From assembly GCA_028712155.1 (NCBI GenBank), contig JAQTQO010000005.1, forward strand, positions 1-58,777: a stretch of 58,777 nucleotides of DNA. The letters are read 5' to 3'. The DNA is from Patescibacteria group bacterium. GTDB taxonomy: Bacteria; Patescibacteriota; Patescibacteriia; Buchananbacterales; GWA2-38-13. Shown here piece after piece: positions 1-58,777 of the stretch. The position numbers were made by a program, and so were the translations under genes. The notes beneath the pieces are model-generated. The model was not told the origin of the DNA and ran no database searches. It was given only the letters and a program-made list of their open reading frames with translations. The first letter of the stretch is position 1, and each line of letters begins with the position of its first letter.

Positions 1-22
1 ATGGGGTATAATCCAGTGTTTT

Positions 23-96
23 TGTAGGGGTAGGGGGCTCAGAGTTGGCAATCCCTGCCCCCTACCCCTACCACCCCACCCGGGGCACGCTTTTGG
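23..96. repeat. dispersed hairpin repeat, copy 1
   Basis: A GTAGGGGTAGGGGGC arm is followed by a loop and the complementary GCCCCCTACCCCTAC arm, then a tail CACCCCACCCGGGGCACGC TTTTGG. A second copy lies at 2152-2225 with an identical stem and tail but a different loop. The tail (GGGCRCGCTTTTGG) also appears alone at 985-998. It could be a small mobile palindromic element; no gene overlaps it. Confidence 0.7.
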
Positions 97-159
97 CTTT
101 GTAAAACGATTCGGGGTTAGTGGAAGGGGAGGTGAAAAATCCTAAGTGAGCAAAACGCT

Positions 160-187
160 AACTCTGCGGAAAACCGCAGAGTTTTTT
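160..187 (+). terminator. intrinsic terminator
   Basis: Perfect 10-bp stem AACTCTGCGG / CCGCAGAGTT with an AAAA loop and a T6 run. It presumably ends a transcript entering from the left edge. No gene is visible between 1 and 160. Confidence 0.8.
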
Positions 188-370
188 GCGAGCTACTGGT
201 AGGTGGCAGGGGGCGTTTTTTGTTTGAGCAAATTTTTTTCCCTAAACGAAACCTGAACAATATGGTATAATAGCTACATCGAGACATAAGTTATTCACAG
301 GGGGTTGAGTAAAAAATGGTCAATCTAGCAAAAAGGGACAGAAAAATGGTCTTTTTTGTATTGAAAATTT

Positions 371-399
371 TTGACAAAAATATTTTTGCCGGCTAAACT
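371..399 (+). promoter_or_regulatory. sigma70-like promoter facing the antisense strand of tRNA-Gly
   Basis: TTGACA (371-376), 17-nt spacer, TAAACT (394-399). It points rightwards, while the tRNA at 449-521 is encoded leftwards. No plus-strand gene follows, so the predicted transcript (start about 406) would be antisense to the tRNA and end near the T-run at 546-550. An isolated TATAAT at 266-271 lacks a good -35 box. Confidence 0.55.
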
Positions 400-423
400 T
401 GTCAGTCCAGGGTGATTATTTAA

Positions 424-549
424 AAAACACTGGTATCAGCAAGCAAGCCAGGGGAGCTGGGGTTCGAACCCAGATCGCCGCCTTTGGAAGAGAGGCATTC
501 TGCCGATTGAACTACTCCCCCAAATCTTGCTTGCCAGTACCAGTGTTTT
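424..549. repeat. inverted repeat enclosing tRNA-Gly
   Basis: The left arm contains AAAAACACTGGTA and GCAAGCAAG (about 423-447). The right arm contains their complements CTTGCTTGC and TACCAGTGTTTTT (about 526-549). Together they add more than 20 bp to the tRNA acceptor helix, interrupted by a small internal loop. T-runs lie outside both arms, so the structure could act as a terminator on either strand. Confidence 0.75.
449..521 (-). tRNA. tRNA-Gly (anticodon UCC)
   Basis: Read on the minus strand: 7-bp acceptor GGGGGAG/CTCCCCT, D arm GTTC..GAAT, anticodon loop CTTCCAA giving UCC, and a T arm with TTCGAAC. The anticodon stem has one C-C mismatch and a G-U pair, so it is slightly weak. The 3' CCA is not encoded. 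A minus-strand promoter TTGACC-17-TACAAT (about 592-564) fits a start at about 557. It is a single-gene unit inside a long inverted repeat. Confidence 0.85.
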
Positions 550-846
550 TATGTTTGCAAAAACGCATATATTGTAATCTGTGTTACCCATGAGGTCAAT
601 CAGTCGCGTAAGGAGAGTGCTAGTTCCGTTAGTATAGCCATTTTTAGCGGAGTTTGCTCTTTACGTTCGATTTTATCCACAAGAATTTCCGGTGCTTTAC
701 ATCTGCAGGTGAGCCGTCTTGATTGTTGTCAAGTTTTTTTTGATGCCATCTTTCCTGTTGCAAGAAAAGTGTTGGCTGTCGGAGTTCGTACCACTGTTTT
801 TCCGAAGCGTCACAAACTAACCACTTACTTCGATGCGCCCATTGGA

Positions 847-978
847 GGAATTTAGGGAAAATTGCGCCGCGAGGAGGAGCATTCCTGCCCGGCAGGAAAT
901 TTCGCGTTGTTTGAGGACACGCGGCGTGGCCGAGTTCGCGAAATTCGCGACGACGAGTGGCACAATTTTCTAAATTCC
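847..978. repeat. structured inverted-repeat element
   Basis: Outer arms GGAATTTAGGGAAAATTG (847-864) and CAATTTTCTAAATTCC (963-978) are nearly complementary. Inside are TTCCTGCCCGGCAGGAA, a near-perfect palindrome, and a second nested pair AATTTCGCG / CGCGAAATT. No ORF fits. It is followed by the GGGCGCGCTTTTGG tail shared with the hairpin repeats. It is either a MITE-like element or a structured RNA. Nothing else is recognised between 522 and 1037. Confidence 0.6.
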
Positions 979-1037
979 GAGACAGGGCGCGCTTTTGGCG
1001 GCACCTTTTCTAAAAAGGTGCCTTCAATTTTATCCCC

Positions 1038-1092
1038 TTGACATCAATGTTAGAAAGATATAACATGTGGATATGTTAATTATTTCTAACAT
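1038..1092 (+). promoter_or_regulatory. promoter with overlapping palindromic operator
   Basis: TTGACA (1038-1043), 17-nt spacer, TAACAT (1061-1066). The -10 box lies inside nested dyads: outer ATGTTAGAAA (1047-1056) / TTTCTAACAT (1083-1092), and inner TAACAT / ATGTTA (1073-1078). This is a typical repressor-site geometry. The XRE regulator encoded at 1893 is the obvious candidate to bind it (inference). Confidence 0.6.
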
Positions 1093-1099
1093 TTAAATA

Positions 1100-1202
1100 C
1101 GTCATCCCGCACCCTGATGCGGGATCCAGAAAGTAATTAAATCGGATAACTACTGGATTCCCACTGAGTTTACCCCGTACTTGATACGGGGCGGGAATGA
1201 CA
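1100..1202. repeat. palindromic repeat with GTCATTCC-type ends, copy 1
   Basis: Begins CGTCATCCCGC, contains GGATCCAG and CTGGATTCCC, and ends GGGAATGACAG. Two half-palindromes are separated by about 30 nt. Related copies lie at 1796-1867 and 6110-6183. All three sit just upstream of plus-strand genes. The CTGGATTCCCGC / GCGGGAATGAC pattern resembles palindromic repeats known from many bacterial genomes. Confidence 0.7.
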
Positions 1203-1215
1203 GAGGGGAATTAAT

Positions 1216-1764
1216 ATGACCAAAAATCAGTTCCAAACGATGAAACTGGTCGCCGTCGTGGGGCTGGCGATGCTGTCCAGTCAGGCAATTGTGCTGCGCA
1301 ATTACGTGCTGCCGATCATCGGCTTCGCGCTGGTGGTGCTGGTGCTGCTGTATTTCCGCGGGCAGGTGAAAGAGGTGATGGCCGACGAGCGCGATTACGA
1401 AATTTCCGGCAAGGCCGCGCGGTTGGCGATTCAGCTTTTCGGCTGGTTTTCCGTTGTTATTATGTTTGTGCTGTATGCACTCCGCGACGTCAATCCGTTT
1501 TATGAGACGAGCGCGCAGGTACTGGCGTACTCGACGTGTTTTCTACTGCTGGTCTATTCACTGACGTATAAGTTTTACGACCGGATTGCGCACTTGGAAA
1601 AGAAAGGTCTGTATTTTGCGCTCGGGTTGATCGGGCTGGTGATCGCGACGATTATTGGCATGCGACTGTTGAGCGGCGAGGATGACTGGCTGTGCCAGAA
1701 CGGCGCGTGGGTCAAACACGGCAATCCGTCGTCTCCGGCGCCTACGGTTCCGTGCAGTAAGTAG
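1216..1764 (+). CDS. DUF2178-like integral membrane protein
   Basis: 182 residues with four hydrophobic segments (about 12-30, 32-47, 75-92 and 105-118, plus one near 135-155). Between the second and third lies an acidic DERDYEISGKAARLA stretch, typical of DUF2178 membrane proteins. The role of that family is not established to my knowledge. The gene is followed at 1893 by a small XRE regulator, a pairing seen for this family, and is preceded by a promoter with an operator-like palindrome at 1038-1092. A palindromic repeat lies in the 5' leader. The C-terminal 25 residues are polar and include two cysteines. Confidence 0.75.
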   Translation: MTKNQFQTMKLVAVVGLAMLSSQAIVLRNYVLPIIGFALVVLVLLYFRGQVKEVMADERDYEISGKAARLAIQLFGWFSVVIMFVLYALRDVNPFYETSAQVLAYSTCFLLLVYSLTYKFYDRIAHLEKKGLYFALGLIGLVIATIIGMRLLSGEDDWLCQNGAWVKHGNPSSPAPTVPCSK

Positions 1765-1795
1765 AACTTATCTTACAAATAATTTTTCCTCAATT

Positions 1796-1867
1796 TGTCA
1801 TTCCCGCGAATGCGGGAATCCAGTCAATTAAGCTGTTCTAGATTCCGGCTCTGGGGCCGGAATGACA
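1796..1867. repeat. palindromic repeat, copy 2
   Basis: Starts TGTCATTCCCGC and ends CCGGAATGACA. Internally GCGGGAATCCAG and AGATTCCGGC form two hairpins. It lies between the DUF2178 gene and the XRE gene. Confidence 0.75.
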
Positions 1868-1892
1868 GAATAAAAATATCGTTTCTGGATTT

Positions 1893-2090
1893 ATGAAAAA
1901 TCGTATCCGGGAGTTACGGACCAAAATGCAGCTGACGCAGGAGGAACTGGCGCAAAAGACGGGAGTCCGGCGTGAGACTATCGTGTTTTTGGAGCAGGGA
2001 AAGTACAACCCGTCGCTTGATTTGGCGCACCGCGTCGCAGAAATTTTGGGCGTCAAGATTGACGCCCTGTTTATTTTTGGTAGGGAGTAG
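1893..2090 (+). CDS. small XRE-family transcriptional regulator
   Basis: 65 residues that are almost entirely one helix-turn-helix domain: [21 protein letters not shown] is the helix 2-turn-helix 3 region (about residues 14-34), followed by the [22 protein letters not shown] motif that is standard for Cro/C1-type (YozG-like) regulators. The protein has no effector domain. Its partner is the DUF2178 membrane protein immediately upstream. Autoregulation through the palindrome at 1047-1092 is inferred. The start at 1893 leaves a full-length HTH. Confidence 0.9.
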
Positions 2091-2151
2091 TTCTCATTTC
2101 AAACATTTGTGGCGTGAATAAAATTTCCTTTCTCCAAAACGGTGATTTTCT

Positions 2152-2225
2152 TGTAGGGGTAGGGGGCTCAGAGTTGCGAAGCCCGCCCCCTACCCCTACC
2201 ACCCCACCCGGGGCACGCTTTTGGT
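2152..2225. repeat. dispersed hairpin repeat, copy 2
   Basis: Same 15-nt GTAGGGGTAGGGGGC arm, complementary arm and CACCCCACCCGGGGC tail as at 23-96. The loop differs, which points to selection on or recent spread of the stem. It fills most of the gap 2091-2307. Confidence 0.7.
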
Positions 2226-2307
2226 TTGGCCTAGCCGATTGTCCGCCTTTCCCAGAAAGGCGGCGTCGTTATACAATAGAAGTCAGTAATTATTGGCCTA
2301 TTCAATT

Positions 2308-2550
2308 ATGAAGCGATTTCGCGAGTCGCCGTACCGTTCCATTGTCAAAGCCGCGACATTCCGGATTTTGATTATTTGCGCGGATTCCGTCATCCTGTAC
2401 AGCCTGACGCGGCGGGTGGATTTGACAGCGAGTGTGCTCATTTTGAGCAACCTCTCCAGCACGGTTTTTTATTTTGCGCATGAACGGATCTGGAATAAGA
2501 TTCACTGGGGCAAGAAGGTGCATGAGAACGGCGCGGCCGTTCGGGCATAA
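2308..2550 (+). CDS. DUF2061-family membrane protein
   Basis: 80 residues from the ATG at 2308; an in-frame TTG at 2293 is less likely. The sequence has SIVKAATFRILIICADSVIL, a central hydrophobic stretch, and a second segment LSSTVFYFAHERIWNKI. This matches the short two-helix DUF2061 proteins, which often end with HERIWnki-like sequence. The molecular function is unknown. It is followed after 5 nt by the Nudix gene, so the two are probably co-transcribed. Confidence 0.75.
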   Translation: MKRFRESPYRSIVKAATFRILIICADSVILYSLTRRVDLTASVLILSNLSSTVFYFAHERIWNKIHWGKKVHENGAAVRA

Positions 2551-2555
2551 CTGGT

Positions 2556-3023
2556 ATGGCGGTCACAGAAAACCGAAAAAAGGATTTGCGTCGCGGGGTG
2601 GACCACATCGGCGTGTGCTGCGTGTTTTTTTGCCATGACGGCAAGGGGCGCATACTTTTGCACAAGCGCAGCGAAAAATGCCGCGACGAGCAGGGGAGAT
2701 GGGACTGCGGCGGCGGGGCGGTGGAGTTTGGCGAGCAGATCGATGCGGCCGTGCGCCGTGAAGTGAAAGAGGAGTTTGGCGTTGATGCCGAGGAAGTGAT
2801 ACTGGCGACAACCTCCAACGTTTTGCGCGACAACCACGGCACGCCGACGCACTGGATCGCGCTGGTGCATGCGGTGCGCGTGAACCCGGATGAAGTGGAA
2901 AACTGCGACCCGGAAAAGATTGAAGAATTGGGGTGGTTTGCGCCGGAATCATTTCCCGAACCGCGCCATACCTGTCTCGACCGGCACTATGCCATGGTGA
3001 AACACTTAATTGAACAGGTCTGA
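2556..3023 (+). CDS. Nudix hydrolase
   Basis: 155 residues. The Nudix box runs from about residue 53 (GGGAVEFGEQ) to REVKEEFGV, with the REVKEE metal-binding core. The substrate would be a nucleoside diphosphate linked to some moiety; the exact one cannot be read from sequence. HxGVxxVFF before and HWIALVHAV after the box are usual strands of the fold. It is a candidate house-cleaning enzyme. The neighbours are small unrelated enzyme genes on the same strand. Confidence 0.9.
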   Translation: MAVTENRKKDLRRGVDHIGVCCVFFCHDGKGRILLHKRSEKCRDEQGRWDCGGGAVEFGEQIDAAVRREVKEEFGVDAEEVILATTSNVLRDNHGTPTHWIALVHAVRVNPDEVENCDPEKIEELGWFAPESFPEPRHTCLDRHYAMVKHLIEQV

Positions 3024-3052
3024 TATTTCGATATATCGATAAACCAGCAGGT

Positions 3053-3823
3053 ATGCAAAAATTGTTCATCAAGAATCGCCAGGAGCAAAAAATTTCCGTT
3101 ATCGTGGAGGAGGCAACACCGGCGCGCGGGCTGGCGTTTGTGATGCACGGGCTGGGCGGGTTCAAGGAGCAGCCGCACCTGCAGGTGATAGCCGACGCTT
3201 TTTTGCGCCACGGATACACCGTGGTCCGTTTTGATACCACCAACACGCTTGGCGAAAGCGACGGCACGTACGAGCAGGCGACCACCACCAATTACCTGCA
3301 GGATTTGGAAGATGTCATCGTGTGGGCGTCGCAGCAGCCGTGGTACCACGAACCGTTCTGCCTGGTCGGCCACAGCCTGGGCGGAATTTGCACGGCGCTG
3401 TATGCTCAACGCCATCCCAGGAAAGTCAAAGCCCTGGCGCCGATTTCTACCGTCGTGTCGCGGGAACTTTCGGTGGCCGCAAGCGGTGAAGAGGCGATGG
3501 CGCTCTGGAAGAAACACGGCTGGAAAGTCGAAGAGAGCAGATCCAAACCCGGAGTGATGAAGCGGCTGCCGTGGTCGTTTGTCGAGGACGGCATGCAGTA
3601 CGATTTGCTGCCGAAGGCCAAGGCGCTCACGATGCCGGTGCTGCTTGCAGTCGGCGAGCTCGACGAGACCACGCCCGCGCCGCACCAAAAGATTTTATTC
3701 GACGCGCTGCCCGGCAAAAAGGAGCTGCACGTCATCAGGGGCGCGCCGCATACTTTTCACGACCCAAAACATCTGGATGCGATCAAGAAAATATTTGACC
3801 GGTGGATTGTGAAATGGTCTTGA
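3053..3823 (+). CDS. alpha/beta-fold hydrolase
   Basis: 256 residues. The nucleophile elbow is GHSLGG (Ser near residue 105), the acidic residue is in GELDETTP near 204, and the catalytic His is in GAPHTFHD near 227, giving a complete Ser-Asp-His triad. The FVMHGLGGFKEQ motif supplies the oxyanion region. The protein resembles serine aminopeptidase S33 or short-chain esterases; the substrate is unknown. It is cytoplasmic, with no signal peptide. The end overlaps the likely start of the next gene by a few bases, suggesting coupled translation. Confidence 0.85.
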   Translation: MQKLFIKNRQEQKISVIVEEATPARGLAFVMHGLGGFKEQPHLQVIADAFLRHGYTVVRFDTTNTLGESDGTYEQATTTNYLQDLEDVIVWASQQPWYHEPFCLVGHSLGGICTALYAQRHPRKVKALAPISTVVSRELSVAASGEEAMALWKKHGWKVEESRSKPGVMKRLPWSFVEDGMQYDLLPKAKALTMPVLLAVGELDETTPAPHQKILFDALPGKKELHVIRGAPHTFHDPKHLDAIKKIFDRWIVKWS

Positions 3824-4434
3824 ACCCTATGCAGCCAGAAAAACAGCACGCCGGCCGCGACTACGGCATCCCGGATCGCAGCATCGGTTTTTGGGCAACC
3901 GGAATTTCCGATCTCGATAAAGAAGCGGTTGCGAAGTTGCGCACGCTTTTGGCCCCGATTTCGGAGTACTGCCTGCCGGTATTTCAGCATCTGCCGCACG
4001 TCACCTGCCGGTACCTTGGCTACCATGACGAGGTGCCGTACCGACGCGTATCCCAATTGATCCCAAAGCTGCAAGAGATCTACCGCCGGTATCTGCCGCT
4101 GAGCTTCACCATTGAGGGAGTTTTCCGCAGCTGGGAACGGAGCGACGATTGGCGCAAAAAGCTCATCATGGCCCGGGTGGTGTCACCCCAGCTGCCGGAA
4201 ATACACCTCCGGATACTGGAAATTACCGATGGTTTTGGAAAGTTCACGGCCATCGAAGGGGAAAATTTTTCACCGCATATTTCGCTGGCGTATCTGAAAG
4301 AGGATTTCAAAAATTGTCCGCCGCGCGCGGTGAATGATTTCATTGAACATTTGCATTTTTCCCCCATCGCATGCCGGGCGCGGGCGGCCTACGTCCGCGC
4401 CGAGGACGGTACCGCAATGAAGAAAATCGTCTGA
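3814..4434 (+). CDS. 2H phosphoesterase (LigT-like)
   Basis: 206 residues. Two HxT/S motifs characteristic of the 2H superfamily are present: HVTCRYLG near residue 66 and HISLAYL near 150. Such proteins hydrolyse 2',3'-cyclic or 2'-5' phosphodiester bonds in RNA or nucleotides, so a role in RNA end metabolism is possible. The ATG at 3814 overlaps the upstream hydrolase stop by 10 nt; an ATG at 3829 avoids the overlap and is an equally good start. No clear Shine-Dalgarno supports either. Confidence 0.75.
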   Translation: MVLNPMQPEKQHAGRDYGIPDRSIGFWATGISDLDKEAVAKLRTLLAPISEYCLPVFQHLPHVTCRYLGYHDEVPYRRVSQLIPKLQEIYRRYLPLSFTIEGVFRSWERSDDWRKKLIMARVVSPQLPEIHLRILEITDGFGKFTAIEGENFSPHISLAYLKEDFKNCPPRAVNDFIEHLHFSPIACRARAAYVRAEDGTAMKKIV

Positions 4435-4445
4435 TATTATTTGCG

Positions 4446-4690
4446 GCAAATAGAAAAGGGCCGGATGCGTGAGAGGCCGCTTCCGACCCTACCCCGTGTT
4501 GCCCGCATTGGTCGTTCGGATCGTTCAGATCCACCGTACTTCGCCTCAGTGGGCTTAGTAACTCCTGCCTGGTGCTTGACCTGGCTCCACTTCTTTTTCT
4601 AAAGGCGTCGTGCGCGCTGCATGGTTGCAGCGCGAACTGCCCGCCGAACGGACCTGATGTGGGCTCGATAGGAAAGACCGATAATTGTAT
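4446..4690 (-). ncRNA. candidate small RNA unit F (tandem array)
   Basis: Minus-strand unit. Promoter TTGACA (4719-4724), 16 nt, TAAGAT (4697-4702). The terminator stem GGGTCGGA/TCCGGCCC (4458-4489, one mismatch) is followed by TTTTCTATTT. The predicted RNA is about 245 nt. No ORF has a Shine-Dalgarno and ends before the terminator. Its -35 box lies just beyond the T-run of unit E. Confidence 0.5.
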
Positions 4691-4726
4691 TACGGTATCT
4701 TACAGAGGTTGAAATAGTTGTCAAGG

Positions 4727-4800
4727 GGAAAAAAAAGAGGGTCGTTGGTACGTGCCGCAGACCCACCCAATTACTCCCGAACACCTTTCGGCATGTTTTG
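4727..4800 (-). ncRNA. candidate small RNA unit E (weakest of the array)
   Basis: TTGACA at 4830-4835 on the minus strand, but the -10 box (TCAGTT, 4807-4812) is poor. The end is a 5-bp GGGTC/GACCC stem with a large loop (4739-4764) and a run of eight Ts (4729-4736). The predicted RNA is about 75 nt. A 7-codon ORF is the only reading frame. It may be a degenerate unit. Confidence 0.3.
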
Positions 4801-4875
4801 GCTCCCAACTGAACTCAGGTTGGCAGAAATGTCAATGCTTGTGAATGTTTTTGAGTCTAGGCGTTTAGGAAAATA

Positions 4876-5152
4876 GTCAAAAAGAAAAGGGGTCGCAGAT
4901 ACGAGACCTTTGACCCCTCGATGATGTCCAGGCTCCCAGGAGTTGTGTTTTGGCGTCGTCGCCAGCTGTGCACTCGCAAGGCGACTGCTTCCTTCCGTTC
5001 TCCGGATGAGAAGAGCTCCGGCGCAGGTCCGGTCCAAAAGGGTGCACCTCGACGGTGCTAGATCCACCACGGTTGTGGAGACCTCTTTCCCTCTTGCCGA
5101 AGGGACTCGCCTTTCTCCGCCGAAACCTCAGGTAACCTGATACATCGTCTAA
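4876..5152 (-). ncRNA. candidate small RNA unit D
   Basis: Excellent promoter TTGACA (5182-5187), 17 nt, TAAAAT (5159-5164). The terminator AGGGGTC/GACCCCT (4888-4918) is followed by TTTTCTTTTT. The predicted RNA is about 275 nt, with local hairpins ATCAGG-TTA-CCTGA and GCACC-GTCGA-GGTGC. No frame with a start, Shine-Dalgarno and stop fits inside. It contains GGAAGGAAGCAG, reminiscent of SRP RNA, but the pairing partner of that motif is absent. Confidence 0.55.
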
Positions 5153-5229
5153 GGCTCCATTTTATGGTCGGCAGTTATGTGTGTCAACGGTATTCTGTGC
5201 GCGATCTGTGTATAGGCTGTGGAATACTT

Positions 5230-5513
5230 GTGAAAAAGAAAAGGGGTCCAACCTAAAGGAAGGACCCCGGACGTGGTTGGCGCAATGCCTGAAAGCTCGC
5301 GGGAAAGGCCCCGCCTCCAGACCCAGCGGGTCACGTGGGAGGTCGCGCCGGGGCGCGAAAGGGGATGGCAGTCCTCGTCCTCGTGGATGAGGGAAACGGA
5401 AGTGCACCTGGATGGGTGCCATGGTGTTGCTCGCGAAGCGAGCGTCAGTGGCTACCGAGCCGGTGTTTCCGTTGTATCCGCGATTGCTTAAGGTCACGCG
5501 AACCTACGTCGTA
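5230..5513 (-). ncRNA. candidate small RNA unit C
   Basis: Promoter TTGACG (5543-5548), 17 nt, TACCAT (5520-5525). Terminator GGGGTCC/GGACCCC (5243-5268) with TTTTCTTTTT. The predicted RNA is about 280 nt. It contains a GCACC-CATCCA-GGTGC hairpin of the same design as in unit D. Open frames run through the terminator and lack Shine-Dalgarno sequences, so coding is unlikely. Confidence 0.55.
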
Positions 5514-5589
5514 GGGGCTATGGTAATACCGCGGGGTTATCGCGTCAAGGGTGAAATGTGTACAAGCTGTGGAAAATTTTTTGGCTGAA

Positions 5590-5755
5590 ATATAAAAAGG
5601 GGTGATCGCCGAAGCTCTCACCCCGCCGCGCTGCATTTCCCCTTGGTGTCACGTGGATAGTGACGTGGCCGGTCGGCCTATCAGGGGCTCCGATAAGTAT
5701 CGGAGAAACCTGCCCTGCTCCCAGTGCCGCTGTGTTCAGCAGGTAGCGCGCAGGC
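5590..5755 (-). ncRNA. candidate small RNA unit B
   Basis: Promoter TTGACT (5784-5789), 16 nt, TACACT (5762-5767). Terminator GGGGTGA/TCACCCC (5599-5624) with a T5 run. The predicted RNA is about 165 nt with hairpins CTCCGATA-CTTATCGGAG and GTCAC-TATCCAC-GTGAC. No plausible small protein. Confidence 0.55.
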
Positions 5756-5796
5756 AATTTCAGTGTAACTCTTTTCGGCCGCCAGTCAATTGGTTG

Positions 5797-6038
5797 AAAG
5801 AAAAAGAAAAGGGCCGCAGAAGTGGTTCCGCGGCCCGGGTAACGCTTTGCTTTGGTTCCGGCAAAAGACATTTGCCTCTGCAAGTCGGGGACTGCAGGGA
5901 CGTGTCCGCCTTTTGAAGGCGGAAAACGAATTAGGCGGGAAACCGCGGTTGATGAGAGGTAAAACCTCCCGTTGTTGCCGAGCTTCCGCTTCAAGGCCCG
6001 TCTTCGCGGGATGGCAAAGACTGATAAGCGTTACCGTG
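5797..6038 (-). ncRNA. candidate small RNA unit A (first of the array)
   Basis: Promoter TTGACG (6069-6074), 18 nt, TATACT (6045-6050). Terminator GGGCCGC/GCGGCCC (5811-5836) with a long T/C-rich tail. The predicted RNA is about 240 nt with hairpins GGAGGT-TTT-ACCTC and CCGCCTT-CAAA-AGGCGG. No coding frame is supported. Its terminator lies 8-15 nt before the -35 box of unit B. Confidence 0.55.
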
Positions 6039-6109
6039 GCTGTCAGTATAGTTTGAGGTTTTGGTGCCCGTCAAGTATGGTTATAGAGCCGGTTTCAAAA
6101 AAGTTTCCC

Positions 6110-6183
6110 TGTCATTCCGGCCCCAGAGCCGGAATCCAGTAACAAGTTCGATCGACTGGATTCCCGCTTTCGCGGGAATGACA
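6110..6183. repeat. palindromic repeat, copy 3
   Basis: TGTCATTCCGGC at one end and GCGGGAATGACA at the other; two hairpins (GCCCCAGAGC and CCCGCTTTCGCGGG) are joined by a linker. It precedes mutM. Confidence 0.75.
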
Positions 6184-6247
6184 AATCGAGGCAGAATGGA
6201 ATTTTGAGACCAGCTCCACATAACAAGATATATTTGTTCCAGATTGT

Positions 6248-7108
6248 ATGCCGGAATTGCCGGAAGTTGAAACCATCCGTCGCGAGATTACCCGTCGCAT
6301 CGTCGGAAAATTTTTTGCGTCGGTGGAAATTCGGGTGCCCAAAATGGTTAGCCCGCCGGTGGCGCGGTTTGCCAGCCTGATACGCGGCAAAAAAATTCTT
6401 GCCATCGGGCGGCACGCAAAAATGCTGACGTTGTCTCTTTCGGGAAAAAAATTTTTAGTGTTCCACTTGAAGATGACGGGGCAGCTGGTGTTTGTACCGC
6501 AGTACGGAAAAACGGTTTCCGGCGGCCACCCGATTCCCAACGTCGGCGTACTGCCCAACAAGTTCAGCCACGTTATTTTCCATTTCCGCGATGGCAGCAC
6601 GCTGTATTTCAACGACCAGCGCAAGTTCGGCTGGGTGAAATTGGTTGATGACGGGGGTTTGGAAAAAATGTTTGCGCCGCTCGGAGTTGAACCGTTATCA
6701 AAAGATTTTTCGTGGGAGAAATTTTCGGCATTGGTGCATCGGTACCCGAATCGGATGATCAAACAAGTCATTACCGATAATGCGCTGATGGTCGGTGTCG
6801 GAAACATTTACGCCGATGAGAGCTGCTTTTGTGCGCGTGTGCGGCCGACACGGCGGGCTCGGTCGCTGCGCCTGGCGGATGTGAAGAAACTTTATCGCTG
6901 CATTCCGCGTGTGCTCAAGTTCGCCATTGGTAAAAAGGGGACCACCAGCGACGCATACCGGCGGCCGGACGGGCGGGACGGCAACATGCTTGCGTATTTG
7001 AAAGTCTACGGCCGCAAAGGGAAGCCGTGCCGGCGCTGCAAAACCCCGATCGTCAAAACGGTGGTCGGCCAGCGCGGCACGCACTACTGTCCCCGGTGCC
7101 AGAGATAA
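6248..7108 (+). CDS. mutM: formamidopyrimidine-DNA glycosylase
   Basis: 286 residues, the usual Fpg length. The N-terminus MPELPEVETI supplies the catalytic Pro2 and Glu3; the conserved Lys is in GRHAKML (Lys58), followed by HLKMTGQL. The helix-two-turn-helix and the C-terminal zinc finger with CRRC and CPRC near residues 260-284 are intact. The enzyme excises oxidised purines such as 8-oxoguanine and then cuts the abasic strand (base excision repair). It stands alone on the plus strand between two groups of minus-strand cassettes. Its stop codon abuts the terminator of the opposing gene. Confidence 0.95.
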   Translation: MPELPEVETIRREITRRIVGKFFASVEIRVPKMVSPPVARFASLIRGKKILAIGRHAKMLTLSLSGKKFLVFHLKMTGQLVFVPQYGKTVSGGHPIPNVGVLPNKFSHVIFHFRDGSTLYFNDQRKFGWVKLVDDGGLEKMFAPLGVEPLSKDFSWEKFSALVHRYPNRMIKQVITDNALMVGVGNIYADESCFCARVRPTRRARSLRLADVKKLYRCIPRVLKFAIGKKGTTSDAYRRPDGRDGNMLAYLKVYGRKGKPCRRCKTPIVKTVVGQRGTHYCPRCQR

Positions 7109-7138
7109 AAAAATACCCCGGTCTAGCCGACGGGGTAT
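7107..7138 (-). terminator. terminator of the 7165-7533 gene
   Basis: Stem TACCCCG/CGGGGTA with a T7 run on the minus strand. It lies directly against the mutM stop codon. Confidence 0.85.
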
Positions 7139-7164
7139 GGAACGGGGCGAATGAAGTGCTGTTG

Positions 7165-7533
7165 TTAGGGTGCAGGTTTTTGGTCTTCCGGTGGGTGTGG
7201 AAGTCCCTGTTTCAGTTCGTAGAGACCGTCACAGATGCGGATGGTGAAGAGGTAGAACAACCCCAAGAGTGTACCGGCCGCCAGGAAGGCGGTTTCTTCG
7301 TTGTCATGCTTGACACTCACGGCGATGCAGATGATAAGCGCTATGGTCGCCAGGAGCATGAAAACGGCGGCTACCACGCCCCATCGGGTGTGCTCGCGGT
7401 CAAGCGAACGATACTTTCGGTACTTCTCTTCCTCGGCTTTTCTGATGTTCTCTTCCATCAGCTTTGGACCCTCCACGGGGTCGTCCAAAGGATCCGGAGA
7501 GCCGCGATCCATAGTCGCCCGGGGCGTTTCCAT
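7165..7533 (-). CDS. small two-helix membrane protein, unknown
   Basis: 122 residues. The first 50 are hydrophilic and charged (EENIRKAEEEKYRKYRSLDREH, probably helical), followed by two membrane helices near 52-73 and 83-100 and a proline-rich tail. I do not recognise the family. It is a single-gene cassette: promoter TTGACA (7616-7621)-17-TACACT (7593-7598), Shine-Dalgarno GAGAAAGG before the ATG, and a terminator at 7107-7138. The leader GAGAAAGGCACNATCATG is nearly identical to that of the next cassette. Confidence 0.7.
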   Translation of the reverse strand: METPRATMDRGSPDPLDDPVEGPKLMEENIRKAEEEKYRKYRSLDREHTRWGVVAAVFMLLATIALIICIAVSVKHDNEETAFLAAGTLLGLFYLFTIRICDGLYELKQGLPHPPEDQKPAP

Positions 7534-7619
7534 GATCGTGCCTTTCTCTCGCTACGCGGGTTGGGAATGAACAATTATATGCGGACTGTGGCAGTGTATG
7601 CCGTCGGTACTATGTTGTC

Positions 7620-7652
7620 AAAAAAATTCCCCAACCGGTGAAGGTCGGGGGA
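7620..7652 (-). terminator. terminator of the 7700-7933 gene, fused to the next promoter
   Basis: Stem CCCCAACC/GGTCGGGG (one mismatch) and a T7 run. The last Ts form the TT of the following -35 TTGACA (7616-7621). Confidence 0.8.
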
Positions 7653-7699
7653 GAAGGTGCGATCGAACGAGGAAATGTTTTACGAGTCGTGCTATGACA

Positions 7700-7933
7700 T
7701 CAGTCCTCACAATGCCGTAAAAGGAAGCGTGCCCAGGCACAGACCCCGGCTGCCGCGATAAGTGCGAGGGCATAATTGCCCTGTGCCAGAGCGACGAAGA
7801 TCGACGCGGCCAGCAGTACCCAGGTGAAGGTTTCGGCGAGACCGGAAACGATATAGCCAGGGGTGAGTCTGAGGTCAATCCCCGAGCTCTTTTCCGGAGT
7901 CGGTCCGACTCCCGTAATCCCGTTTTCCTGCAT
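7700..7933 (-). CDS. small membrane protein, unknown
   Basis: 77 residues from the ATG at 7933, chosen because GAGAAAGGCACC lies just upstream. A polar N-terminus of about 25 residues precedes a hydrophobic hairpin (TPGYIVSGLAETFTWVLLAASIF, then NYALALIAAAGVCAWARFLL) that could form two helices. No family is recognised. Cassette promoter TTGACA (8027-8032)-17-TACATT (8004-8009); the terminator is at 7620-7652. Confidence 0.65.
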   Translation of the reverse strand: MQENGITGVGPTPEKSSGIDLRLTPGYIVSGLAETFTWVLLAASIFVALAQGNYALALIAAAGVCAWARFLLRHCED

Positions 7934-8030
7934 GATGGTGCCTTTCTCGCCTTCGTCAGCGAAGGGCGTTTTCAATAAAGATCAGGGAAAGCCAACCGTA
8001 GGAAATGTACTCTGGCGATTCTTGGTTGTC

Positions 8031-8061
8031 AAAAAAATTCCCCAACCGGGTGGTCGGGGAT
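8031..8061 (-). terminator. terminator of the 8087-8800 gene, fused to the next promoter
   Basis: CCCCAACC/GGTCGGGG stem almost identical to the one at 7620. The T7 run again provides part of the downstream TTGACA (8027-8032). Confidence 0.8.
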
Positions 8062-8086
8062 AAAAGAGCGAGTTGCGCTAGGGCTG

Positions 8087-8800
8087 TTAGTCCTTTTCGT
8101 CGTCTTCGCCCTCGGTGAAGGGAGGGATGAAATCGGCCAAGGTGGGTTCCGAAGGAAGATCTTCGTCATCCCGTCGCTCTACGGGTGCTCGCCAGGCGGG
8201 TTCGTCGGTACGGAGTTCGGGGATAAGAATGCGACCGCCGACGCAGACGATGAAGCCAGTCATGGCGGTCAGAACGAAATAGATCGCGCTTGGCGTTGAC
8301 CATTGGATGATCAAGCCAAAACCGCAGCAGACAAAGACCCACGCACCAATGTTGATGCTCATTTCCGTTGCCCAGGCAACTGCCGTAGGGTGATGGTAGA
8401 ATCCGGCTGCGACTTGAACTGGTCGCCCCAGCCGTTTCCATGCACTCGGCCTGAGCAGGAGGCCGATGAGGGGATCGGCGGCGATCAGGAGCAGCAACAG
8501 CGCGATGCCCGCCCCGATTTTTTGCAGCCTCGGCAGGGGTTCGGCGCGAATGAGCGGAACGGCCGACAGTGCAGCCAGGGCGACGGCCGACACGCAGAAC
8601 TGGATCGTGCGGAGGCCACGGTGGCCGAACCACGAGATCACGAACAGCGCGACCGCCATGAGCGTCGCCGGCGCCCAGGCGTATTGTGGGCTGATCAGCC
8701 AGAGTGCCATGAAGCCTGCGGCGATGACGAGCGTGCGGAAGAGGACTACCCAAGCCATCCGGAGATCGGCCGGGTTGGATACCCAACGGGAGGCAGCCAT
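8087..8800 (-). CDS. multi-pass membrane protein, unknown
   Basis: 237 residues from the ATG at 8800, which follows AAGGAG at a good distance. About six hydrophobic segments in residues 15-200 are followed by an acidic cytosolic tail (RRDDEDLPSEPTLADF, GEDDEKD). I cannot assign a family. The overall plan (six segments, short charged tail) is like that of the next cassette at 8959-9624, so the two may be distant paralogues. Promoter TTGACA (8881-8886)-17-TACAGT (8858-8863). Confidence 0.7.
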   Translation of the reverse strand: MAASRWVSNPADLRMAWVVLFRTLVIAAGFMALWLISPQYAWAPATLMAVALFVISWFGHRGLRTIQFCVSAVALAALSAVPLIRAEPLPRLQKIGAGIALLLLLIAADPLIGLLLRPSAWKRLGRPVQVAAGFYHHPTAVAWATEMSINIGAWVFVCCGFGLIIQWSTPSAIYFVLTAMTGFIVCVGGRILIPELRTDEPAWRAPVERRDDEDLPSEPTLADFIPPFTEGEDDEKD

Positions 8801-8889
8801 GGGAATTCTCCTTTCGTTTTTTGAACGATTTGTCAAACGGCGATAAAACGATTCACTACTGTACGGTTATTTAAAGTGATTGTCAAGGA

Positions 8890-8936
8890 TAAAAAAATCC
8901 CCCCGGGACGAACCGAGGGGCGGGGGAAGTGCATTG
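8890..8936 (-). terminator. terminator of the 8959-9624 gene
   Basis: GC-rich stem CCCCCCGGG..CCGAGGGGCGGGGG with a T7 run; the next promoter's TTGACA starts 4 nt after it. Confidence 0.8.
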
Positions 8937-8958
8937 TGCGCGGCCGGTCAGGAGCAGT

Positions 8959-9624
8959 TTAGACACCGTCAGATTCGGGCGGGGGTACTTCGATGAGCCC
9001 GCGTTCTTTTAATGCGGTGGCATCGAAGGGCTGCGATTCGGGAGGCCGTTCACAGCGGTAGCGATAGATGAATGTGGCAATCGGAAGTACGAATGCGACT
9101 GCGGCGCCTCCTAAAAAACAGTAGCAAGAGGAGGACTGAATGGTCGTCAGTGCGCACATGGCGCAGACGATGGTGGCGGTATGGCCGGTTTTCCAGATGA
9201 GGTTGACGGCGACGGCATTCCAGAGCGGAAATCGAAAGGCACCGACAATGACTTGCACGGGTTCACACCAGCCCCCGTCGACGCATTCGTGGCACTGGTG
9301 AAAACTGATCGCGCAAAGCATGATGCCGATGACCATCGGGGTAAGCAGCCACCAGGAAGCAATGGCAATCGCGCTGATGATGCAGAGGATGTTGAAACCG
9401 ATGCTCGCCGTCGCCACGCCGAGCCACAGGGATGCCGGGCCTTCCTGCCAGTTATCATCGGAAGTGCCGGCGAGTACGACAATTGACAGCGCGAAGATGC
9501 CGGCGGGAACGAGGCAGTACCCGGGGCCGGTGACTGCCAGGAACGTCGCTTGCGCCGCGAGTCCGAGGAGAGCGCTCGAGAGGCCGCACAGCCAGAGCGG
9601 TAAGTGCACGGGACGAATGTCCAT
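8959..9624 (-). CDS. multi-pass membrane protein, unknown
   Basis: 221 residues with about six hydrophobic segments up to residue 185 and a polar tail ending in PPPESDGV. Unusually rich in cysteine for a membrane protein (HQCHECVDGGWC near 110-121, and CAMCALTTIQSSSCYC near 150-168), which might bind metal or form disulfides. No family is recognised. Shine-Dalgarno GAAAGGAA precedes the ATG at 9624. Promoter TTGACA (9713-9718)-17-TACCAT (9690-9695). Confidence 0.7.
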   Translation of the reverse strand: MDIRPVHLPLWLCGLSSALLGLAAQATFLAVTGPGYCLVPAGIFALSIVVLAGTSDDNWQEGPASLWLGVATASIGFNILCIISAIAIASWWLLTPMVIGIMLCAISFHQCHECVDGGWCEPVQVIVGAFRFPLWNAVAVNLIWKTGHTATIVCAMCALTTIQSSSCYCFLGGAAVAFVLPIATFIYRYRCERPPESQPFDATALKERGLIEVPPPESDGV

Positions 9625-9729
9625 GGTAGGTTCCTTTCTCCGCGAAGCGGGCGGGTTGTCAAGGTACGGGAAACGGACAGCGAAAGTTGATGGTAGCGCG
9701 ACGCAAACGCCCTGTCAACCGTATCGCAT

Positions 9730-9762
9730 AAAAAATACCTTGAGCGCGCGTGCTCAAGGTAT
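9730..9762 (-). terminator. terminator of the 9795-10022 gene
   Basis: Near-perfect hairpin ATACCTTGAGC/GCTCAAGGTAT with a T6 run on the minus strand. Confidence 0.85.
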
Positions 9763-9794
9763 TGCGGTCGGGATATTGATCCCCGGATGAATGT

Positions 9795-10022
9795 TCAGGG
9801 CCGTCGGGGCGGCATGTGCGCGGTCCTGCCGCGTGGGTTGCGGCTGGCGAAGAAGGATGCACGCCGCACTTGCGACGGGTCGTGAGGGGAGTACGGGAAT
9901 TCGCCCGGTGCGTCTTCCCGATCGTGATCGTCGGAGTTGGTACTGGTGCCGTCATCCTCATCATCGGCGCGGGGAGAGCGAATCGGCGGCCAAGTTCTCA
10001 CCTGCCAGGGTCGTCGGTCCAT
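9795..10022 (-). CDS. small hydrophilic protein, unknown
   Basis: 75 residues. The start at 10022 is fixed by AGGAGGT seven bases upstream. Composition is extreme: Arg and Pro at both ends and an Asp-rich centre (DDEDDGTSTNSDDHDRED), so it is probably disordered. It has no family match. It has the full cassette design (promoter TTTACA 10104-10109, 17 nt, TATAGT 10081-10086; terminator 9730-9762), which argues that it is a real gene despite its low complexity. Confidence 0.55.
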   Translation of the reverse strand: MDRRPWQVRTWPPIRSPRADDEDDGTSTNSDDHDREDAPGEFPYSPHDPSQVRRASFFASRNPRGRTAHMPPRRP

Positions 10023-10119
10023 TGTCGCACCTCCTGAATTGGAGCGGGAACGAAAGTACGATATTGCAGCGACGAAAAATACTATACGACAGGAGCATGA
10101 AAATGTAAAGGATATTGAC

Positions 10120-10143
10120 AAAAAAATTCCGGCTTTCGCCGGA
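10120..10143 (-). terminator. terminator of the DUF212 gene
   Basis: TTCCGGC-TTTC-GCCGGA hairpin with a T7 run on the minus strand. Confidence 0.85.
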
Positions 10144-10168
10144 GTCGGTGTCAGCCCGAGCCCGTGTG

Positions 10169-10603
10169 CTAAAACAGCAGGGGTGAGAGCAGCCAGGTGA
10201 TGATGAAACCGAATGCCGCGCCCGCCAGTACCTCCTGTGGTGCGTGGCCGACGCGTTCCATGAAGTGGGGTAATTTGCGCTGGTCACCGAGCGGCAGCCG
10301 CCCGATCACATGGTTGAGGAGTTTTCCCTGTTCGCCGATAAAGTTGCGAAAGGTCATCGCATCCCGCATAATAATGAGCGTGAACACCGCGGCAACCGCA
10401 AAGAGCGGCGAGTCCCATCCGTCCCACAACCCGGCCACGGTGGTGACGGAAACCGCGAACGCGGTGTGCGCGGACGGCATGCCGCCGTACGATAACCAGA
10501 TGCTTTTCAGGTTCAAGTTCCCTTTGATCTTATCGATCGAGAGCTTGACCACTTGGGCGAATATTGCCACGATGATAGGGATGGCGAGCGCGGCGTAGGG
10601 CAT
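10169..10603 (-). CDS. divergent PAP2 / DUF212 family membrane protein
   Basis: 144 residues. The family signature is clear: YGGMPSAHTA near residue 40 and GHAPQEVLAG near 124, with four or five membrane segments. DUF212 proteins are related to acid phosphatase/vanadium haloperoxidase enzymes and may dephosphorylate a membrane lipid phosphate; the activity is not proven. It lies divergent from the pcm gene, and the 67-nt gap must hold both promoters. Confidence 0.9.
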   Translation of the reverse strand: MPYAALAIPIIVAIFAQVVKLSIDKIKGNLNLKSIWLSYGGMPSAHTAFAVSVTTVAGLWDGWDSPLFAVAAVFTLIIMRDAMTFRNFIGEQGKLLNHVIGRLPLGDQRKLPHFMERVGHAPQEVLAGAAFGFIITWLLSPLLF

Positions 10604-10670
10604 AGAGACGTGACCGGGTAATTTCTTCTTTCATTTATTATAGCAGGCATGCGGTAAATGGGAAACGACT

Positions 10671-11315
10671 ATGGACCGTGAATATCAAGCGATGCTCGAA
10701 CTGCTTTCCGAGGAGGGGTATTTGAAAAACCCGCGGCACTTGGAGGCATTTCAAAAAATCCGGCGCGCGGATTTTATGCCGGAAGGCTTGGAGCGCGAGG
10801 CGGCGGTCAACGCGCCGCTGCCGATCGGGGAAAATCAGACGATTTCCCAGCCGTTGACCGTCGCGTTCATGCTGGAGCTGCTCGACCCGCAGCCGGGGCA
10901 GAAAGTTTTGGATGTCGGGTCGGGTTCGGGGTGGACCGCGGCATTACTGGCGCAGCTGGTGGGGGCCAAGGGCCACGTGTACGCCGTTGAACTCATTGCG
11001 AGCTTGCACGCGTTCGGCCAGCGCAACGTCGCCAAATATCCGTTCCGCAATATCACCATGCTGTGCGGCGACGGTACGCAAGGGCTGCCGGAGCATGCGC
11101 CGTACGACCGCATCCAGGTGGCCGCGGCCGCCCGCGAGATTCCCAAGCCCTTGCTCGATCAGCTGGCGGTCGGCGGCAGGATGATCATCCCGACGCAAAA
11201 AGACGACCTCCGATTGGTGGTGCGCGAGAGTGAGAAAAAGTACACGACAAAAATTTTTTCCGGATTTTTATTCGTGCCGCTCATCGAGAAGCCGGCAGCA
11301 GGAGGTAAACAGTAG
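10671..11315 (+). CDS. pcm: protein-L-isoaspartate O-methyltransferase
   Basis: 214 residues. The SAM-binding motif LDVGSGSGWTAALLA (about residues 79-93) is preceded by ENQTISQPLTVAFML, the substrate-side signature of PCMTs. The enzyme methylates isoaspartyl residues in aged proteins using SAM, starting their repair. It is cytosolic. The usual C-terminal strands are present and the length is normal. The nucleotidyltransferase gene follows after 24 nt. Confidence 0.92.
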   Translation: MDREYQAMLELLSEEGYLKNPRHLEAFQKIRRADFMPEGLEREAAVNAPLPIGENQTISQPLTVAFMLELLDPQPGQKVLDVGSGSGWTAALLAQLVGAKGHVYAVELIASLHAFGQRNVAKYPFRNITMLCGDGTQGLPEHAPYDRIQVAAAAREIPKPLLDQLAVGGRMIIPTQKDDLRLVVRESEKKYTTKIFSGFLFVPLIEKPAAGGKQ

Positions 11316-11339
11316 GAGCATCGAAAATGCCGCCTACTC

Positions 11340-12080
11340 ATGCCCGAGATGATCGATATGCGCGCCATCATTCTGGTCGGCGGTGAAGCCACGCGACTGC
11401 GGCCGCTGACGTTGACCACGCCGAAAGCGCTCATCCCGCTGCAGGGTCGGCCGATCCTGGAGCATGTGTTGGATTTGTTCAAAGAACATGACCTGACCGA
11501 TATCGTGCTCTCGATCGGCTACAAAAAAGAGCAGATTCGGGAATACTTCGGCGACGGCAAGCGGTTTGGGTTATCCATTTCCTACGTCGAGGAACCGTCA
11601 CCGCTCGGGACGGCCGGGTTTGTCCACCTGCTCGAACGGCCGATCGACGAGACCTGCATCGTCTGCAACGGCGATGAATTGAAAGATATCGATATTCCGG
11701 CGATGCTTGCGGCGCACCGGCAGACGGGCGCGCTGGCAACCCTAGCCCTGCTGAAAGTTGACGACCCCAGCCCCTACGGCGTGGCGCGTCTGGATGGTAC
11801 AAAGATTTTAGAGTTTGTCGAAAAGCCCAAGCGCGAGGAGGCGCCCAGCCACTACGTCAACGCCGGGTTTTATCTGCTCGAACCGGAGGTTTTCACCGCC
11901 ATTCCCAGGGGCCGGGTGATGTTTGAGTACGACGTTTTTCCCCGGCTGGCGGCGGCGGGAAAACTGCACGGGTTTTTCTTCGCGGGCCGGTGGTACGATA
12001 CCGGGACGCCGGAACGGCTTTCCCGGGCGGAGCGCGAATGGCCGGGAGTACCGCACCGCGCGGCCAGGAAAAAGAAGTGA
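11340..12080 (+). CDS. sugar-1-phosphate nucleotidyltransferase
   Basis: 246 residues. The N-terminal signature RAIILVGGEATRLRPLTLTT (from about residue 8) binds the nucleotide; PKALIPLQGRPI, CNGDELK and FVEKPKR are the further conserved blocks, and GRWYDTGTPE closes the active site. The protein makes an NDP-sugar (GDP-mannose or dTDP-glucose type; specificity is not readable) for glycan synthesis. It lacks the C-terminal left-handed helix domain of bifunctional members. ATGs at 11340 and 11358 are both possible starts. The tail is basic (RAARKKK). Confidence 0.88.
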   Translation: MPEMIDMRAIILVGGEATRLRPLTLTTPKALIPLQGRPILEHVLDLFKEHDLTDIVLSIGYKKEQIREYFGDGKRFGLSISYVEEPSPLGTAGFVHLLERPIDETCIVCNGDELKDIDIPAMLAAHRQTGALATLALLKVDDPSPYGVARLDGTKILEFVEKPKREEAPSHYVNAGFYLLEPEVFTAIPRGRVMFEYDVFPRLAAAGKLHGFFFAGRWYDTGTPERLSRAEREWPGVPHRAARKKK

Positions 12081-12083
12081 CCT

Positions 12084-12193
12084 ATGCCCCGTTAGACAAG
12101 GGATTGTTTTCGCTACCCTAAATTAACTGGAAAAAAATATGATTGCCCGAACGTTGGTGGAAGATTATTACTTGATCATTGATTAACGGGGTA
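12084..12193 (+). promoter_or_regulatory. leader of mltG with a 15-codon ORF inside an inverted repeat
   Basis: CCCCGTTA (12087-12094 region) and TAACGGGG (12184-12191) are complementary and bracket the leader, the second arm ending at the mltG start. Between them is an ORF of 15 codons (12139-12186, MIARTLVEDYYLIID). It could be a leader peptide or chance. No promoter stands out. Confidence 0.3.
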
Positions 12194-13257
12194 TGGATGA
12201 GCTCCAGGGACCATTTCAATCACCGCCGAAGCGGCGCTGGCCGTGGGTGCTGGCGGTTTTTCTGGTAGCGGTGGTGGGTGCCGCGGTGTTTGCCGGAGCG
12301 TATGTCGGTGCGGCTCTCCGTTCGCCGGCCTCAAACGATGCGACCGAAGTCGAGGTCGTCATCGCCCCCGGCATGGGTTCGACGGAAATCGGCTATGCGC
12401 TGGCGCAGGCCGGCATGGTGAAAAATCCGTGGCTGTTCGTCGGGTTTGTATATGTCAGCGGGCAGGGGAGCCGGCTGCAGCCCGGGACGTACCGTTTGCC
12501 GAAGAATCTGACGGTCGGGCAGCTGGCCGACCGCCTCGCGCAAATCTCCCAGTCGCGGCGGCGGACGGAAATCCAGATCACCATCCCCGAGGGCTGGAGC
12601 AACCGCGAATTGGCGGCGTATCTGGAAAAGCAGGGGATTGCGACGGCCGATGCGTTCAATGCAGTCGTGCAGCATAAAGCGGCGTGGTGGGATACCTACG
12701 ATTTTTTGGCCAGCCGTCCGGCCGACCGCGATCTGGAGGGGTATTTGTTCCCCGACACCTACAAAATTTACACCGATGCCACCCCCGAGGATTTGGTGAG
12801 AAAGATGCTGGACAACTTCGGCCGGAAGGTGACGCCGCAATTGCGGCAGGAAATCGTAGGGCAGGGAAAAACGCTGCATGAGGTGTTGACGTTTGCCAGC
12901 ATCATCGAGCGCGAGGTGCCGGATGGTCCGGATCGGGCCAAGGTCGCCGGAGTATTTGCCAAGCGCTTGGAGATCGGGATGGCATTGCAGTCGGATGCGA
13001 CGGTCAATTACGTGACCGGAAAAAAGGAATCCCGCCCCAGCGCGGATGACTTGCAGCAGGAAAGCTTGTATAATACCTATATCCATCGGGGCCTGCCGCC
13101 GGGGCCGATCAACAATCCCGGACTCTCTGCGATCGAGGCGGCGCTGCATCCCGAGATCGGTCCCTACCTTTATTACCTCACCACGCCGGATGGCACGGTC
13201 ATCTACAGCCGCACCCACGATGAGCATGTGCGGGCGAAGGCGCGGTACTATCCATAA
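12193..13257 (+). CDS. mltG: endolytic murein transglycosylase
   Basis: 354 residues, the usual YceG/MltG plan: cytosolic N-terminus, one membrane anchor (about 18-40), a LysM-like subdomain, and the catalytic domain with YLFPDTYKI near 181, the ASIIEREV catalytic Glu near 240, LQSDATVNYV, and YNTYIHRGLPPGPINNPG near 290-310. It cleaves nascent peptidoglycan glycan strands at the membrane, setting strand length. The next gene follows after 6 nt, so they are co-transcribed although unrelated in function. Confidence 0.95.
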   Translation: MDELQGPFQSPPKRRWPWVLAVFLVAVVGAAVFAGAYVGAALRSPASNDATEVEVVIAPGMGSTEIGYALAQAGMVKNPWLFVGFVYVSGQGSRLQPGTYRLPKNLTVGQLADRLAQISQSRRRTEIQITIPEGWSNRELAAYLEKQGIATADAFNAVVQHKAAWWDTYDFLASRPADRDLEGYLFPDTYKIYTDATPEDLVRKMLDNFGRKVTPQLRQEIVGQGKTLHEVLTFASIIEREVPDGPDRAKVAGVFAKRLEIGMALQSDATVNYVTGKKESRPSADDLQQESLYNTYIHRGLPPGPINNPGLSAIEAALHPEIGPYLYYLTTPDGTVIYSRTHDEHVRAKARYYP

Positions 13258-13263
13258 AAATCT

Positions 13264-14631
13264 ATGACCCGCAAACGTTTTTGGAAGCTCGGCAATCGCG
13301 TCTTTAACACGCATTACTTTGACATTGATAAGGATGGCGACCTGATCGTGCGCGAAGGCAACAACCAATACAACCTGCGTTTCTTGGCACAGAAGTTCGG
13401 CACGCCGCTCGAGGTGGTGTTTCCGTTCATTCTGGAAGAACGGCTGGAGGACCTGATGGACCTGTTCGCCGCGCAGATCAAGGCGCTCAAATACCGCGGA
13501 AAATTTTTCTACCACTACCCGATGAAGGTCAACCAGAATAAGGAAGTGGTGATGCCGCTGGTGTCGGAAGGCGCTAATCTTGAGGTGAGCTCGGCCAACG
13601 AACTGTGGCTGGTCAAGCGGATGTGGGAGCAGGAGACATTCAATCCGAAGATCCGCGTCATCTGCAACGGGCCCAAAACGGACAAGTACATCCGGCTGAT
13701 TGACGAGCTGCAGCACCGCGGGCTGACGGTCATCCCGGTGATCGAGGGACCCAACGAAGTGTCGGTGTTCGGGTCGTCCCGGTTCGAGGTGGGCGTACGC
13801 GTGGATATTCCACCGTCGGTTTCCGTTCAATCGCGCTGGGACAAAACGATCGACAAATTCGGTTTTTCCGAAGCCGAATTGATGAAGCTCGGCCGGATGC
13901 GGAATCTGCAGATTTTGCACTACCACATCGGCTCGCAAATCGAACGCCAATCGGATATCCTGCACCCGCTGCGGTACGCGCTGCAGGTCTATGCGAAGCT
14001 GCGAAAGATCAACCCGACGCTGGATACGATCGATATCGGCGGCGGCATGCCGATTCCGTACGACCGCAAGGTCGGGTACGCGGTGACCGGCTTGGTGCGG
14101 CAGATGCTGACGATCATGCGGGAGTATGCCGACCGGCACCGGATTCCGCACCCCAACCTCATTGCGGAATGGGGGAGATACATGGTGGCGCCGGCGCAGG
14201 TAACCATTTATAAGGTGATTGACGTCAAGGCGATCGCCAAGGGTACGGCCAAAAAATGGTATGTGGTTGACGGCAGCTTCATGAACGATCTGCTGGACAC
14301 CTGGGCGATCCACCAGAAGTGGCACGTCCTGCCCGCGAGCAACCTGCACGCAAAAAAACTGGTCAAGACGTGGATGGCCGGCAGTTCCTGCGATTCCGAT
14401 GACAAATACACCGGCCAGAACAGCTACGTGCTGCTGCCCGACTTCGACCCGAATACCACGCCGGAGCCGTTGTATGTCACGTTCCTGGATTCCGGTGCGT
14501 ACCAGGACCCGCTCGCATCCCACCATTGCCTGCTGTCGTCGCCGGCCAAGCTCATTGCCGAGAACGGCCACATCATCGTTGCGCGCAAGCGCGAATCGGC
14601 GGAAGAAGTGGGGAAACTGTTCGGGTGGTAA
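13264..14631 (+). CDS. speA: short arginine decarboxylase-like PLP enzyme
   Basis: 455 residues. PLP fold-type III decarboxylase: the PLP lysine is in YHYPMKVNQNKE (about residue 88), with HYHIGSQIE near 220, DIGGGMPIPYD near 258 and the substrate Cys in SSCDSDDKY near 380. These blocks match biosynthetic arginine decarboxylase (SpeA) better than LysA, but bacterial SpeA is about 630-660 residues, so this form lacks the inserted helical domain and part of the C-terminus. The product would be agmatine for polyamine synthesis. Substrate choice is inferred; no other polyamine genes are nearby. Confidence 0.75.
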   Translation: MTRKRFWKLGNRVFNTHYFDIDKDGDLIVREGNNQYNLRFLAQKFGTPLEVVFPFILEERLEDLMDLFAAQIKALKYRGKFFYHYPMKVNQNKEVVMPLVSEGANLEVSSANELWLVKRMWEQETFNPKIRVICNGPKTDKYIRLIDELQHRGLTVIPVIEGPNEVSVFGSSRFEVGVRVDIPPSVSVQSRWDKTIDKFGFSEAELMKLGRMRNLQILHYHIGSQIERQSDILHPLRYALQVYAKLRKINPTLDTIDIGGGMPIPYDRKVGYAVTGLVRQMLTIMREYADRHRIPHPNLIAEWGRYMVAPAQVTIYKVIDVKAIAKGTAKKWYVVDGSFMNDLLDTWAIHQKWHVLPASNLHAKKLVKTWMAGSSCDSDDKYTGQNSYVLLPDFDPNTTPEPLYVTFLDSGAYQDPLASHHCLLSSPAKLIAENGHIIVARKRESAEEVGKLFGW

Positions 14632-14637
14632 ACAATC

Positions 14638-15318
14638 ATGAAAACAATCGTTTTTTCTCTCGGCGGGTCGCTGATCGCGCCCGACGGCATTGACACGAAG
14701 TTTCTCGCCGGATTCCGGCGGGTGATTTTGCGTTTTATCGCGAATGGCAACCGGGCGATCATCATTTGCGGCGGGGGAGACACGGCGCGGACGTACGCGA
14801 AGTCGGCGCGGACAGTGAACCGTTCATTGACGGCCGAACAGCTCGACTGGCTTGGCATTCAGGCGACCAAGATCAATGCCTGGCTGGTGCGCGACGTGTT
14901 CGGTCACACCGCCGAATATGCCTTGCAGTATGACCCGACCGTGAGGATCCGCACCGCAAAGCGCATCATCGTCGGTTCAGGCTGGAAGCCCGGCTGCAGT
15001 TCGGACAAGGATGCGGTGCTCGCGGCAAAAACTTACGGTGTCAAAACGGTGGTGAATCTTTCGAATATCGACTACGTGTACGACCATGACCCGCGGAAAT
15101 TCAAGTCGGCGAAACCCCTGCCGTCGCTGACCTGGGCGGCGTTCCAAAAAATAGTCGGCAGCACGTGGCGCCCCGGGGCGCATGTGCCGTTTGATCCCGT
15201 GGCATCCCGCTTGGCGCGGCGCCTCGGTATCGCGCTCGTCATTGTGCGCGGCAGCAATTTGGCAAATCTGAGATCTCTTTTGAGCGGGAGAAAATTCCGG
15301 GGCACGCTGGTTTCCTAG
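14638..15318 (+). CDS. pyrH: UMP kinase, archaeal type
   Basis: 226 residues of the amino-acid kinase fold: FSLGGSLI at the start, CGGGDTARTYA near 41 for ATP/phosphate binding, NLSNIDYVYDHDPRK near 140 and FDPVASRLARRLG near 184. The shortness and the pattern resemble the archaeal-type uridylate kinase, which phosphorylates UMP to UDP, rather than the usual bacterial hexameric PyrH (about 240 residues). It follows the decarboxylase after 6 nt. OMP decarboxylase at 23496 would supply UMP. Confidence 0.8.
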   Translation: MKTIVFSLGGSLIAPDGIDTKFLAGFRRVILRFIANGNRAIIICGGGDTARTYAKSARTVNRSLTAEQLDWLGIQATKINAWLVRDVFGHTAEYALQYDPTVRIRTAKRIIVGSGWKPGCSSDKDAVLAAKTYGVKTVVNLSNIDYVYDHDPRKFKSAKPLPSLTWAAFQKIVGSTWRPGAHVPFDPVASRLARRLGIALVIVRGSNLANLRSLLSGRKFRGTLVS

Positions 15319-15328
15319 CGGCGGGCCA

Positions 15329-15372
15329 TAAAAAAAGAGCGCCCCCGACCGGAGAGGCCGAGGGCGTTTTTT
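15329..15372. terminator. bidirectional terminator
   Basis: CGCCCCCGACC/GGCCGAGGGCG stem with A7 before and T6 after, serving the pyrH-like gene on the plus strand and the membrane protein on the minus strand. Confidence 0.85.
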
Positions 15373-15378
15373 GGGTGC

Positions 15379-15990
15379 TCACATGAGCTTGATGGCGGTG
15401 ACCACGGCGGTCGCCAGCCAGATCGAGATCGCGGAAAGCACAGCGAGCCGGTCAATGCGATGATTGACGACCCAGCTGGTTTCCAGTACGGCCACGACCG
15501 GAAAGACCGCGAGGATTGCCCCAGTCCACCAGATCACTGATGGTGGGGCAGGGGAGAGAACATAGAGTCCCAGGATCGTCAACTGCACGGACATGAACGC
15601 GATGTGCGCCCAGCCGGCCGGGCTCAGATCGTGCCACCAGTAGCTGACGTTACTTCCCGACGCATGGTGGTCCAAAAAGTGCAGGCCGAATGCCGGATCT
15701 TTTGGGTTTGGCCACCACAGGCGATGGAATCGCCAGGTCACGATGACGGCCGTCACGAACAGGGCGGCCGTCCGGTACCATGGTTCCCACTCGAGGTGGT
15801 CCCAGATGATACCGTTGACGACCGGCAGAAGCAGCCCGTCGCCGATGCACACCGCCCAATGGCGGAAGTACGTCAGCTTGAGCGTCGGGTCCTTCTTGGG
15901 GTGGGCGAAAAGCGCCCCGTCGATCGCCGAGTACAGCAGGGGGAGCACGCCGCCGAACAGCGCAGTGATTGCCGCAATCTGCCAGGACAC
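15379..15990 (-). CDS. multi-pass membrane protein, unknown
   Basis: 203 residues with five or six hydrophobic segments. Notable internal motifs are WRFHRLWWPNPKDPAF and FLDHHASGSNVSYWWHDLSPAGWAH, rich in His and Trp and possibly lumenal or metal-binding. No family is recognised. The start is GTG at 15990, fixed by GGAGGT upstream. It is a single-gene cassette: promoter TTGACA (16068-16073)-17-CATTAT (16045-16050) and a terminator at 15329-15372. Confidence 0.7.
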   Translation of the reverse strand: MSWQIAAITALFGGVLPLLYSAIDGALFAHPKKDPTLKLTYFRHWAVCIGDGLLLPVVNGIIWDHLEWEPWYRTAALFVTAVIVTWRFHRLWWPNPKDPAFGLHFLDHHASGSNVSYWWHDLSPAGWAHIAFMSVQLTILGLYVLSPAPPSVIWWTGAILAVFPVVAVLETSWVVNHRIDRLAVLSAISIWLATAVVTAIKLM

Positions 15991-16130
15991 GATTGACCTC
16001 CGGTTTGAAAATGTTCAGGTTCGGACAGAAACAGACAACCGGTAATAATGGCATATTTATAATGTATTGTCAAGATATTTATGCATAACATTCACGTTCA
16101 AGTGAGAGACTGGTACAATACCTAGTATCT

Positions 16131-17606
16131 ATGGGATGGCTTGATGAAGGAACGCGACGGCAGCGGCGTCACCAATTACTGCTGCTGCTGGTGATCGTGT
16201 GGCTTGGGATGGCGGCCTGGGGCCGTTTTAAGCCGTTGCCGCGCGGTATCAGTACGGCCAGCCCGGTGTACGACGTGCCGACCGCGCAGGTACGGCTGCT
16301 TGCTGACGTGACGGCGGTTGACGCGAGCGGCAACCGTTTCACCCGGCAGGAGATTTTTGATGCGGTGCGGGCGATGATTTCCGGCGCCAAACGTTTTGTG
16401 GTGCTGGATTTTTTTCTTTTCAACGAGTACCGCGGACCGGTGCCCGGCGCTTACCGCGACCTGACGGCGGAATTGACCGCCGCGCTTTTGGATAAACGCA
16501 CAGCGCAACCCGATGTCCCCATCGTTTTGATAACCGATCCGGTCAATACGGTGTACGGCGGCGCGGCCGCGCCGGAATTGGAGCGTCTCAAAAGCGCGGG
16601 CGTGCAGGTCGTGATGACGGATTTGAATCAGCTGCGGGATAGCAACCCCTGGTATAGCGGCGCCTGGGATTTTACGGCGCGGTGGTTGGGAAATCGTCCC
16701 GGTGGAAAATTGCTCGCCAATCCCTTCCAGTCGTCCACGCGCGTCAGCCTGCGCTCGTGGCTCGCCCTGTTGAATTTCAAGGCCAACCACCGGAAAGTGG
16801 TGATCGCCGATCGCGGGAGCGACGTGGTCTCGTTGGTGGCGTCATTCAATCCCCACACCGGCAGCGTCGAAAACAGCAACGTAGCCGTTGAGTTCACCAA
16901 CGGGCCGTGGCGCGAGCTCATTTCCAGCGAACAGGCGGTCGCGGCGTTCTCGGGCAGTCCGTTTTCCGTCCCCAGCGACGGGTTGGGCACCGCCGCCGGG
17001 GCGGCGACGTCCACCGTCGCCGTGCAGATCGCAACCGAAGGCAAAATCGCCCGCGCGATCGAGCAGCAATTGAGTCACGCCGGTTTCGGCGATGAAGTGG
17101 ATGTGCTGATGTTTTACCTGGCGGATCGGGGCATCGTGCAGGCGCTGATCGACGCCGCCGAGCGCGGAGCAGAAATTCGCGTGATTCTCGATCCGAATAA
17201 GGATGCGTTTGGGCGCGTCAAAGACGGTTCGCCGAACCGGTCTATCGCCATGGAGCTGATGCTGCGGTCGGGCACCCATCTGTCCGTGCGCTGGTACGAT
17301 ACCCATGGCGAACAGGCCCATAGCAAGATGTTTTTGGTGCGGAAAGCCGACGGGACGGCGACGTTGATTACCGGGTCGGCCAACTTTACCAAGCGGAATC
17401 TGCGCGATTTGAATTTGGAGACGGACGTGGTCGTTTCCGGCGGCCGCGATGCCGATCCGCTGCGCCGCGCTTCCGATCTCTTCGCGACGCTGTGGGGAAA
17501 CAGTGGCGCAACTTACACGACTGAGTACGCGACGTATCGCGATGAATCGGTCTTCCGGAGCCTGCGCGTCCGGTTTATGGAACGGGCCGGGATGTGCAGT
17601 TGGTAG
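16131..17606 (+). CDS. membrane-anchored phospholipase D-family protein
   Basis: 491 residues. An N-terminal membrane anchor (about 16-31) precedes two PLD domains. The first HKD motif is NHRKVVIAD near 222; the second is HSKMFLV near 398 followed by GSANFTKRNL. The second lacks the usual Asp at +5 but keeps His and Lys. The family includes cardiolipin synthase, phosphatidyltransferases and nucleases; the substrate is not decidable here. The promoter TTCACG-17-TACAAT puts the transcription start only about 10 nt before the ATG, so the mRNA would be nearly leaderless. Confidence 0.85.
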   Translation: MGWLDEGTRRQRRHQLLLLLVIVWLGMAAWGRFKPLPRGISTASPVYDVPTAQVRLLADVTAVDASGNRFTRQEIFDAVRAMISGAKRFVVLDFFLFNEYRGPVPGAYRDLTAELTAALLDKRTAQPDVPIVLITDPVNTVYGGAAAPELERLKSAGVQVVMTDLNQLRDSNPWYSGAWDFTARWLGNRPGGKLLANPFQSSTRVSLRSWLALLNFKANHRKVVIADRGSDVVSLVASFNPHTGSVENSNVAVEFTNGPWRELISSEQAVAAFSGSPFSVPSDGLGTAAGAATSTVAVQIATEGKIARAIEQQLSHAGFGDEVDVLMFYLADRGIVQALIDAAERGAEIRVILDPNKDAFGRVKDGSPNRSIAMELMLRSGTHLSVRWYDTHGEQAHSKMFLVRKADGTATLITGSANFTKRNLRDLNLETDVVVSGGRDADPLRRASDLFATLWGNSGATYTTEYATYRDESVFRSLRVRFMERAGMCSW

Positions 17607-17649
17607 CCCACTGATACATCGGGCTACCGTCACTGAGTGGCGTGGTAAA

Positions 17650-17690
17650 TAAAAAAGCCCGGAAGAGTCAGACGTGACTCTTCCGGGTGT
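17650..17690 (-). terminator. terminator of the xylose-isomerase homologue
   Basis: CCCGGAAGAGTCA/TGACTCTTCCGGG, a 13-bp stem with a T6 run on the minus strand. Confidence 0.9.
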
Positions 17691-17725
17691 TGGTGTGCGT
17701 CGGTGGGTGCCGAAAGGCTGACGGT

Positions 17726-19063
<1,338 letters not shown>

Positions 19064-19231
19064 CGGTATTCCTCCTGGCAGTTCAACTGCCGCAAAAGGG
19101 TTTTTCCGAAACAAAAAAATTTGCAAAGAGCCCGCTGCCCTCCGCAGTCTGCTAACGGTAATGGAAATTTGCGTTTTTGTCAACTCTTGAGTCCGGAAAT
19201 ATGCTACAATATTCTCATTATCCACCGCCTT

Positions 19232-20023
19232 ATGCCGCATCGCGAAAACCGCGGAAAAACCGCTCTGGTAACCGGCGCATCCGGTGGTATCGGGTTCGCC
19301 TTGGCGCGGGTTTTTGCGCACGAGGGTTACAACGTCGTGCTGGTCGCGCGCAATACGGAAAAACTGATGGCGCGGGCGGAGGAGATCCATACCACCTGCG
19401 GGGTGACGGTGACGGTGATTTCCGCCGACCTGTCGCTGCCGACCGGACCGATCGAGGTGTGCCGCGAACTGCAGTACCACGGTATTCCCGTGCATGCGCT
19501 CGTCAACAACGCGGGTACCGCCACGCACGGCTATTTCGCCGCGTCCGATTGGCAGTCTGAGCTGGCGATGCTTTCGCTCAACATTCTCACGCTCACGCGT
19601 CTGACCAAGATCATCCTGCCGGAGATGCTTGCCCGCGGCGAGGGGAAAATTTTGAATGTGGCTTCAACCTCGGCGTATTTGCCCGGTCCGTTGATGGCCG
19701 TTTACAACGCCAGCAAATCCTACGTGCTGTCGTTTTCCGAAGCGCTGCGCGAGGAGCTGCGGGGGAGCGGCATCCACGTGACCGCGCTCTGCCCGGGACC
19801 GACGCGCACCGAGCTTTACGAGCGCGCGTGCGCCAAACACATCCGGTTGCTGCAGTGGCCCCTGCAAGACCCGGCGGCGGTGGCGCGGATGGGCTACGAC
19901 GGAGTGCGCAAGAACCGGCCGGTGGTGGTCGCCGGCTGGCTGAACCGGTGCTACGTTCAGTGCGTTCGTCTTCTGCCGCGTCGCCTGGTTACCCGGGCCG
20001 CTGCTTACCTGAACGATCGCTAG
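19232..20023 (+). CDS. short-chain dehydrogenase/reductase
   Basis: 263 residues. The Rossmann motif TGASGGIGFA is near residue 14, NNAG near 92, Ser in NVASTSAY near 142 and the catalytic YNASK near 155; PGPTRTE follows. It is a classical SDR of the DltE/YqjQ type that uses NAD(P)H to reduce a carbonyl; the substrate is unknown. The C-terminus extends past the usual fold with a basic, hydrophobic tail that could touch the membrane. A TACAAT box at about 19205 lies just upstream. The aldo-keto reductase gene follows after 11 nt. Confidence 0.88.
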   Translation: MPHRENRGKTALVTGASGGIGFALARVFAHEGYNVVLVARNTEKLMARAEEIHTTCGVTVTVISADLSLPTGPIEVCRELQYHGIPVHALVNNAGTATHGYFAASDWQSELAMLSLNILTLTRLTKIILPEMLARGEGKILNVASTSAYLPGPLMAVYNASKSYVLSFSEALREELRGSGIHVTALCPGPTRTELYERACAKHIRLLQWPLQDPAAVARMGYDGVRKNRPVVVAGWLNRCYVQCVRLLPRRLVTRAAAYLNDR

Positions 20024-20034
20024 TGTTTTTTTCG

Positions 20035-20931
20035 ATGCATAAAGATCCTGCGCCAAACGGCGGGCTGAAAATTCCGTCCAAGGGAGCGAACGGTTTTACT
20101 TTGCCGATCCTGGGTTTGGGCACCTGGCAAATGGGCGGGCGGGAAATGCATAATCCGTCCAACGACGACCGGCGCGATATCCAGGGGATCCGGGCGGCTA
20201 TTGACGCCGGCATCACGCACCTTGATACCGCCGAAGTGTATGCGGCCGGCTTTGCCGAACGGTTCGTCGGTGAGGCCATCCAGGGGTACGATCGGAGCCG
20301 GTTGTTCATCACCACGAAGGTGCACGCGGGCCATCTGCATTACGACGATGTCATCGCGGCATGCCACGCCAGTCTCTCCCGGCTGGGGATCGCGCAGCTG
20401 GATCTTTACCTCGTGCACCACCCCAATCCCGAAATTTCCTTGCAGGAAACCATGCGGGCGATGGATTTTCTGCGGGAAAACGAACTGACGCGGTACATCG
20501 GCGTCAGCAACTTCGACATCCCGCTGCTGGAGGAGGCGATGGCCTATACCAAATACCATGTGGTCAGCAACCAGATCCACTACAGCCTGGTGGCGCGCGC
20601 GTATGAAGAAAACGGCACGCTCGAATTTTGCCGTCAGCATGGTATCCTGGTCACGGCGTACCGGCCGATCGGGAGATCCGGTGAACTGGCGCAGCGCGGG
20701 AACACATTGCTTGACGAGGTGGCGCAGAAGTACGGTAAAACCCCGGCGCAGGTCGCCATTAACTGGGTGATGCAAAAGCCCAACGTCATCACACTGTTCA
20801 AGACTTCTGATCCGGCGCATTTGGAGGAAAACCTCGGCGCCTTGGGGTGGCGTCTTTCCGCTTCCGACGAACGCAGACTTGACGAAAATTTTCCCCCGGG
20901 AATAACCATTAACCTTCCGGGGGAGGGCTAA
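20035..20931 (+). CDS. aldo-keto reductase
   Basis: 298 residues. The catalytic tetrad is visible: Asp in HLDTAEVYA with its Tyr (about residues 64 and 69), Lys in TTKVHAG near 99, and His in LYLVHHPNP near 128. GVSNFD near 160 and the C-terminal NADPH site LFKTSDPAHLEEN near 260 are present. It reduces aldehydes or ketones with NADPH. It is co-directional with the SDR upstream, so the two reductases may be co-transcribed. The start is the ATG at 20035. Confidence 0.9.
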   Translation: MHKDPAPNGGLKIPSKGANGFTLPILGLGTWQMGGREMHNPSNDDRRDIQGIRAAIDAGITHLDTAEVYAAGFAERFVGEAIQGYDRSRLFITTKVHAGHLHYDDVIAACHASLSRLGIAQLDLYLVHHPNPEISLQETMRAMDFLRENELTRYIGVSNFDIPLLEEAMAYTKYHVVSNQIHYSLVARAYEENGTLEFCRQHGILVTAYRPIGRSGELAQRGNTLLDEVAQKYGKTPAQVAINWVMQKPNVITLFKTSDPAHLEENLGALGWRLSASDERRLDENFPPGITINLPGEG

Positions 20932-20949
20932 TTCATTGACGAATTATTT

Positions 20950-21327
20950 ATGCGCAAAATGGCGTGGGCGTGCGGAGGGCTGGCGAGTTTAGTTGGGAGC
21001 CTGGTGGCTCTGCCGGCGCTGGCGCAGCTGAGCGCGACGGTGAACCGGGGGCTGAGCTATTCGACGATCGTCGGATGGGGCACGCAGGATTTGCGGACCA
21101 CCATCATGCTGGTGATCAACATCATCATGGGTTTTTTGGGTATCATCGCGGTGGTCGGGGTGTTCTACGGCGGGTTCAAGTACATGACGGCCGGCGGCAA
21201 CGAGGAACAGGCGGGTGCCGGCAAGACCGCCATTATGGCCGGCGTGATCGGTTTGGCGGTAATTTTCATGGCGTACGCGATCGCGTCATTCGTGGTGCAG
21301 CAGTTGGCGACGGCAACGGGCGTCTAG
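20950..21327 (+). CDS. TrbC/VirB2-like pilin-like membrane protein
   Basis: 125 residues: a signal-peptide-like start ending in LPALAQ (cleavage near residue 26), a short polar part with NRGLSYSTI, then two membrane helices (about 52-74 and 93-118) separated by the loop GGFKYMTAGGNEEQAGAGK. The pattern fits the small two-helix pilin-like proteins (TrbC/VirB2 or PF18895 type) that are very common in Patescibacteria. No secretion ATPase is encoded nearby, so a pilus role is only a possibility. Confidence 0.75.
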   Translation: MRKMAWACGGLASLVGSLVALPALAQLSATVNRGLSYSTIVGWGTQDLRTTIMLVINIIMGFLGIIAVVGVFYGGFKYMTAGGNEEQAGAGKTAIMAGVIGLAVIFMAYAIASFVVQQLATATGV

Positions 21328-21351
21328 CTGATGCGTCGAAATCCGTAGGGC

Positions 21352-22074
21352 ATGTCGGCGTCACTTTTTGCGCAATTTGCAGCATATCCCAACCTCGTGG
21401 TCGCGCTCTCTGAGCGCGACCACGGTTCAATGACGGCCGGCGGCGACCGGACACGCGACCGTGCGGTCACGGCAAACCGCGAGCGGTTTTTCCATGGCCT
21501 GGGGATCGTGCCAACTTCGGTCGTGCGGCCGACGCAGGTGCACGGCAAGCACGTCGCGACCATCGAGCGCACGCACGGTAAGGTACCGGCGGGTGACGGG
21601 CTGCTCACCAATCGGCCCGGTATTTTTCTGTCCGTCACGGTGGCTGATTGTTTGCCGGTGTTTCTGTACGATCCCGGCCGTTCGGTTATCGGAGTACTGC
21701 ATGGCGGGTGGCGATCTTTGGCGTTGGGAATCGTTGCGGAAGCCATGGATCGGATTACCGACAAGTTGAAAAGCCGGCCGGAGAAATTACTGGTGGGAAT
21801 CGGCCCGGGGATTTCCCGCTGCCATTTTGTCGTGCGCCAGGATACCGCCGAACGGTTTGCGGCATACCCGCAGGCTTTCGCCAGGGTGGGGGAGCAAACC
21901 GCCCTTGATTTAAAACAGGTCGTGGTAGCACAGTTCGTGGAGCGCGGCGTCCGCCGCGAACACATCGAGGTGCATCCCGATTGCACCGCCTGTCTGCCGG
22001 AAAAATATTTTTCCTACCGCCGCGATAAGCCAGCCGTGGTGGAGGCCATGGTCGCGCTCATCGGTATAAAGTGA
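21352..22074 (+). CDS. pgeF: purine nucleoside phosphorylase / polyphenol-oxidase family (YfiH)
   Basis: 240 residues. Zn-binding and catalytic blocks of the multicopper oxidase-like YfiH/PgeF family are present: QVHGKHVATIE near 61, VTVADCLPVFLYD near 97 and GVLHGGWRSLALGI near 114, ending with the HPDCTAC block near 206. Members act on purine nucleosides and, in E. coli, help edit peptidoglycan precursors. It starts 24 nt after the pilin-like gene and may share its transcript. Confidence 0.9.
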   Translation: MSASLFAQFAAYPNLVVALSERDHGSMTAGGDRTRDRAVTANRERFFHGLGIVPTSVVRPTQVHGKHVATIERTHGKVPAGDGLLTNRPGIFLSVTVADCLPVFLYDPGRSVIGVLHGGWRSLALGIVAEAMDRITDKLKSRPEKLLVGIGPGISRCHFVVRQDTAERFAAYPQAFARVGEQTALDLKQVVVAQFVERGVRREHIEVHPDCTACLPEKYFSYRRDKPAVVEAMVALIGIK

Positions 22075-22158
22075 AGTGGAAATGGATTGACTTGGGATCC
22101 GCCGTGTGTTAAGCTACTCTGAAGTTTACTGGAACAGATCTTTGGTACGAGGTGGATC

Positions 22159-22503
22159 ATGGAGCATTTGATCGATGAGCACATCGGCGCGTTGGTTTTC
22201 ATCGCGTTCTTCCTCATGCTGGGGGCTCTGTGGATATACTCGAAGTTCCGCGAGTCTTTAAGCAAGAAGGTGGACACCTGCGAAGACTGCGGCGCGATCG
22301 GCCCCAAGCGTTGTCCGGTTGGACACTGCCTGGTGTGCCCGAAGAATGTTTGCGGGAGCGGGCATTGCATCGAGTGCTCGTTTGCGCTCTGCCCCGAAGG
22401 CCACTGTCTGAAGTGCGTTGGCACGGTTACCGAAGGTGGGCGTCCCGAGTGCTTCGCTTGCCACCAAACCGCGCCGCAGCGGCGGCAGTTCGGTCACGGC
22501 TAG
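22159..22503 (+). CDS. membrane protein with three tandem CxxGHCxxC repeats
   Basis: 114 residues. A membrane helix (about 9-28) leads into a Cys-rich domain with 13 cysteines. Three units C-x2-GHC-x2-C start at residues 52, 65 and 78, an exact 13-residue period, flanked by CEDC (41-44) and CFAC (98-101). The layout suggests several zinc or other metal sites beside the membrane. I know no family with this repeat. Cassette features: promoter TTGACT (22087-22092)-17-TAAGCT (22110-22115), Shine-Dalgarno GAGGTGG and a terminator at 22542. Confidence 0.75.
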   Translation: MEHLIDEHIGALVFIAFFLMLGALWIYSKFRESLSKKVDTCEDCGAIGPKRCPVGHCLVCPKNVCGSGHCIECSFALCPEGHCLKCVGTVTEGGRPECFACHQTAPQRRQFGHG

Positions 22504-22541
22504 CGCGCCGCCACACCTCAGACCACCGGATGGGCGCCGTC

Positions 22542-22580
22542 CAAAAAAACCTCGCGAGACCGCGAGGTTCTTTTTTTATT
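22542..22580. terminator. bidirectional terminator
   Basis: AACCTCGCG-AGAC-CGCGAGGTT with A7 before and T7 after; shared by the convergent genes on each side. Confidence 0.9.
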
Positions 22581-22594
22581 CAATTGTGCCGCGG

Positions 22595-23347
22595 TTACCG
22601 GATAATGACTTTGGTTCCAATGTTGGCGAACGCGTACAACCGCTCCATGTTTTCGTATGCGACGTTGACACAGCCGTGCGACATCGGGCGGCCGAAATTG
22701 TCGTGCCAGTAGGCGCCATGGATGTAGTAGCGGTATTTTCCCGTGGTGAAGTGCAGATTCCACTTGGTGTTGGGGTAGTCGAATCCGACGCCGCCGTAGT
22801 GTTTGACCGGCACCTTGTCGAGGATGGCGAATGTTCCCTTGGGCGTCGGCGTCCGCGGCAGGCCGCTGGAAATTGAGAATTCTTCGAGCGTGACGTTACC
22901 GAAAGCGTAGGCGAGGTGCTGGTTTTTCAGCGAGATGGTAATCGTTTTATCCTTCTTCACCGGTGCCGGGGAGAGGGGATCATAGCCTTCGGCAACCTCC
23001 GTTCCGTCCCGGTGGCCGTCGCCGTCGGTATCCGGGTTGGCGACATCGGTGCCGATGGCGATTTCCCAGGCGTCGTTGAGGGAGTCGTTATCCGAATCCA
23101 CGTCGATAAGTTTTTTCTTATTGCCGTAAAGCGGGGAGTACCCCGTGCGCACTTCCTGGCCGTCGAAAAAACCGTCGTGGTCGGTGTCGGCAAGCAGCGG
23201 GTCGGTATGATAGACTCGCAGTTCTTGCTCGTCGGAGAGCCCGTCGCTATCGGTATCCGTGCTGGCGTTGGCGGGCGGAGCGAATAAAAAAAGTACTCCA
23301 ACGATCAGCATCGCGGAGTACGCACGGCCAAAAATAGAATTTTGCAT
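22595..23347 (-). CDS. secreted L,D-transpeptidase with Ca-binding repeats
   Basis: 250 residues. Signal peptide (cleavage near APPANA, residue 28), then four thrombospondin type 3-like calcium motifs (DTDSDGLSD, DTDHDGFFD, DVDSDNDSLND, DTDGDGHRD) at about 31-115, then a YkuD domain with the active-site block HGAYWHDNF...MSHGCVNV (catalytic Cys near 226). YkuD enzymes make 3-3 cross-links in peptidoglycan or attach proteins. The Ca repeats probably form a rigid spacer. An alternative Met lies 13 codons in. Confidence 0.9.
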   Translation of the reverse strand: MQNSIFGRAYSAMLIVGVLFLFAPPANASTDTDSDGLSDEQELRVYHTDPLLADTDHDGFFDGQEVRTGYSPLYGNKKKLIDVDSDNDSLNDAWEIAIGTDVANPDTDGDGHRDGTEVAEGYDPLSPAPVKKDKTITISLKNQHLAYAFGNVTLEEFSISSGLPRTPTPKGTFAILDKVPVKHYGGVGFDYPNTKWNLHFTTGKYRYYIHGAYWHDNFGRPMSHGCVNVAYENMERLYAFANIGTKVIIR

Positions 23348-23429
23348 AGGTTTTTTGTTTTAGTTTTATTTTACTAAATGTATTATACCATTTCTATGAA
23401 TATTTTGCAAGTAATTATGGCAGCGGCAT

Positions 23430-23467
23430 AAAAAAAATCCCCGGTCCAAAGTTATGGGCAGGGGATG
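23430..23467 (-). terminator. terminator of the OMP decarboxylase gene
   Basis: ATCCCC...GGGGAT stem with an 18-nt loop and a T7 run on the minus strand. Confidence 0.7.
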
Positions 23468-23495
23468 GTGATGTCGAACGTGTGGTGTTCCGTTT

Positions 23496-24677
23496 TTACT
23501 TAAATGGATATGCGAGTCCAGAAGCCTCGTAAGCGGATCGCTCGTCCGCGCGGAACTGTGTGATCGCGCGTTCCATCTCAGCCTTGAGTCTGAGCGGTTC
23601 GCCTTCGCCGCCGTATACGGTCATCCACGGGTAGTTGTGCGCGCGGGATGAGGAGAGGATGCCAAGATGACCGGCCATGGGTCCCTTTGGCATATAAAGG
23701 GTCATGATGTTGTCGAACTGGCCTTTCTGGGCGCCAAATCCCGGTACGAGCGCGATGCCATCGGGCCGCAGGAGGCGGAACGCCCGGTCCATCTTGGTGG
23801 TTGCGCCGATGACGGAGAACAGTGGACTGATGCCCTGCTGGTTCAAGTTGTGGTAGTCGCTGAACCGGCTGGTCAGGTACATCATGACTTCGCAGACCGT
23901 GGGCGGACGGTTGAGCCGAGCGGTGAGATCCGCGTAGAGGTCGGGGACCGTGCGGAAATGCATTTGCTTTGCCGAGAGCTCGAGGAGCTCATTGGGCATC
24001 ATCAGCGCGTCCTGCATCGTCGTGCCCGAAGGGTTTGACGTGCGCGTTACCACGACCGCGCCCTTGCCCTTCGTGAAGAAGGGAAGGCCAGGGGAGAGCA
24101 CGTCGTTGCCCATCCAGGTGGTGACCGTCATCGCATCGAAGTCGAACTCGCCGGCGAGCGCCGGAGCGCATTCGTCGTCCGGACCCGACAGGTAGGCGGC
24201 GTAGTAGGGCGCTTGCGAGGTGGCGATGTCGCCGCGCTTGGCGTCGAAGATGACGAAGACCTCGCCCCTCTTGGCGTGCCGTGTCAACCGTTGGCAGACC
24301 CGTTTAAGTATAAAGCCGCCAAACGGTCCGAACTGTTCGTAGCACGCCGCCTGGGGTTTGAAGACCCGGATGCCGCACTCGACCGCGGCATCGATGACGT
24401 CGAACAGGTAGTGGGTGACACCGGCCATCAGCGGTATGAGGCGATTGATGCTCTGCTCGAACAGGCCTTCCACCGCCGCCGCCTGTACGACACGAAAGAA
24501 TCGCCCTTCGATCTCGTGGTAGCGCCCGGGCGAGTTATTCTCGCCGTAACCGGTGTAGAAATCCCGGTTGAGCTTTCCAGAGTCTGGGTCAATGTGGGGG
24601 TCGAGCCCGATGCACAAGCCCGTACCTTGGGCAATCTGCGCCTCCCACAGGCGCAACCCTGCGTTTTTTTGGTCCAT
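23496..24677 (-). CDS. pyrF: orotidine 5'-phosphate decarboxylase, long form
   Basis: 393 residues from the ATG at 24677 (AAAGGAG upstream). GLCIGLDPHID at the start and FVIFDAKRGDIATS near 143 (Lys-Asp catalytic block) identify the type 2 OMPDC; a C-terminal GIALVPGFGAQKGQ phosphate-loop-like region is near 306. It converts OMP to UMP. It is about 80-100 residues longer than usual type 2 enzymes, mainly between residues 185 and 290. Cassette-style gene with its own terminator. UMP kinase is encoded at 14638. Confidence 0.85.
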   Translation of the reverse strand: MDQKNAGLRLWEAQIAQGTGLCIGLDPHIDPDSGKLNRDFYTGYGENNSPGRYHEIEGRFFRVVQAAAVEGLFEQSINRLIPLMAGVTHYLFDVIDAAVECGIRVFKPQAACYEQFGPFGGFILKRVCQRLTRHAKRGEVFVIFDAKRGDIATSQAPYYAAYLSGPDDECAPALAGEFDFDAMTVTTWMGNDVLSPGLPFFTKGKGAVVVTRTSNPSGTTMQDALMMPNELLELSAKQMHFRTVPDLYADLTARLNRPPTVCEVMMYLTSRFSDYHNLNQQGISPLFSVIGATTKMDRAFRLLRPDGIALVPGFGAQKGQFDNIMTLYMPKGPMAGHLGILSSSRAHNYPWMTVYGGEGEPLRLKAEMERAITQFRADERSAYEASGLAYPFK

Positions 24678-24791
24678 CCGGCACACTCCTTTCGCGTGTG
24701 TTGCTATGCCAGGCTTTCCGTGAATTGTACGTCAATGATCAGAAAAAGAGCAGGAAGACCTTAGCATACATAGCTTGCACGTGACAAGTAT

Positions 24792-24940
24792 TTGACATTT
24801 TGCGGTATCGTGCTAGACTGTATCAGTATTTCCGCAGACCGCAGGTGCAATTAAGCGTAAATTGCCGCAGACGATATGTGGCAAGCCTGCCGAGGGAATC
24901 CTCGTTTTTGTCTGCGGTTACTCCGGAGACATTTTTTTAT
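24792..24940 (+). promoter_or_regulatory. rplJ promoter and L10-type attenuator leader
   Basis: Promoter TTGACA (24792-24797)-16-TAGACT (24814-24819). In the leader, GTCTGCGG (24910-24917) can pair with CCGGAGAC (24923-24930; one mismatch) to give a hairpin followed by T7, a terminator. The same GTCTGCGG can pair instead with either of two upstream CCGCAGAC copies (24832-24839 and 24865-24872), forming an antiterminator. CCTGCCGAGG is typical of L10 leaders. Feedback by L10 is inferred from known leaders. Confidence 0.75.
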
Positions 24941-24964
24941 TCCCCACGCTACTTGCTTGAAACT

Positions 24965-25492
24965 ATGCCCAAAACACGGCAGCAAAAAAGCGAAACGATC
25001 GATGCGATGGTGGACATGATCGGCCGTTCGCGGTCCGTCGTGTTCACGAATTTCGCCGGTTTAAAGGTGAAAGAGGTCACGGAACTGCGCAAGAAGTGCC
25101 GCGAAGAAAAGATCGATTATCTCGTGGCGAAGAAAACCTTGATGGATCGTGCGTTCAAGACGGCCAAGATCAGCGTCGAGCCCAAAAAGTTCCCGAAGGA
25201 AGTCGCGACCGTGTTCAGCTACGAGGATGAAGTCGCGCCGGCGAGAATTTTGATGCAGTATGCCAAGGACCACCCGGCCGTAAAACCGTTCGGCGGAATT
25301 TTGGAGCACGCCTACGTTGACGGCGCAAAGATCGCCGAGCTCTCCGCCCTGCCGAGCAAACTCGAGCTCTTGTCGAAAGTGGTCGGCTCGATTGCCGCCC
25401 CGATGTCGGGCTTGGTCCGCGTGATGGCCGGCAACTTGCGGGGATTGGTGCAGGTGCTCAAATCCATCAGCGAGAAAAAACCCGCCGTGTAA
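24965..25492 (+). CDS. rplJ: 50S ribosomal protein L10
   Basis: 175 residues from the ATG at 24965. The KSETIDAMVDMIGRSRSVVF start, LRKKCREEKIDYLVAKKTLMDRAF near 40-62 and the C-terminal helical region LSKVVGSIAAPMSGLVRVMAG are normal for L10. The protein binds 23S rRNA and carries the L7/L12 stalk dimers. The ORF is open further upstream, but the leader/attenuator occupies that region. It forms an operon with rplL after 48 nt. Confidence 0.96.
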   Translation: MPKTRQQKSETIDAMVDMIGRSRSVVFTNFAGLKVKEVTELRKKCREEKIDYLVAKKTLMDRAFKTAKISVEPKKFPKEVATVFSYEDEVAPARILMQYAKDHPAVKPFGGILEHAYVDGAKIAELSALPSKLELLSKVVGSIAAPMSGLVRVMAGNLRGLVQVLKSISEKKPAV

Positions 25493-25540
25493 TTACTTCT
25501 TACTAATTCAATCGAATTTGAATCATTAATCCAAAACATT

Positions 25541-25936
25541 ATGGCAGACGAAAAAATGGTAGAGGTTCCGGCGAAGTTCAAAGCGCTGGTGGAGCAGATC
25601 GAAAAGCTCTCGGTGCTGGATCTGGCGGAGCTCGTCAAGGTCCTGGAGTCGAAGTTCGGCGTGTCCGCATCGGCGCCGGTGATGGCGATGGCGGCCGGCC
25701 CGGCCGCAGCGCCGGCGGAAGAGAAGACGGAGTTCACGGTTGAACTCACCGGGGCGGGCGACAACAAGATCGCCGTCATTAAGGCGATCCGCACCATGAC
25801 CCAGCTGGGCCTGAAGGAGGCCAAAGATCTGGTGGACGGTGCGCCGAAGGTCGTGAAGGAAGGCGCCAAGAAAGACGAAGCCGAGAAGATGAAGAAAGAT
25901 TTGGAAGCGGCCGGCGCCAAAGTGACATTGAAATAG
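25541..25936 (+). CDS. rplL: 50S ribosomal protein L7/L12
   Basis: 131 residues: N-terminal dimerisation domain ([19 protein letters not shown]), Ala/Pro/Gly hinge near 42-60, and the C-terminal domain with [21 protein letters not shown] and [20 protein letters not shown]. It recruits translation factors to the ribosome. It is followed by a bidirectional terminator at 25968-25994. Confidence 0.97.
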
Positions 25937-25967
25937 TTTACCCTCACCGTGCTCAGCGCACCGTGCT

Positions 25968-25994
25968 AAAAAATCCGCCACTGGCGGATTTTTT
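25968..25994. terminator. bidirectional terminator after rplL
   Basis: AAAAAATCCGCCA-CTGGCGGATTTTTT, a near-perfect stem with A and T runs on both sides; it also serves the convergent 26029-28299 gene. Confidence 0.9.
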
Positions 25995-26028
25995 AGTCCC
26001 TGGTTAACGGGCACGGTGAGCCGATCCC

Positions 26029-28299
26029 TCATTTCAGGTGTTGCATCGGTACGCCAAAGATTCTTGGGCCGTTTAACAGGTAGATCTTTTGGCCGGCTTC
26101 ATCCACGATGACGTCACGCAGTTCATCAAAAAGTTCCGAGCGGTACTGGGCAACCAGATCACCGGTTTTTTCGACCACCAGCAACCGTTTGGTCGGCGGG
26201 TCAAGCACGTACAGGTATTTTGATGCCTCTGAGGTTTCAATTTTCGTCGGCCCGGCCAGCGGCGGATCGATCGCCCGCGTGGAAAATTCCGCGGCCTGCC
26301 CTTGGTTGAGCCGGATGATTTCCCCGTCGGAGCGCAGCGCATAGACATCGCCATCGACCGCGATATCAACGGCTTGCCGCAGATCCACGGTGGGGTCGGA
26401 AAGCCACGGACGCGGGCTGCCGTATCCGCCGGCGGTTGGATCGGCGCGGAAGATGGAACTCCCGTCGCTGCTGAGCAGATACAGGCGGTCATGGAAAACG
26501 TCCAGACTGGTAATTTTCCCGCCGGGGGTATTCAGCGGGACGGGGTGGATGCGTTCCGCGGCGTCGAGGCGGGTCACGCGGTTGTCGTCATCCAGGAGTA
26601 TGGCGCCGTTCGATGAAACCGCACTGGCGGTCAGCGCACCAACGGTCGCGCTGGACGGGGCGACGTTGGCAATGGCGCGGCTCGAGAGGTTGAGTGAAAA
26701 GAATAATTTCGATTTCGCATCCTGCGCGTAGAGGCGATCCGATATTTTGATGAGGGCCGGCGCGATCCTAGTCGACGCCTCAAGGTTGGTAAAATTGGCC
26801 AGTTGCAGCGGTTCATTGATGATGATCTCGTGGCGCAATTCGCTGAGTCTGGCCAAGAGTTCCCGCCGGGTGCGCGCGACCGTCGGGTGGTCGCGAAATG
26901 CCGCCGGCAGTTGGTTCAGAAGATGGAGCGCCTCATTGAGGTGCGTCCGCGCCCCAACTTGGTCCTGGTAAATGAGGGCGGATTGCGACGCATCGCGCAG
27001 TTGCTCGACCTGCCCGAGGATGGAGGCGAACGCCCGCTCGCGGCTGAGCTGCGTGTTGCGCGACGACAACGTGGTGAGGTTGAACATGAGGAGCGCCGTC
27101 ACGACAATTCCTCCGATGACGGTGATCCGCTGGATGAGCGACAGCCGCTGGGTGTGCTCGCCGATCCATAACGCCGATCGGCGCACTGTTCCGCCCAGCA
27201 TCCGGACGACCGGGTGATGGATGACCTTGTTTGACGATTCCGCCGCGGCCCGGGTGACCGACTGCAGCATGGGATTATTTGGCAGGCGGAGTTCCGGTTT
27301 TTCCGCGGGTGCAGGTTTCTTCCCCGGAGTCACAACCGCAGCGGGTGTGGCGCGCCTGCCTTTCGGTCCCGGCAGGAAACGCTTGGTGCCGTCGAGCAGC
27401 CGGCGCGAAGTTGTGTGCAGCCAGCGGGCCATGTTTTTTCGGTCGGGCAGTAGTTTGGGGGTGAGGAGGAGGCTGGTGCGGTGCTGGGTCTGGTTGAGCA
27501 CCCGCATGGAGTCGCGTGCGGCGACTACCGGGTAATCGAACCGCTCAGCATTTTCCGCTGCACGCGTCGGGGGGCGTTGCAGCACCAGGTTGATGATGAC
27601 GGCCGCTCCCATGGTTTTGGGGTTGGCTTTGGCGAGCGCCTGCTTGAGCTGACGTACCGCATCGGTGCCCGCTCCGCCGGTGACGGCGGATTGCACCGTA
27701 TGCAGGGAAAGGTAGTCCAGGATACTCTCGGTGCAAAAGAACAGGTAATCGAGCGGTCCAATGGCGCCCGATACGGTCTGGGAAAAGACGCGGAGCGGAT
27801 TGGGGACGGCGTCGGCGTTCGGTTCGGTGACGGAAACGGCGCGGTAGTCGTGGTTGGGACGGTAGTGAAACAGGTAGCCGAAAACGTTGCCCACCGCGGC
27901 CAGCGCGAACTGCTGCTGGCGGATATTGCCCAGCAGAAAGGCGCTGTCCTCGAGCGCAATGCGCACCCCCTCGCCCTCAAGGTAGCGGGCAATTATGCCG
28001 TTCGCGTTCCGCAGGACAAATCCAAAATGCTCGTCGAACTCGGTGGCCGACGGAGTGGGGAAAGCGGCCGGTTGATTTCCGACGGCGCCGTACAGGCTGT
28101 CTTTCACTTGATCGAGGAGCTGATCGATAAGTCCGGAAGCAGCCACGCCGTTGGGTGCGACCTCGGCGAACCCGAAAAGCTTGCCGGCGAGCAGTTCCTT
28201 TTCAGGCGTCGGCTTAGCGGCAAATACCTTGCAGACCGAGCGCGGACTGCCGGCCGGTTCAACGAGGAGTGTGGCGATTTTTGCGAGATAACGGTCCAT
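26029..28299 (-). CDS. PP2C-like domain, one membrane helix and beta-propeller protein
   Basis: 756 residues from the ATG at 28299; a TATAAT box at about 28345 rules out the longer frame. Residues 1-270 resemble a PP2C-type phosphatase fold (VRIALEDSAFLLGN, LDYLFFCTESILDYLS), but the metal-binding Asp motifs of active PP2C enzymes are not obvious. A basic, Pro-rich linker, one membrane helix (about 394-413), a coiled-coil stretch and a C-terminal propeller-like region (about 520-756, repeats such as LYLLSSDGSSIFR and VYALRSDGEIIRL) follow. It may be an extracytoplasmic sensor with an inactive phosphatase head. Confidence 0.6.
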   Translation of the reverse strand: MDRYLAKIATLLVEPAGSPRSVCKVFAAKPTPEKELLAGKLFGFAEVAPNGVAASGLIDQLLDQVKDSLYGAVGNQPAAFPTPSATEFDEHFGFVLRNANGIIARYLEGEGVRIALEDSAFLLGNIRQQQFALAAVGNVFGYLFHYRPNHDYRAVSVTEPNADAVPNPLRVFSQTVSGAIGPLDYLFFCTESILDYLSLHTVQSAVTGGAGTDAVRQLKQALAKANPKTMGAAVIINLVLQRPPTRAAENAERFDYPVVAARDSMRVLNQTQHRTSLLLTPKLLPDRKNMARWLHTTSRRLLDGTKRFLPGPKGRRATPAAVVTPGKKPAPAEKPELRLPNNPMLQSVTRAAAESSNKVIHHPVVRMLGGTVRRSALWIGEHTQRLSLIQRITVIGGIVVTALLMFNLTTLSSRNTQLSRERAFASILGQVEQLRDASQSALIYQDQVGARTHLNEALHLLNQLPAAFRDHPTVARTRRELLARLSELRHEIIINEPLQLANFTNLEASTRIAPALIKISDRLYAQDAKSKLFFSLNLSSRAIANVAPSSATVGALTASAVSSNGAILLDDDNRVTRLDAAERIHPVPLNTPGGKITSLDVFHDRLYLLSSDGSSIFRADPTAGGYGSPRPWLSDPTVDLRQAVDIAVDGDVYALRSDGEIIRLNQGQAAEFSTRAIDPPLAGPTKIETSEASKYLYVLDPPTKRLLVVEKTGDLVAQYRSELFDELRDVIVDEAGQKIYLLNGPRIFGVPMQHLK

Positions 28300-28391
28300 A
28301 GTTTCCAAAACGTTCTTGGGTTTGTCAGATGAGGCCGGATGTACTACAATTATACCACTGTTAGGCCCACAGGGCGCAACGGCATCATGGT

Positions 28392-29030
28392 ATGCTTGAA
28401 CAACTCTTTGGTTCAACCACCCGGGTAAAACTTTTGCAACGTTTCCTGAACAATCCCGATCAGCCGTACTACCTGCGCGAGCTGGCGCGCGCTATCCGGG
28501 TGCAACTGAATTCCGTGCGGCGTGAGGTTGCCAATCTTGAGCGCATCGGCATCATCTGTCCGATGACTTCTGCGGATGTTTTGCCGGGCAGCGGGGGAGA
28601 CGCCCGCCACCCGCCGGCGGCTCGGGCGGGTCGGCGCCGGACGCTGAAGAAATTTTATCTCGCCAATCCGAGTTTTCTCCTGAATCCCGAACTCAAGGCG
28701 CTGCTGGTCAAGGCGCAGCTTTTGCTGGAGCAGAAACTCGTCGAGCGCATCCGCTCGATCGCCAACGTGCGGTACCTGGCGTTGACCGGAATGTTCGTCG
28801 GCCTGGAGGGTTTTTGTACGGATCTGCTGCTGGTCGGTACGGTGAACCGGAAACGCCTGGCCCGTTTAATGCTGCAGTTTGAGCACGAGCTGGATCACTC
28901 GATCAATTATACCGTGATGACGGTGGCGGAATTTCATTACCGCTATAACATCACCGACAAATTCCTGTATACGGTGCTGGAGAATAAAAAGATCGTCGTC
29001 ATTGATCGCCTCCGGAGTCTCCAGCGGTGA
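28392..29030 (+). CDS. winged-helix regulator with nucleotidyltransferase-like domain
   Basis: 212 residues. Residues 1-65 form an ArsR/MarR-like winged helix (FLNNPDQPYYLRELARAIRV and SVRREVANLERIGII). A basic linker follows, then a domain (about 100-205) with VRYLALTGMFVG and DLLLVGTVNRKRLARLM, the pattern of a degenerate nucleotidyltransferase. Such fusions are frequent in Patescibacteria and act as regulators of unknown targets. It is divergent from the PP2C-like gene with 92 nt between, so mutual regulation is possible. Confidence 0.75.
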   Translation: MLEQLFGSTTRVKLLQRFLNNPDQPYYLRELARAIRVQLNSVRREVANLERIGIICPMTSADVLPGSGGDARHPPAARAGRRRTLKKFYLANPSFLLNPELKALLVKAQLLLEQKLVERIRSIANVRYLALTGMFVGLEGFCTDLLLVGTVNRKRLARLMLQFEHELDHSINYTVMTVAEFHYRYNITDKFLYTVLENKKIVVIDRLRSLQR

Positions 29031-29113
29031 GGCCGGGCGGGCGGCATGAGGGTTGGGCCGATGCGGTAATGAGCACCGCTTTTTTCATACACCAATGTAT
29101 CACCAAGAGTCAT

Positions 29114-29593
29114 ATGTCGCGTTCCCCGTATTTTTTACTGGTTGATACGGCACGCCAGGCATGCGTGACCGTGGCGGTGGTCAAGCGAAACCGTTTTTAT
29201 TACCGCCGGACGGTGCAGGTCCGTCACCACGGGGCTGAGGCCGTCCTGCCGGCGGTGGCAGCGCTGCTCCGTCGCCCGGCGATGGCGGGCGGGAAGATCT
29301 CCGGAGTCGCCGTGACATCGGGCCGCCATCTTGCCGGTGGTCGGGCAGCTGCGGGTGAGCGGCCCAAGAACACTGCAGTCGCGGCCGGTTTCACGCATCT
29401 GCGGGCCGCCGTCGTGGTTGCCAACGCCCTTGCCTATGCGTTGGAGGTCCGCTCGATCGGTGTGAGCGATCAACAATCAGCCGATCCGGCTGCGCTGGCC
29501 GCCGTATTCCGAAAGCAGGCGCGTTCAGGCCGGCGTCGGGTCGTCGTACCCGCGTATGCCAGTCCGCCCCACATTACGAAACATCGCAGTTGA
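29114..29593 (+). CDS. TsaB-like (YeaZ) protein, degenerate
   Basis: 159 residues from the ATG at 29114 (a GTG at 29027 overlapping the upstream stop would add 29). The N-terminal FLLVDTARQACVTVAVVKRNRF and ISGVAVTSGRHLAGGRAAAG align with the TsaB scaffold of the t6A tRNA-modification complex, but the usual PGSFTGLR loop is altered and the protein is short (TsaB is about 200-230 residues). It may be a divergent TsaB or a relative with another role. tRNA gene 300 nt downstream. Confidence 0.6.
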   Translation: MSRSPYFLLVDTARQACVTVAVVKRNRFYYRRTVQVRHHGAEAVLPAVAALLRRPAMAGGKISGVAVTSGRHLAGGRAAAGERPKNTAVAAGFTHLRAAVVVANALAYALEVRSIGVSDQQSADPAALAAVFRKQARSGRRRVVVPAYASPPHITKHRS

Positions 29594-29827
29594 TTTATGT
29601 TTGACGCGGCCGAGTAACTGTCAAATAACTTTCGGATACTCAAAAGCCCAAACGTGATGCGGTAAACTCTAATTTGGTGGACGTGGTCTGATTTTGTCCG
29701 GGCTTATCCCTACATAACATAACAGTATTTGCTAGGTTAAGAGAAAAATAGTGCATATAATATAATAAAAATATCCACATCAGTGGATACAATTAATAAC
29801 GATTATGTGGTATCTTTTAGTTGTTGG
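29594..29827. other. intergenic region without a gene
   Basis: AT-rich. It contains a small palindrome, TATCCACATCAGTGGATA, at about 29769-29788 and several TATAAT-like boxes around 29757-29765. No ORF or terminator is convincing. Confidence 0.4.
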
Positions 29828-29856
29828 TTGACATATGTAAGTTTTGGGTGTATAAT
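29828..29856 (+). promoter_or_regulatory. perfect consensus promoter antisense to a tRNA
   Basis: TTGACA (29828-29833), exactly 17 nt, TATAAT (29851-29856): the sigma70 consensus without a mismatch. It points into the complementary strand of the tRNA at 29888-29973. The next plus-strand terminator is at 30050-30090, so an RNA of about 230 nt containing the full antisense tRNA is predicted. No protein gene lies in that interval. Confidence 0.7.
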
Positions 29857-29887
29857 ATTGTTCCCTGAAAATACAGCTCCTGGTATC

Positions 29888-29973
29888 TGCCCCCGGTCGG
29901 ATTCGAACCGACACCGATGCCTTCGCAGGCACATCCCTCAAAGATGTCGTGCTATCCGTTACACCACGGGGGC
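29888..29973 (-). tRNA. class II tRNA, Ser(UGA) or Leu(GAG)
   Basis: 86 nt with acceptor GCCCCCG/CGGGGGC, discriminator A, D arm GTGT..GCAC, long variable arm GCCT-GCGA-AGGC and T arm GTCGG-TTCGAAT-CCGAC. The geometry gives anticodon stem ACATC/GATGT and loop TTTGAGG, so UGA (Ser). The discriminator A and a G after the anticodon fit Leu(GAG) better if the loop is read one base over. CCA is not encoded. Outside the acceptor, CTGGTAT and ATACCAG pair. Confidence 0.8.
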
Positions 29974-30049
29974 GAATACCAGTAGCGGTATCAACGCTAT
30001 TGGTAATTAACTGCCGTTCACCGGTTAGTTAATTAAGTTTCAATCTTGG

Positions 30050-30090
30050 AAAACACGCCTAGATGATAAAGCTCGGCGTGTTTTCTTTTG
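30050..30090. terminator. bidirectional terminator
   Basis: AAAACACGCC (30050-30059) / GGCGTGTTTT (30075-30084), then a CTTTTGTTTT tail. It overlaps the stop codon of the minus-strand ORF at 30059-30361. Confidence 0.85.
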
Positions 30091-30361
30091 TTTTATCTTT
30101 CTTTTTTTGTTTGAGGTGAGGTGCTGGAAAACGTAACCATTTTCCAAGTTTTGATTTTATTACTTTACCCTGACGGATTACGTAATTGCAGAACATCATC
30201 CCATCAGCCGCAAAGCAAATTTGTTGTTCCAGTGCGACGACCTTCGTCTCGGGCATTTGTTTCATGTTGATCAGCTCATGGTGAACGGCAGATAACTGAC
30301 TAACATTACATGGTAACGCAAAACCACCGAGCGCGGACGCCCCGCCGTCGTCTGTTTGCAC
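30059..30361 (-). CDS. hypothetical protein
   Basis: 100 residues if the GTG at 30361 is used. Not recognised. The sequence has no membrane segment; it contains LEQQICFAADGMMFCNYVIRQGKVI and a Lys-rich C-terminus (LKQKKKDKTKEN). A strong promoter (TTGACA 30533-30538, 16 nt, TAGTAT 30511-30516) and the terminator at 30050 support a transcribed unit. A short ORF (MTIERGRFAKPIGLAECY) precedes it in the leader with a weak Shine-Dalgarno, so the true start or a frameshift is uncertain. Confidence 0.4.
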   Translation of the reverse strand: MQTDDGGASALGGFALPCNVSQLSAVHHELINMKQMPETKVVALEQQICFAADGMMFCNYVIRQGKVIKSKLGKWLRFPAPHLKQKKKDKTKENTPSFII

Positions 30362-30613
30362 AGCTTGCGGCGAGTGTTAGTAGCACTCCGCAAGCCCTAT
30401 AGGCTTGGCGAAGCGGCCACGCTCGATGGTCATCTTCTGTGGCGTTTTGAGATAACCCGCGCCCCGTTCTACTAAAACGGGAAAATTTTCAAGGACACGA
30501 CGATACCTGAATACTAGCACATCCATTGAATTTGTCAATAGGGGATGGTATCCTACCTTAAGTTATGGAACAAAACAACGAAAAAATCAAATTTCATTCT
30601 CTTTTGCGCCAAG

Positions 30614-31477
30614 TCATCGTAGCAAGGCGAAAAGCAAAGCGGAAAAACGGTCCCTGTCGCTGTGTCGGTTGTTATAATGCCAGACGAAACCGTCAAGATA
30701 CGACTGCAGATACCGCTTAGATACGGCCTTGTGCGTCCCGGAGATGCTGCGCTTCACGTGCGACCAGAACCCTTCAATGGTGTTGGTGTGCACGTCGCCC
30801 CGTGCGTATTCATGGAGTGAATGGTTGACGCTCTGGCGGTGGTACATTCTTGCCACTAGATCGTAGCGGTTGCTTTCGTCGGTAAGTAGGCGCGTCTTTA
30901 TCCGTTCCACGTTATTGTGGAGGAATTGCCCGATGGTTCGGGCTTTTGCATCTTTCACTACTTCTGCCCGAATCTCGCCGTCGCGTTCCACCGCGCCAAG
31001 GATGACGGCCTTATCATCCATCACGCGCCCAAGGTCTTTGTTGTTTCTCCCCGCGTCACCCTTCCCGCCAAAGTAGGTTTCATCCATCTCTACATCGCCA
31101 AGCAGGCGGTGTTTTTCGTTGTGCAGCGATTCACGGATGAGCCGTAGAATGCGCCACGCCGTTTTGTAGGTGACATTGAGTTCCCGCTCCATCTGCTTTG
31201 CAGAGATGCCATTCTTTGCGCTGGAAAATACGAATATAGCATGGAACCACAAGGTGAGGGGAGTAGCGGATTTTTCGAAAATGGTATCCGCTGTGGGGGC
31301 GATTTGGTAACGGCATCTGGAGCATTGATACTGCCGTCGTTCGGGCAGCCGTTTGTAGTGGCCACCACAAGAGCAACGTTCACTATGCGTGGTCCGAAAG
31401 ATGAATTCGAGGCAATCATCATTGGTGGGGAATTCCTTCCGTAAATCGTGGATTCCGTATTTATCTATCCGTGCCAT
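30614..31477 (-). mobile_element. IS1595-family (ISXO2-like) transposase
   Basis: 287 residues. An N-terminal zinc ribbon (CSCGG.. and CSRCRYQ, about 35-58), a helical part, and the DDE catalytic domain with VEMDETYFGGK near 130 and HTNTIEGFWSHVKRSISGTHK near 230. IS1595 elements move DNA by a cut-and-paste DDE mechanism. Promoter TTGACA (31509-31514)-17-TATGAT (31486-31491) puts the RNA start next to the ATG (leaderless). The ORF is intact. I could not find terminal inverted repeats or a target duplication, so the element limits are unknown. Confidence 0.9.
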
Positions 31478-31609
31478 ACATAAATATCATAGTTTCTAGC
31501 CATTATGTTGTCAAGGGATAACTGTGATTTTGTCCACAGCGTAAGTGCTCATTGACACAAATGGGCATTTTTTGTTTTTATTAAGCGAATTTATTTTAAT
31601 ATTACGTGG

Positions 31610-31676
31610 TTGACAGTGTCTGCAATGTGGAATAAAATTGTATATGGGTGGATGAAAGTGGATAAAAGTGGGGAAA
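31610..31676 (+). promoter_or_regulatory. mraZ promoter with MraZ-binding boxes
   Basis: TTGACA (31610-31615)-17-TAAAAT (31633-31638). Directly downstream GTGG occurs at 31648, 31658 and 31668, an exact 10-nt period, the last extended to GTGGGG. This matches the known MraZ operator (GTGGG repeats with 5-nt spacers) and predicts autorepression of the cluster by MraZ. Confidence 0.8.
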
Positions 31677-31734
31677 AGGAAGAGTATCTGTGGATAACTT
31701 AGTTTCGGTCAATTTCCGCTGAATCACCTTCGCG

Positions 31735-31885
31735 TTAGGGGTTTTGCCGGCGGGCAATACCCGGTGCTACAACTTCGACCAGCGCTTATTAAACAGCCTC
31801 GTCGAAGCAAAAACCAAAACCAAATCATTGGCGTTTTCCTCAAAATGCGCTCCGGCGCTCGAGGTAACGGGTTGTAGCACCAGGT
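31735..31885 (+). promoter_or_regulatory. branched structured leader before mraZ
   Basis: GGTGCTACAAC (31763-31773) pairs with GTTGTAGCACC (31871-31881), an 11-bp closing helix that ends 4 nt before the mraZ ATG. Inside are CTTCGAC (31774-31780) / GTCGAAG (31801-31807), GCGTTTT (31831-31837) / AAAATGC (31842-31848), and GCGC-TCCG-GCGC. An extra hairpin GGGGTTTTGCC/GGGCAATACCC precedes it. The layout is riboswitch-like; the closing helix would hide the ribosome-binding region. Confidence 0.55.
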
Positions 31886-32317
31886 ATGTTCATCGGCGAG
31901 TATCAGCACAGTATTGATGAGAAGGGGCGGTTGGCTGCACCGGCGAAATTTCGCAAGCAGTTGCTTCGCGGTGTCGTGGTGACCCGGGGGCTGGATAACT
32001 GTTTGTTCGTGTACACGCGCACGGAATGGGAGAAACTGGTTTCCAAGCTGGCGGTGTTGCCGGTAGCCAAAGCCAACAGCCGGGCATTTTCCCGCCTGAT
32101 GCTGGCCGGCGCCATGGACGTCGAGCTCGACAGTCAGGGCCGGATCGGCATTCCGGAGTATTTGCGGCGGTTCGCCGGGCTGGGCAAGCAGGTGATCATC
32201 GCCGGGCTGTACAACCGTTTGGAAATTTGGGACGTAGCGCGTTGGGAGGAATACAAGCGTCAGACCGAGGGCAAGAGCAATGAAATTGCAGAAGCCCTGG
32301 GAGAACTTGGCGTATAA
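31886..32317 (+). CDS. mraZ: transcriptional regulator MraZ
   Basis: 143 residues with two SpoVT/AbrB-like MraZ repeats: GEYQHSIDEKGRLAAPAKFR at the start and MDVELDSQGRIGIPEYLRRF near 74. MraZ forms ring oligomers that bind direct GTGGG repeats and repress the division and wall cluster. The operator is visible at 31648-31676. It is the first gene of the cluster, followed by rsmH after 32 nt. Confidence 0.97.
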   Translation: MFIGEYQHSIDEKGRLAAPAKFRKQLLRGVVVTRGLDNCLFVYTRTEWEKLVSKLAVLPVAKANSRAFSRLMLAGAMDVELDSQGRIGIPEYLRRFAGLGKQVIIAGLYNRLEIWDVARWEEYKRQTEGKSNEIAEALGELGV

Positions 32318-32349
32318 CCGGGCGGCTGGGTGCGCGGAGCCAAACCTGT

Positions 32350-33339
32350 ATGACCGGCAGCTCCCGCCATCAACCCGTGCTGCTTATCGAAGTCGTCGCC
32401 GGATTGGATGCCGCGCCGGGAAAGCATTTTATCGACGGCACGGCGGGGGGCGGCGGGCATGCCAAGGCGATACTCGAAGCGACGGCCCCGGATGGGCGAT
32501 TGCTCGGGATCGATCTCGACCCGGCGGCGCTTTCCCGGACCCAGGAATCACTCAGTGCCCCGGAGTTTCGCGGTCGGTTTACTTACGTTCACGGCAACTT
32601 TAAAAATATCGCGACGATCGCGCGGCAACATCAGTTTGTCCCGACCGGCGGATGCCTGTTCGATCTGGGAGTGTCTTCTCCGCAACTGGATGATCCGGCC
32701 GCCGGTTTCAGCTTCCGTTCCGATCGCTTGGATTTCCGGTTCGATCCTGAAAACAACGGACTGACGGCCGCCGAAATCGTCAACCGCAGGCCGGTGCACG
32801 AGCTGGAGCGCATGCTGCGGGAATTCGGTGAAGAGCCGCTCGCTCGGCCGATCGCGATCGCCATTGACCGCGAGCGCCGCCGAAATCCGATCGAACGGGC
32901 GGATGCGCTGGCCGCGTTGGTCGCCCGGGTGTATGCCCGCTATTTCCGGAGTCGTTCGCGCCGCCATCCCGCCACCCGCGTTTTCCAGGCGCTGCGCGTC
33001 GCGGTGAACGGCGAATTGGACAACCTCCAGGCGGGAATCACCGGTGCGCTTGAGGTGATGCCGGCCGGCGCGCGGATCGCCGTGATGAGCTACCAGTCGC
33101 TCGAAGATCGCATCGTCAAACATTTTTTTAAGAACGCGTCGCGGGAGTGCCGCTGCCCGCCCGACCTGCCGGAATGCCGTTGCCAACAGCAGCCAACACT
33201 GCGCGTATTGACTCCAAAACCGATCCGCCCGAATCCGCGTGAAGTCGTACAAAACCCGCGGAGCCGGAGCGCCAAACTGAGAATCGCCGAACGCCTTAAT
33301 TCATCGGTTGCCGTGAGCAATATAAAACCAACATCCTAA
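32350..33339 (+). CDS. rsmH: 16S rRNA m4C1402 methyltransferase
   Basis: 329 residues. The start HQPVLLIEVVAGLD, the SAM site FIDGTAGGGGHAKAIL near 29-44, LFDLGVSSPQLDDPAAGFSF near 97-116, the helical insert, and the C-terminal SYQSLEDRIVKHFFK near 240-254 are all typical. It methylates N4 of C1402 in the ribosomal P site. Two Cys clusters (CRCPPDLPECRC near 260) as in most RsmH proteins. Second gene of the cluster. Confidence 0.97.
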   Translation: MTGSSRHQPVLLIEVVAGLDAAPGKHFIDGTAGGGGHAKAILEATAPDGRLLGIDLDPAALSRTQESLSAPEFRGRFTYVHGNFKNIATIARQHQFVPTGGCLFDLGVSSPQLDDPAAGFSFRSDRLDFRFDPENNGLTAAEIVNRRPVHELERMLREFGEEPLARPIAIAIDRERRRNPIERADALAALVARVYARYFRSRSRRHPATRVFQALRVAVNGELDNLQAGITGALEVMPAGARIAVMSYQSLEDRIVKHFFKNASRECRCPPDLPECRCQQQPTLRVLTPKPIRPNPREVVQNPRSRSAKLRIAERLNSSVAVSNIKPTS

Positions 33340-33351
33340 TAAAAAACATCT

Positions 33352-33708
33352 ATGGGTCGATATTTTTTCCGTACCGCCCGCCGAAATTTCCCGCACCCGT
33401 CAACCGAGCAGGTTCCGCAACGGCAGCGGCGGCTGCGGCGATGGTGCGCTACCGTCATCCTCTTCGTGGTGGTGGCCTGTGCCTCGTATTTGGCGCAAGC
33501 GAATACCATTGCCGCTAAAGGGTTTGAAATGGAACAGCTGCGGCAAAAAATCAACCAGTTGCGCACCGAGAACCGCGATCTGGAAAACCAGGCGCTGCAG
33601 CTGCAGTCACTGCAGCATCTTTCGAAAAAAATTGACGGATTGAATCTTGTCCCGGCCGAGAATATCAGCTACGTGTCCGGTCAGGCCGGGGCGTTGAGTT
33701 TACGCTAA
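33352..33708 (+). CDS. ftsL: FtsL-like cell-division protein
   Basis: 118 residues: basic cytosolic N-terminus of about 32 residues, one membrane helix (CATVILFVVVACASYLAQA, about 35-53), then a leucine-rich coiled coil (MEQLRQKINQLRTENRDLENQALQLQSLQ). The size, topology and position between rsmH and ftsI identify an FtsL-type septum protein that would pair with an FtsB/DivIC partner. Sequence conservation in this family is low, so the call rests largely on context. Confidence 0.8.
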   Translation: MGRYFFRTARRNFPHPSTEQVPQRQRRLRRWCATVILFVVVACASYLAQANTIAAKGFEMEQLRQKINQLRTENRDLENQALQLQSLQHLSKKIDGLNLVPAENISYVSGQAGALSLR

Positions 33709-33748
33709 AGGCAAGCGGTGCGGCCGGAGACGCCGCGACGGCGAGGCG

Positions 33749-35554
33749 ATGGTTTTTCGCCCGACACCGGGTCCACCGAGGAGAAATCTACTGATGGTGC
33801 GGTCGTTTGGAGTCCACCGTGAAGATTTCCGTCCGACCGATGTCACCGGTCGACGGGTGCTGGCGATCGGAGTCGTCTTTTTTTTATGCTGCGCATTCAT
33901 CGTCCTGCGGTTGTTTGATCTGCAGGTGCTGAGATTCGATTATTTTTCGAGCATGGCGGCAAAAGCGCAGGATACTTTCCGCGAGCTGGCGCCCGAGCGC
34001 GGTGCGATCTACGTCAAGGAGGGAGGGAAACTCTATCCACTGGTGTCCAACCGGGATTACTACTTGGTGTATGCGGATCCGCGCAAAGTGACCGACGCCG
34101 GGAAGGTGGTGGATACACTGGCGCAGATTATGCACTTGAGCGAAGAAGAGTGGAAACCGATCGCCGCCAAACTTTCCAACCGCCGCGATCCGTACGAACC
34201 GCTGTTGCGGAAGGTCGGTACACCGGAGGTCGAATTGATCCGTCGCGCAAACCTCCCGGGTATTGCGGACGTGGCAGAGAGCTACCGGTATTATCCCGAA
34301 ACGGAGTTCGGCGGTCAGCTGTTGGGATTCGTCGGTTACGCGGATGATGCCCTTGCCGGTCAGTACGGCCTGGAGGGGTACTTCGAGCCGGAGCTGGCCG
34401 GAAAAGCGGGCAGCTTGCGAGCGGTCACGGACGCTGTGGGTCGGCCGCTGGTCATCGGCGAGCGGGAGCTGGAGGAGCCGCAGGATGGTATGAATCTGGT
34501 GCTGACCGTTGATCGGACCGTCCAACTGACCGCTTGCGCAAAACTGAAAGACGGCGTGGCCGCGTACGACGCAGTCGGCGGAACCGTCATCATCATGCAG
34601 CCGGAGACCGGTGCGATTCTTGCGATGTGCAGCGTTCCGAACTTTGATCCGGGCGATTATGCGCAGGTCAGTGATCCTGCCGCTTACAACAATCCGGCGA
34701 TATTTACCGCCTACGAACCCGGCTCCGTCTTCAAACCGATTACCATGGCATCGGCGATTGACCGTGGGCTCGTGCGGCCGACGGACACCTATGAAGATAC
34801 CGGAGAAATCAAGCTGGCCACCGGCGCAAAAATCCGCAATTCGGATCTTCAGGCGCACGGCGTGCAAACGATGGTGCAGGTGCTGGAAAAGTCGCTCAAC
34901 ACCGGTGCCGTGCACGTCGTCATGAAGCTCGGCCGGGAGCAGTTCCGCCGTTACGTCCGCGATTTCGGGTTCGGGTCGCGCACCGGCATTACGCTGGATA
35001 CGGAAGTGTCCGGTGACGTCAGTTCGCTCGATCGCCGGGGGGAAATTTATAGCATGACCGCTTCGTACGGGCAGGGGATCACCGTTACCCCGCTGCAGCT
35101 TGCGGCCGCTTACGGCGCGCTCGCAAATAACGGTAAGCTCATGCGGCCGTATATCGTATCCGAACAGCTGAGCGCGGACGGCGAGGTGGCGGTATCAACG
35201 GCTCCGCAGGTGGTCCGGCAGGTGGTGACTTCGCGGACGGCCAGCACCATTACCGGCATGCTGGTGCAGGCGGTGGAAGGAGTGTACGACCACAAGGCGA
35301 AACTGCCGGGTTACTACGTCGCCGGAAAGACCGGCACGGCGCAAATCGCATCGCCGAACGGCGGTTACGGGGATGAGGTGAATCATACCTTCATCGGATA
35401 CCTGCCGGCCTATCGGCCCGCATTCGTGATCCTGGTCAAGCTGGACAAGCCGACCAAGGTCAAGCACGCGGCCGATTCAACGACCGTGGTCTTTCGCCAG
35501 ATCTCTGAATTTTTGGTAGACTATTATCAGATTGCACCGGAGCGCGACCGATGA
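33749..35554 (+). CDS. ftsI: septal peptidoglycan transpeptidase (class B PBP)
   Basis: 601 residues. One membrane anchor (about 32-52), a dimerisation/pedestal domain, and the transpeptidase domain with the SxxK motif GSVFKP near 326, SLN near 381 and KTGTAQ near 527: all three penicillin-binding motifs are intact. It cross-links septal peptidoglycan with FtsW, FtsL and partners. An ATG at 33794 with GAGGAG upstream is an alternative start that trims 15 residues. No PASTA domains are present. Confidence 0.95.
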   Translation: MVFRPTPGPPRRNLLMVRSFGVHREDFRPTDVTGRRVLAIGVVFFLCCAFIVLRLFDLQVLRFDYFSSMAAKAQDTFRELAPERGAIYVKEGGKLYPLVSNRDYYLVYADPRKVTDAGKVVDTLAQIMHLSEEEWKPIAAKLSNRRDPYEPLLRKVGTPEVELIRRANLPGIADVAESYRYYPETEFGGQLLGFVGYADDALAGQYGLEGYFEPELAGKAGSLRAVTDAVGRPLVIGERELEEPQDGMNLVLTVDRTVQLTACAKLKDGVAAYDAVGGTVIIMQPETGAILAMCSVPNFDPGDYAQVSDPAAYNNPAIFTAYEPGSVFKPITMASAIDRGLVRPTDTYEDTGEIKLATGAKIRNSDLQAHGVQTMVQVLEKSLNTGAVHVVMKLGREQFRRYVRDFGFGSRTGITLDTEVSGDVSSLDRRGEIYSMTASYGQGITVTPLQLAAAYGALANNGKLMRPYIVSEQLSADGEVAVSTAPQVVRQVVTSRTASTITGMLVQAVEGVYDHKAKLPGYYVAGKTGTAQIASPNGGYGDEVNHTFIGYLPAYRPAFVILVKLDKPTKVKHAADSTTVVFRQISEFLVDYYQIAPERDR

Positions 35555-35575
35555 AAGGGGAGTCCGGCGCGCGAT

Positions 35576-36886
35576 GTGCAGCGTATGCCAACTTTTGCCC
35601 AACGCGTGCTGCAGCACCTGCTCCGCCCATTGGCGGTGCGAACGCTCCGTCGGTACCACCCGACGGTGATCGGCGTGACCGGCAGCGTCGGCAAAACCTC
35701 GACCGTTTTGGCCTGCGCGCTCATGCTCGGTGCAAAGCGGCGCGTCCGAGCGAGCGCGAAAAATTATAATAACGAAATCGGCGTGCCGCTGTCCGTCCTG
35801 GGCCTGATGAGCGGCGGTCGCTCGGGGTGGCGGTGGCTGGGGAGGCTGTGGCGCGGGGTGCGGGTGGCGTTCGGGCCGGCGGTTGATTTTCCGCAGGATC
35901 TCATTTTGGAATTGGCGTCAGACAAGCCCGGCGATCTCCAGTATTTGACCACGATGCTGCACCCGCGCATCGGCATCGTGACGGGGGTAACGGCGGCGCA
36001 CCTCAACCGTTTTGAGAGTCTCGCTGCGGTGGCCGAAGAGAAGGGGGTAGTGGTCGCGGCGGTGCCGTCGGATGGCGTGGTGATACTGAATGCCGACGAC
36101 CCGTTGGTCACCGCGATGCGGACTCGCACGAAGGCGCGGGTTATCACGTACGGGCTGGGACCACGGGCGGACGTGAGCGCGACGCAAATCGGTTTCATCG
36201 GCCGGCGCGGTGTCGGGGGCGAGCTTGGGCGCAGCCTCGGGCTGTGCTGTCGGGTCAAATATGGCGACGCTGCGGTATCGCTGGAATTGCCGCACGTGGT
36301 CGGCGAACACATGCTCTATGCGGTACTGGCGGCGGTGGCGCTTGGGCTGTCCTACGGGCGAACGCTCGCGGAGGTCGTACCGCCGCTGTCGGCATTCATG
36401 CCGCCGCCGGGGCGCATGCGGGTGATTTTAGGCATCAAGCGGACGACGATCATTGACGGCAGCTACAATAGTTCGCCTTTTGCCACGCAAGCGGCGGTGC
36501 GAACGCTCACGCAGCTCCCGGTCGGCACGGGGCGGCGGTACGCGGTGCTTGGCGATATGCTGGAGCTGGGCGCTATTGCCGGACGTGCGCACCGTGAACT
36601 GGGCGGGCAGGTCGCACGGGCCAAATTGGATGGGCTGTTCTGCGTCGGTGAACTTGCACGCGACATTGCGCGCGGGGCGCAGCAAGCCGGTTTTCCCGAA
36701 GAGAAAGTCTTCACTTTTTCCGACGCAGGCACGGCGGGGCGTTTTCTGCAGGACAGAATCCATCCCGGCGACGTATTGCTGGTCAAGGGGTCCCAGGCCG
36801 TTCGGCTGGAGCGCCTGGTCAAAGAATTGATGGCCGAACCGTTGCGCGCCCGCGAACTTTTGGTGCGCCAGGGGCCGGAGTGGTAA
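35576..36886 (+). CDS. murF: MurF-like UDP-MurNAc-tripeptide:D-Ala-D-Ala ligase
   Basis: 436 residues. Mur ligase P-loop VIGVTGSVGKTSTVL near 31-45, SAKNYNNEIGVPLSVLG near 60, the central ATPase block, and the C-terminal domain with IDGSYNSSPFATQAAV and AVLGDMLELG. The NNEIGVPLS and DMLELG blocks point to MurF rather than MurE or MurD, and it matches the gene order after ftsI. It adds D-Ala-D-Ala to the wall precursor. The start is GTG at 35576; an ATG 9 nt further in is possible. The cluster ends here, since minus-strand genes follow. Confidence 0.9.
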   Translation: MQRMPTFAQRVLQHLLRPLAVRTLRRYHPTVIGVTGSVGKTSTVLACALMLGAKRRVRASAKNYNNEIGVPLSVLGLMSGGRSGWRWLGRLWRGVRVAFGPAVDFPQDLILELASDKPGDLQYLTTMLHPRIGIVTGVTAAHLNRFESLAAVAEEKGVVVAAVPSDGVVILNADDPLVTAMRTRTKARVITYGLGPRADVSATQIGFIGRRGVGGELGRSLGLCCRVKYGDAAVSLELPHVVGEHMLYAVLAAVALGLSYGRTLAEVVPPLSAFMPPPGRMRVILGIKRTTIIDGSYNSSPFATQAAVRTLTQLPVGTGRRYAVLGDMLELGAIAGRAHRELGGQVARAKLDGLFCVGELARDIARGAQQAGFPEEKVFTFSDAGTAGRFLQDRIHPGDVLLVKGSQAVRLERLVKELMAEPLRARELLVRQGPEW

Positions 36887-36927
36887 TCAGGTGTGACATC
36901 TGCGACGAAGTGAGAAATGTTTAAAAT

Positions 36928-36958
36928 AAACCGCCGCCTTTTGTGAGGCGGCGGTTTT
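36928..36958. terminator. bidirectional terminator after murF
   Basis: AAACCGCCGCCTT-TTGTG-AGGCGGCGGTTTT; it also serves the minus-strand gene at 36978. Confidence 0.9.
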
Positions 36959-36977
36959 GTATGTGTGGCACCGTCTG

Positions 36978-37229
36978 TTACTGTTTGCAGCTTTTCTTGT
37001 GACGATGGTGTGAACGAAGCGCCAGGAGAGCCGCGACGCCACCCAGGCCGGCAATAATTTTTCGTTTTGTGGATTGGTCAAGCCGGTCGAACTGGTCTTT
37101 GGCCTCTTTCGCGAGCCGTACAACTTCCGCGCTAACCTCCTGGAATTTCGCATTCACCTGATCGGGGAACGGTTTTTGCCGCGGAATCGGCGTGCGCACA
37201 CCGGCCGAAGGTTTCGATGGTTTTGGCAT
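36978..37229 (-). CDS. small hypothetical protein with possible membrane helix
   Basis: 83 residues. A Pro/Lys-rich N-terminus, an amphipathic helix (QVNAKFQEVSAEVVRLAKEAKDQFDRL, about 24-50), then a short hydrophobic stretch (IIAGLGGVAALLAL) and a basic His-rich C-terminus (RSHHRHKKSCKQ). No family is recognised. It lies just downstream on the other strand from murF and shares its terminator. Coding is supported by the terminator and an unbroken frame, not by homology. Confidence 0.5.
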   Translation of the reverse strand: MPKPSKPSAGVRTPIPRQKPFPDQVNAKFQEVSAEVVRLAKEAKDQFDRLDQSTKRKIIAGLGGVAALLALRSHHRHKKSCKQ

Positions 37230-37434
37230 AGGTGAGTGAAGAAATTATATAGTTAGGTGAATCTTGCGCCGGACTTCAGCATACCACGAACCGTGATGAA
37301 CCGGAAGTCGGTTGAAATGAAGGCTGATATTTTGAGGTACGATTTTGCGACGCTGTAATTTTTTTTACATTTATTATTTATGAATCAATTTTCCCGCTCC
37401 GGATTTTTGGTCGGTCGCGTCGCGCCTCGCAAAA

Positions 37435-37914
37435 CTATTCGGGTGGAATGACCCCGAGGGTTTGCTTGAGCGATTTTAGGCGGTAGTAGAATCCGGCAGT
37501 GTGGATCGAGCGGAGCCTGAGGCGTAAGAAATCGTAATGGTGCATCCACTCGTGCAGCAGCGTGTCCAGAAATGTTTTTGCCGCCAGAATCTGGCCGCGG
37601 ACTGCGGTTCGGTTTTGCAGGTAGATGTATTTCGATTGCGGCCGGTAGTAGCCGTACTGTTTGACGACGGTTCGGCCATTGCGAGTCCGGTGGTACTGTT
37701 GGGTATCTGAAACCTTGACGTTACAGACGTCGATTTCAGCGCAATCGGAGAGCGCATCCAATAGCGCGGTGGAAAGCTGCTGTCGCCGTACCGCGTCGGC
37801 TGATGCCAAAATTTCCTGGGCCAGTTGTTGCGCTAAATGACTGGCGGTGAAATCCACGCGGACGATGGCATTGCTGCGCTCGTAGTTTGGCGTTGTGCCG
37901 GAAAAGAATTTCAT
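37435..37914 (-). CDS. SprT-like zinc metallopeptidase
   Basis: 159 residues. The zincin motif HEWMHHYD (HExxH, near 117-124) follows FLDTLL, and a third ligand may be the His in RSIHTAGFYYRLKSL near 136. This is the arrangement of SprT/Spartan-like peptidases, which act on proteins crosslinked to DNA or have unknown targets. GRTVVKQYGYYRPQSKYIYLQ precedes the site. No signal peptide. It is part of a run of minus-strand genes with the MTS2-like metallopeptidase and the SGNH protein. Confidence 0.7.
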   Translation of the reverse strand: MKFFSGTTPNYERSNAIVRVDFTASHLAQQLAQEILASADAVRRQQLSTALLDALSDCAEIDVCNVKVSDTQQYHRTRNGRTVVKQYGYYRPQSKYIYLQNRTAVRGQILAAKTFLDTLLHEWMHHYDFLRLRLRSIHTAGFYYRLKSLKQTLGVIPPE

Positions 37915-38009
37915 GGATGCGGCCGTTGTTGGTTCCCCTGGCTACGACGTAACGTGAGGTTGGCGTAACCGGTCCGAGTCGCGCTGCACTGAACAAGGAG
38001 CGTGACTTT

Positions 38010-38372
38010 CTATTTTCTCATCTCCCAATTTTTTTCCAACTGCCGCAGGCGTCGGTCGGAAATGCCGAAGTGGTGGCCGATTTCATGCCAGACGACGCGG
38101 CGGACTTCATTGGGGAGTTCGCTCACACGGCGCACGTTCGCCTCGATCGCTTTTTGGTAGATGGTAATTTTATCGGGCAGCACTCCGCTGTAGCCGAGGC
38201 TGCGTCCGGTCTTGGGAATGCCGTGGTAGAGTCCGAGGAGCCGGCGGGGCGGCGTTTCGTCGTCGAGCACGATGGCCACGTTGTCCATTTGGTCGCGAAG
38301 GCTTGGCGGCAAAGCGGCAACCGCATCGGCAATCCAGGTTTCAAATTGTTCCCGCCCCACTTGTTCGGGCAT
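38010..38372 (-). CDS. metallopeptidase family MTS2-like (DUF1025) zincin
   Basis: 120 residues from the ATG at 38372 (GAGGTAA upstream). The C-terminal motif VVWHEIGHHFGISDRRL contains HExxHxxGxxD, with the Asp/Arg pattern of the small minimal zincins of the DUF1025 family (about 120 residues). NVAIVLDDETPPRRLLGLYHGIPKT is the conserved N-terminal block. The natural substrate is unknown. It is clearly separate from the protein encoded at 37435, which has a different HExxH context. Confidence 0.85.
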   Translation of the reverse strand: MPEQVGREQFETWIADAVAALPPSLRDQMDNVAIVLDDETPPRRLLGLYHGIPKTGRSLGYSGVLPDKITIYQKAIEANVRRVSELPNEVRRVVWHEIGHHFGISDRRLRQLEKNWEMRK

Positions 38373-38427
38373 AGAGAAAATTACCTCGCCGCGGAATTGT
38401 GAAAACGGTAATGTCCCGCCAGTATAT

Positions 38428-39087
38428 TCAACCGTTGTTCGGCGGTTGTTGCGGTGGGCGCAGAAGATCCTCAACCGCCTGGGCAACGCGCACGGCCATA
38501 ATGCCGTAGCCGCGGCCATTCGGGTGCACAGGATCAGCCATGACGTACGGGTTGCCCCAGATGTCGTCCATAACGTTTGTGAGGTACGCCACGTGAGTTT
38601 TGCGCGCCAGCCGACTGAGTGCCGAGCGGTAAGGGTCGTTAGAGATGCCGCCGCGGATATTGAGCAGCAGTACCGCGGCTCCGCGTTCCTGAATTCTGGT
38701 GATGATGGACTCAAGATTGCTGATGGTTTGCTGCATCGGCATGCCCTGCAGAATATCGTTTCCACCGCACTGCACAATGACCAGGTCCGGTCGTTCACGG
38801 TCAAGCAGGGGATTCAACCGTGCGAGTGCGGTCGCCGTAGTGTCCTCGGGTATGCCGGCATTCACGATCGGCCGCCGGATTATCGACGAAACCAGGGGAA
38901 TAAAACCGCCGGTCGTGGTCGCGCCGAACCCGGCGATGAGGTCATCGCCGAACGCAACGATTTTTTTTCCAGCCACCGGTGCATTGTGAACGGGATAGTT
39001 AGTGCGTGCGCCTGCCCACCACACCAGTCCAATGCAGCCGGCAATCGTTACGCCAAGTCCGAAACGTTGCCAAACAGGCACCTGCAT
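38428..39087 (-). CDS. SGNH/GDSL-family lipase-esterase-like protein
   Basis: 219 residues from the ATG at 39087. One N-terminal membrane segment (about 8-25) precedes the SGNH domain. The block I position reads VAFGDDLIAGFG (the catalytic Ser is replaced by Asp), GGND near 103 supplies Asn, and DPVHPNGRGY near 178 supplies the Asp-His pair. With the Ser missing the hydrolase may be inactive or use another nucleophile. It is predicted to sit outside the membrane. Confidence 0.8.
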   Translation of the reverse strand: MQVPVWQRFGLGVTIAGCIGLVWWAGARTNYPVHNAPVAGKKIVAFGDDLIAGFGATTTGGFIPLVSSIIRRPIVNAGIPEDTTATALARLNPLLDRERPDLVIVQCGGNDILQGMPMQQTISNLESIITRIQERGAAVLLLNIRGGISNDPYRSALSRLARKTHVAYLTNVMDDIWGNPYVMADPVHPNGRGYGIMAVRVAQAVEDLLRPPQQPPNNG

Positions 39088-39164
39088 AGGGAAAGAAGAT
39101 AGTTCATGTTTTTTATCATAACATGAATTGCAATGTACCGTCATTCACTGTTTATGTCTTACCG

Positions 39165-39193
39165 TTGACAGCGACCACGGTTGTGGTTAGATG
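39165..39193 (+). promoter_or_regulatory. promoter of the small-RNA candidate at 39200
   Basis: TTGACA (39165-39170), 17 nt, TAGATG (39188-39193). Confidence 0.5.
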
Positions 39194-39199
39194 TGAGGT

Positions 39200-39327
39200 A
39201 TAGGTGGTGGGTCACTTCCTGTACTCCCTACCATTGGTGCAGGAATCCCAAAACGATCGGGGGTGATCTTTGTCTAAACGGTTTCCAACTTCTCCTCGCT
39301 GTGTAGGGACAGCGAGGAGTTATTTTA
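39200..39327 (+). ncRNA. stand-alone small RNA candidate
   Basis: About 128 nt between a promoter and a perfect 11-bp terminator CTCCTCGCTGT/ACAGCGAGGAG (39292-39319) with a TTATTTT tail. Internal helix TTCCTG/CAGGAA can form. No ORF with a ribosome site. Not a family I recognise. Confidence 0.5.
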
Positions 39328-39437
39328 TGCGGGCGTAAAAACAACGATAATCACTGCGAAAAGCATCGTATGGTACCAGCAGCCGCAGATAAATTCGATA
39401 CATTTGATGGATAATGAGCCATTTTTCCTGCATATTT

Positions 39438-39466
39438 TTGACGAGTGGATAAGTTCGTGGTATTAT
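39438..39466 (+). promoter_or_regulatory. promoter of the small-RNA candidate at 39473
   Basis: TTGACG (39438-39443), 17 nt, TATTAT (39461-39466): a strong sigma70-like site. Confidence 0.6.
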
Positions 39467-39472
39467 TTTGAC

Positions 39473-39600
39473 ATCAACACAACAGCTCCTTGGAAATTCG
39501 AATCCGAAATCGAGAATGAAGGGCCGGCTAAAATCTCACCCAACTCCAACCCTACCCTTTCGACCCAAACAACCTTGGCCGGCCCTCTTCCTTTTTTATA
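39473..39600 (+). ncRNA. small RNA candidate with G-poor loop closed by a terminator stem
   Basis: The transcript ends in AGGGCCGGC (39520-39528) / GCCGGCCCT (39578-39586) then CTTCCTTTTTTA. The 49-nt loop has almost no G (C/A-rich blocks ACCCAACTCC, CCCTACCC, GACCCAAAC), so it would stay single-stranded and could bind G-rich targets. No ORF. Confidence 0.5.
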
Positions 39601-39644
39601 TTCTAGTACAATTGTACAGGGTATTGTACCAGAGCATGAGTACC

Positions 39645-39675
39645 CGATTGTTCCGGGTATTTTTTTATACCGTTC
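39645..39675 (+). terminator. intrinsic terminator-like hairpin
   Basis: TACCCG-ATTGTTC-CGGGTA followed by T7. It is the second terminator after the small-RNA unit and may be a backup. Confidence 0.5.
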
Positions 39676-39731
39676 ATGTATAAAAAGTCCCGCTTTCTCC
39701 AGAAAGCGGGAACGCAGGAAAGGTCAGACCG

Positions 39732-39929
39732 TTACGGTTTATACACGAGTTTTTTGAACCCGATCTGTTCGTTGGGAACACCCGCGAGAAAGCCCCACCC
39801 GTTGGTACCATTGGTTCCAAGGTTGAGCTTCTCGATTTGATTACAACCGCTCGCATCCGAGAGGGCGAAGAACAATGATTGCTCACAACAAAACGCGGCG
39901 CTTGCAGCGCCGCGTTTTTTGGTCAACAA
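39732..39929 (-). pseudogene. possible C-terminal remnant of an unknown protein
   Basis: An open frame ending in GCNQIEKLNLGTNGTNGWGFLAGV..KKLVYKP, followed by a good minus-strand terminator stem (TCCCGCTTTCT/AGAAAGCGGGA, about 39688-39712). Upstream it runs into the metK terminator at 39890-39920 and has no start or promoter. It could be the tail of a decayed gene or chance. Confidence 0.25.
39890..39920. terminator. terminator after metK
   Basis: AAAACGCGGCGCT-TGC-AGCGCCGCGTTTTTT; the near-perfect hairpin works on either strand. Confidence 0.9.
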
Positions 39930-39939
39930 GAAAACCTTG

Positions 39940-41022
39940 CTACTTCAAATCAACCGGTTGCTCCCAGGGGAATCCATCGCGGCCGAAATGTCCGTAGCAC
40001 GCGGTCTTGCGGTAGATGGGCCGGCGCAGATTGAGCTGTTCGATGATCCCTTTCGGCGTGAAGTCGATGTGTTTTTTGATCCCGGCAATAATTTTTTTAT
40101 CGTCGCCCGTACCGAAGGTGTTGGCCGTCAACATCAGGGGTTCGGCGCGGCCGATGGCGTAGGCCACTGACACCAGACATTTTTCGGCCAGTCCGGAGGC
40201 AACGGCGCTCAACGCCGCGCGCCGCGCCTGGTATGCGCCGGAGCGGTCAACTTTTGTCGGGTCTTTTCCGGAGAAACAACCGCCGCCGTGCGGGATGAGC
40301 CCGCCGTAGGTGTCTACCATGATTTTCCTGCCGGTCAGGCCCGCGTCGGCGGTAAAACCGCCCAGCGTAAAGCGGCCCGTCGGGTTAACCAGGATCTGGT
40401 AATCTCCATCACCGGTCACCGGGCGGATCAAATGTTCGGCGATCAGTCGCTGGATGTCCTCCAGCGCCATTTCCGGATCGTGCTGGCACGAAACCAGAGC
40501 GGTCTGAACTTTCCCGTCCAGTATCGTGATCTGCGATTTACCGTCCGGGCGCAGCCAGGAAAATTTCTTGTTCGTCCGACGGAGCTTTTCCAGCCCACTG
40601 GTGAGGCGATGGGCGAGCACGATGGCTTTGGGCAGGTGCTCCGGCGTCTCGTTGGTGGCGTAGCCGTACATGATGCCCTGGTCGCCGGCGCCGCCCGGGT
40701 TCACGCCCTGGGCGATGTCGGGCGACTGCTGGGAAATACGGGCGATCGTCTCCGGTTTTTCGTGGTAGCCGATCTCTTCGTAAACTTTGAGGGCGACATC
40801 AATGACGTTGACTTCCTGGCTGCTGGTGACTTCGCCGCCGATAACCAGCAATCCGTGCGAACCCAGACATTCGACCGCCACGCGACTATAGGGGTCGCCG
40901 GTCAGAAACGCATCGAGAATCGCATCGGAGATCTGGTCACAGACTTTGTCGGGATGGCCGCAGGTGACGCTCTCGGCCGTGACCACGGTGTGGTGATTGG
41001 CGACGATGGCTTCGTCAGACAT
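39940..41022 (-). CDS. metK: S-adenosylmethionine synthetase
   Basis: 360 residues, slightly short for MetK (about 380-400). TAESVTCGHPDKVCDQISDAILD near 15-37, GAGDQGIMYGYATNE near 112 and GGLIPHGGGCFSGKDPTKVDRSGAY near 240-264 are the three signature blocks and are intact; the metal-binding and ATP residues are present. It makes SAM from methionine and ATP. The gene is preceded by a promoter, a SAM-type riboswitch and an attenuator terminator (41047-41254), so SAM should shut off its own synthesis. Confidence 0.97.
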   Translation of the reverse strand: MSDEAIVANHHTVVTAESVTCGHPDKVCDQISDAILDAFLTGDPYSRVAVECLGSHGLLVIGGEVTSSQEVNVIDVALKVYEEIGYHEKPETIARISQQSPDIAQGVNPGGAGDQGIMYGYATNETPEHLPKAIVLAHRLTSGLEKLRRTNKKFSWLRPDGKSQITILDGKVQTALVSCQHDPEMALEDIQRLIAEHLIRPVTGDGDYQILVNPTGRFTLGGFTADAGLTGRKIMVDTYGGLIPHGGGCFSGKDPTKVDRSGAYQARRAALSAVASGLAEKCLVSVAYAIGRAEPLMLTANTFGTGDDKKIIAGIKKHIDFTPKGIIEQLNLRRPIYRKTACYGHFGRDGFPWEQPVDLK

Positions 41023-41046
41023 AGGTGAAAATTAGTTTATGATTAT

Positions 41047-41071
41047 AAAAAAAATCTTTCCGAGCGGAAAG
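41047..41071 (-). terminator. riboswitch expression-platform terminator before metK
   Basis: CTTTCCG-CT-CGGAAAG then ATTTTTTTT on the minus strand, directly between the SAM aptamer and metK. Confidence 0.85.
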
Positions 41072-41080
41072 TGAGTAAGC

Positions 41081-41212
41081 ATATCTTTCCCCATCGGGGC
41101 TAGAGTCGGCACCTTGTCCCGCCGTTGGCGGGACCGGTTGTCGGGCAGGTCAACGGTGCTAGTTCGCCGTCCCGTCATAAGACGGAATTTCCTGCCGCTC
41201 TTGATACGTATG
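41081..41212 (-). promoter_or_regulatory. SAM riboswitch (SAM-I clan) aptamer
   Basis: Minus strand: CGTATCAAGAG starts P1, ACCTGCCCGACAACC gives the core, AAGGTGCCGACTCTAGCC follows, and GGGGAAAGATATG closes P1 (CGTATC/GATATG). These are the conserved blocks of the SAM-I/IV family. The hairpin AACGGCGGGA region is an expanded P3. Promoter: TTGACA (41249-41254)-17-TATACT (41226-41231). Ligand SAM is inferred from the family and from the metK target. Confidence 0.85.
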
Positions 41213-41263
41213 CAGTTGTGGATAAAGTATAGGACGGTGTTTTAGGGTTGTCAACGGTATGGA

Positions 41264-41368
41264 AAATAGAAAGGCCCCATAGGAAACTACGTTCCCATGG
41301 GGCACAAACGAGGAGAAAAAAATGAAATGCTCGTTGAGGCTAGGTTAAAGGTCTATACAAGGAGCAGT
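41264..41368 (-). ncRNA. stand-alone small RNA candidate
   Basis: Promoter TTGACG (41398-41403)-17-TACCAT (41375-41380). The terminator GCCCCAT..GGAA/TTCC..ATGGGGC (41274-41303) has a CTTTCTATTTT tail. The predicted RNA is about 105 nt with an internal AACGAG...CTCGTT hairpin. It lies between the TIM-barrel gene and the metK riboswitch. No coding frame on this strand. Confidence 0.45.
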
Positions 41369-41437
41369 GTCTTTATGGTATCGCTGGATTTTACTGTCGT
41401 CAAGGTTTTTTGCGAGTGCCTGAGGATACCGTGATTC

Positions 41438-41471
41438 AAAAAAAGCCACCAAGCAAAGTTTGCCTGGTGGC
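41438..41471 (-). terminator. terminator of the TIM-barrel gene
   Basis: GCCACCA-GCAAA/TTTGC-TGGTGGC, with one bulge in each half, and a T7 run on the minus strand. Confidence 0.9.
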
Positions 41472-41502
41472 GTGAGGTTCTGTCGTTGGAGGGTGGGACC
41501 GG

Positions 41503-42567
41503 CTATTCCGGCCAGCCGTGTTCGCGGCGAACCGCGATCATGGCGGAAAGGACGCTCGTCCAGGTATCCGGGTCGCGCATGACGTCGTCTGGGAACATGC
41601 AGCCGTCCCAGCAGATGTGGCGGCAGGCTTTCGTCAGCCCGCCCTGTTGGTCGCGCAGCCAGAAGCCGGCGTGGTGGGGGATGTTGAGCTTCCCGTTGGG
41701 GTCGTTCGGCAGGCAGTGCCGCCCGGTCTTGTCGTGGGTGCCGGAACCCTTGACCGTGCCGTCGTTCTGCGCCACGTGGAAATCAATGGTCCACGGCCGC
41801 AGCGCTTTGGTCATTGTCCGGTATGCTTCACCGAAGAACGCCGGAGTGACCTCAACCCCCGGCTTCAGCAGCTCGCAGTCCAGCGGGGCGTTGTAGCCGT
41901 ACAGGAACAAGAGCGTGTGCGCCATGTCCGCCTGGAATCCGAGGACTTTGGGTTCGCCGACCGCCTCGAGCAGGCGTACGGCATCCCGCCAGTTGTGCAG
42001 GAACGCCCAGCAGATCTCGCCTTCGGCGGCGAGCCGTTCTCCGTACTGTACGGCGATGTCGCACGCTTCGTGAAGGGTTTCGACGGCGCGCTCCCAGCGG
42101 CGGTGCCATTCACCTTCGACCGAACCGTCGAACCAGCCCATGCCTTCCGCGGTGTCCACCCGCACGATGCCGTAGGGCCGCACGTGAAGCTCGCGCAGTT
42201 TACGTCCGATGCGGCAGGCCTTCTCGACCTGCGAAAGAAACCGCGCGCGTTCGCGGATTCCGCCGATGGCCGAACCGCCGCCGGCTGGCGCCCAGACCGG
42301 CGCGACCACCGAGCCGATGACCAGTCCTCGCGCGGTGACCTTCTCGGCGAGCCGCTTGAGGTCGTCGTCGCTGGAATCGATGTCCACATGCGGCGCGGCC
42401 AAGAAAAGGTCCACGCCGTCGAACTTGATGCCGTTGACCGTGGCGGCGGCCGTGAGGTCGAGCATCTCGTCGAGGCCGATGACCGGATCGGCACCGGGAC
42501 TGCCCTTGCCGACGACGCCGGGCCAGGCCGCATTGTGCAGCCTGGGGTAGTTGTTCACTTCGCCCAT
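41503..42567 (-). CDS. TIM-barrel sugar isomerase/epimerase-like protein
   Basis: 354 residues from the ATG at 42567 (AAGGAGAA upstream). The pattern of the xylose isomerase-like TIM barrel (AP endonuclease 2 family) is visible: GIKFDGVDLFL near 40, the loop GLVIGSVVAPVWAP near 78, and the likely metal-site blocks ADMAHTLLFLYG near 218, IDFHVAQNDG near 265 and HDKTGRHCLPND near 282. The substrate is unknown. Promoter TTGACA (42664-42669)-18-TAGGAT (42640-42645) and its own terminator give the same cassette style as the xylose-isomerase homologue at 17726. Confidence 0.75.
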   Translation of the reverse strand: MGEVNNYPRLHNAAWPGVVGKGSPGADPVIGLDEMLDLTAAATVNGIKFDGVDLFLAAPHVDIDSSDDDLKRLAEKVTARGLVIGSVVAPVWAPAGGGSAIGGIRERARFLSQVEKACRIGRKLRELHVRPYGIVRVDTAEGMGWFDGSVEGEWHRRWERAVETLHEACDIAVQYGERLAAEGEICWAFLHNWRDAVRLLEAVGEPKVLGFQADMAHTLLFLYGYNAPLDCELLKPGVEVTPAFFGEAYRTMTKALRPWTIDFHVAQNDGTVKGSGTHDKTGRHCLPNDPNGKLNIPHHAGFWLRDQQGGLTKACRHICWDGCMFPDDVMRDPDTWTSVLSAMIAVRREHGWPE

Positions 42568-42672
42568 GGCGAATTCTCCTTGGTAAAGGGCCAACTCCGT
42601 TCACGCTAAACAAAACACCGTAACCATTACGGTGCATCTATCCTAGAGTGAATTTTCCCTCCGTGTCAATAC

Positions 42673-44550
42673 TTAGGCTTCAGCCGGTGCCCGGCGGCGT
42701 TTTGACGGTGGAGCAGGCGGTGCAATTTTACCGTCGCTAAAAGTTGCCGCCGTTACGGGTGGCGCGGGGGCTGGCGGTTCTTCCAGTTCACCGCGCTGGG
42801 TTTGCAGCTCGTACAATTCGCGGTAGCGGCCGCGTTTGCGCAAAAGCTCGCGATGTGTGCCGCGCTCCTGGATACGGCCGTCTTCAAAGAGGAGGATGGT
42901 GTCGGCATCCATCATTGAGGTGAAGTGGTGGGCGACGGTAATGGTGGTGATGCCGCGGGAGATTTCCCGAATGGCGCGCTGGATGAGCTCTTCGGAGTGG
43001 GAGTCAAGCGCCGAGGTCGCTTCGTCGAATATGATGATGTTCGGCTGCTTGATAATGGCGCGCGCAATGGCGACGCGCTGACGCTCGCCGCCGGACAGTT
43101 TGATGCCGCGTTCGCCGATCATGGTGCGATAGCCGTCGGGAAGTTTGGCCACCAAGTCATCAAGGTACGCCCGCTGGGCGGCGGCAACGACCGCCTCGTC
43201 GGAAGCGTCGAACGTGCCGTAGCGGATGTTGTCGGCCAGGCTCAGGTTGAACAGAATGTTGTCCTGCATGACCAGGCCGATGCACTCCCGGAGCGCTTCG
43301 AGGTCGTAGTCGCGGATGTCCCGCCCGTCGATCAGGATTTCCCCGTCGCTGGGTTCGTAGAAGCGCAGGAGGAGCTTGACGATGGTGGATTTACCCGATC
43401 CCGACATGCCGACGAGGCCGAGTTTCTGGCCGGGTTTGACCTTAAAGGAGACATCCCGCAGCACCTCGCGGTGTTCGTCGACGTAGGTAAAGCTGACGTG
43501 GCGGAATTCGATGGCGCCGGAGAACCGGTCGGGCACGACCGGGTTGCGTCGGCGGTTCTTCTGGCATGATTCATGGAGCACCGATTGCAGGCGCTCGACG
43601 GCGCTGGATCCTTCCTGGTACTGGGCGTAAATTTCGCCGAGTTCGGTGAGCGGTTCGTACAACCAGAAAGTGAAAATGTTGAATAGGACCAGGTCGCCGA
43701 AACTCAGCTGTCCGCGGAACAACAGGAGCGCGCTATACCAGATGGTGCTGACGCGCGCGAGGTTGATAATCGTACCCTGGGCAAATGTCAGCCACTGGTG
43801 CGCGCGGGTGCGCTGTTGAATGTAGCGGTGGGCGATGCGGTGGTCGCGGGCAGCCTGGCGGTGTTCGTGGGCGGTGGTCGCATACGCCTTGACTACCTCA
43901 ACGTGTGTGATAGCCTCAACCGCCGTGCCAAAAAGCTCTTCGTTCGCGCGGTTGATTTTATTCTGCAGATGCCGGATGCGATTGGTGATAACCACGGTCA
44001 CCAACAAAAAGAGGGGCGTGTAAACGAGCAGCAGCAGCCCGATGCGCCAGTTGAGGATGACGGTGTATCCGACCACCAGCGTGACGACGAACAAATTTTG
44101 GAGCACCTTTTGAAAGTAGGTGGTCAGGAGTGTGGTGATGTCGGTGCGCGCCTTGGTCAGTTTCCGAAAGATCTCTCCGCCTTTGACGTTGGCGTGAAAC
44201 TGCATCGGCAGGTCCAGGATGTGCGTGAATGCGTGCAGAAACACCCGGATGCCGACGCGGTCAGCTACGGTGGTGGCGTAATATTGCTGGAGGTTTTTGA
44301 AGATCCGGGCGCAAAAAGCGGCGACGATCCACAGCACGATGATGGAGGTCACCTGGCTGATGAATATGAGTTCGGTCGGGAACTTCAGGGTATTGCCGGC
44401 TTGGCGCAGGAAACCATCCAGCAGCCGCGTCCAGAGGTACGGTTCGAGCAACGCAAAAAGCTGCGACAGGACCATTGCCACGACGATGACGGCAATGGTT
44501 CCGCGCTCGTGGCGCCAGTATGGCTTGAAGAATTTCCGTTGCGGGAACAT
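42673..44550 (-). CDS. ABC transporter, fused membrane and ATPase domains (exporter type)
   Basis: 625 residues. The N-terminal six-helix membrane domain (about 15-310) is followed by the ATPase domain with Walker A GMSGSGKST near 380, signature LSGGERQRVA near 480, Walker B IIIFDEATSALD near 503 and an H-loop VAHHF near 535. The half-transporter would homodimerise. The tail (about 575-625) is Pro/Ala-rich and basic. The substrate is unknown; drug or lipid export is typical. It is divergent from cysS, with under 100 nt between. Confidence 0.93.
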   Translation of the reverse strand: MFPQRKFFKPYWRHERGTIAVIVVAMVLSQLFALLEPYLWTRLLDGFLRQAGNTLKFPTELIFISQVTSIIVLWIVAAFCARIFKNLQQYYATTVADRVGIRVFLHAFTHILDLPMQFHANVKGGEIFRKLTKARTDITTLLTTYFQKVLQNLFVVTLVVGYTVILNWRIGLLLLVYTPLFLLVTVVITNRIRHLQNKINRANEELFGTAVEAITHVEVVKAYATTAHEHRQAARDHRIAHRYIQQRTRAHQWLTFAQGTIINLARVSTIWYSALLLFRGQLSFGDLVLFNIFTFWLYEPLTELGEIYAQYQEGSSAVERLQSVLHESCQKNRRRNPVVPDRFSGAIEFRHVSFTYVDEHREVLRDVSFKVKPGQKLGLVGMSGSGKSTIVKLLLRFYEPSDGEILIDGRDIRDYDLEALRECIGLVMQDNILFNLSLADNIRYGTFDASDEAVVAAAQRAYLDDLVAKLPDGYRTMIGERGIKLSGGERQRVAIARAIIKQPNIIIFDEATSALDSHSEELIQRAIREISRGITTITVAHHFTSMMDADTILLFEDGRIQERGTHRELLRKRGRYRELYELQTQRGELEEPPAPAPPVTAATFSDGKIAPPAPPSKRRRAPAEA

Positions 44551-44648
44551 TTTGTTTTTTCAGGTGGGTAATAATAGTATACCATGTTTTGGGGCCGGTC
44601 GTGCGCAGGGGGTTGTCCGGAACAGATTTCCAGTGCTAGAATGGCCGT

Positions 44649-46067
44649 ATGCTGCAAGTCTATAATACGCTGACGCGGCGCAAGGAGGCGCTGCATCCGC
44701 TGGAGGCCGATGCCGTGCGGATGTACGCCTGCGGGCCGACCGTGTATGACTACGCCCATATCGGCAATCTCCGGAGCTACCTGTTCGAGGATTTTTTGCG
44801 CCGGACCCTGGAGTATGCCGGTCTGCCGGTCAAGCACGTGGTGAACATCACCGACGTGGGGCATTTGGTGTCGGATGCCGATACCGGCGAGGATAAAATG
44901 CAGAAGGCGCTGGCGCGTGAACATTTGCCGCCGACCGTCGAGAGTCTGCGCCTGCTGGCCGAGCGGTACACGACCGCGTTCCGCCAAGACATTGCCGCAC
45001 TCAATATTCTGCCGCCGCACGTGATGCCGAAAGCCACCGACCACGTGCCGCAGATGATCGAAATCATTTCTGGTCTTATCGCGAACGGTTTTGCGTACGT
45101 CACGGAACTGGCGGTGTATTTTGACGTCGCAAAGTTTCCCACCTACACGCAGTTGTCCGGCCAGCGGCTGCAGGATAAATCGGTCGGCGCGCGCGAAGGG
45201 GTGGAGGTTGACCCGGACAAAAGGCAGCCGGCGGATTTCGCGCTGTGGTTCAAGCTGGCGGGCAAAAACAGAAATCACGTCGTGCACTGGCCGTCGCCGT
45301 GGGGCGAGGGCTTTCCCGGCTGGCATATCGAATGCTCGGCGATGTCGCGTCAGCACTTGGGGTTTCCCTTCGACATCCACTGCGGCGGGGTGGACCACAT
45401 TGCCGTACACCACACCAACGAGATCGCCCAGAACGAGGGTTTCTTTGGCCGGCCGACGGTGCGGGTGTGGATGCACGGCGAATTCCTCGATCTTGGGCAG
45501 GCGAAAATGGCCAAGTCCGCCGGCACGTTTTTGCGCCTGGCCGATCTGGTGCAGCGCGGATTTGATCCGCTCGCGTTCCGTTACCTGTGCCTCAACACGC
45601 ACTACCGGCAGAAACTGAATTTTTCCTGGGAAGCGCTTGAGGGTGCGGCGGCGGCGCTGAAAAAAATGCGCCGCAGCGTAGCGGAATATCGTAATCTCGA
45701 AATTTCGGGATCTCTGAGCGTTGGCTGCGCCGAATATGAAGCGCGTTTTCGTGAAGCGATTTTTGACGATATCAATTTGCCCAAAGCGCTCGGTGTGGTA
45801 TGGGAAATGATGGCCGACCCCAAGCTGCCGGCGGCGGCGAAACGGAGATCACTCAACCAGTTTGACCGCGTGCTGGGATTGAACCTGGCCGACGCCAAGA
45901 CGTTCGCGGTTCCCGACGAGGTGCGCCAGTTGGCGGCCGAGCGCGAGCGGTTCCGGGTCGCCAAGGATTGGCCGGCGGCCGACCGCGTACGGCAGGCGAT
46001 CGAAGCGCGCGGGTATCTGGTGGAAGACACGCCGGCGGGACCGGCAGTGAAACCGAAAAATTATTGA
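44649..46067 (+). CDS. cysS: cysteinyl-tRNA synthetase
   Basis: 472 residues, normal length. CGPTVYDYAHIGNLRSYLF (zinc Cys and HIGH-type motif AHIGN) near 28-46, HIECSAMSRQHLG and IHCGGVDHIAVHHTNE near 225-258, and the KMSKS loop as KMAKSAGTFL near 285. It charges tRNA-Cys. The anticodon-binding part is complete. A TTGTCC-18-TAGAAT promoter lies about 10 nt from the ATG, giving a nearly leaderless mRNA. Confidence 0.97.
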   Translation: MLQVYNTLTRRKEALHPLEADAVRMYACGPTVYDYAHIGNLRSYLFEDFLRRTLEYAGLPVKHVVNITDVGHLVSDADTGEDKMQKALAREHLPPTVESLRLLAERYTTAFRQDIAALNILPPHVMPKATDHVPQMIEIISGLIANGFAYVTELAVYFDVAKFPTYTQLSGQRLQDKSVGAREGVEVDPDKRQPADFALWFKLAGKNRNHVVHWPSPWGEGFPGWHIECSAMSRQHLGFPFDIHCGGVDHIAVHHTNEIAQNEGFFGRPTVRVWMHGEFLDLGQAKMAKSAGTFLRLADLVQRGFDPLAFRYLCLNTHYRQKLNFSWEALEGAAAALKKMRRSVAEYRNLEISGSLSVGCAEYEARFREAIFDDINLPKALGVVWEMMADPKLPAAAKRRSLNQFDRVLGLNLADAKTFAVPDEVRQLAAERERFRVAKDWPAADRVRQAIEARGYLVEDTPAGPAVKPKNY

Positions 46068-46085
46068 GTTTGGATCGGAATTTCT

Positions 46086-47231
46086 ATGCAGAAATCGGGA
46101 GCACCGCGGGTACTTATTCTGTACGCTTCGGGCGGCATGGGGCACACCAAGGCGGCAGAAGCGCTTTCCCGCGTTTTTGGGGAACAGCATCCGGGCATCG
46201 AATGCCGCGCGGTCAACGTGCTGGATTTTTTCAACGGATTCGGCCGGTTCATCTACGAGGACGGATACAACTTCATCAGCGCGCATTTGATCCGCCTGTG
46301 GGGGTGGCTCTACTACCGTTTCAACCATGCGCAGCGCCATGATTTTTTGGTGTCGCTGACGCGGGCGGCGATGGAGGGCAGGCTGCGGGCATTCGTGGAT
46401 GAATACCGTCCGACATTCATCATCGGCACGCATCCGATGCCGGTGCGGTTGCTGACCCAGCGCCCATGGAAAACGATCGACAGTGTTCCCATTACCGAAG
46501 TTTTGACCGACTACGGCTGCCATACTTTTTGGGTCGATCGCAGTATTGCCCGCTATTTTGTGGCGTGCGACGAAGTCCGGGCGTGCCTGACCGGCATGGG
46601 CGTGCCGTTCGACCGGGTTTCGGTGACCGGAATTCCGATCGACCCGAAGTTCGCCCGGCCGGTCGACCGGCAGGCCGTGCAGCGGTCGCTCAAACTGGAC
46701 CCGAAGCTCCCGACGATTTTGGTGGTCGGCGGATTAGTGTCGGAAGCTTATCTGCGGACGCTGGTTGCCCGCATTCTGCGCGTGCGCCCGGCGCAATTTC
46801 TGCTTGTTTCTGGACGCGACCATGGGCTGCAGCGGAAGCTGCGGACGTCGCCGTTGGCGCGCCAGCCGGGGGTCACCATCTTCGGTTTCATTCAAAATTT
46901 GGAGGAAATGCTGACGGTCGCTGATGTGGTCATCACCAAAGCCGGCGGGATGACGGTGTCCGAGTGCCTGGCGAAAGGGACGCCGATGGCGATTGCCGGC
47001 ATCATCCCCGGTCAGGAGGAGGATAATATTGATTATCTTATCCGGCACCGTCTGGCGGTGCGCGCCAAGACCGCGGAATCCATGGCGGACGAAATTCTTC
47101 GCATCATTGCAAATCCCGCCGACGTCGAGGGGATGCGCCAGCGCTGCAGGACACTGGGGCATCCGAATGCCACCGCGGCGGTTGTTCAGGCCGTCATGGG
47201 GATGATCGAAAAAGGTCCCATAACAAAATAA
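46086..47231 (+). CDS. MurG/MGDG-synthase-like glycosyltransferase
   Basis: 381 residues. GGMGHTKAAEALSR near residues 14-27 is the N-terminal motif of monogalactosyldiacylglycerol-synthase/UgtP-like enzymes; the C-terminal GT-B half has VVGGLVSEAYLR, the nucleotide-sugar loop FIQNLEEMLTVADVVITKAGGMTVSECLAKGTPMA near 267-305. It is likely to transfer a sugar to diacylglycerol, making membrane glycolipids or the lipid anchor of a polymer. UDP-glucose or UDP-galactose is the expected donor. It follows cysS after 18 nt. Confidence 0.85.
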   Translation: MQKSGAPRVLILYASGGMGHTKAAEALSRVFGEQHPGIECRAVNVLDFFNGFGRFIYEDGYNFISAHLIRLWGWLYYRFNHAQRHDFLVSLTRAAMEGRLRAFVDEYRPTFIIGTHPMPVRLLTQRPWKTIDSVPITEVLTDYGCHTFWVDRSIARYFVACDEVRACLTGMGVPFDRVSVTGIPIDPKFARPVDRQAVQRSLKLDPKLPTILVVGGLVSEAYLRTLVARILRVRPAQFLLVSGRDHGLQRKLRTSPLARQPGVTIFGFIQNLEEMLTVADVVITKAGGMTVSECLAKGTPMAIAGIIPGQEEDNIDYLIRHRLAVRAKTAESMADEILRIIANPADVEGMRQRCRTLGHPNATAAVVQAVMGMIEKGPITK

Positions 47232-47256
47232 GGGACGGAATTTCCGTCCCCCGCAG

Positions 47257-47283
47257 CCGGGCCATTGAACGGCCCGGATTTTT
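47257..47283 (+). terminator. terminator after the glycosyltransferase
   Basis: CCGGGCC-ATTGAAC-GGCCCGG then ATTTTT; it overlaps the stop of the convergent CorA-like gene. Confidence 0.85.
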
Positions 47284-48214
47284 AAAACCAGCGTTTCCGT
47301 TTGAAGAAGATGAGCATGACTATGGCAATGGCTCCTTCAATGCCAATGACGTACCAAAAATTGCCCGGCTGGCCCAGAAACGGCATGCCTTCAATCTGGC
47401 GGATGGAGAACAGCGCGGCCACCAGCGTCAACGGGAACGTGAACACCGAGATGATGGTGAGCGTCTTCATGATCTCCGACAGGCGGAGCGAGATTTGCGA
47501 CTCGTTGGTTTGCTGCAGCGTCTCGATCCGCTCTTTGAGATTTTCGAGCGTGTCCCAGACCTCGCGGGCGTTGTCGATGACGCCGTTGAAGTACCGGTCA
47601 TTCGATTGCAGCGCGTACTGCGGCCGTTCGGTGAGTACGATGACGAGCCGCTTGAGGACGTTTTTGTGAACCTGGAGAATTTTTCGCACGTCGGTGATGT
47701 TGCGGCGGATCGCGAGGATATGATGGATCAGCCGGCGTTCGCAGTCGTCGAAAATTTCCTGTTCGATGCGGTCGCAGTCGTCGATCAGGTGGTCAACCAT
47801 CGGCAGGAGCGATTGGTAGAGCTGGCGGAGGATTTCGTGGAGCAGCCGTTCGGGCTGGCGGTCACCGATGGTGTTGCGCAGTTCGCGGCTCTCCGCGTAG
47901 CGGTGCACCAGTTCGGTGTAGACCGGCAGGCTGCCGCGGGCAACGATGACCAGCGCGTCGGGCCGGATGAAGAAGCTAAGTTCCGCCGCCCGGATGTCCT
48001 TGCTGGTTCGGCGGTAGGTCGGCCAGAGTGTGATCAGACACAGGTGCTCGGGATAGATCTCCAGGCGCGTGCGCCGGGAAATCCCGGCGGTCTCCTGGAG
48101 ATCGCGCGGATGGAGGCTCCAACGCTGCGCCAGCTCATCAAGTGCGGCACCGGAAGGGTTGGAGATACTGACGAGGGTGAAGCGCGGAAACCGTATTTCA
48201 GTTGCGTTCGACAT
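47282..48214 (-). CDS. CorA-like divalent cation channel, altered GMN motif
   Basis: 310 residues. A long helical cytosolic domain (DLQETAGISRRTRLEIYPEH start, coiled helices 120-240) and two C-terminal membrane helices (about 254-274 and 288-305), as in CorA. The signature GMN that begins the periplasmic loop is here GMPFLGQP near 277. CorA/ZntB members move Mg2+, Co2+ or Zn2+ as pentamers. The Asn to Pro change may alter ion choice, or make this a distinct subgroup. The C-terminus KRKRWF is usual. Confidence 0.8.
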   Translation of the reverse strand: MSNATEIRFPRFTLVSISNPSGAALDELAQRWSLHPRDLQETAGISRRTRLEIYPEHLCLITLWPTYRRTSKDIRAAELSFFIRPDALVIVARGSLPVYTELVHRYAESRELRNTIGDRQPERLLHEILRQLYQSLLPMVDHLIDDCDRIEQEIFDDCERRLIHHILAIRRNITDVRKILQVHKNVLKRLVIVLTERPQYALQSNDRYFNGVIDNAREVWDTLENLKERIETLQQTNESQISLRLSEIMKTLTIISVFTFPLTLVAALFSIRQIEGMPFLGQPGNFWYVIGIEGAIAIVMLIFFKRKRWF

Positions 48215-48371
48215 ACCTTCAGTATACCATAGAAGTGGCAGGATTTTTCCCCAGCACGAAATTTTTGGCCGGCGAAAGGGGAGTGCCGGAGGGAAATAAT
48301 GAGGCGTACGGAGTCATTCGGATAATACGGATTTGCCGTCGCCGTGCGTTTTCCGTGGTACTTGTCTACCT

Positions 48372-48938
48372 ATGCCATTGTGGCTGTCGCTCATTATCAT
48401 TGCGGTCCTGGGTACATTCGCCTGGGGTGGGTTGTTGGCGGCGCCGTGGGTCCCGATGCCGATCCGCGACGTCGAGCGGTTATTGGGCGTGGCTAAGCCC
48501 AAAGCGGGAGAAATGCTGTGCGATTTGGGCTGCGGCGACGGCCGCCTGATGGTCAGTGCGGCACGGCAATACGGGGTGCAGGCAGTGGGATATGAGGTAG
48601 CCCTCTTGCCATATCTGCTGTGTTGGTGTAGAATATGGCTGTACGGTCGGAGGCGAAAGATTCGTGTCTATTACCGGAATTTTTTTCACCAGCCGTTAAG
48701 GAATGCAAAGGTGGTCACGCTGTTTCTGACGCCGAAGGCCATGCCGAAGCTCCGGGAGAAACTGGAGGCCGAGTTGACGTTGGGGAGTCGCGTGGTGAGC
48801 TATGCGTTTTCCATGCCGGGCTGGCAGCCGACCATAGTTGACAAGCCAAATCCGAAACGGGTTGCGATCTATCGTTACGATATCGGGCGGTGCACGGCGG
48901 GTTCCGCTGCAGAAGAAATTGCACACCAAAAAACATGA
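48372..48938 (+). CDS. membrane-anchored SAM methyltransferase
   Basis: 188 residues from the ATG at 48372 (an upstream start at 48333 would add 13). One N-terminal membrane helix (about 3-22), then a class I methyltransferase core with MLCDLGCGDGRLMVSAA near 49 (motif I), VGYEVALLPYLLCW, a basic stretch, and VVTLFLTPKAMPKLREKLEAE near 110-130. The acceptor is unknown. Similar small anchored methyltransferases are common in Patescibacteria. Confidence 0.8.
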   Translation: MPLWLSLIIIAVLGTFAWGGLLAAPWVPMPIRDVERLLGVAKPKAGEMLCDLGCGDGRLMVSAARQYGVQAVGYEVALLPYLLCWCRIWLYGRRRKIRVYYRNFFHQPLRNAKVVTLFLTPKAMPKLREKLEAELTLGSRVVSYAFSMPGWQPTIVDKPNPKRVAIYRYDIGRCTAGSAAEEIAHQKT

Positions 48939-48962
48939 GATAAAACTCCGTTAAAAATCGGT

Positions 48963-49541
48963 ATGGAGGAAAATAAAAAAATTGATAACCACGATGAACC
49001 GGAACAACAGTCGGCCGAAGAGCTGAAGCGGCTGCTCGAGGAGACGCAGCGCAATATTCAGCGGGCGTTGGAATCGTTTTCGGACGGGAAAGTCAACCCG
49101 CAGCTCGTGATGGAGAGTCTGCAGCAGGCGGGCAGCGTGATGCGCTCGGTTTCCGGCAGCGCGCCGACCGGGAAAGTGATTGAGGGCGTGTTCAACGGCG
49201 AGGGGATGGTGGGCGCCGACGGCAAGCGGTACAATGTCCCGCCGAACTACGCCAGCAAATCCAAGCTCGTGGAGGGCGATATATTGAAACTGACCATTAC
49301 CCAGAATGGTTCTTTTATTTATAAGCAAATCGGCCCGATCGAGCGTGATCAGTTCGTCGCGCAGCTGGGACGCGATCAGGTTACCGGCGACTGGTTCGCG
49401 GTGAAAGGGGATCGCCGCTGGCGCGTGCTGACCGCTTCGGTCACGTATTTCCGCGGCAAGCCGGGCGACCAGGTGGTGGTGCTGCTGCCGAAAAATTCCC
49501 GGAGCAACTGGGCGGCGGTTGAAAACATTATTGCCGCCTAA
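48963..49541 (+). CDS. conserved hypothetical protein (Patescibacteria-type)
   Basis: 192 residues. An acidic N-terminal coiled-coil (EELKRLLEETQRNIQRALESF) is followed by a beta-rich domain with EGVFNGEGMVGADGKRYNVPPN and KSKLVEGDILKLTITQNG. I recall similar sequences as unnamed conserved proteins in candidate-phyla genomes; no function is known to me. A single Cys-free soluble protein. It lies 24 nt after the methyltransferase and 11 nt before the next ORF, so these three are probably one transcript. Confidence 0.65.
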   Translation: MEENKKIDNHDEPEQQSAEELKRLLEETQRNIQRALESFSDGKVNPQLVMESLQQAGSVMRSVSGSAPTGKVIEGVFNGEGMVGADGKRYNVPPNYASKSKLVEGDILKLTITQNGSFIYKQIGPIERDQFVAQLGRDQVTGDWFAVKGDRRWRVLTASVTYFRGKPGDQVVVLLPKNSRSNWAAVENIIAA

Positions 49542-49552
49542 ATTTTTTGGGG

Positions 49553-49885
49553 ATGCCAACGACCAGAAAATCTGCGGCGACCCGCAAGGTGCACCATCCG
49601 GCCGCTTCCAACAACGGCGAGGTTCCGTTTTTTCTGGCCGTAATCGTGTTTCTCATTTTTTCCCTTGGGAGCGTTATTGTCGCACAAAAAATGGCGATCA
49701 ACTACATGGCGCGTGAATTTCCCCGCGTGGCAGAAAACAACTACCGCACGCTGCAATCGAATCTCGCGGCTGCGGAGGCACGCCTGTCGCAAAAACTGGA
49801 TGCCGTGGCGGCAACGTGCCAGGATGAGCCGGGCGGGCTTCTGCCGCCGCCCGCACTCGATTCGCCGGAGCGTATGATACCGTGA
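49553..49885 (+). CDS. small single-pass membrane protein
   Basis: 110 residues from the ATG at 49553. Polar, basic N-terminus (TTRKSAATRKVHH), one membrane helix (VPFFLAVIVFLIFSLGSVIVAQK, about 24-46), then an outside/inside helical part with NNYRTLQSNLAAAEARLSQK and a Pro-rich end. No family recognised. Last gene of a three-gene run starting with the methyltransferase. Confidence 0.55.
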   Translation: MPTTRKSAATRKVHHPAASNNGEVPFFLAVIVFLIFSLGSVIVAQKMAINYMAREFPRVAENNYRTLQSNLAAAEARLSQKLDAVAATCQDEPGGLLPPPALDSPERMIP

Positions 49886-49912
49886 GCGCAGCGTTTAATC
49901 CAGGGGCTTGAC

Positions 49913-49940
49913 AGCTCCTGTGGTTTTGCTATACTAGTGT
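49913..49940 (+). promoter_or_regulatory. promoter of the small-RNA candidate upstream of dnaX
   Basis: TTGACA, 16-nt spacer, TATACT (about 49909-49936); one of the strongest boxes in the window. Confidence 0.65.
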
Positions 49941-49941
49941 T

Positions 49942-50165
49942 TCTTGCACTTTGGTATTGGTGGGATTGGAGGCAGTCCGAGAGCGGATTTTGCAGCGAAC
50001 CCTAATGGTTGGCTGAATAATTTACTCTCGGACACTTCTTTTCTCTTCAAGTCTCTCCTGCCCTCCCAGCTCACTGGAGGGCCTCTCCTCTTCATGGACG
50101 GTGTTGGTGTCTCACCCACGCCACACCACGCTCCGGGCGTCCCCTAAAAAGGACGCCCTTTATAT
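49942..50165 (+). ncRNA. structured small RNA candidate between the membrane-protein gene and dnaX
   Basis: About 220 nt between the promoter and terminator GGGCGTCC-CCTAAAAA-GGACGCCC then TTTATATTT (50137-50165). Helices: GTCCGAGAG/CTCTCGGAC and GCCCTCC/GGAGGGC. A TTG-initiated ORF of 67 codons is not supported by a ribosome site. In other bacteria the SRP RNA gene sits next to dnaX, but the SRP signature is absent here. Confidence 0.55.
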
Positions 50166-50236
50166 TTCTTGAGCCCTGGGGCGCAGGTGGCCGTTTGCTC
50201 ATCCCGCACACGGGGTGTACAATTGTCCTGCTAGGT

Positions 50237-51892
50237 ATGGCAACTTCATTATATCGCAAGCATCGGCCGCAGCGGTTCAAAGATATTTCCGGGCAGCGGC
50301 ATATCTTGGCGACGCTTGAGCGGCAGCTGGAAACCGACCGCGTGGCGCACGCGTATCTTTTCGCGGGGCCGCGCGGCACCGGCAAAACCACCACGTCGAG
50401 GATCCTGGCGAAGGCCGTGAACTGTCTGGAACGCAAGGCCGGCAGCATCGAACCGTGTAACGAGTGCGAGGCGTGCGTCAGTATCACCGCCGGTAACGCC
50501 CTTGACGTACTGGAGATCGATGCGGCTTCCCACACCGGCGTAGACCACGTGCGCGAGCACATCATCGGCAACAGCCGGGTGTCACCGACGCGTTTGCGGC
50601 GCAAAGTGTTCATCATCGACGAGGTGCACATGCTCAGCATTGCCGCGTTCAATGCGCTGTTGAAAACGCTCGAGGAGCCGCCCGGTAATGTGCTGTTCGT
50701 GCTGGCAACCACCGAGGTCAGCAAGTTGCCCGAGACCATCATCAGCCGGTGCCAGCGCTTTGATTTCAAAAAAATTTCCGCCGAGGATATCATTGAACGG
50801 CTGGCCGCGCTGGTGCAGCGCGAAGGCCGGCACGTTGACCGCGCGGTTTTGGAGGCGATCGCGGCGAACGCCGACGGTTCGGTGCGCGACGCCGAGAGCT
50901 TGCTGGAACAAGTGCTCGCGCTCGGCGATGATCCCGTGACGATCGATCAGGCGCGTTTGGTCATCCCGTATTCCGATGCGGCAGTCGTGCTGGAGTTCGT
51001 CGGGCATCTGGCCGCGCGTCAGCTCACCCCGGCGCTGGAGCAGGTGAATCGTTTGGCGGCCGACGGCGTTGACCTGCCGCATTTCGCGGTGGAGGTCGCG
51101 CAGTGGCTGCGCGCCGTGCTGTTGCTGAAGTGCGGCGTCCGTTTGCCTGATGTCAGTTCGGCGCTGACCGCCGCGCAACTGCAGGAGCTGGCAAAAATCT
51201 CCGAGCGCCTCACGCTGCCGGCCCTCGTATCCGTGCTGACGGCGTGGACGGTGCGGGCGGGCGAACTCAAACACGCAACCGTACCGCAGCTCCCGCTTGA
51301 GCTGGCGATCGTGGAAATTTGCGTTCCGGCCGGTGCGCCGGAGGCCCCGCTGATACAAACGGAAACGATTTTGCACGCGCACACGCCGCCGGCGGTATCC
51401 GCGGCGGCAGGCGTTGTGGCGCAAAAAAAACCGGGCCGAACGGCAAAGTCCGGTGAAGCAAAGAAACCCGCCGCAGCAAATGCCAAAGTTCGAGCGACAG
51501 CGCCCAAAGAGGCGCCGGCCCCGGTAGAACCGGCTGGGGAAACGACGGCCGCGCCGGCCGTGCAGCTCGAGCAGATCCAGCAGCAGTGGATCGAGATGCT
51601 GGGACGCGTGAAGACGCAAAATTACAGCCTGTTTTCGCTGCTGCGCGTGATGCGTCCCATGCTGGTGACCGGGAACGTCGTGCGCCTCGGTGTGGCGTAC
51701 GGTTTTCATCTCGAGCGCGTTTCCGAACTCAAGAACCGGGTGATCGTCGAGCGCGTACTGACCGAGATGTTCGGCGTACCGCTGCGCATTGAGCCGGTGG
51801 TTGTGCCGGATATCGGCAAGCCGACGTACGCGGCCGAGGACAGCCAGTTCCAGTCGCTGCTCGAGAATTTCGGCGGAAAAGTCGTGGAATAG
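50237..51892 (+). CDS. dnaX: DNA polymerase III subunit gamma/tau
   Basis: 551 residues from the ATG at 50237. RKHRPQRFKDISGQ at the start, Walker A AGPRGTGKTTTSRIL near 43-57, the four-Cys zinc motif (CLERK..CNECEACVSI, near 62-80), DEVHMLS near 130 and SRCQRFDFKKIS near 172. An Ala/Pro/Lys-rich linker (about 395-445) precedes the short C-terminal domain. It is the clamp loader subunit. The promoter TACAAT lies close to the ATG; a frameshift-site for a short gamma form is not obvious. Confidence 0.95.
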   Translation: MATSLYRKHRPQRFKDISGQRHILATLERQLETDRVAHAYLFAGPRGTGKTTTSRILAKAVNCLERKAGSIEPCNECEACVSITAGNALDVLEIDAASHTGVDHVREHIIGNSRVSPTRLRRKVFIIDEVHMLSIAAFNALLKTLEEPPGNVLFVLATTEVSKLPETIISRCQRFDFKKISAEDIIERLAALVQREGRHVDRAVLEAIAANADGSVRDAESLLEQVLALGDDPVTIDQARLVIPYSDAAVVLEFVGHLAARQLTPALEQVNRLAADGVDLPHFAVEVAQWLRAVLLLKCGVRLPDVSSALTAAQLQELAKISERLTLPALVSVLTAWTVRAGELKHATVPQLPLELAIVEICVPAGAPEAPLIQTETILHAHTPPAVSAAAGVVAQKKPGRTAKSGEAKKPAAANAKVRATAPKEAPAPVEPAGETTAAPAVQLEQIQQQWIEMLGRVKTQNYSLFSLLRVMRPMLVTGNVVRLGVAYGFHLERVSELKNRVIVERVLTEMFGVPLRIEPVVVPDIGKPTYAAEDSQFQSLLENFGGKVVE

Positions 51893-51919
51893 TCTGGGCT
51901 GCTTCAATAATGAATCTCA

Positions 51920-51949
51920 AAAGCGCGCCGGTGTGCACCGGCGCGCTTA
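51920..51949. terminator. bidirectional terminator
   Basis: AAGCGCGCCGGT-GTGC-ACCGGCGCGCTT between the convergent dnaX and MFS genes. Confidence 0.8.
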
Positions 51950-51965
51950 TCGTTGTGGGTTGCGT

Positions 51966-53129
51966 TTAGTTGGTATCTTGCAGCCGCATCGCCGGCCACA
52001 GGGCGGCCAGCATGAGCAGCGCCAGGAGCAAGAAAATATGGAGGAGCGGAAGGAAGCTCAATACGATGGCGGAAAACAGCGCGCCGATAAGCCACCCGGC
52101 CGGGCCGAGGTTACGGTAGAGATTAATCAGGTCAACGTCGCGCCGGTCAACTTGTTTGAAGAAGTACGTTTCCTGCATGCATTCCACCAGGGCCGCCCCG
52201 ACGCGGGTCGCGAACAAAATCGCCGCCCACACGAGCGGATTGTTTGAGGTGGTGAAAAAAATTATTCCGGTGGTTACGGCCATGATCACAAAACCGGCAA
52301 TCATCATTTCCTGTTCGCCGAGGTAGCGGTCGGCGATCCGTCCGGCCGGCGGTTGCACGAAAAGGAAGGGGAGCAGCATGACCGTCATAATCCAACCGAT
52401 CGTCGGCCAGCCGAAGCCAAGGTTGCTGTGGAGGTAAAAGGGGATATACATCACCATGATGAAGTAAAAAAAACGAAGCGCGAGTGCAAGGAGGAACAGG
52501 CGCGGCAGATTCGGATTTGACCGCACCGCTGCGAAAAGCCGCCGCGGGGTGCGGCTTGAGTAACGAAAATGGTCGCGCAGGTGGTGTTTCTGGGCCATGA
52601 GGACGGCGATGGCAGGGAGCAGGGAAACCGCCGCGGCGCAGAAAACGAGCGGGTAGCGGTTGCTCGCCGCCAGCCATCCCATCGCCACCGGCGCCGCCGC
52701 CCACGCGATGTTTGCCGCCAGCAGCAGGTTGGCGCGGATTCTCCCGGTATGGCGGTCGTCGGAAATGTCTTCTAAAAATACGTCGATGTTGATGGCCAAG
52801 AGCGACGCGGGGATGTAGTAGGCGGCAAAAACGGTGAGGGCCACCCAGCGCTGTTGCGCCACTGCCAGCGCCAGCAAGCCGAGCACCGTGAGCGAAAGCG
52901 CCGTCAGCATTACGCGGTAGTTGCTGAAGCGCCGGATGAGCGACGGGTAGTACCAGGCGACCGGCAGCACGACGGCGTTCGACACGGCCAAACACACCCC
53001 GATGTATTGCACCGAGACAAACTGCCCGAGGTACGACGATTCCATGTAGGACGGCAGCGCCCAGGACAAGGCCAGCAGGAAATTCAAAAGGTAGATGAGG
53101 TGGAATGCCCGGGGGTTGCGGCGGAGCAT
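51966..53129 (-). CDS. MFS transporter
   Basis: 387 residues with 11-12 membrane segments and the usual central loop near 190-205 (RYSSRTPRRLFAAVRS). The MFS loop 2-3 signature is weak (SLIRRFSNYRVML). The substrate is unknown. No signal for a partner. The gene is followed on the same strand, 10 nt upstream in coordinates, by the EamA gene, so both may be transcribed together from the 53565 side. Confidence 0.85.
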   Translation of the reverse strand: MLRRNPRAFHLIYLLNFLLALSWALPSYMESSYLGQFVSVQYIGVCLAVSNAVVLPVAWYYPSLIRRFSNYRVMLTALSLTVLGLLALAVAQQRWVALTVFAAYYIPASLLAINIDVFLEDISDDRHTGRIRANLLLAANIAWAAAPVAMGWLAASNRYPLVFCAAAVSLLPAIAVLMAQKHHLRDHFRYSSRTPRRLFAAVRSNPNLPRLFLLALALRFFYFIMVMYIPFYLHSNLGFGWPTIGWIMTVMLLPFLFVQPPAGRIADRYLGEQEMMIAGFVIMAVTTGIIFFTTSNNPLVWAAILFATRVGAALVECMQETYFFKQVDRRDVDLINLYRNLGPAGWLIGALFSAIVLSFLPLLHIFLLLALLMLAALWPAMRLQDTN

Positions 53130-53139
53130 GGAGAAAAGG

Positions 53140-53565
53140 TTAGCGCCAGGCCATCAGGATGGCGCCGGCCGTCAGCAGGATCGCGCCGACGCCGGATTTC
53201 CAGGTCAGGTGTTCGCCCAGCACCAGGAGCGCCAATATCAGCACGAACACGACGCTCAAGCGGTCGAGTGCGGCTACGCCGGATGCCGGACCGCTGCGAA
53301 GGGCGAGGAAGTAGCACAGCCAGGAAAGCGCGCCGGCAATGCCGGACAGCACGATGAAAGTGAACGCCTTGCCGTGGATCTGGTTGATGAACTGCGATTT
53401 GCCCAGCGCCGCCGACGTGAGGGTCAAAAAAACCGCCATGATAATGGCGCGTACCGTCGTTGCCAGCGTGGTGTCAACGCCGTTGATCCCGATTTTGGCG
53501 GCGACCGCAACCAGCGCCGCAAAGATCGCCGACAAAAGTGCGTAGATAACCCAGGCGGGAAACAT
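53140..53565 (-). CDS. EamA/DMT-family half transporter
   Basis: 141 residues with five hydrophobic segments: one EamA domain (start PAWVIYALLSAIFAALVAVAAK, end LTWKSGVGAILLTAGAILMAW). Full DMT proteins have two such domains in tandem; a single-domain form would need to dimerise. The substrate is unknown. It overlaps nothing and lies 11 nt from the MFS gene. Confidence 0.85.
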   Translation of the reverse strand: MFPAWVIYALLSAIFAALVAVAAKIGINGVDTTLATTVRAIIMAVFLTLTSAALGKSQFINQIHGKAFTFIVLSGIAGALSWLCYFLALRSGPASGVAALDRLSVVFVLILALLVLGEHLTWKSGVGAILLTAGAILMAWR

Positions 53566-53627
53566 ACAGCTTCAGTATAGCATACGATACGCGCGGTTTC
53601 ATTCCCGGTGTGCCGGGGACAAACACA

Positions 53628-53654
53628 AAAACGCCATACTCGGCGTATGGCGTT
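53628..53654 (-). terminator. terminator of the 53672-54016 gene
   Basis: AACGCCATAC-TCG-GCGTATGGCGTT hairpin with T5 on the minus strand. Confidence 0.85.
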
Positions 53655-53671
53655 GGTGAAGGTCGGAGGGG

Positions 53672-54016
53672 TCAGGCTTTTGTAATCAGGACAAACAGCG
53701 CCGCGGCAACCAGAAAGCAGAAGAAAAATATCAGCCACAAAGCGCTCCAGAGCAAGATTTTCAGCGCCTCAAGCATTCTCCCCCTGGAGAATATGTAGAC
53801 CGGGTAAAGGAAAATAATGGATCCACAGATGAGCGCGGAAATGACGAATGCGAGCAGGAAAAGGATGATGCTGAAAACCGGCTGCGGCTGAACGTTTTGG
53901 TTTTTCAAGTGCTCCAAAAACATTTGTGCGGTCAGCGCAAAAGCGCCGACGTAGGCCGTGAGCCCGGCGGCCTGGAGCAGGCCGATAAATAACGGGGTTA
54001 TTTTGAAGCGCGGCAT
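53672..54016 (-). CDS. small four-helix membrane protein, unknown
   Basis: 114 residues from the ATG at 54016. Three or four membrane segments (about 9-28, 43-66, 84-110), linked by short loops with HLKNQNVQPQPVF. No family recognised. Its start overlaps the end of the upstream DUF1801-like gene by 19 nt, so the two are probably translated together. The terminator at 53628 ends the pair. Confidence 0.6.
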   Translation of the reverse strand: MPRFKITPLFIGLLQAAGLTAYVGAFALTAQMFLEHLKNQNVQPQPVFSIILFLLAFVISALICGSIIFLYPVYIFSRGRMLEALKILLWSALWLIFFFCFLVAAALFVLITKA

Positions 54017-54369
54017 ATTGATGGTGAATGTGAGCAATTACATTTTGCTATTTTGGCTATTTTCAATAACTGAACAATGCGTTGCTCGTTGATATCTTTC
54101 AGTGAATATATCTTTATATGCCGCATCATTCTACCTCTTCCCTCAAACAAACTCAATTCTTTCTTCGGTAATCCCTGAACACCAAATCCCAGATTGATGT
54201 GACTTTTCTGGGCAGCTACGTAGTATATTTTTCCGTACCATAGAGCACCCAGCCACATTTTTTCCGTAATGCCTGGAAAAGTATTTAATATTATCCGACG
54301 CAATGTGCGGCAGATTTTTCGATGCGGCGTTCTCTGTTTCCTAAGGTACTCGTTCACCTCTTCTGTCAT
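53998..54369 (-). CDS. YdhG/DUF1801-like protein
   Basis: 123 residues from the ATG at 54369. EEVNEYLRKQRTPHRKICRTLRRIILNTFPGITEKMWLGALWYG is the characteristic start of the DUF1801 (YdhG, frataxin-like fold) family, followed by KIYYVAAQKSHINLGFG and a conserved LKDINEQRIVQLLK helix. Function unknown. The last residues include three Cys (CNCSHSPSIC). Base composition is more AT-rich than its neighbours, which may indicate recent acquisition. Confidence 0.8.
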   Translation of the reverse strand: MTEEVNEYLRKQRTPHRKICRTLRRIILNTFPGITEKMWLGALWYGKIYYVAAQKSHINLGFGVQGLPKKELSLFEGRGRMMRHIKIYSLKDINEQRIVQLLKIAKIAKCNCSHSPSICRASK

Positions 54370-54435
54370 ATCCTTCAATCTTACCAAAAAACCGCCGGTC
54401 AGGCGATTTTTGATTGCTCGAGGGAAATTGAGATC

Positions 54436-54527
54436 GCCCGCACGCCTCGGGGGCAGGGATTCGAACCCCGATTCTTAGGTTCAGAGCCTAATGTCCTGCC
54501 GTTAGACGACCCCCGAGGTGTGCGGGC
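54436..54527. repeat. inverted repeat enclosing tRNA-Gln
   Basis: GCCCGCACGCC (54436-54446) pairs with GGTGTGCGGGC (54517-54527), 10 of 11 positions. It stacks directly on the tRNA acceptor stem, giving a helix of about 18 bp. Confidence 0.75.
54446..54516 (-). tRNA. tRNA-Gln (anticodon CUG)
   Basis: Acceptor TCGGGGG/CCCCCGA with U1-A72 typical of tRNA-Gln, discriminator G, D arm GTCT..GGAC, anticodon stem TTAGG/CCTAA with loop CTCTGAA giving CUG, and T arm CGGGG-TTCGAAT-CCCTG. CCA is not encoded. The minus-strand promoter TTGACT-17-TATTCT (54583-54555 region) fits a start near 54550. Confidence 0.9.
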
Positions 54528-54598
54528 GACAAATATTCAGTTTGATGCGGATGTAGCAAAGAATAATTGAAAAGAATTGAAAAGTCAACCGTAAACCA

Positions 54599-54622
54599 AA
54601 CGCCCCGCGTGCGCGGGGCGTT
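54599..54622 (-). terminator. terminator of the matrixin-like gene
   Basis: ACGCCCCGCG-TG-CGCGGGGCGT hairpin with a short TTTGGTTT tail on the minus strand. Confidence 0.7.
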
Positions 54623-54642
54623 GTTGCAATTTCTGCGTGTGT

Positions 54643-55485
54643 TTAGTACAGCGTGCTCACACCGGTGATATCGGGTGCTTCCAGAGACTGCTTGTTGGTT
54701 TCTCCGTAACCGGCGTAGCCGTACATGGTGACGGCCGAGCAGACCGTATTGTACTGATCGTTCAGCCCGACGCTGTGGCCGAGTTCGTGGGTGGCGATGT
54801 TGCCGAAATCCATCTTTCCCGCCGCACCGTCCGCCGACCAGGCGTATGCATTGTTGTACACCTGATCCCATTCCACGAGCACGCGGTTTGCCGCCGACCC
54901 GCCGAATACGCCCCACACGATGGTGACGGCAATCGTATTGCTGTCACTGATGCTGCCGAAATACACTTCGTTTTTTCCGTCCGGCGACGCGGTATCAGCC
55001 GTCAGCACGTCCGCAGTCTGCGTGCCATTCCCCAAAATGTCGATGACGCTGGAACCGTCCGCCGTGCCGTCAGCGGCGTCTTCCCAGTTTGCGATATCGC
55101 CGGTGAGGTTGGTGAAAACAAAATTTCCATCCAACCCGCTGCCGTTCGCGGGGTTCACCGCCCACGGTTCAACCGCTTTCCATTTCGCGCCTTTGGCCAG
55201 AAACCCGTAGCAGGCAACGGGCTTACTCCCGGGGCCGCTTGGTTTGGCCTGGTTATCCTTGTAATGGATAATCGCGTAGCCTTCAACCATTTTTCCGCTC
55301 ACCGGGTCAACCGCAGGCCCCAGGGAAATTACCGGGGAGTGGTCGGCTGCCGCAGGCAGGAGCAATGTTTTTTCAACGCCCGGCGTATGCAGGCGGGTGG
55401 TGACGAAGTTCGGCGTGGCCCACGCCGCGCCGGCGGAAAGACAGAGCCCGAGCGCCACCATGATCGCGATGGTCTTTTGTCGCAT
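54643..55485 (-). CDS. secreted matrixin-like metalloprotease
   Basis: 280 residues. A signal peptide (cleavage near AWATP, residue 24), then a beta-rich region and the zinc site HELGHSVGLND near 236-246 followed by the Met-turn SAVTMYGY near 253. The third ligand position is Asp (HExxHxxGxxD), as in snapalysin-type and some matrixin relatives, rather than the usual His. TPGVEKTLLLPAAADHS and VIHYKD precede it. It is predicted to be exported and to cut an external protein. Short spacing to the zinc-ribbon gene suggests no shared operon. Confidence 0.8.
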   Translation of the reverse strand: MRQKTIAIMVALGLCLSAGAAWATPNFVTTRLHTPGVEKTLLLPAAADHSPVISLGPAVDPVSGKMVEGYAIIHYKDNQAKPSGPGSKPVACYGFLAKGAKWKAVEPWAVNPANGSGLDGNFVFTNLTGDIANWEDAADGTADGSSVIDILGNGTQTADVLTADTASPDGKNEVYFGSISDSNTIAVTIVWGVFGGSAANRVLVEWDQVYNNAYAWSADGAAGKMDFGNIATHELGHSVGLNDQYNTVCSAVTMYGYAGYGETNKQSLEAPDITGVSTLY

Positions 55486-55527
55486 AAAGGTTTCCCGTTA
55501 ATGATAAATGTGGTTAAATTTTTTCGG

Positions 55528-55794
55528 TTAACTTTCCCAGCGCTTGAGTTTCGGTATCATTTCCTTGGAGCGCTGGCGGGCTTCCTCAAGCGGGATACCG
55601 AGGTGGTTGGTCATATGCCGGACCGATTCTTCGATCATCTGCTCGACGGTCAGTTCAGGGTTGGTGAACGCGCCGTCTTTGAAGCAGAACCGGCACCATT
55701 CGCGGTTTACCGACCCGTCGGCGTTCGAGGCGAAAAAACCCGGATCCAGCGGCATGCTGCAGCTTTGGCAGCGGATGGTACGGTCCATAGGCAT
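55528..55794 (-). CDS. zinc-ribbon domain protein (PF12674-like)
   Basis: 88 residues from the ATG at 55794 (AAGGG upstream). CQSCSMPL near 9-16 and CRFCFKDGAFTNPELTVEQMIEE near 34-56 give the four zinc-ligand Cys and the conserved helix of the putative zinc ribbon family. Function unknown. It lies 11 nt from the EEP gene and is probably co-transcribed with it. Confidence 0.85.
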   Translation of the reverse strand: MPMDRTIRCQSCSMPLDPGFFASNADGSVNREWCRFCFKDGAFTNPELTVEQMIEESVRHMTNHLGIPLEEARQRSKEMIPKLKRWES

Positions 55795-55805
55795 AGATTG
55801 CACCC

Positions 55806-56582
55806 TTAAATTTTAAATTCGCAGATCAACGGGAGATGGTCGGAAACATCGACGGCGGGTTGGCGGTGTCCGGTGACCGTCACGCCATCGCTCACGAAGA
55901 TGAAGTCAACGACCGCGGTGGCATAACCGGTGCCTTTTGCTTTCCGGCCGACGTTGAAACTGGTCACCCGCCGGTCCGGCGCAAAGACGTTCACCAGGTG
56001 CCGGTCCAGATTGCCGATCGAGGTCGTGCCCTCGTTCACGTTGAAGTCGCCGCACAGCACCGCCGGCCGTTTGTCCCGGATATTGGTGTTGATGGTTTCC
56101 ACCATCGCCAGACGCCGCGGGTTATCCTGCCCGTGCGTGTCCCAGATGCCGTGTGTATTGAATACGTGCAAATGCGTACCTTTGACGTCGAGCACGACAT
56201 GCTGGAGGTTGCAGGGCATTTTGGTGAAATCCCGTTCATCATCCATGCGGCGTTCTTTGAACGGGAGGTCGAAGAAGAGCACTTCTTCGCGCATGATCGG
56301 ATAGCGCGAGAGTACGGCGTTGCCGTTCGGCACGGTAAAATTGGGGAACACATCGTTGTGGGTCGCGGCAAACGCGCGGTGGCGAAGACCGAGCGCGGCC
56401 CCCAGCACATCCATTGAGCAAAACCGGCGTTCCAGCAACGCATCATGGCCGTCGTAGGCTTCCTGGATCGCCAAAATGTCGGGCGATTCGGATATCAGGA
56501 ACGGCACCAGATTTTCCAGCAGGCGCCCGCCATTCCAGATGTTGCAGTGGATGAATTTCAGCGGTCGTTTTTCAGTCCCCAT
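55806..56582 (-). CDS. endonuclease/exonuclease/phosphatase-family protein
   Basis: 258 residues from the ATG at 56582. EEP motifs are complete: HCNIWNGG near 12, IQEAYDG near 39 (Glu metal ligand), NTHGIWD near 143, GDFNV near 170, and SDHLPLI near 248 (Asp-His). The family includes AP endonucleases, sphingomyelinases and phosphatases; the substrate is unknown. Cytosolic by sequence. Confidence 0.85.
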   Translation of the reverse strand: MGTEKRPLKFIHCNIWNGGRLLENLVPFLISESPDILAIQEAYDGHDALLERRFCSMDVLGAALGLRHRAFAATHNDVFPNFTVPNGNAVLSRYPIMREEVLFFDLPFKERRMDDERDFTKMPCNLQHVVLDVKGTHLHVFNTHGIWDTHGQDNPRRLAMVETINTNIRDKRPAVLCGDFNVNEGTTSIGNLDRHLVNVFAPDRRVTSFNVGRKAKGTGYATAVVDFIFVSDGVTVTGHRQPAVDVSDHLPLICEFKI

Positions 56583-56715
56583 ATAATATGAACAATGCCA
56601 CAAAATGCGGGGATGTCAATTCGCGGCTGCCGGTTCGCCGTGCGCTGTCAACGAGCAACGATCAGCCAGGCGTACCATGCCGATCGGGCGTGGTCCGCCC
56701 CCGCAGGACTGGCGG

Positions 56716-57453
56716 TTAAATTTGTTCCGCCACCACGACCAGCCGGTGAGCGCTGGAGAACAGGGGAGTGCAGGTGAAAAGGGTGAGCGTCGGGGTGACC
56801 GTCGGATTGAGGATCTCCACCTGGCTCGGCAGAACGATCTTTACTTCTTTCACGCGATAGTCGTACGTTTCATTATTCCACGTGACGGTGACGGAGTCGC
56901 CGACTTCCACCTGGTCCAAAAGGTAGAACGTGCGGGAGCTCGGCGGGCGATACAGCCAGCGGTGGCCGCCGATCACGGTATTGCTGCCCACATCCGGCGT
57001 CGAGGTTCCCGGAAGCCGCCACGCGCCTTGCCGAAGGGCGACGGCGCCGTTCAGACCCTCCGTAATGGGCATTGAGACGTTGATCTTCGGGATGACCAGG
57101 CGATTTCCCTTCACCGTTGTCCCTGCCGATTTCGGGGTTGGTTTGGGGGTCGGCGTCGGAGTCGGCGAAATGAATGGCGCGATCAGCGGCGTCAAAATCG
57201 TCCGGCGCGGACTCGGTTGCGGGGTCGCCGTCGGTTTCGCAACCGGTTTCGGCGATCGGGCCGGGGCAGCGGCGAGCACGCCAACCGGGCGGATGGTGAC
57301 GGCGGTATTCCAATGGTACGCGAGAATTCCCCAAAACGGGTAGACCAGCAGCACCGCGCTCGCGATAATCAGCGCGAGCGACCCGCGGCGCAGGAACCGC
57401 AGCCCGCGCGGTTGCCGGGGGAGGAAATTGACGCCAGTTATTGGTTGGACCAT
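56716..57453 (-). CDS. class E/D-type sortase
   Basis: 245 residues. One membrane helix (about 27-47), then a Pro/Thr-rich spacer (TPTPTPKPTPKS) crossing the wall, then the sortase barrel with VIGGHRWLYR near 158 (catalytic His), LFTCTP near 225 (Cys) and Arg in SSAHRLVV near 236. All three catalytic residues are present. It cleaves LPxTG substrates and joins them to an amine. The gene overlaps by 16 nt the end of the LPNTG protein gene, so this is its dedicated substrate. Confidence 0.92.
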   Translation of the reverse strand: MVQPITGVNFLPRQPRGLRFLRRGSLALIIASAVLLVYPFWGILAYHWNTAVTIRPVGVLAAAPARSPKPVAKPTATPQPSPRRTILTPLIAPFISPTPTPTPKPTPKSAGTTVKGNRLVIPKINVSMPITEGLNGAVALRQGAWRLPGTSTPDVGSNTVIGGHRWLYRPPSSRTFYLLDQVEVGDSVTVTWNNETYDYRVKEVKIVLPSQVEILNPTVTPTLTLFTCTPLFSSAHRLVVVAEQI

Positions 57454-58777
57454 ACCAAGGCGATTTTTTTCCGCAGTATCAGATTCAGCGTAACGCCGGC
57501 GAGCAATGCCAGCAAGTTAACTTTGAAGTAGACGGCCATGGTCGCGCCTGGCCCGGTGTTCGGGAGCTCCTGATAGCCCATACCGAGGACCGTACCGGTG
57601 CGGATGTCCATCGGGGCGTCCGCGATGACTTCGCCGTAGTTGTCGGCCACGGCCTTGGCGATGTTGGTGTAGTCTCCCGGTGCGACGAGTATTCCCACGT
57701 TGACTTTGAACGCAATGGTGTGTGAGGCTTCCGGAGCCAGATCGCCGATATTCCAGCGCGTGATGCTGTCGGCGGCGATAAAGCCGTTCGGCAGGATGTC
57801 GGTGACCACGACGTTGGTCGCCGTGATCGTTCCGCTATTGACCACGGTCAAAGTGAAGTCGTACGTTCCCCCGGGGTTTGAGAACGGCTGGGCGGTAGTT
57901 TTGTCGAGCTCAAGGATCGGTTGGTCCGGCGTTGAGCTGCAGGTATCCGATACCGTGACGACAAAGTCCGCATCGGCGGTCGCTCCCGCGCTGCCGGGGT
58001 TGTCGATCGTGGCAAGCGCGTGATTTTTGTACTTGCCCGCCGGCGCGTTAGGGGAAACGCGGGCCGAATAGCTGACCGTTTTCGTTTCCCGGCTTACGAT
58101 TTTCCCAAGGGACCAGCGGGTCGTGGTCGCCGTTGTCGTGTTGAACGCGAAAGAGTTTGGCAGTGTGTCGGTAATGACCAGGTTTGTTCCGTCCAGATTA
58201 CCGATGTTGGTCACACTGACGGTGTAGGTAACCAGCTGGCCGGGGCAGACGTTTATTGACGGGCTCGATTTTGCCATCGTCAGCCTGGGCGTTTGAGGAA
58301 TACCTCCACCGCCGCCTCCACCACCTCCGCCGCCACCGCCGCCTCCACCACCTCCGCAATTATGGGTGCATGGAGTTGGTGTTGGAGTCGGGGTTGGGGT
58401 CGGTGTCGGCGTGGGTGTCGGGGTCGGGGTTGGTGTGGGAGTTGGGGTAGGCGTCGGAGTCGGTGTGGGCGTCGGAGTTGGCGTTGGGGTCGGAGTCGGT
58501 GTGGGCGTTGGTGTAGGAGTTGGAGTCGGGGTTGGGGTCGGTGTCGGCGTGGGTGTCGGGGTCGGGGTTGGTGTGGGAGTTGGGGTAGGCGTCGGAGTCG
58601 GCGTGGGCGTCGGAGTTGGCCCAGTCGCGCAGTACACCAGGTTATCAATACCAAAGGAATCCTCGAGATGCACTTTCAAGCGATCTACCTGGTTAGTTGC
58701 ATCGAGGTTGAAGTATTGGACGTTGTTGTCGCCGAACGTCGGCGGGGTGCTGGTGCTCACCGAAGCGTCGTTACGGT
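57438..58777 (-). CDS. LPNTG-anchored surface protein with TP repeats (partial)
   Basis: At least 446 residues; the frame is open to the right edge, so the N-terminus is missing and a GTG at 58760 is not necessarily the start. From the N-terminal side: DATNQVDRLKVHLEDSFGIDNLVYC, about 80 Thr-Pro residues, a poly-Gly stretch with CTHNC, two DUF11-type repeats (LTMAKSSPSINVCPGQ and LELDKTTAQPFSNPGG), then the sorting signal LPNTG near the C-terminus with a hydrophobic helix and a basic tail (LRKKIALVWSNQ). A classical sortase substrate. Confidence 0.88.
   Translation of the reverse strand, partial: RNDASVSTSTPPTFGDNNVQYFNLDATNQVDRLKVHLEDSFGIDNLVYCATGPTPTPTPTPTPTPTPTPTPTPTPTPTPTPTPTPTPTPTPTPTPTPTPTPTPTPTPTPTPTPTPTPTPTPTPTPTPTPTPTPTPCTHNCGGGGGGGGGGGGGGGGGGIPQTPRLTMAKSSPSINVCPGQLVTYTVSVTNIGNLDGTNLVITDTLPNSFAFNTTTATTTRWSLGKIVSRETKTVSYSARVSPNAPAGKYKNHALATIDNPGSAGATADADFVVTVSDTCSSTPDQPILELDKTTAQPFSNPGGTYDFTLTVVNSGTITATNVVVTDILPNGFIAADSITRWNIGDLAPEASHTIAFKVNVGILVAPGDYTNIAKAVADNYGEVIADAPMDIRTGTVLGMGYQELPNTGPGATMAVYFKVNLLALLAGVTLNLILRKKIALVWSNQ
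58371..58620. repeat. Thr-Pro coding tandem repeat
   Basis: About 250 nt of 6-nt units (GGNGTN in plus reading) with third-base variation between units. A stretch is repeated nearly identically (about 58381-58450 versus 58522-58590), implying internal duplication of roughly 140 nt. It encodes the TP spacer of the surface protein. Confidence 0.8.

Follow-up and report, generated by a model that had tools for sequence, protein, structure and literature searches.

An ordered array of predicted structured noncoding RNA genes, two with DnaA-box-like operators, in a Patescibacteria genome

Layout of the gap between the 2H phosphoesterase and MutM genes

We analyzed a 58,777-nucleotide stretch of DNA (the window) that constitutes contig C2 of the draft genome of an uncultured Patescibacterium of 1.44 Mb (72 contigs, 96% complete, 1279 genes). 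The best relatives of its MutM protein in a species-level collection, found in Candidatus Uhrbacteria and Komeilibacteria, are only 47% identical, and this organism is therefore without a close relative in collections. The lineage described here is represented by a single genome. Positions 4446-6074 of the minus strand lie in the gap between genes for a 2H phosphoesterase and for MutM, both of which were assigned by a profile scan of flanking proteins. A synteny comparison around this gap showed that relatives lack the 2H phosphoesterase gene. The features of the region are given below, where promoters are from a promoter scan, fold z values are relative to shuffled sequences, p values refer to the helix that closes an RNA, and RNA starts assume a transcription start site 7 nt past the -10 element.

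3802-4434, plus strand: 2H phosphoesterase gene (PF13563)
4448-4690, minus strand: predicted RNA F, ~241 nt, fold z -4.0; terminator 4489-4448 (-20.3 kcal/mol)
4697-4724, minus strand: promoter F, TTGACA-16-TAAGAT
4729-4847, minus strand: doubtful unit E, ~115 nt, fold z +0.5; terminator-like hairpin and T-run 4764-4729
4854-4880, minus strand: weak candidate promoter E, TTGACT-15-TAGACT, overlapping terminator D
4879-5152, minus strand: predicted RNA D, ~272 nt, fold z -3.8, with a closing helix (p 0.013); terminator 4917-4879 (-12.5 kcal/mol)
5159-5187, minus strand: promoter D, TTGACA-17-TAAAAT, 11 of 12 consensus bases
5194-5237, minus strand: DnaA-box-like 9-mers with 11-bp phasing upstream of promoter D, TTTTTCACAag TATTCCACAgc CTATACACAga, with a weak fourth 9-mer, TCGCGCACAga
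5233-5513, minus strand: predicted RNA C, ~280 nt, fold z -6.3, with a long closing helix (p 0.003); terminator 5268-5233 (-17.1 kcal/mol)
5520-5548, minus strand: promoter C, TTGACG-17-TACCAT
5555-5576, minus strand: two DnaA-box-like 9-mers with 11-bp phasing upstream of promoter C, TTTTCCACAgc TTGTACACAtt
5588-5755, minus strand: predicted RNA B, ~165 nt, fold z -3.7; terminator 5624-5588 (-15.6 kcal/mol)
5762-5789, minus strand: promoter B, TTGACT-16-TACACT
5801-6038, minus strand: predicted RNA A, ~239 nt, fold z -6.9 (-5.5 without the terminator), with a closing helix 6035-6026/5847-5838 (p 0.007); terminator 5836-5801 (-20.5 kcal/mol)
6045-6074, minus strand: promoter A, TTGACG-18-TATACT
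6248-7108, plus strand: mutM gene

RNA F is directed toward the 2H phosphoesterase gene and faces its 3' end. At the other side of the array, between unit A and mutM (window 6113-6186), there is a palindrome of the dispersed-repeat type, GTCATTCCGGC...GGATTCCCGC...GCGGGAATGACA.

Promoters and terminators form an ordered chain

A first-pass annotation of this DNA had described the gap as a minus-strand array of tandem units, each with a sigma70-like promoter and an intrinsic terminator, and had rated the promoter of unit E as poor. Our promoter and folding-energy scans found both elements in place for units A to D and F, with promoters beginning at 6074 (A), 5789 (B), 5548 (C), 5187 (D) and 4724 (F) of the minus strand that match 9 to 11 of the 12 sigma70 consensus bases. 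Overall, six promoter-like sites were observed in 2.5 kb as compared to 1.2 +/- 1.0 in shuffled sequence, and five of these six are the array promoters. A simple terminator scan gave no excess (5 observed versus 3.6 by chance); a folding-energy scan of the whole genome placed terminators precisely where units A to D and F end. The low rating of unit E holds, as its promoter at 4880 lies on the T-run of terminator D and its fold is no stronger than that of shuffled sequences.

Across the five units A to D and F, promoters and terminators alternate strictly with no gap and no extra site. When all contigs were scanned on both strands (1.438 Mb, with genes called by hexamer coding score and several contigs masked), this chain of five was the longest in the genome, the maximum elsewhere being three. 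There are two runner-up chains of three units, one on contig C14 that is a true second array and one on contig C21 that consists of protein genes. Note that promoter-like sites are seven times denser in intergenic DNA than within genes across the whole genome, and the pattern is therefore meaningful in this organism. The density of promoters in the array is merely ~2.4 times the intergenic mean of the genome, and it is the ordered chain, not promoter density, that sets the array apart.

The units are predicted to fold strongly and contain no coding signal

Units A to D and F have fold energies 3.7 to 6.9 standard deviations below those of dinucleotide shuffles, and these remain 2.5 to 5.5 standard deviations below shuffles when the terminator is removed. 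Sampled coding controls gave z values mainly from +1 to -2.2, and among 22 control windows of 240 nt a comparable level was observed in just two, one located inside the array and one at -3.1. A, C and D also show pairing of their first 45 nt with the last 45 nt ahead of the terminator beyond what is seen in shuffles, which forms the closing helix listed above; such end-to-end pairing is not above shuffles in B (p 0.13) or F (p 0.25).

Regarding coding potential, no frame in the array scores as coding by hexamer score and no closed open reading frame within A-F exceeds 11 codons, which agrees with the earlier view that the gap holds no credible protein gene. Hexamer gene calls also show no gene downstream of A-F on the minus strand. 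Pairwise comparison revealed no mutual sequence similarity among A-F, and no striking k-mers are shared by the RNAs. The units are thus of common design with little common sequence, as had been described, and their status as a 'family' rests on layout. A GCACC-loop-GGTGC hairpin, previously pointed out as shared by C and D, does exist in both, but the overall similarity of C and D is not significant (p 0.19). The genuine similarity of these two units is a stretch upstream of their promoters.

A second array and other RNA elements occur in the same genome

The first-pass annotation included neither the second array nor the DnaA-box-like sites ahead of promoters C and D. The second array comprises four units, U1-U4, located between murB and secA on the plus strand of contig C14 (L020 3596-4990). 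These units follow the design of A-F and run opposite to the flanking genes, with the U2 promoter being weak. U1 and U3 fold strongly, and U2, U4 and a further C14 unit at 7065 fold only weakly better than shuffles. U3 (about 4141-4547) and U4 (about 4586-4982) are full-length tandem paralogs (nhmmer 1e-6) that differ in their closing helix, with ACCCUGGGAC/GUCCCAGGGU replaced by ACCCUGGGGUUUG/CAAACCCCAGGGU. An RNAalifold consensus of the pair has both sides changed in 17 of 65 consensus pairs, and the minimum free energy pairs are retained beyond permuted substitutions (p 0.03 from U3 to U4 and 0.001 in the reverse direction). These values, which come from two sequences only, are suggestive of compensatory change that keeps the base pairs in part. 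No similarity between the two arrays was detected by nhmmer or with a covariance model built on domain 1 of U3/U4; this model also had no match in class genomes, and the murB-secA interval is without an array in the order relatives that were inspected.

Several additional observations were made on C14. Each of U1-U4 has one boxA-like motif, GCTCTTT or GTTCTTT (CGCTCTTT, AGTTCTTTGTGAAAA), at L020 3644, 3886, 4345 and 4795. These resemble transcription antitermination sites but are rejected as a general explanation, with none being present in A-F. In both paralogs, a conserved GACCCGCU of U3/U4 (L020 4331-4352) is able to base-pair with GGUGGGUC, the 3' arm of the terminator at 4534-4541; as a possible antiterminator, this pairing was not significant in a shuffle test (p 0.14-0.23). 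Finally, a lone noncoding unit of ~285 nt at L020 7065-7375 (within 7030-7380, plus strand) adjoins a Mur ligase gene that is murC as judged by its place. The noncoding units of C14 are located among secA, murB, murC, murG and an ftsW-type gene.

Classic RNA regulation is also in use in this genome, as shown by the presence of a T-box-like leader (identified by eye), of riboswitches for SAM and FMN, and of an L10 leader (L013 on contig C8, 10324-10652; L032, 10366-10481; L044, 3991-4196; and window 24814-24946). A group I intron (RF00028) is located at a tRNA-like sequence in L064 (contig C58, 1501-1890). In L077, two neighboring small genes have a duplicated hairpin leader (13910-14010 and 15010-15100; GAGATCAGC...TTTGCCGTAG...GCTGATCTC...GTCAGTTTTTT) with arms that are altered yet still pair, and which looks like an undescribed attenuator.

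Phased DnaA-box-like sites precede promoters C and D

The stretch shared by C and D upstream of their promoters is composed of DnaA-box-like 9-mers, which resemble binding sites of the replication initiator protein DnaA. We defined the box as TTATNCACA and allowed up to one mismatch in counts. Boxes at C and D are mostly one to two mismatches from this sequence, with the second box of D having two and the fourth being weaker, and the run at D begins within the T-run of terminator C. Phased box triples occur at only two places in the genome, promoter D and the dnaA promoter (TTATGAACAtg CTATGCACAat TTGTGCACA). At least two boxes within 75 bp upstream were found at 4 of 400 intergenic promoter-like sites as compared to a shuffle mean of 0.19 (maximum 2 in 200 shuffles), although DnaA boxes are short and degenerate and the motif was tested only after it had been noticed, which somewhat weakens these statistics. 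The four sites are promoter C, promoter D, the dnaA promoter and the promoter of the noncoding C14 unit at 7065, which has a perfect box TTATCCACA and a near box TTATGCAAA ahead of it. Promoters A, B, F and U1-U4 have no such operators; among the array units, the arrangement of a DnaA-regulated promoter, with boxes upstream as at dnaA, is found at C and D only.

Related sequences are also present elsewhere in the class. Specifically, 21 of 381 class genomes contain the 18-mer TTCCACAGCYTRTAMACA with at most one mismatch, and in five of these (L267, L268, L269, L282 and L283, around position 1501) an 18-mer of the TTCCACAG-C-TTATAAACA type is located upstream of dnaA, which was assigned by eye from its translated N-terminus. 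In genome G038 (L270), the 18-mer precedes the TTGACA promoter of a gene that is RlpA-like by eye. Because the same 18-mer is upstream of dnaA in relatives, and because a phased triple is present at the dnaA promoter of this organism, the repeat before promoters C and D is most likely a DnaA operator. RNAs C and D are, on this sequence evidence, probably under DnaA control.

Searches for families, homologues and protein partners

An Rfam scan had been proposed as a check on the array, and with Rfam 15 there was no match to A-F at the gathering score or with permissive filters, the sub-threshold matches being chance-like. One of these, RNA C against a coronavirus 5'UTR model, was rejected (E 0.011, far under the gathering score and confined to two short hairpins). 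The first-pass annotation had also proposed a comparison with related genomes, and conservation was not borne out, as no homologue of A-F was found in the 381 genomes of the class. Phage and plasmid records searched for the array yielded nothing, viral contigs with the U3/U4 core motif showed nothing notable, and a class-wide scan for packed terminator-promoter pairs gave no second cluster among the matches listed.

Known types of RNA were considered as well. A Y RNA identity was rejected as the Ro60/TROVE protein was not found in the genome. Sequestering sRNAs of the CsrB/RsmZ type, which carry repeated ANGGA motifs, were rejected given that no CsrA was found in the genome and that GGA is abundant in D alone. 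Repeat-spacer guide arrays (CRISPR, TIGR) were rejected as there are no regular near-identical repeats, just short promoter and terminator similarities. As regards retrons, whose RNAs are linked to a reverse transcriptase, the scan of flanking proteins detected no family of this enzyme.

Discussion

The explanation that we favor, with a probability of roughly 0.55, is that the region consists of five (perhaps six) independent genes for structured noncoding RNAs that act in trans, two of which are probably controlled by DnaA. Alternatively, each unit could be a regulatory leader (riboswitch or attenuator) whose gene has been lost, with an aptamer-like fold followed by a terminator. The closing helix beside the terminator does have this aptamer-plus-terminator layout, and the genome contains SAM and FMN riboswitches. 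However, each terminator is followed by the next promoter rather than by a same-strand gene, antiterminator pairing in the nine units tested was not above shuffles (p 0.14-1.0 apart from a value of 0.03 at one arm of A), and no Rfam riboswitch matched even with permissive filters. On the first two of these counts the leader was rejected as a candidate, and we consider it improbable. We give still less weight to the possibility that the units are genes for short peptides or the remnants of decayed genes, with leftover promoters and terminators, which is the least probable of the alternatives. Minus-strand open frames of 100-150 codons do span the units (stop-free at window 4270-4534 and 5162-5994, for example 149 codons at 5545-5994), but they read through terminators, are non-coding by score and contain no closed frame of more than 11 codons. 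Intact promoters, terminators and folds are disfavored under decay, and the original judgment that decay is a poor explanation gains from the fold strength, the closing helices of A, C and D, the lack of open reading frames and the second array with its paralogous pair.

The five to six phased DnaA-box-like 9-mers at 5194-5237 and 5555-5576 could also indicate that the locus is mainly a DNA element, either a site for DnaA titration or reactivation (datA, DARS-like) or part of an origin, with the RNAs being incidental. This is quite unlikely, as dnaA and its own set of phased boxes lie on a different contig, there is no sign switch in GC skew at 5 kb of the window, and the boxes are placed exactly upstream of two promoters; it would also leave A, B, F, their folds and the second array unexplained. 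Somewhat less unlikely than any of these, but still doubtful, is that the units are ordinary Hfq-dependent antisense sRNAs acting in trans that have multiplied in tandem like Qrr or LhrC. The tandem placement, the individual promoters and terminators and the true tandem duplication of U3/U4 on C14 are as expected for such sRNAs, but Hfq was not found in the genome, A-F are not mutual copies, and the RNAs are long and heavily paired with little free seed.

For the favored reading of independent RNA genes, we infer from the anatomy of the units that each would be transcribed from its own sigma70 promoter, ended at its own intrinsic terminator and folded compactly. Pairing of the 5' end with the pre-terminator stretch in A, C and D would protect the RNA ends. 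Binding of DnaA to the putative operators would cause the output of RNAs C and D to vary with the level or the nucleotide state of DnaA, and thus with replication. The RNAs would then act in trans as stable structures, by protein binding or by Hfq-free pairing through loops; trans action is favored because there is no downstream gene and no antiterminator, and because Hfq and CsrA were not found. These RNAs may have a link to the cell cycle. A broader proposal, which we offer as speculative, is that in this Patescibacteria lineage clusters of structured RNAs, specific to the lineage and driven by DnaA-type operators, serve as a cell-cycle layer linking the initiation of replication with other functions, with DnaA directly controlling noncoding RNA genes. 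In that reading, one cluster sits among peptidoglycan and division genes.

Regulatory RNA of Patescibacteria seems little known, and a text search of the literature consulted found no paper connecting this group with structured noncoding RNA. Two RNA arrays without relatives in a 1.44 Mb genome, including two units with the operator layout of the dnaA promoter, offer a tangible way into the subject. Should DnaA control noncoding RNAs, replication control in reduced genomes would have an RNA arm. The arrays also suggest that noncoding RNA genes can emerge quickly, in clusters and unseen by family databases.

Comparison with known systems

Sibling or multicopy sRNA clusters such as Qrr, LhrC and the tandem pairs of Neisseria consist of recognizable copies of one sRNA (PMC4211561). 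Like the array, they comprise several sRNA genes, some arranged in tandem, with a separate promoter and terminator for each gene. In contrast, A-F share no sequence, whereas U3/U4 of the second array do fit this pattern. The ornate orphan RNAs OLE, ROOL and GOLLD are conserved families of large RNAs from single genes (PMC12286853); they too are elaborate bacterial folds first found through sequence analysis, but the RNAs predicted here are 165-280 nt, lineage-specific and in tandem. DnaA-regulated promoters include those of dnaA, nrdAB, gcrA and others, and a text search of a review on this subject found no mention of small or noncoding RNAs (PMC8203912). Promoters C and D resemble these in having boxes that adjoin sigma70 promoters, phased as at the dnaA gene of this organism, with the difference that the genes would be noncoding RNAs. 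Tandem sRNA genes, as copies, and DnaA-regulated genes are both known, and the closest idea is CcnA of Caulobacter crescentus, a single 182-nt RNA that is presumably activated by CtrA and whose gene is at the origin with weak DnaA boxes (PMC8959179). CcnA is likewise a folded noncoding RNA tied to a cell-cycle regulator; the present case differs in that phased DnaA-box-like sites precede the promoters of two array units, at a distance from dnaA.
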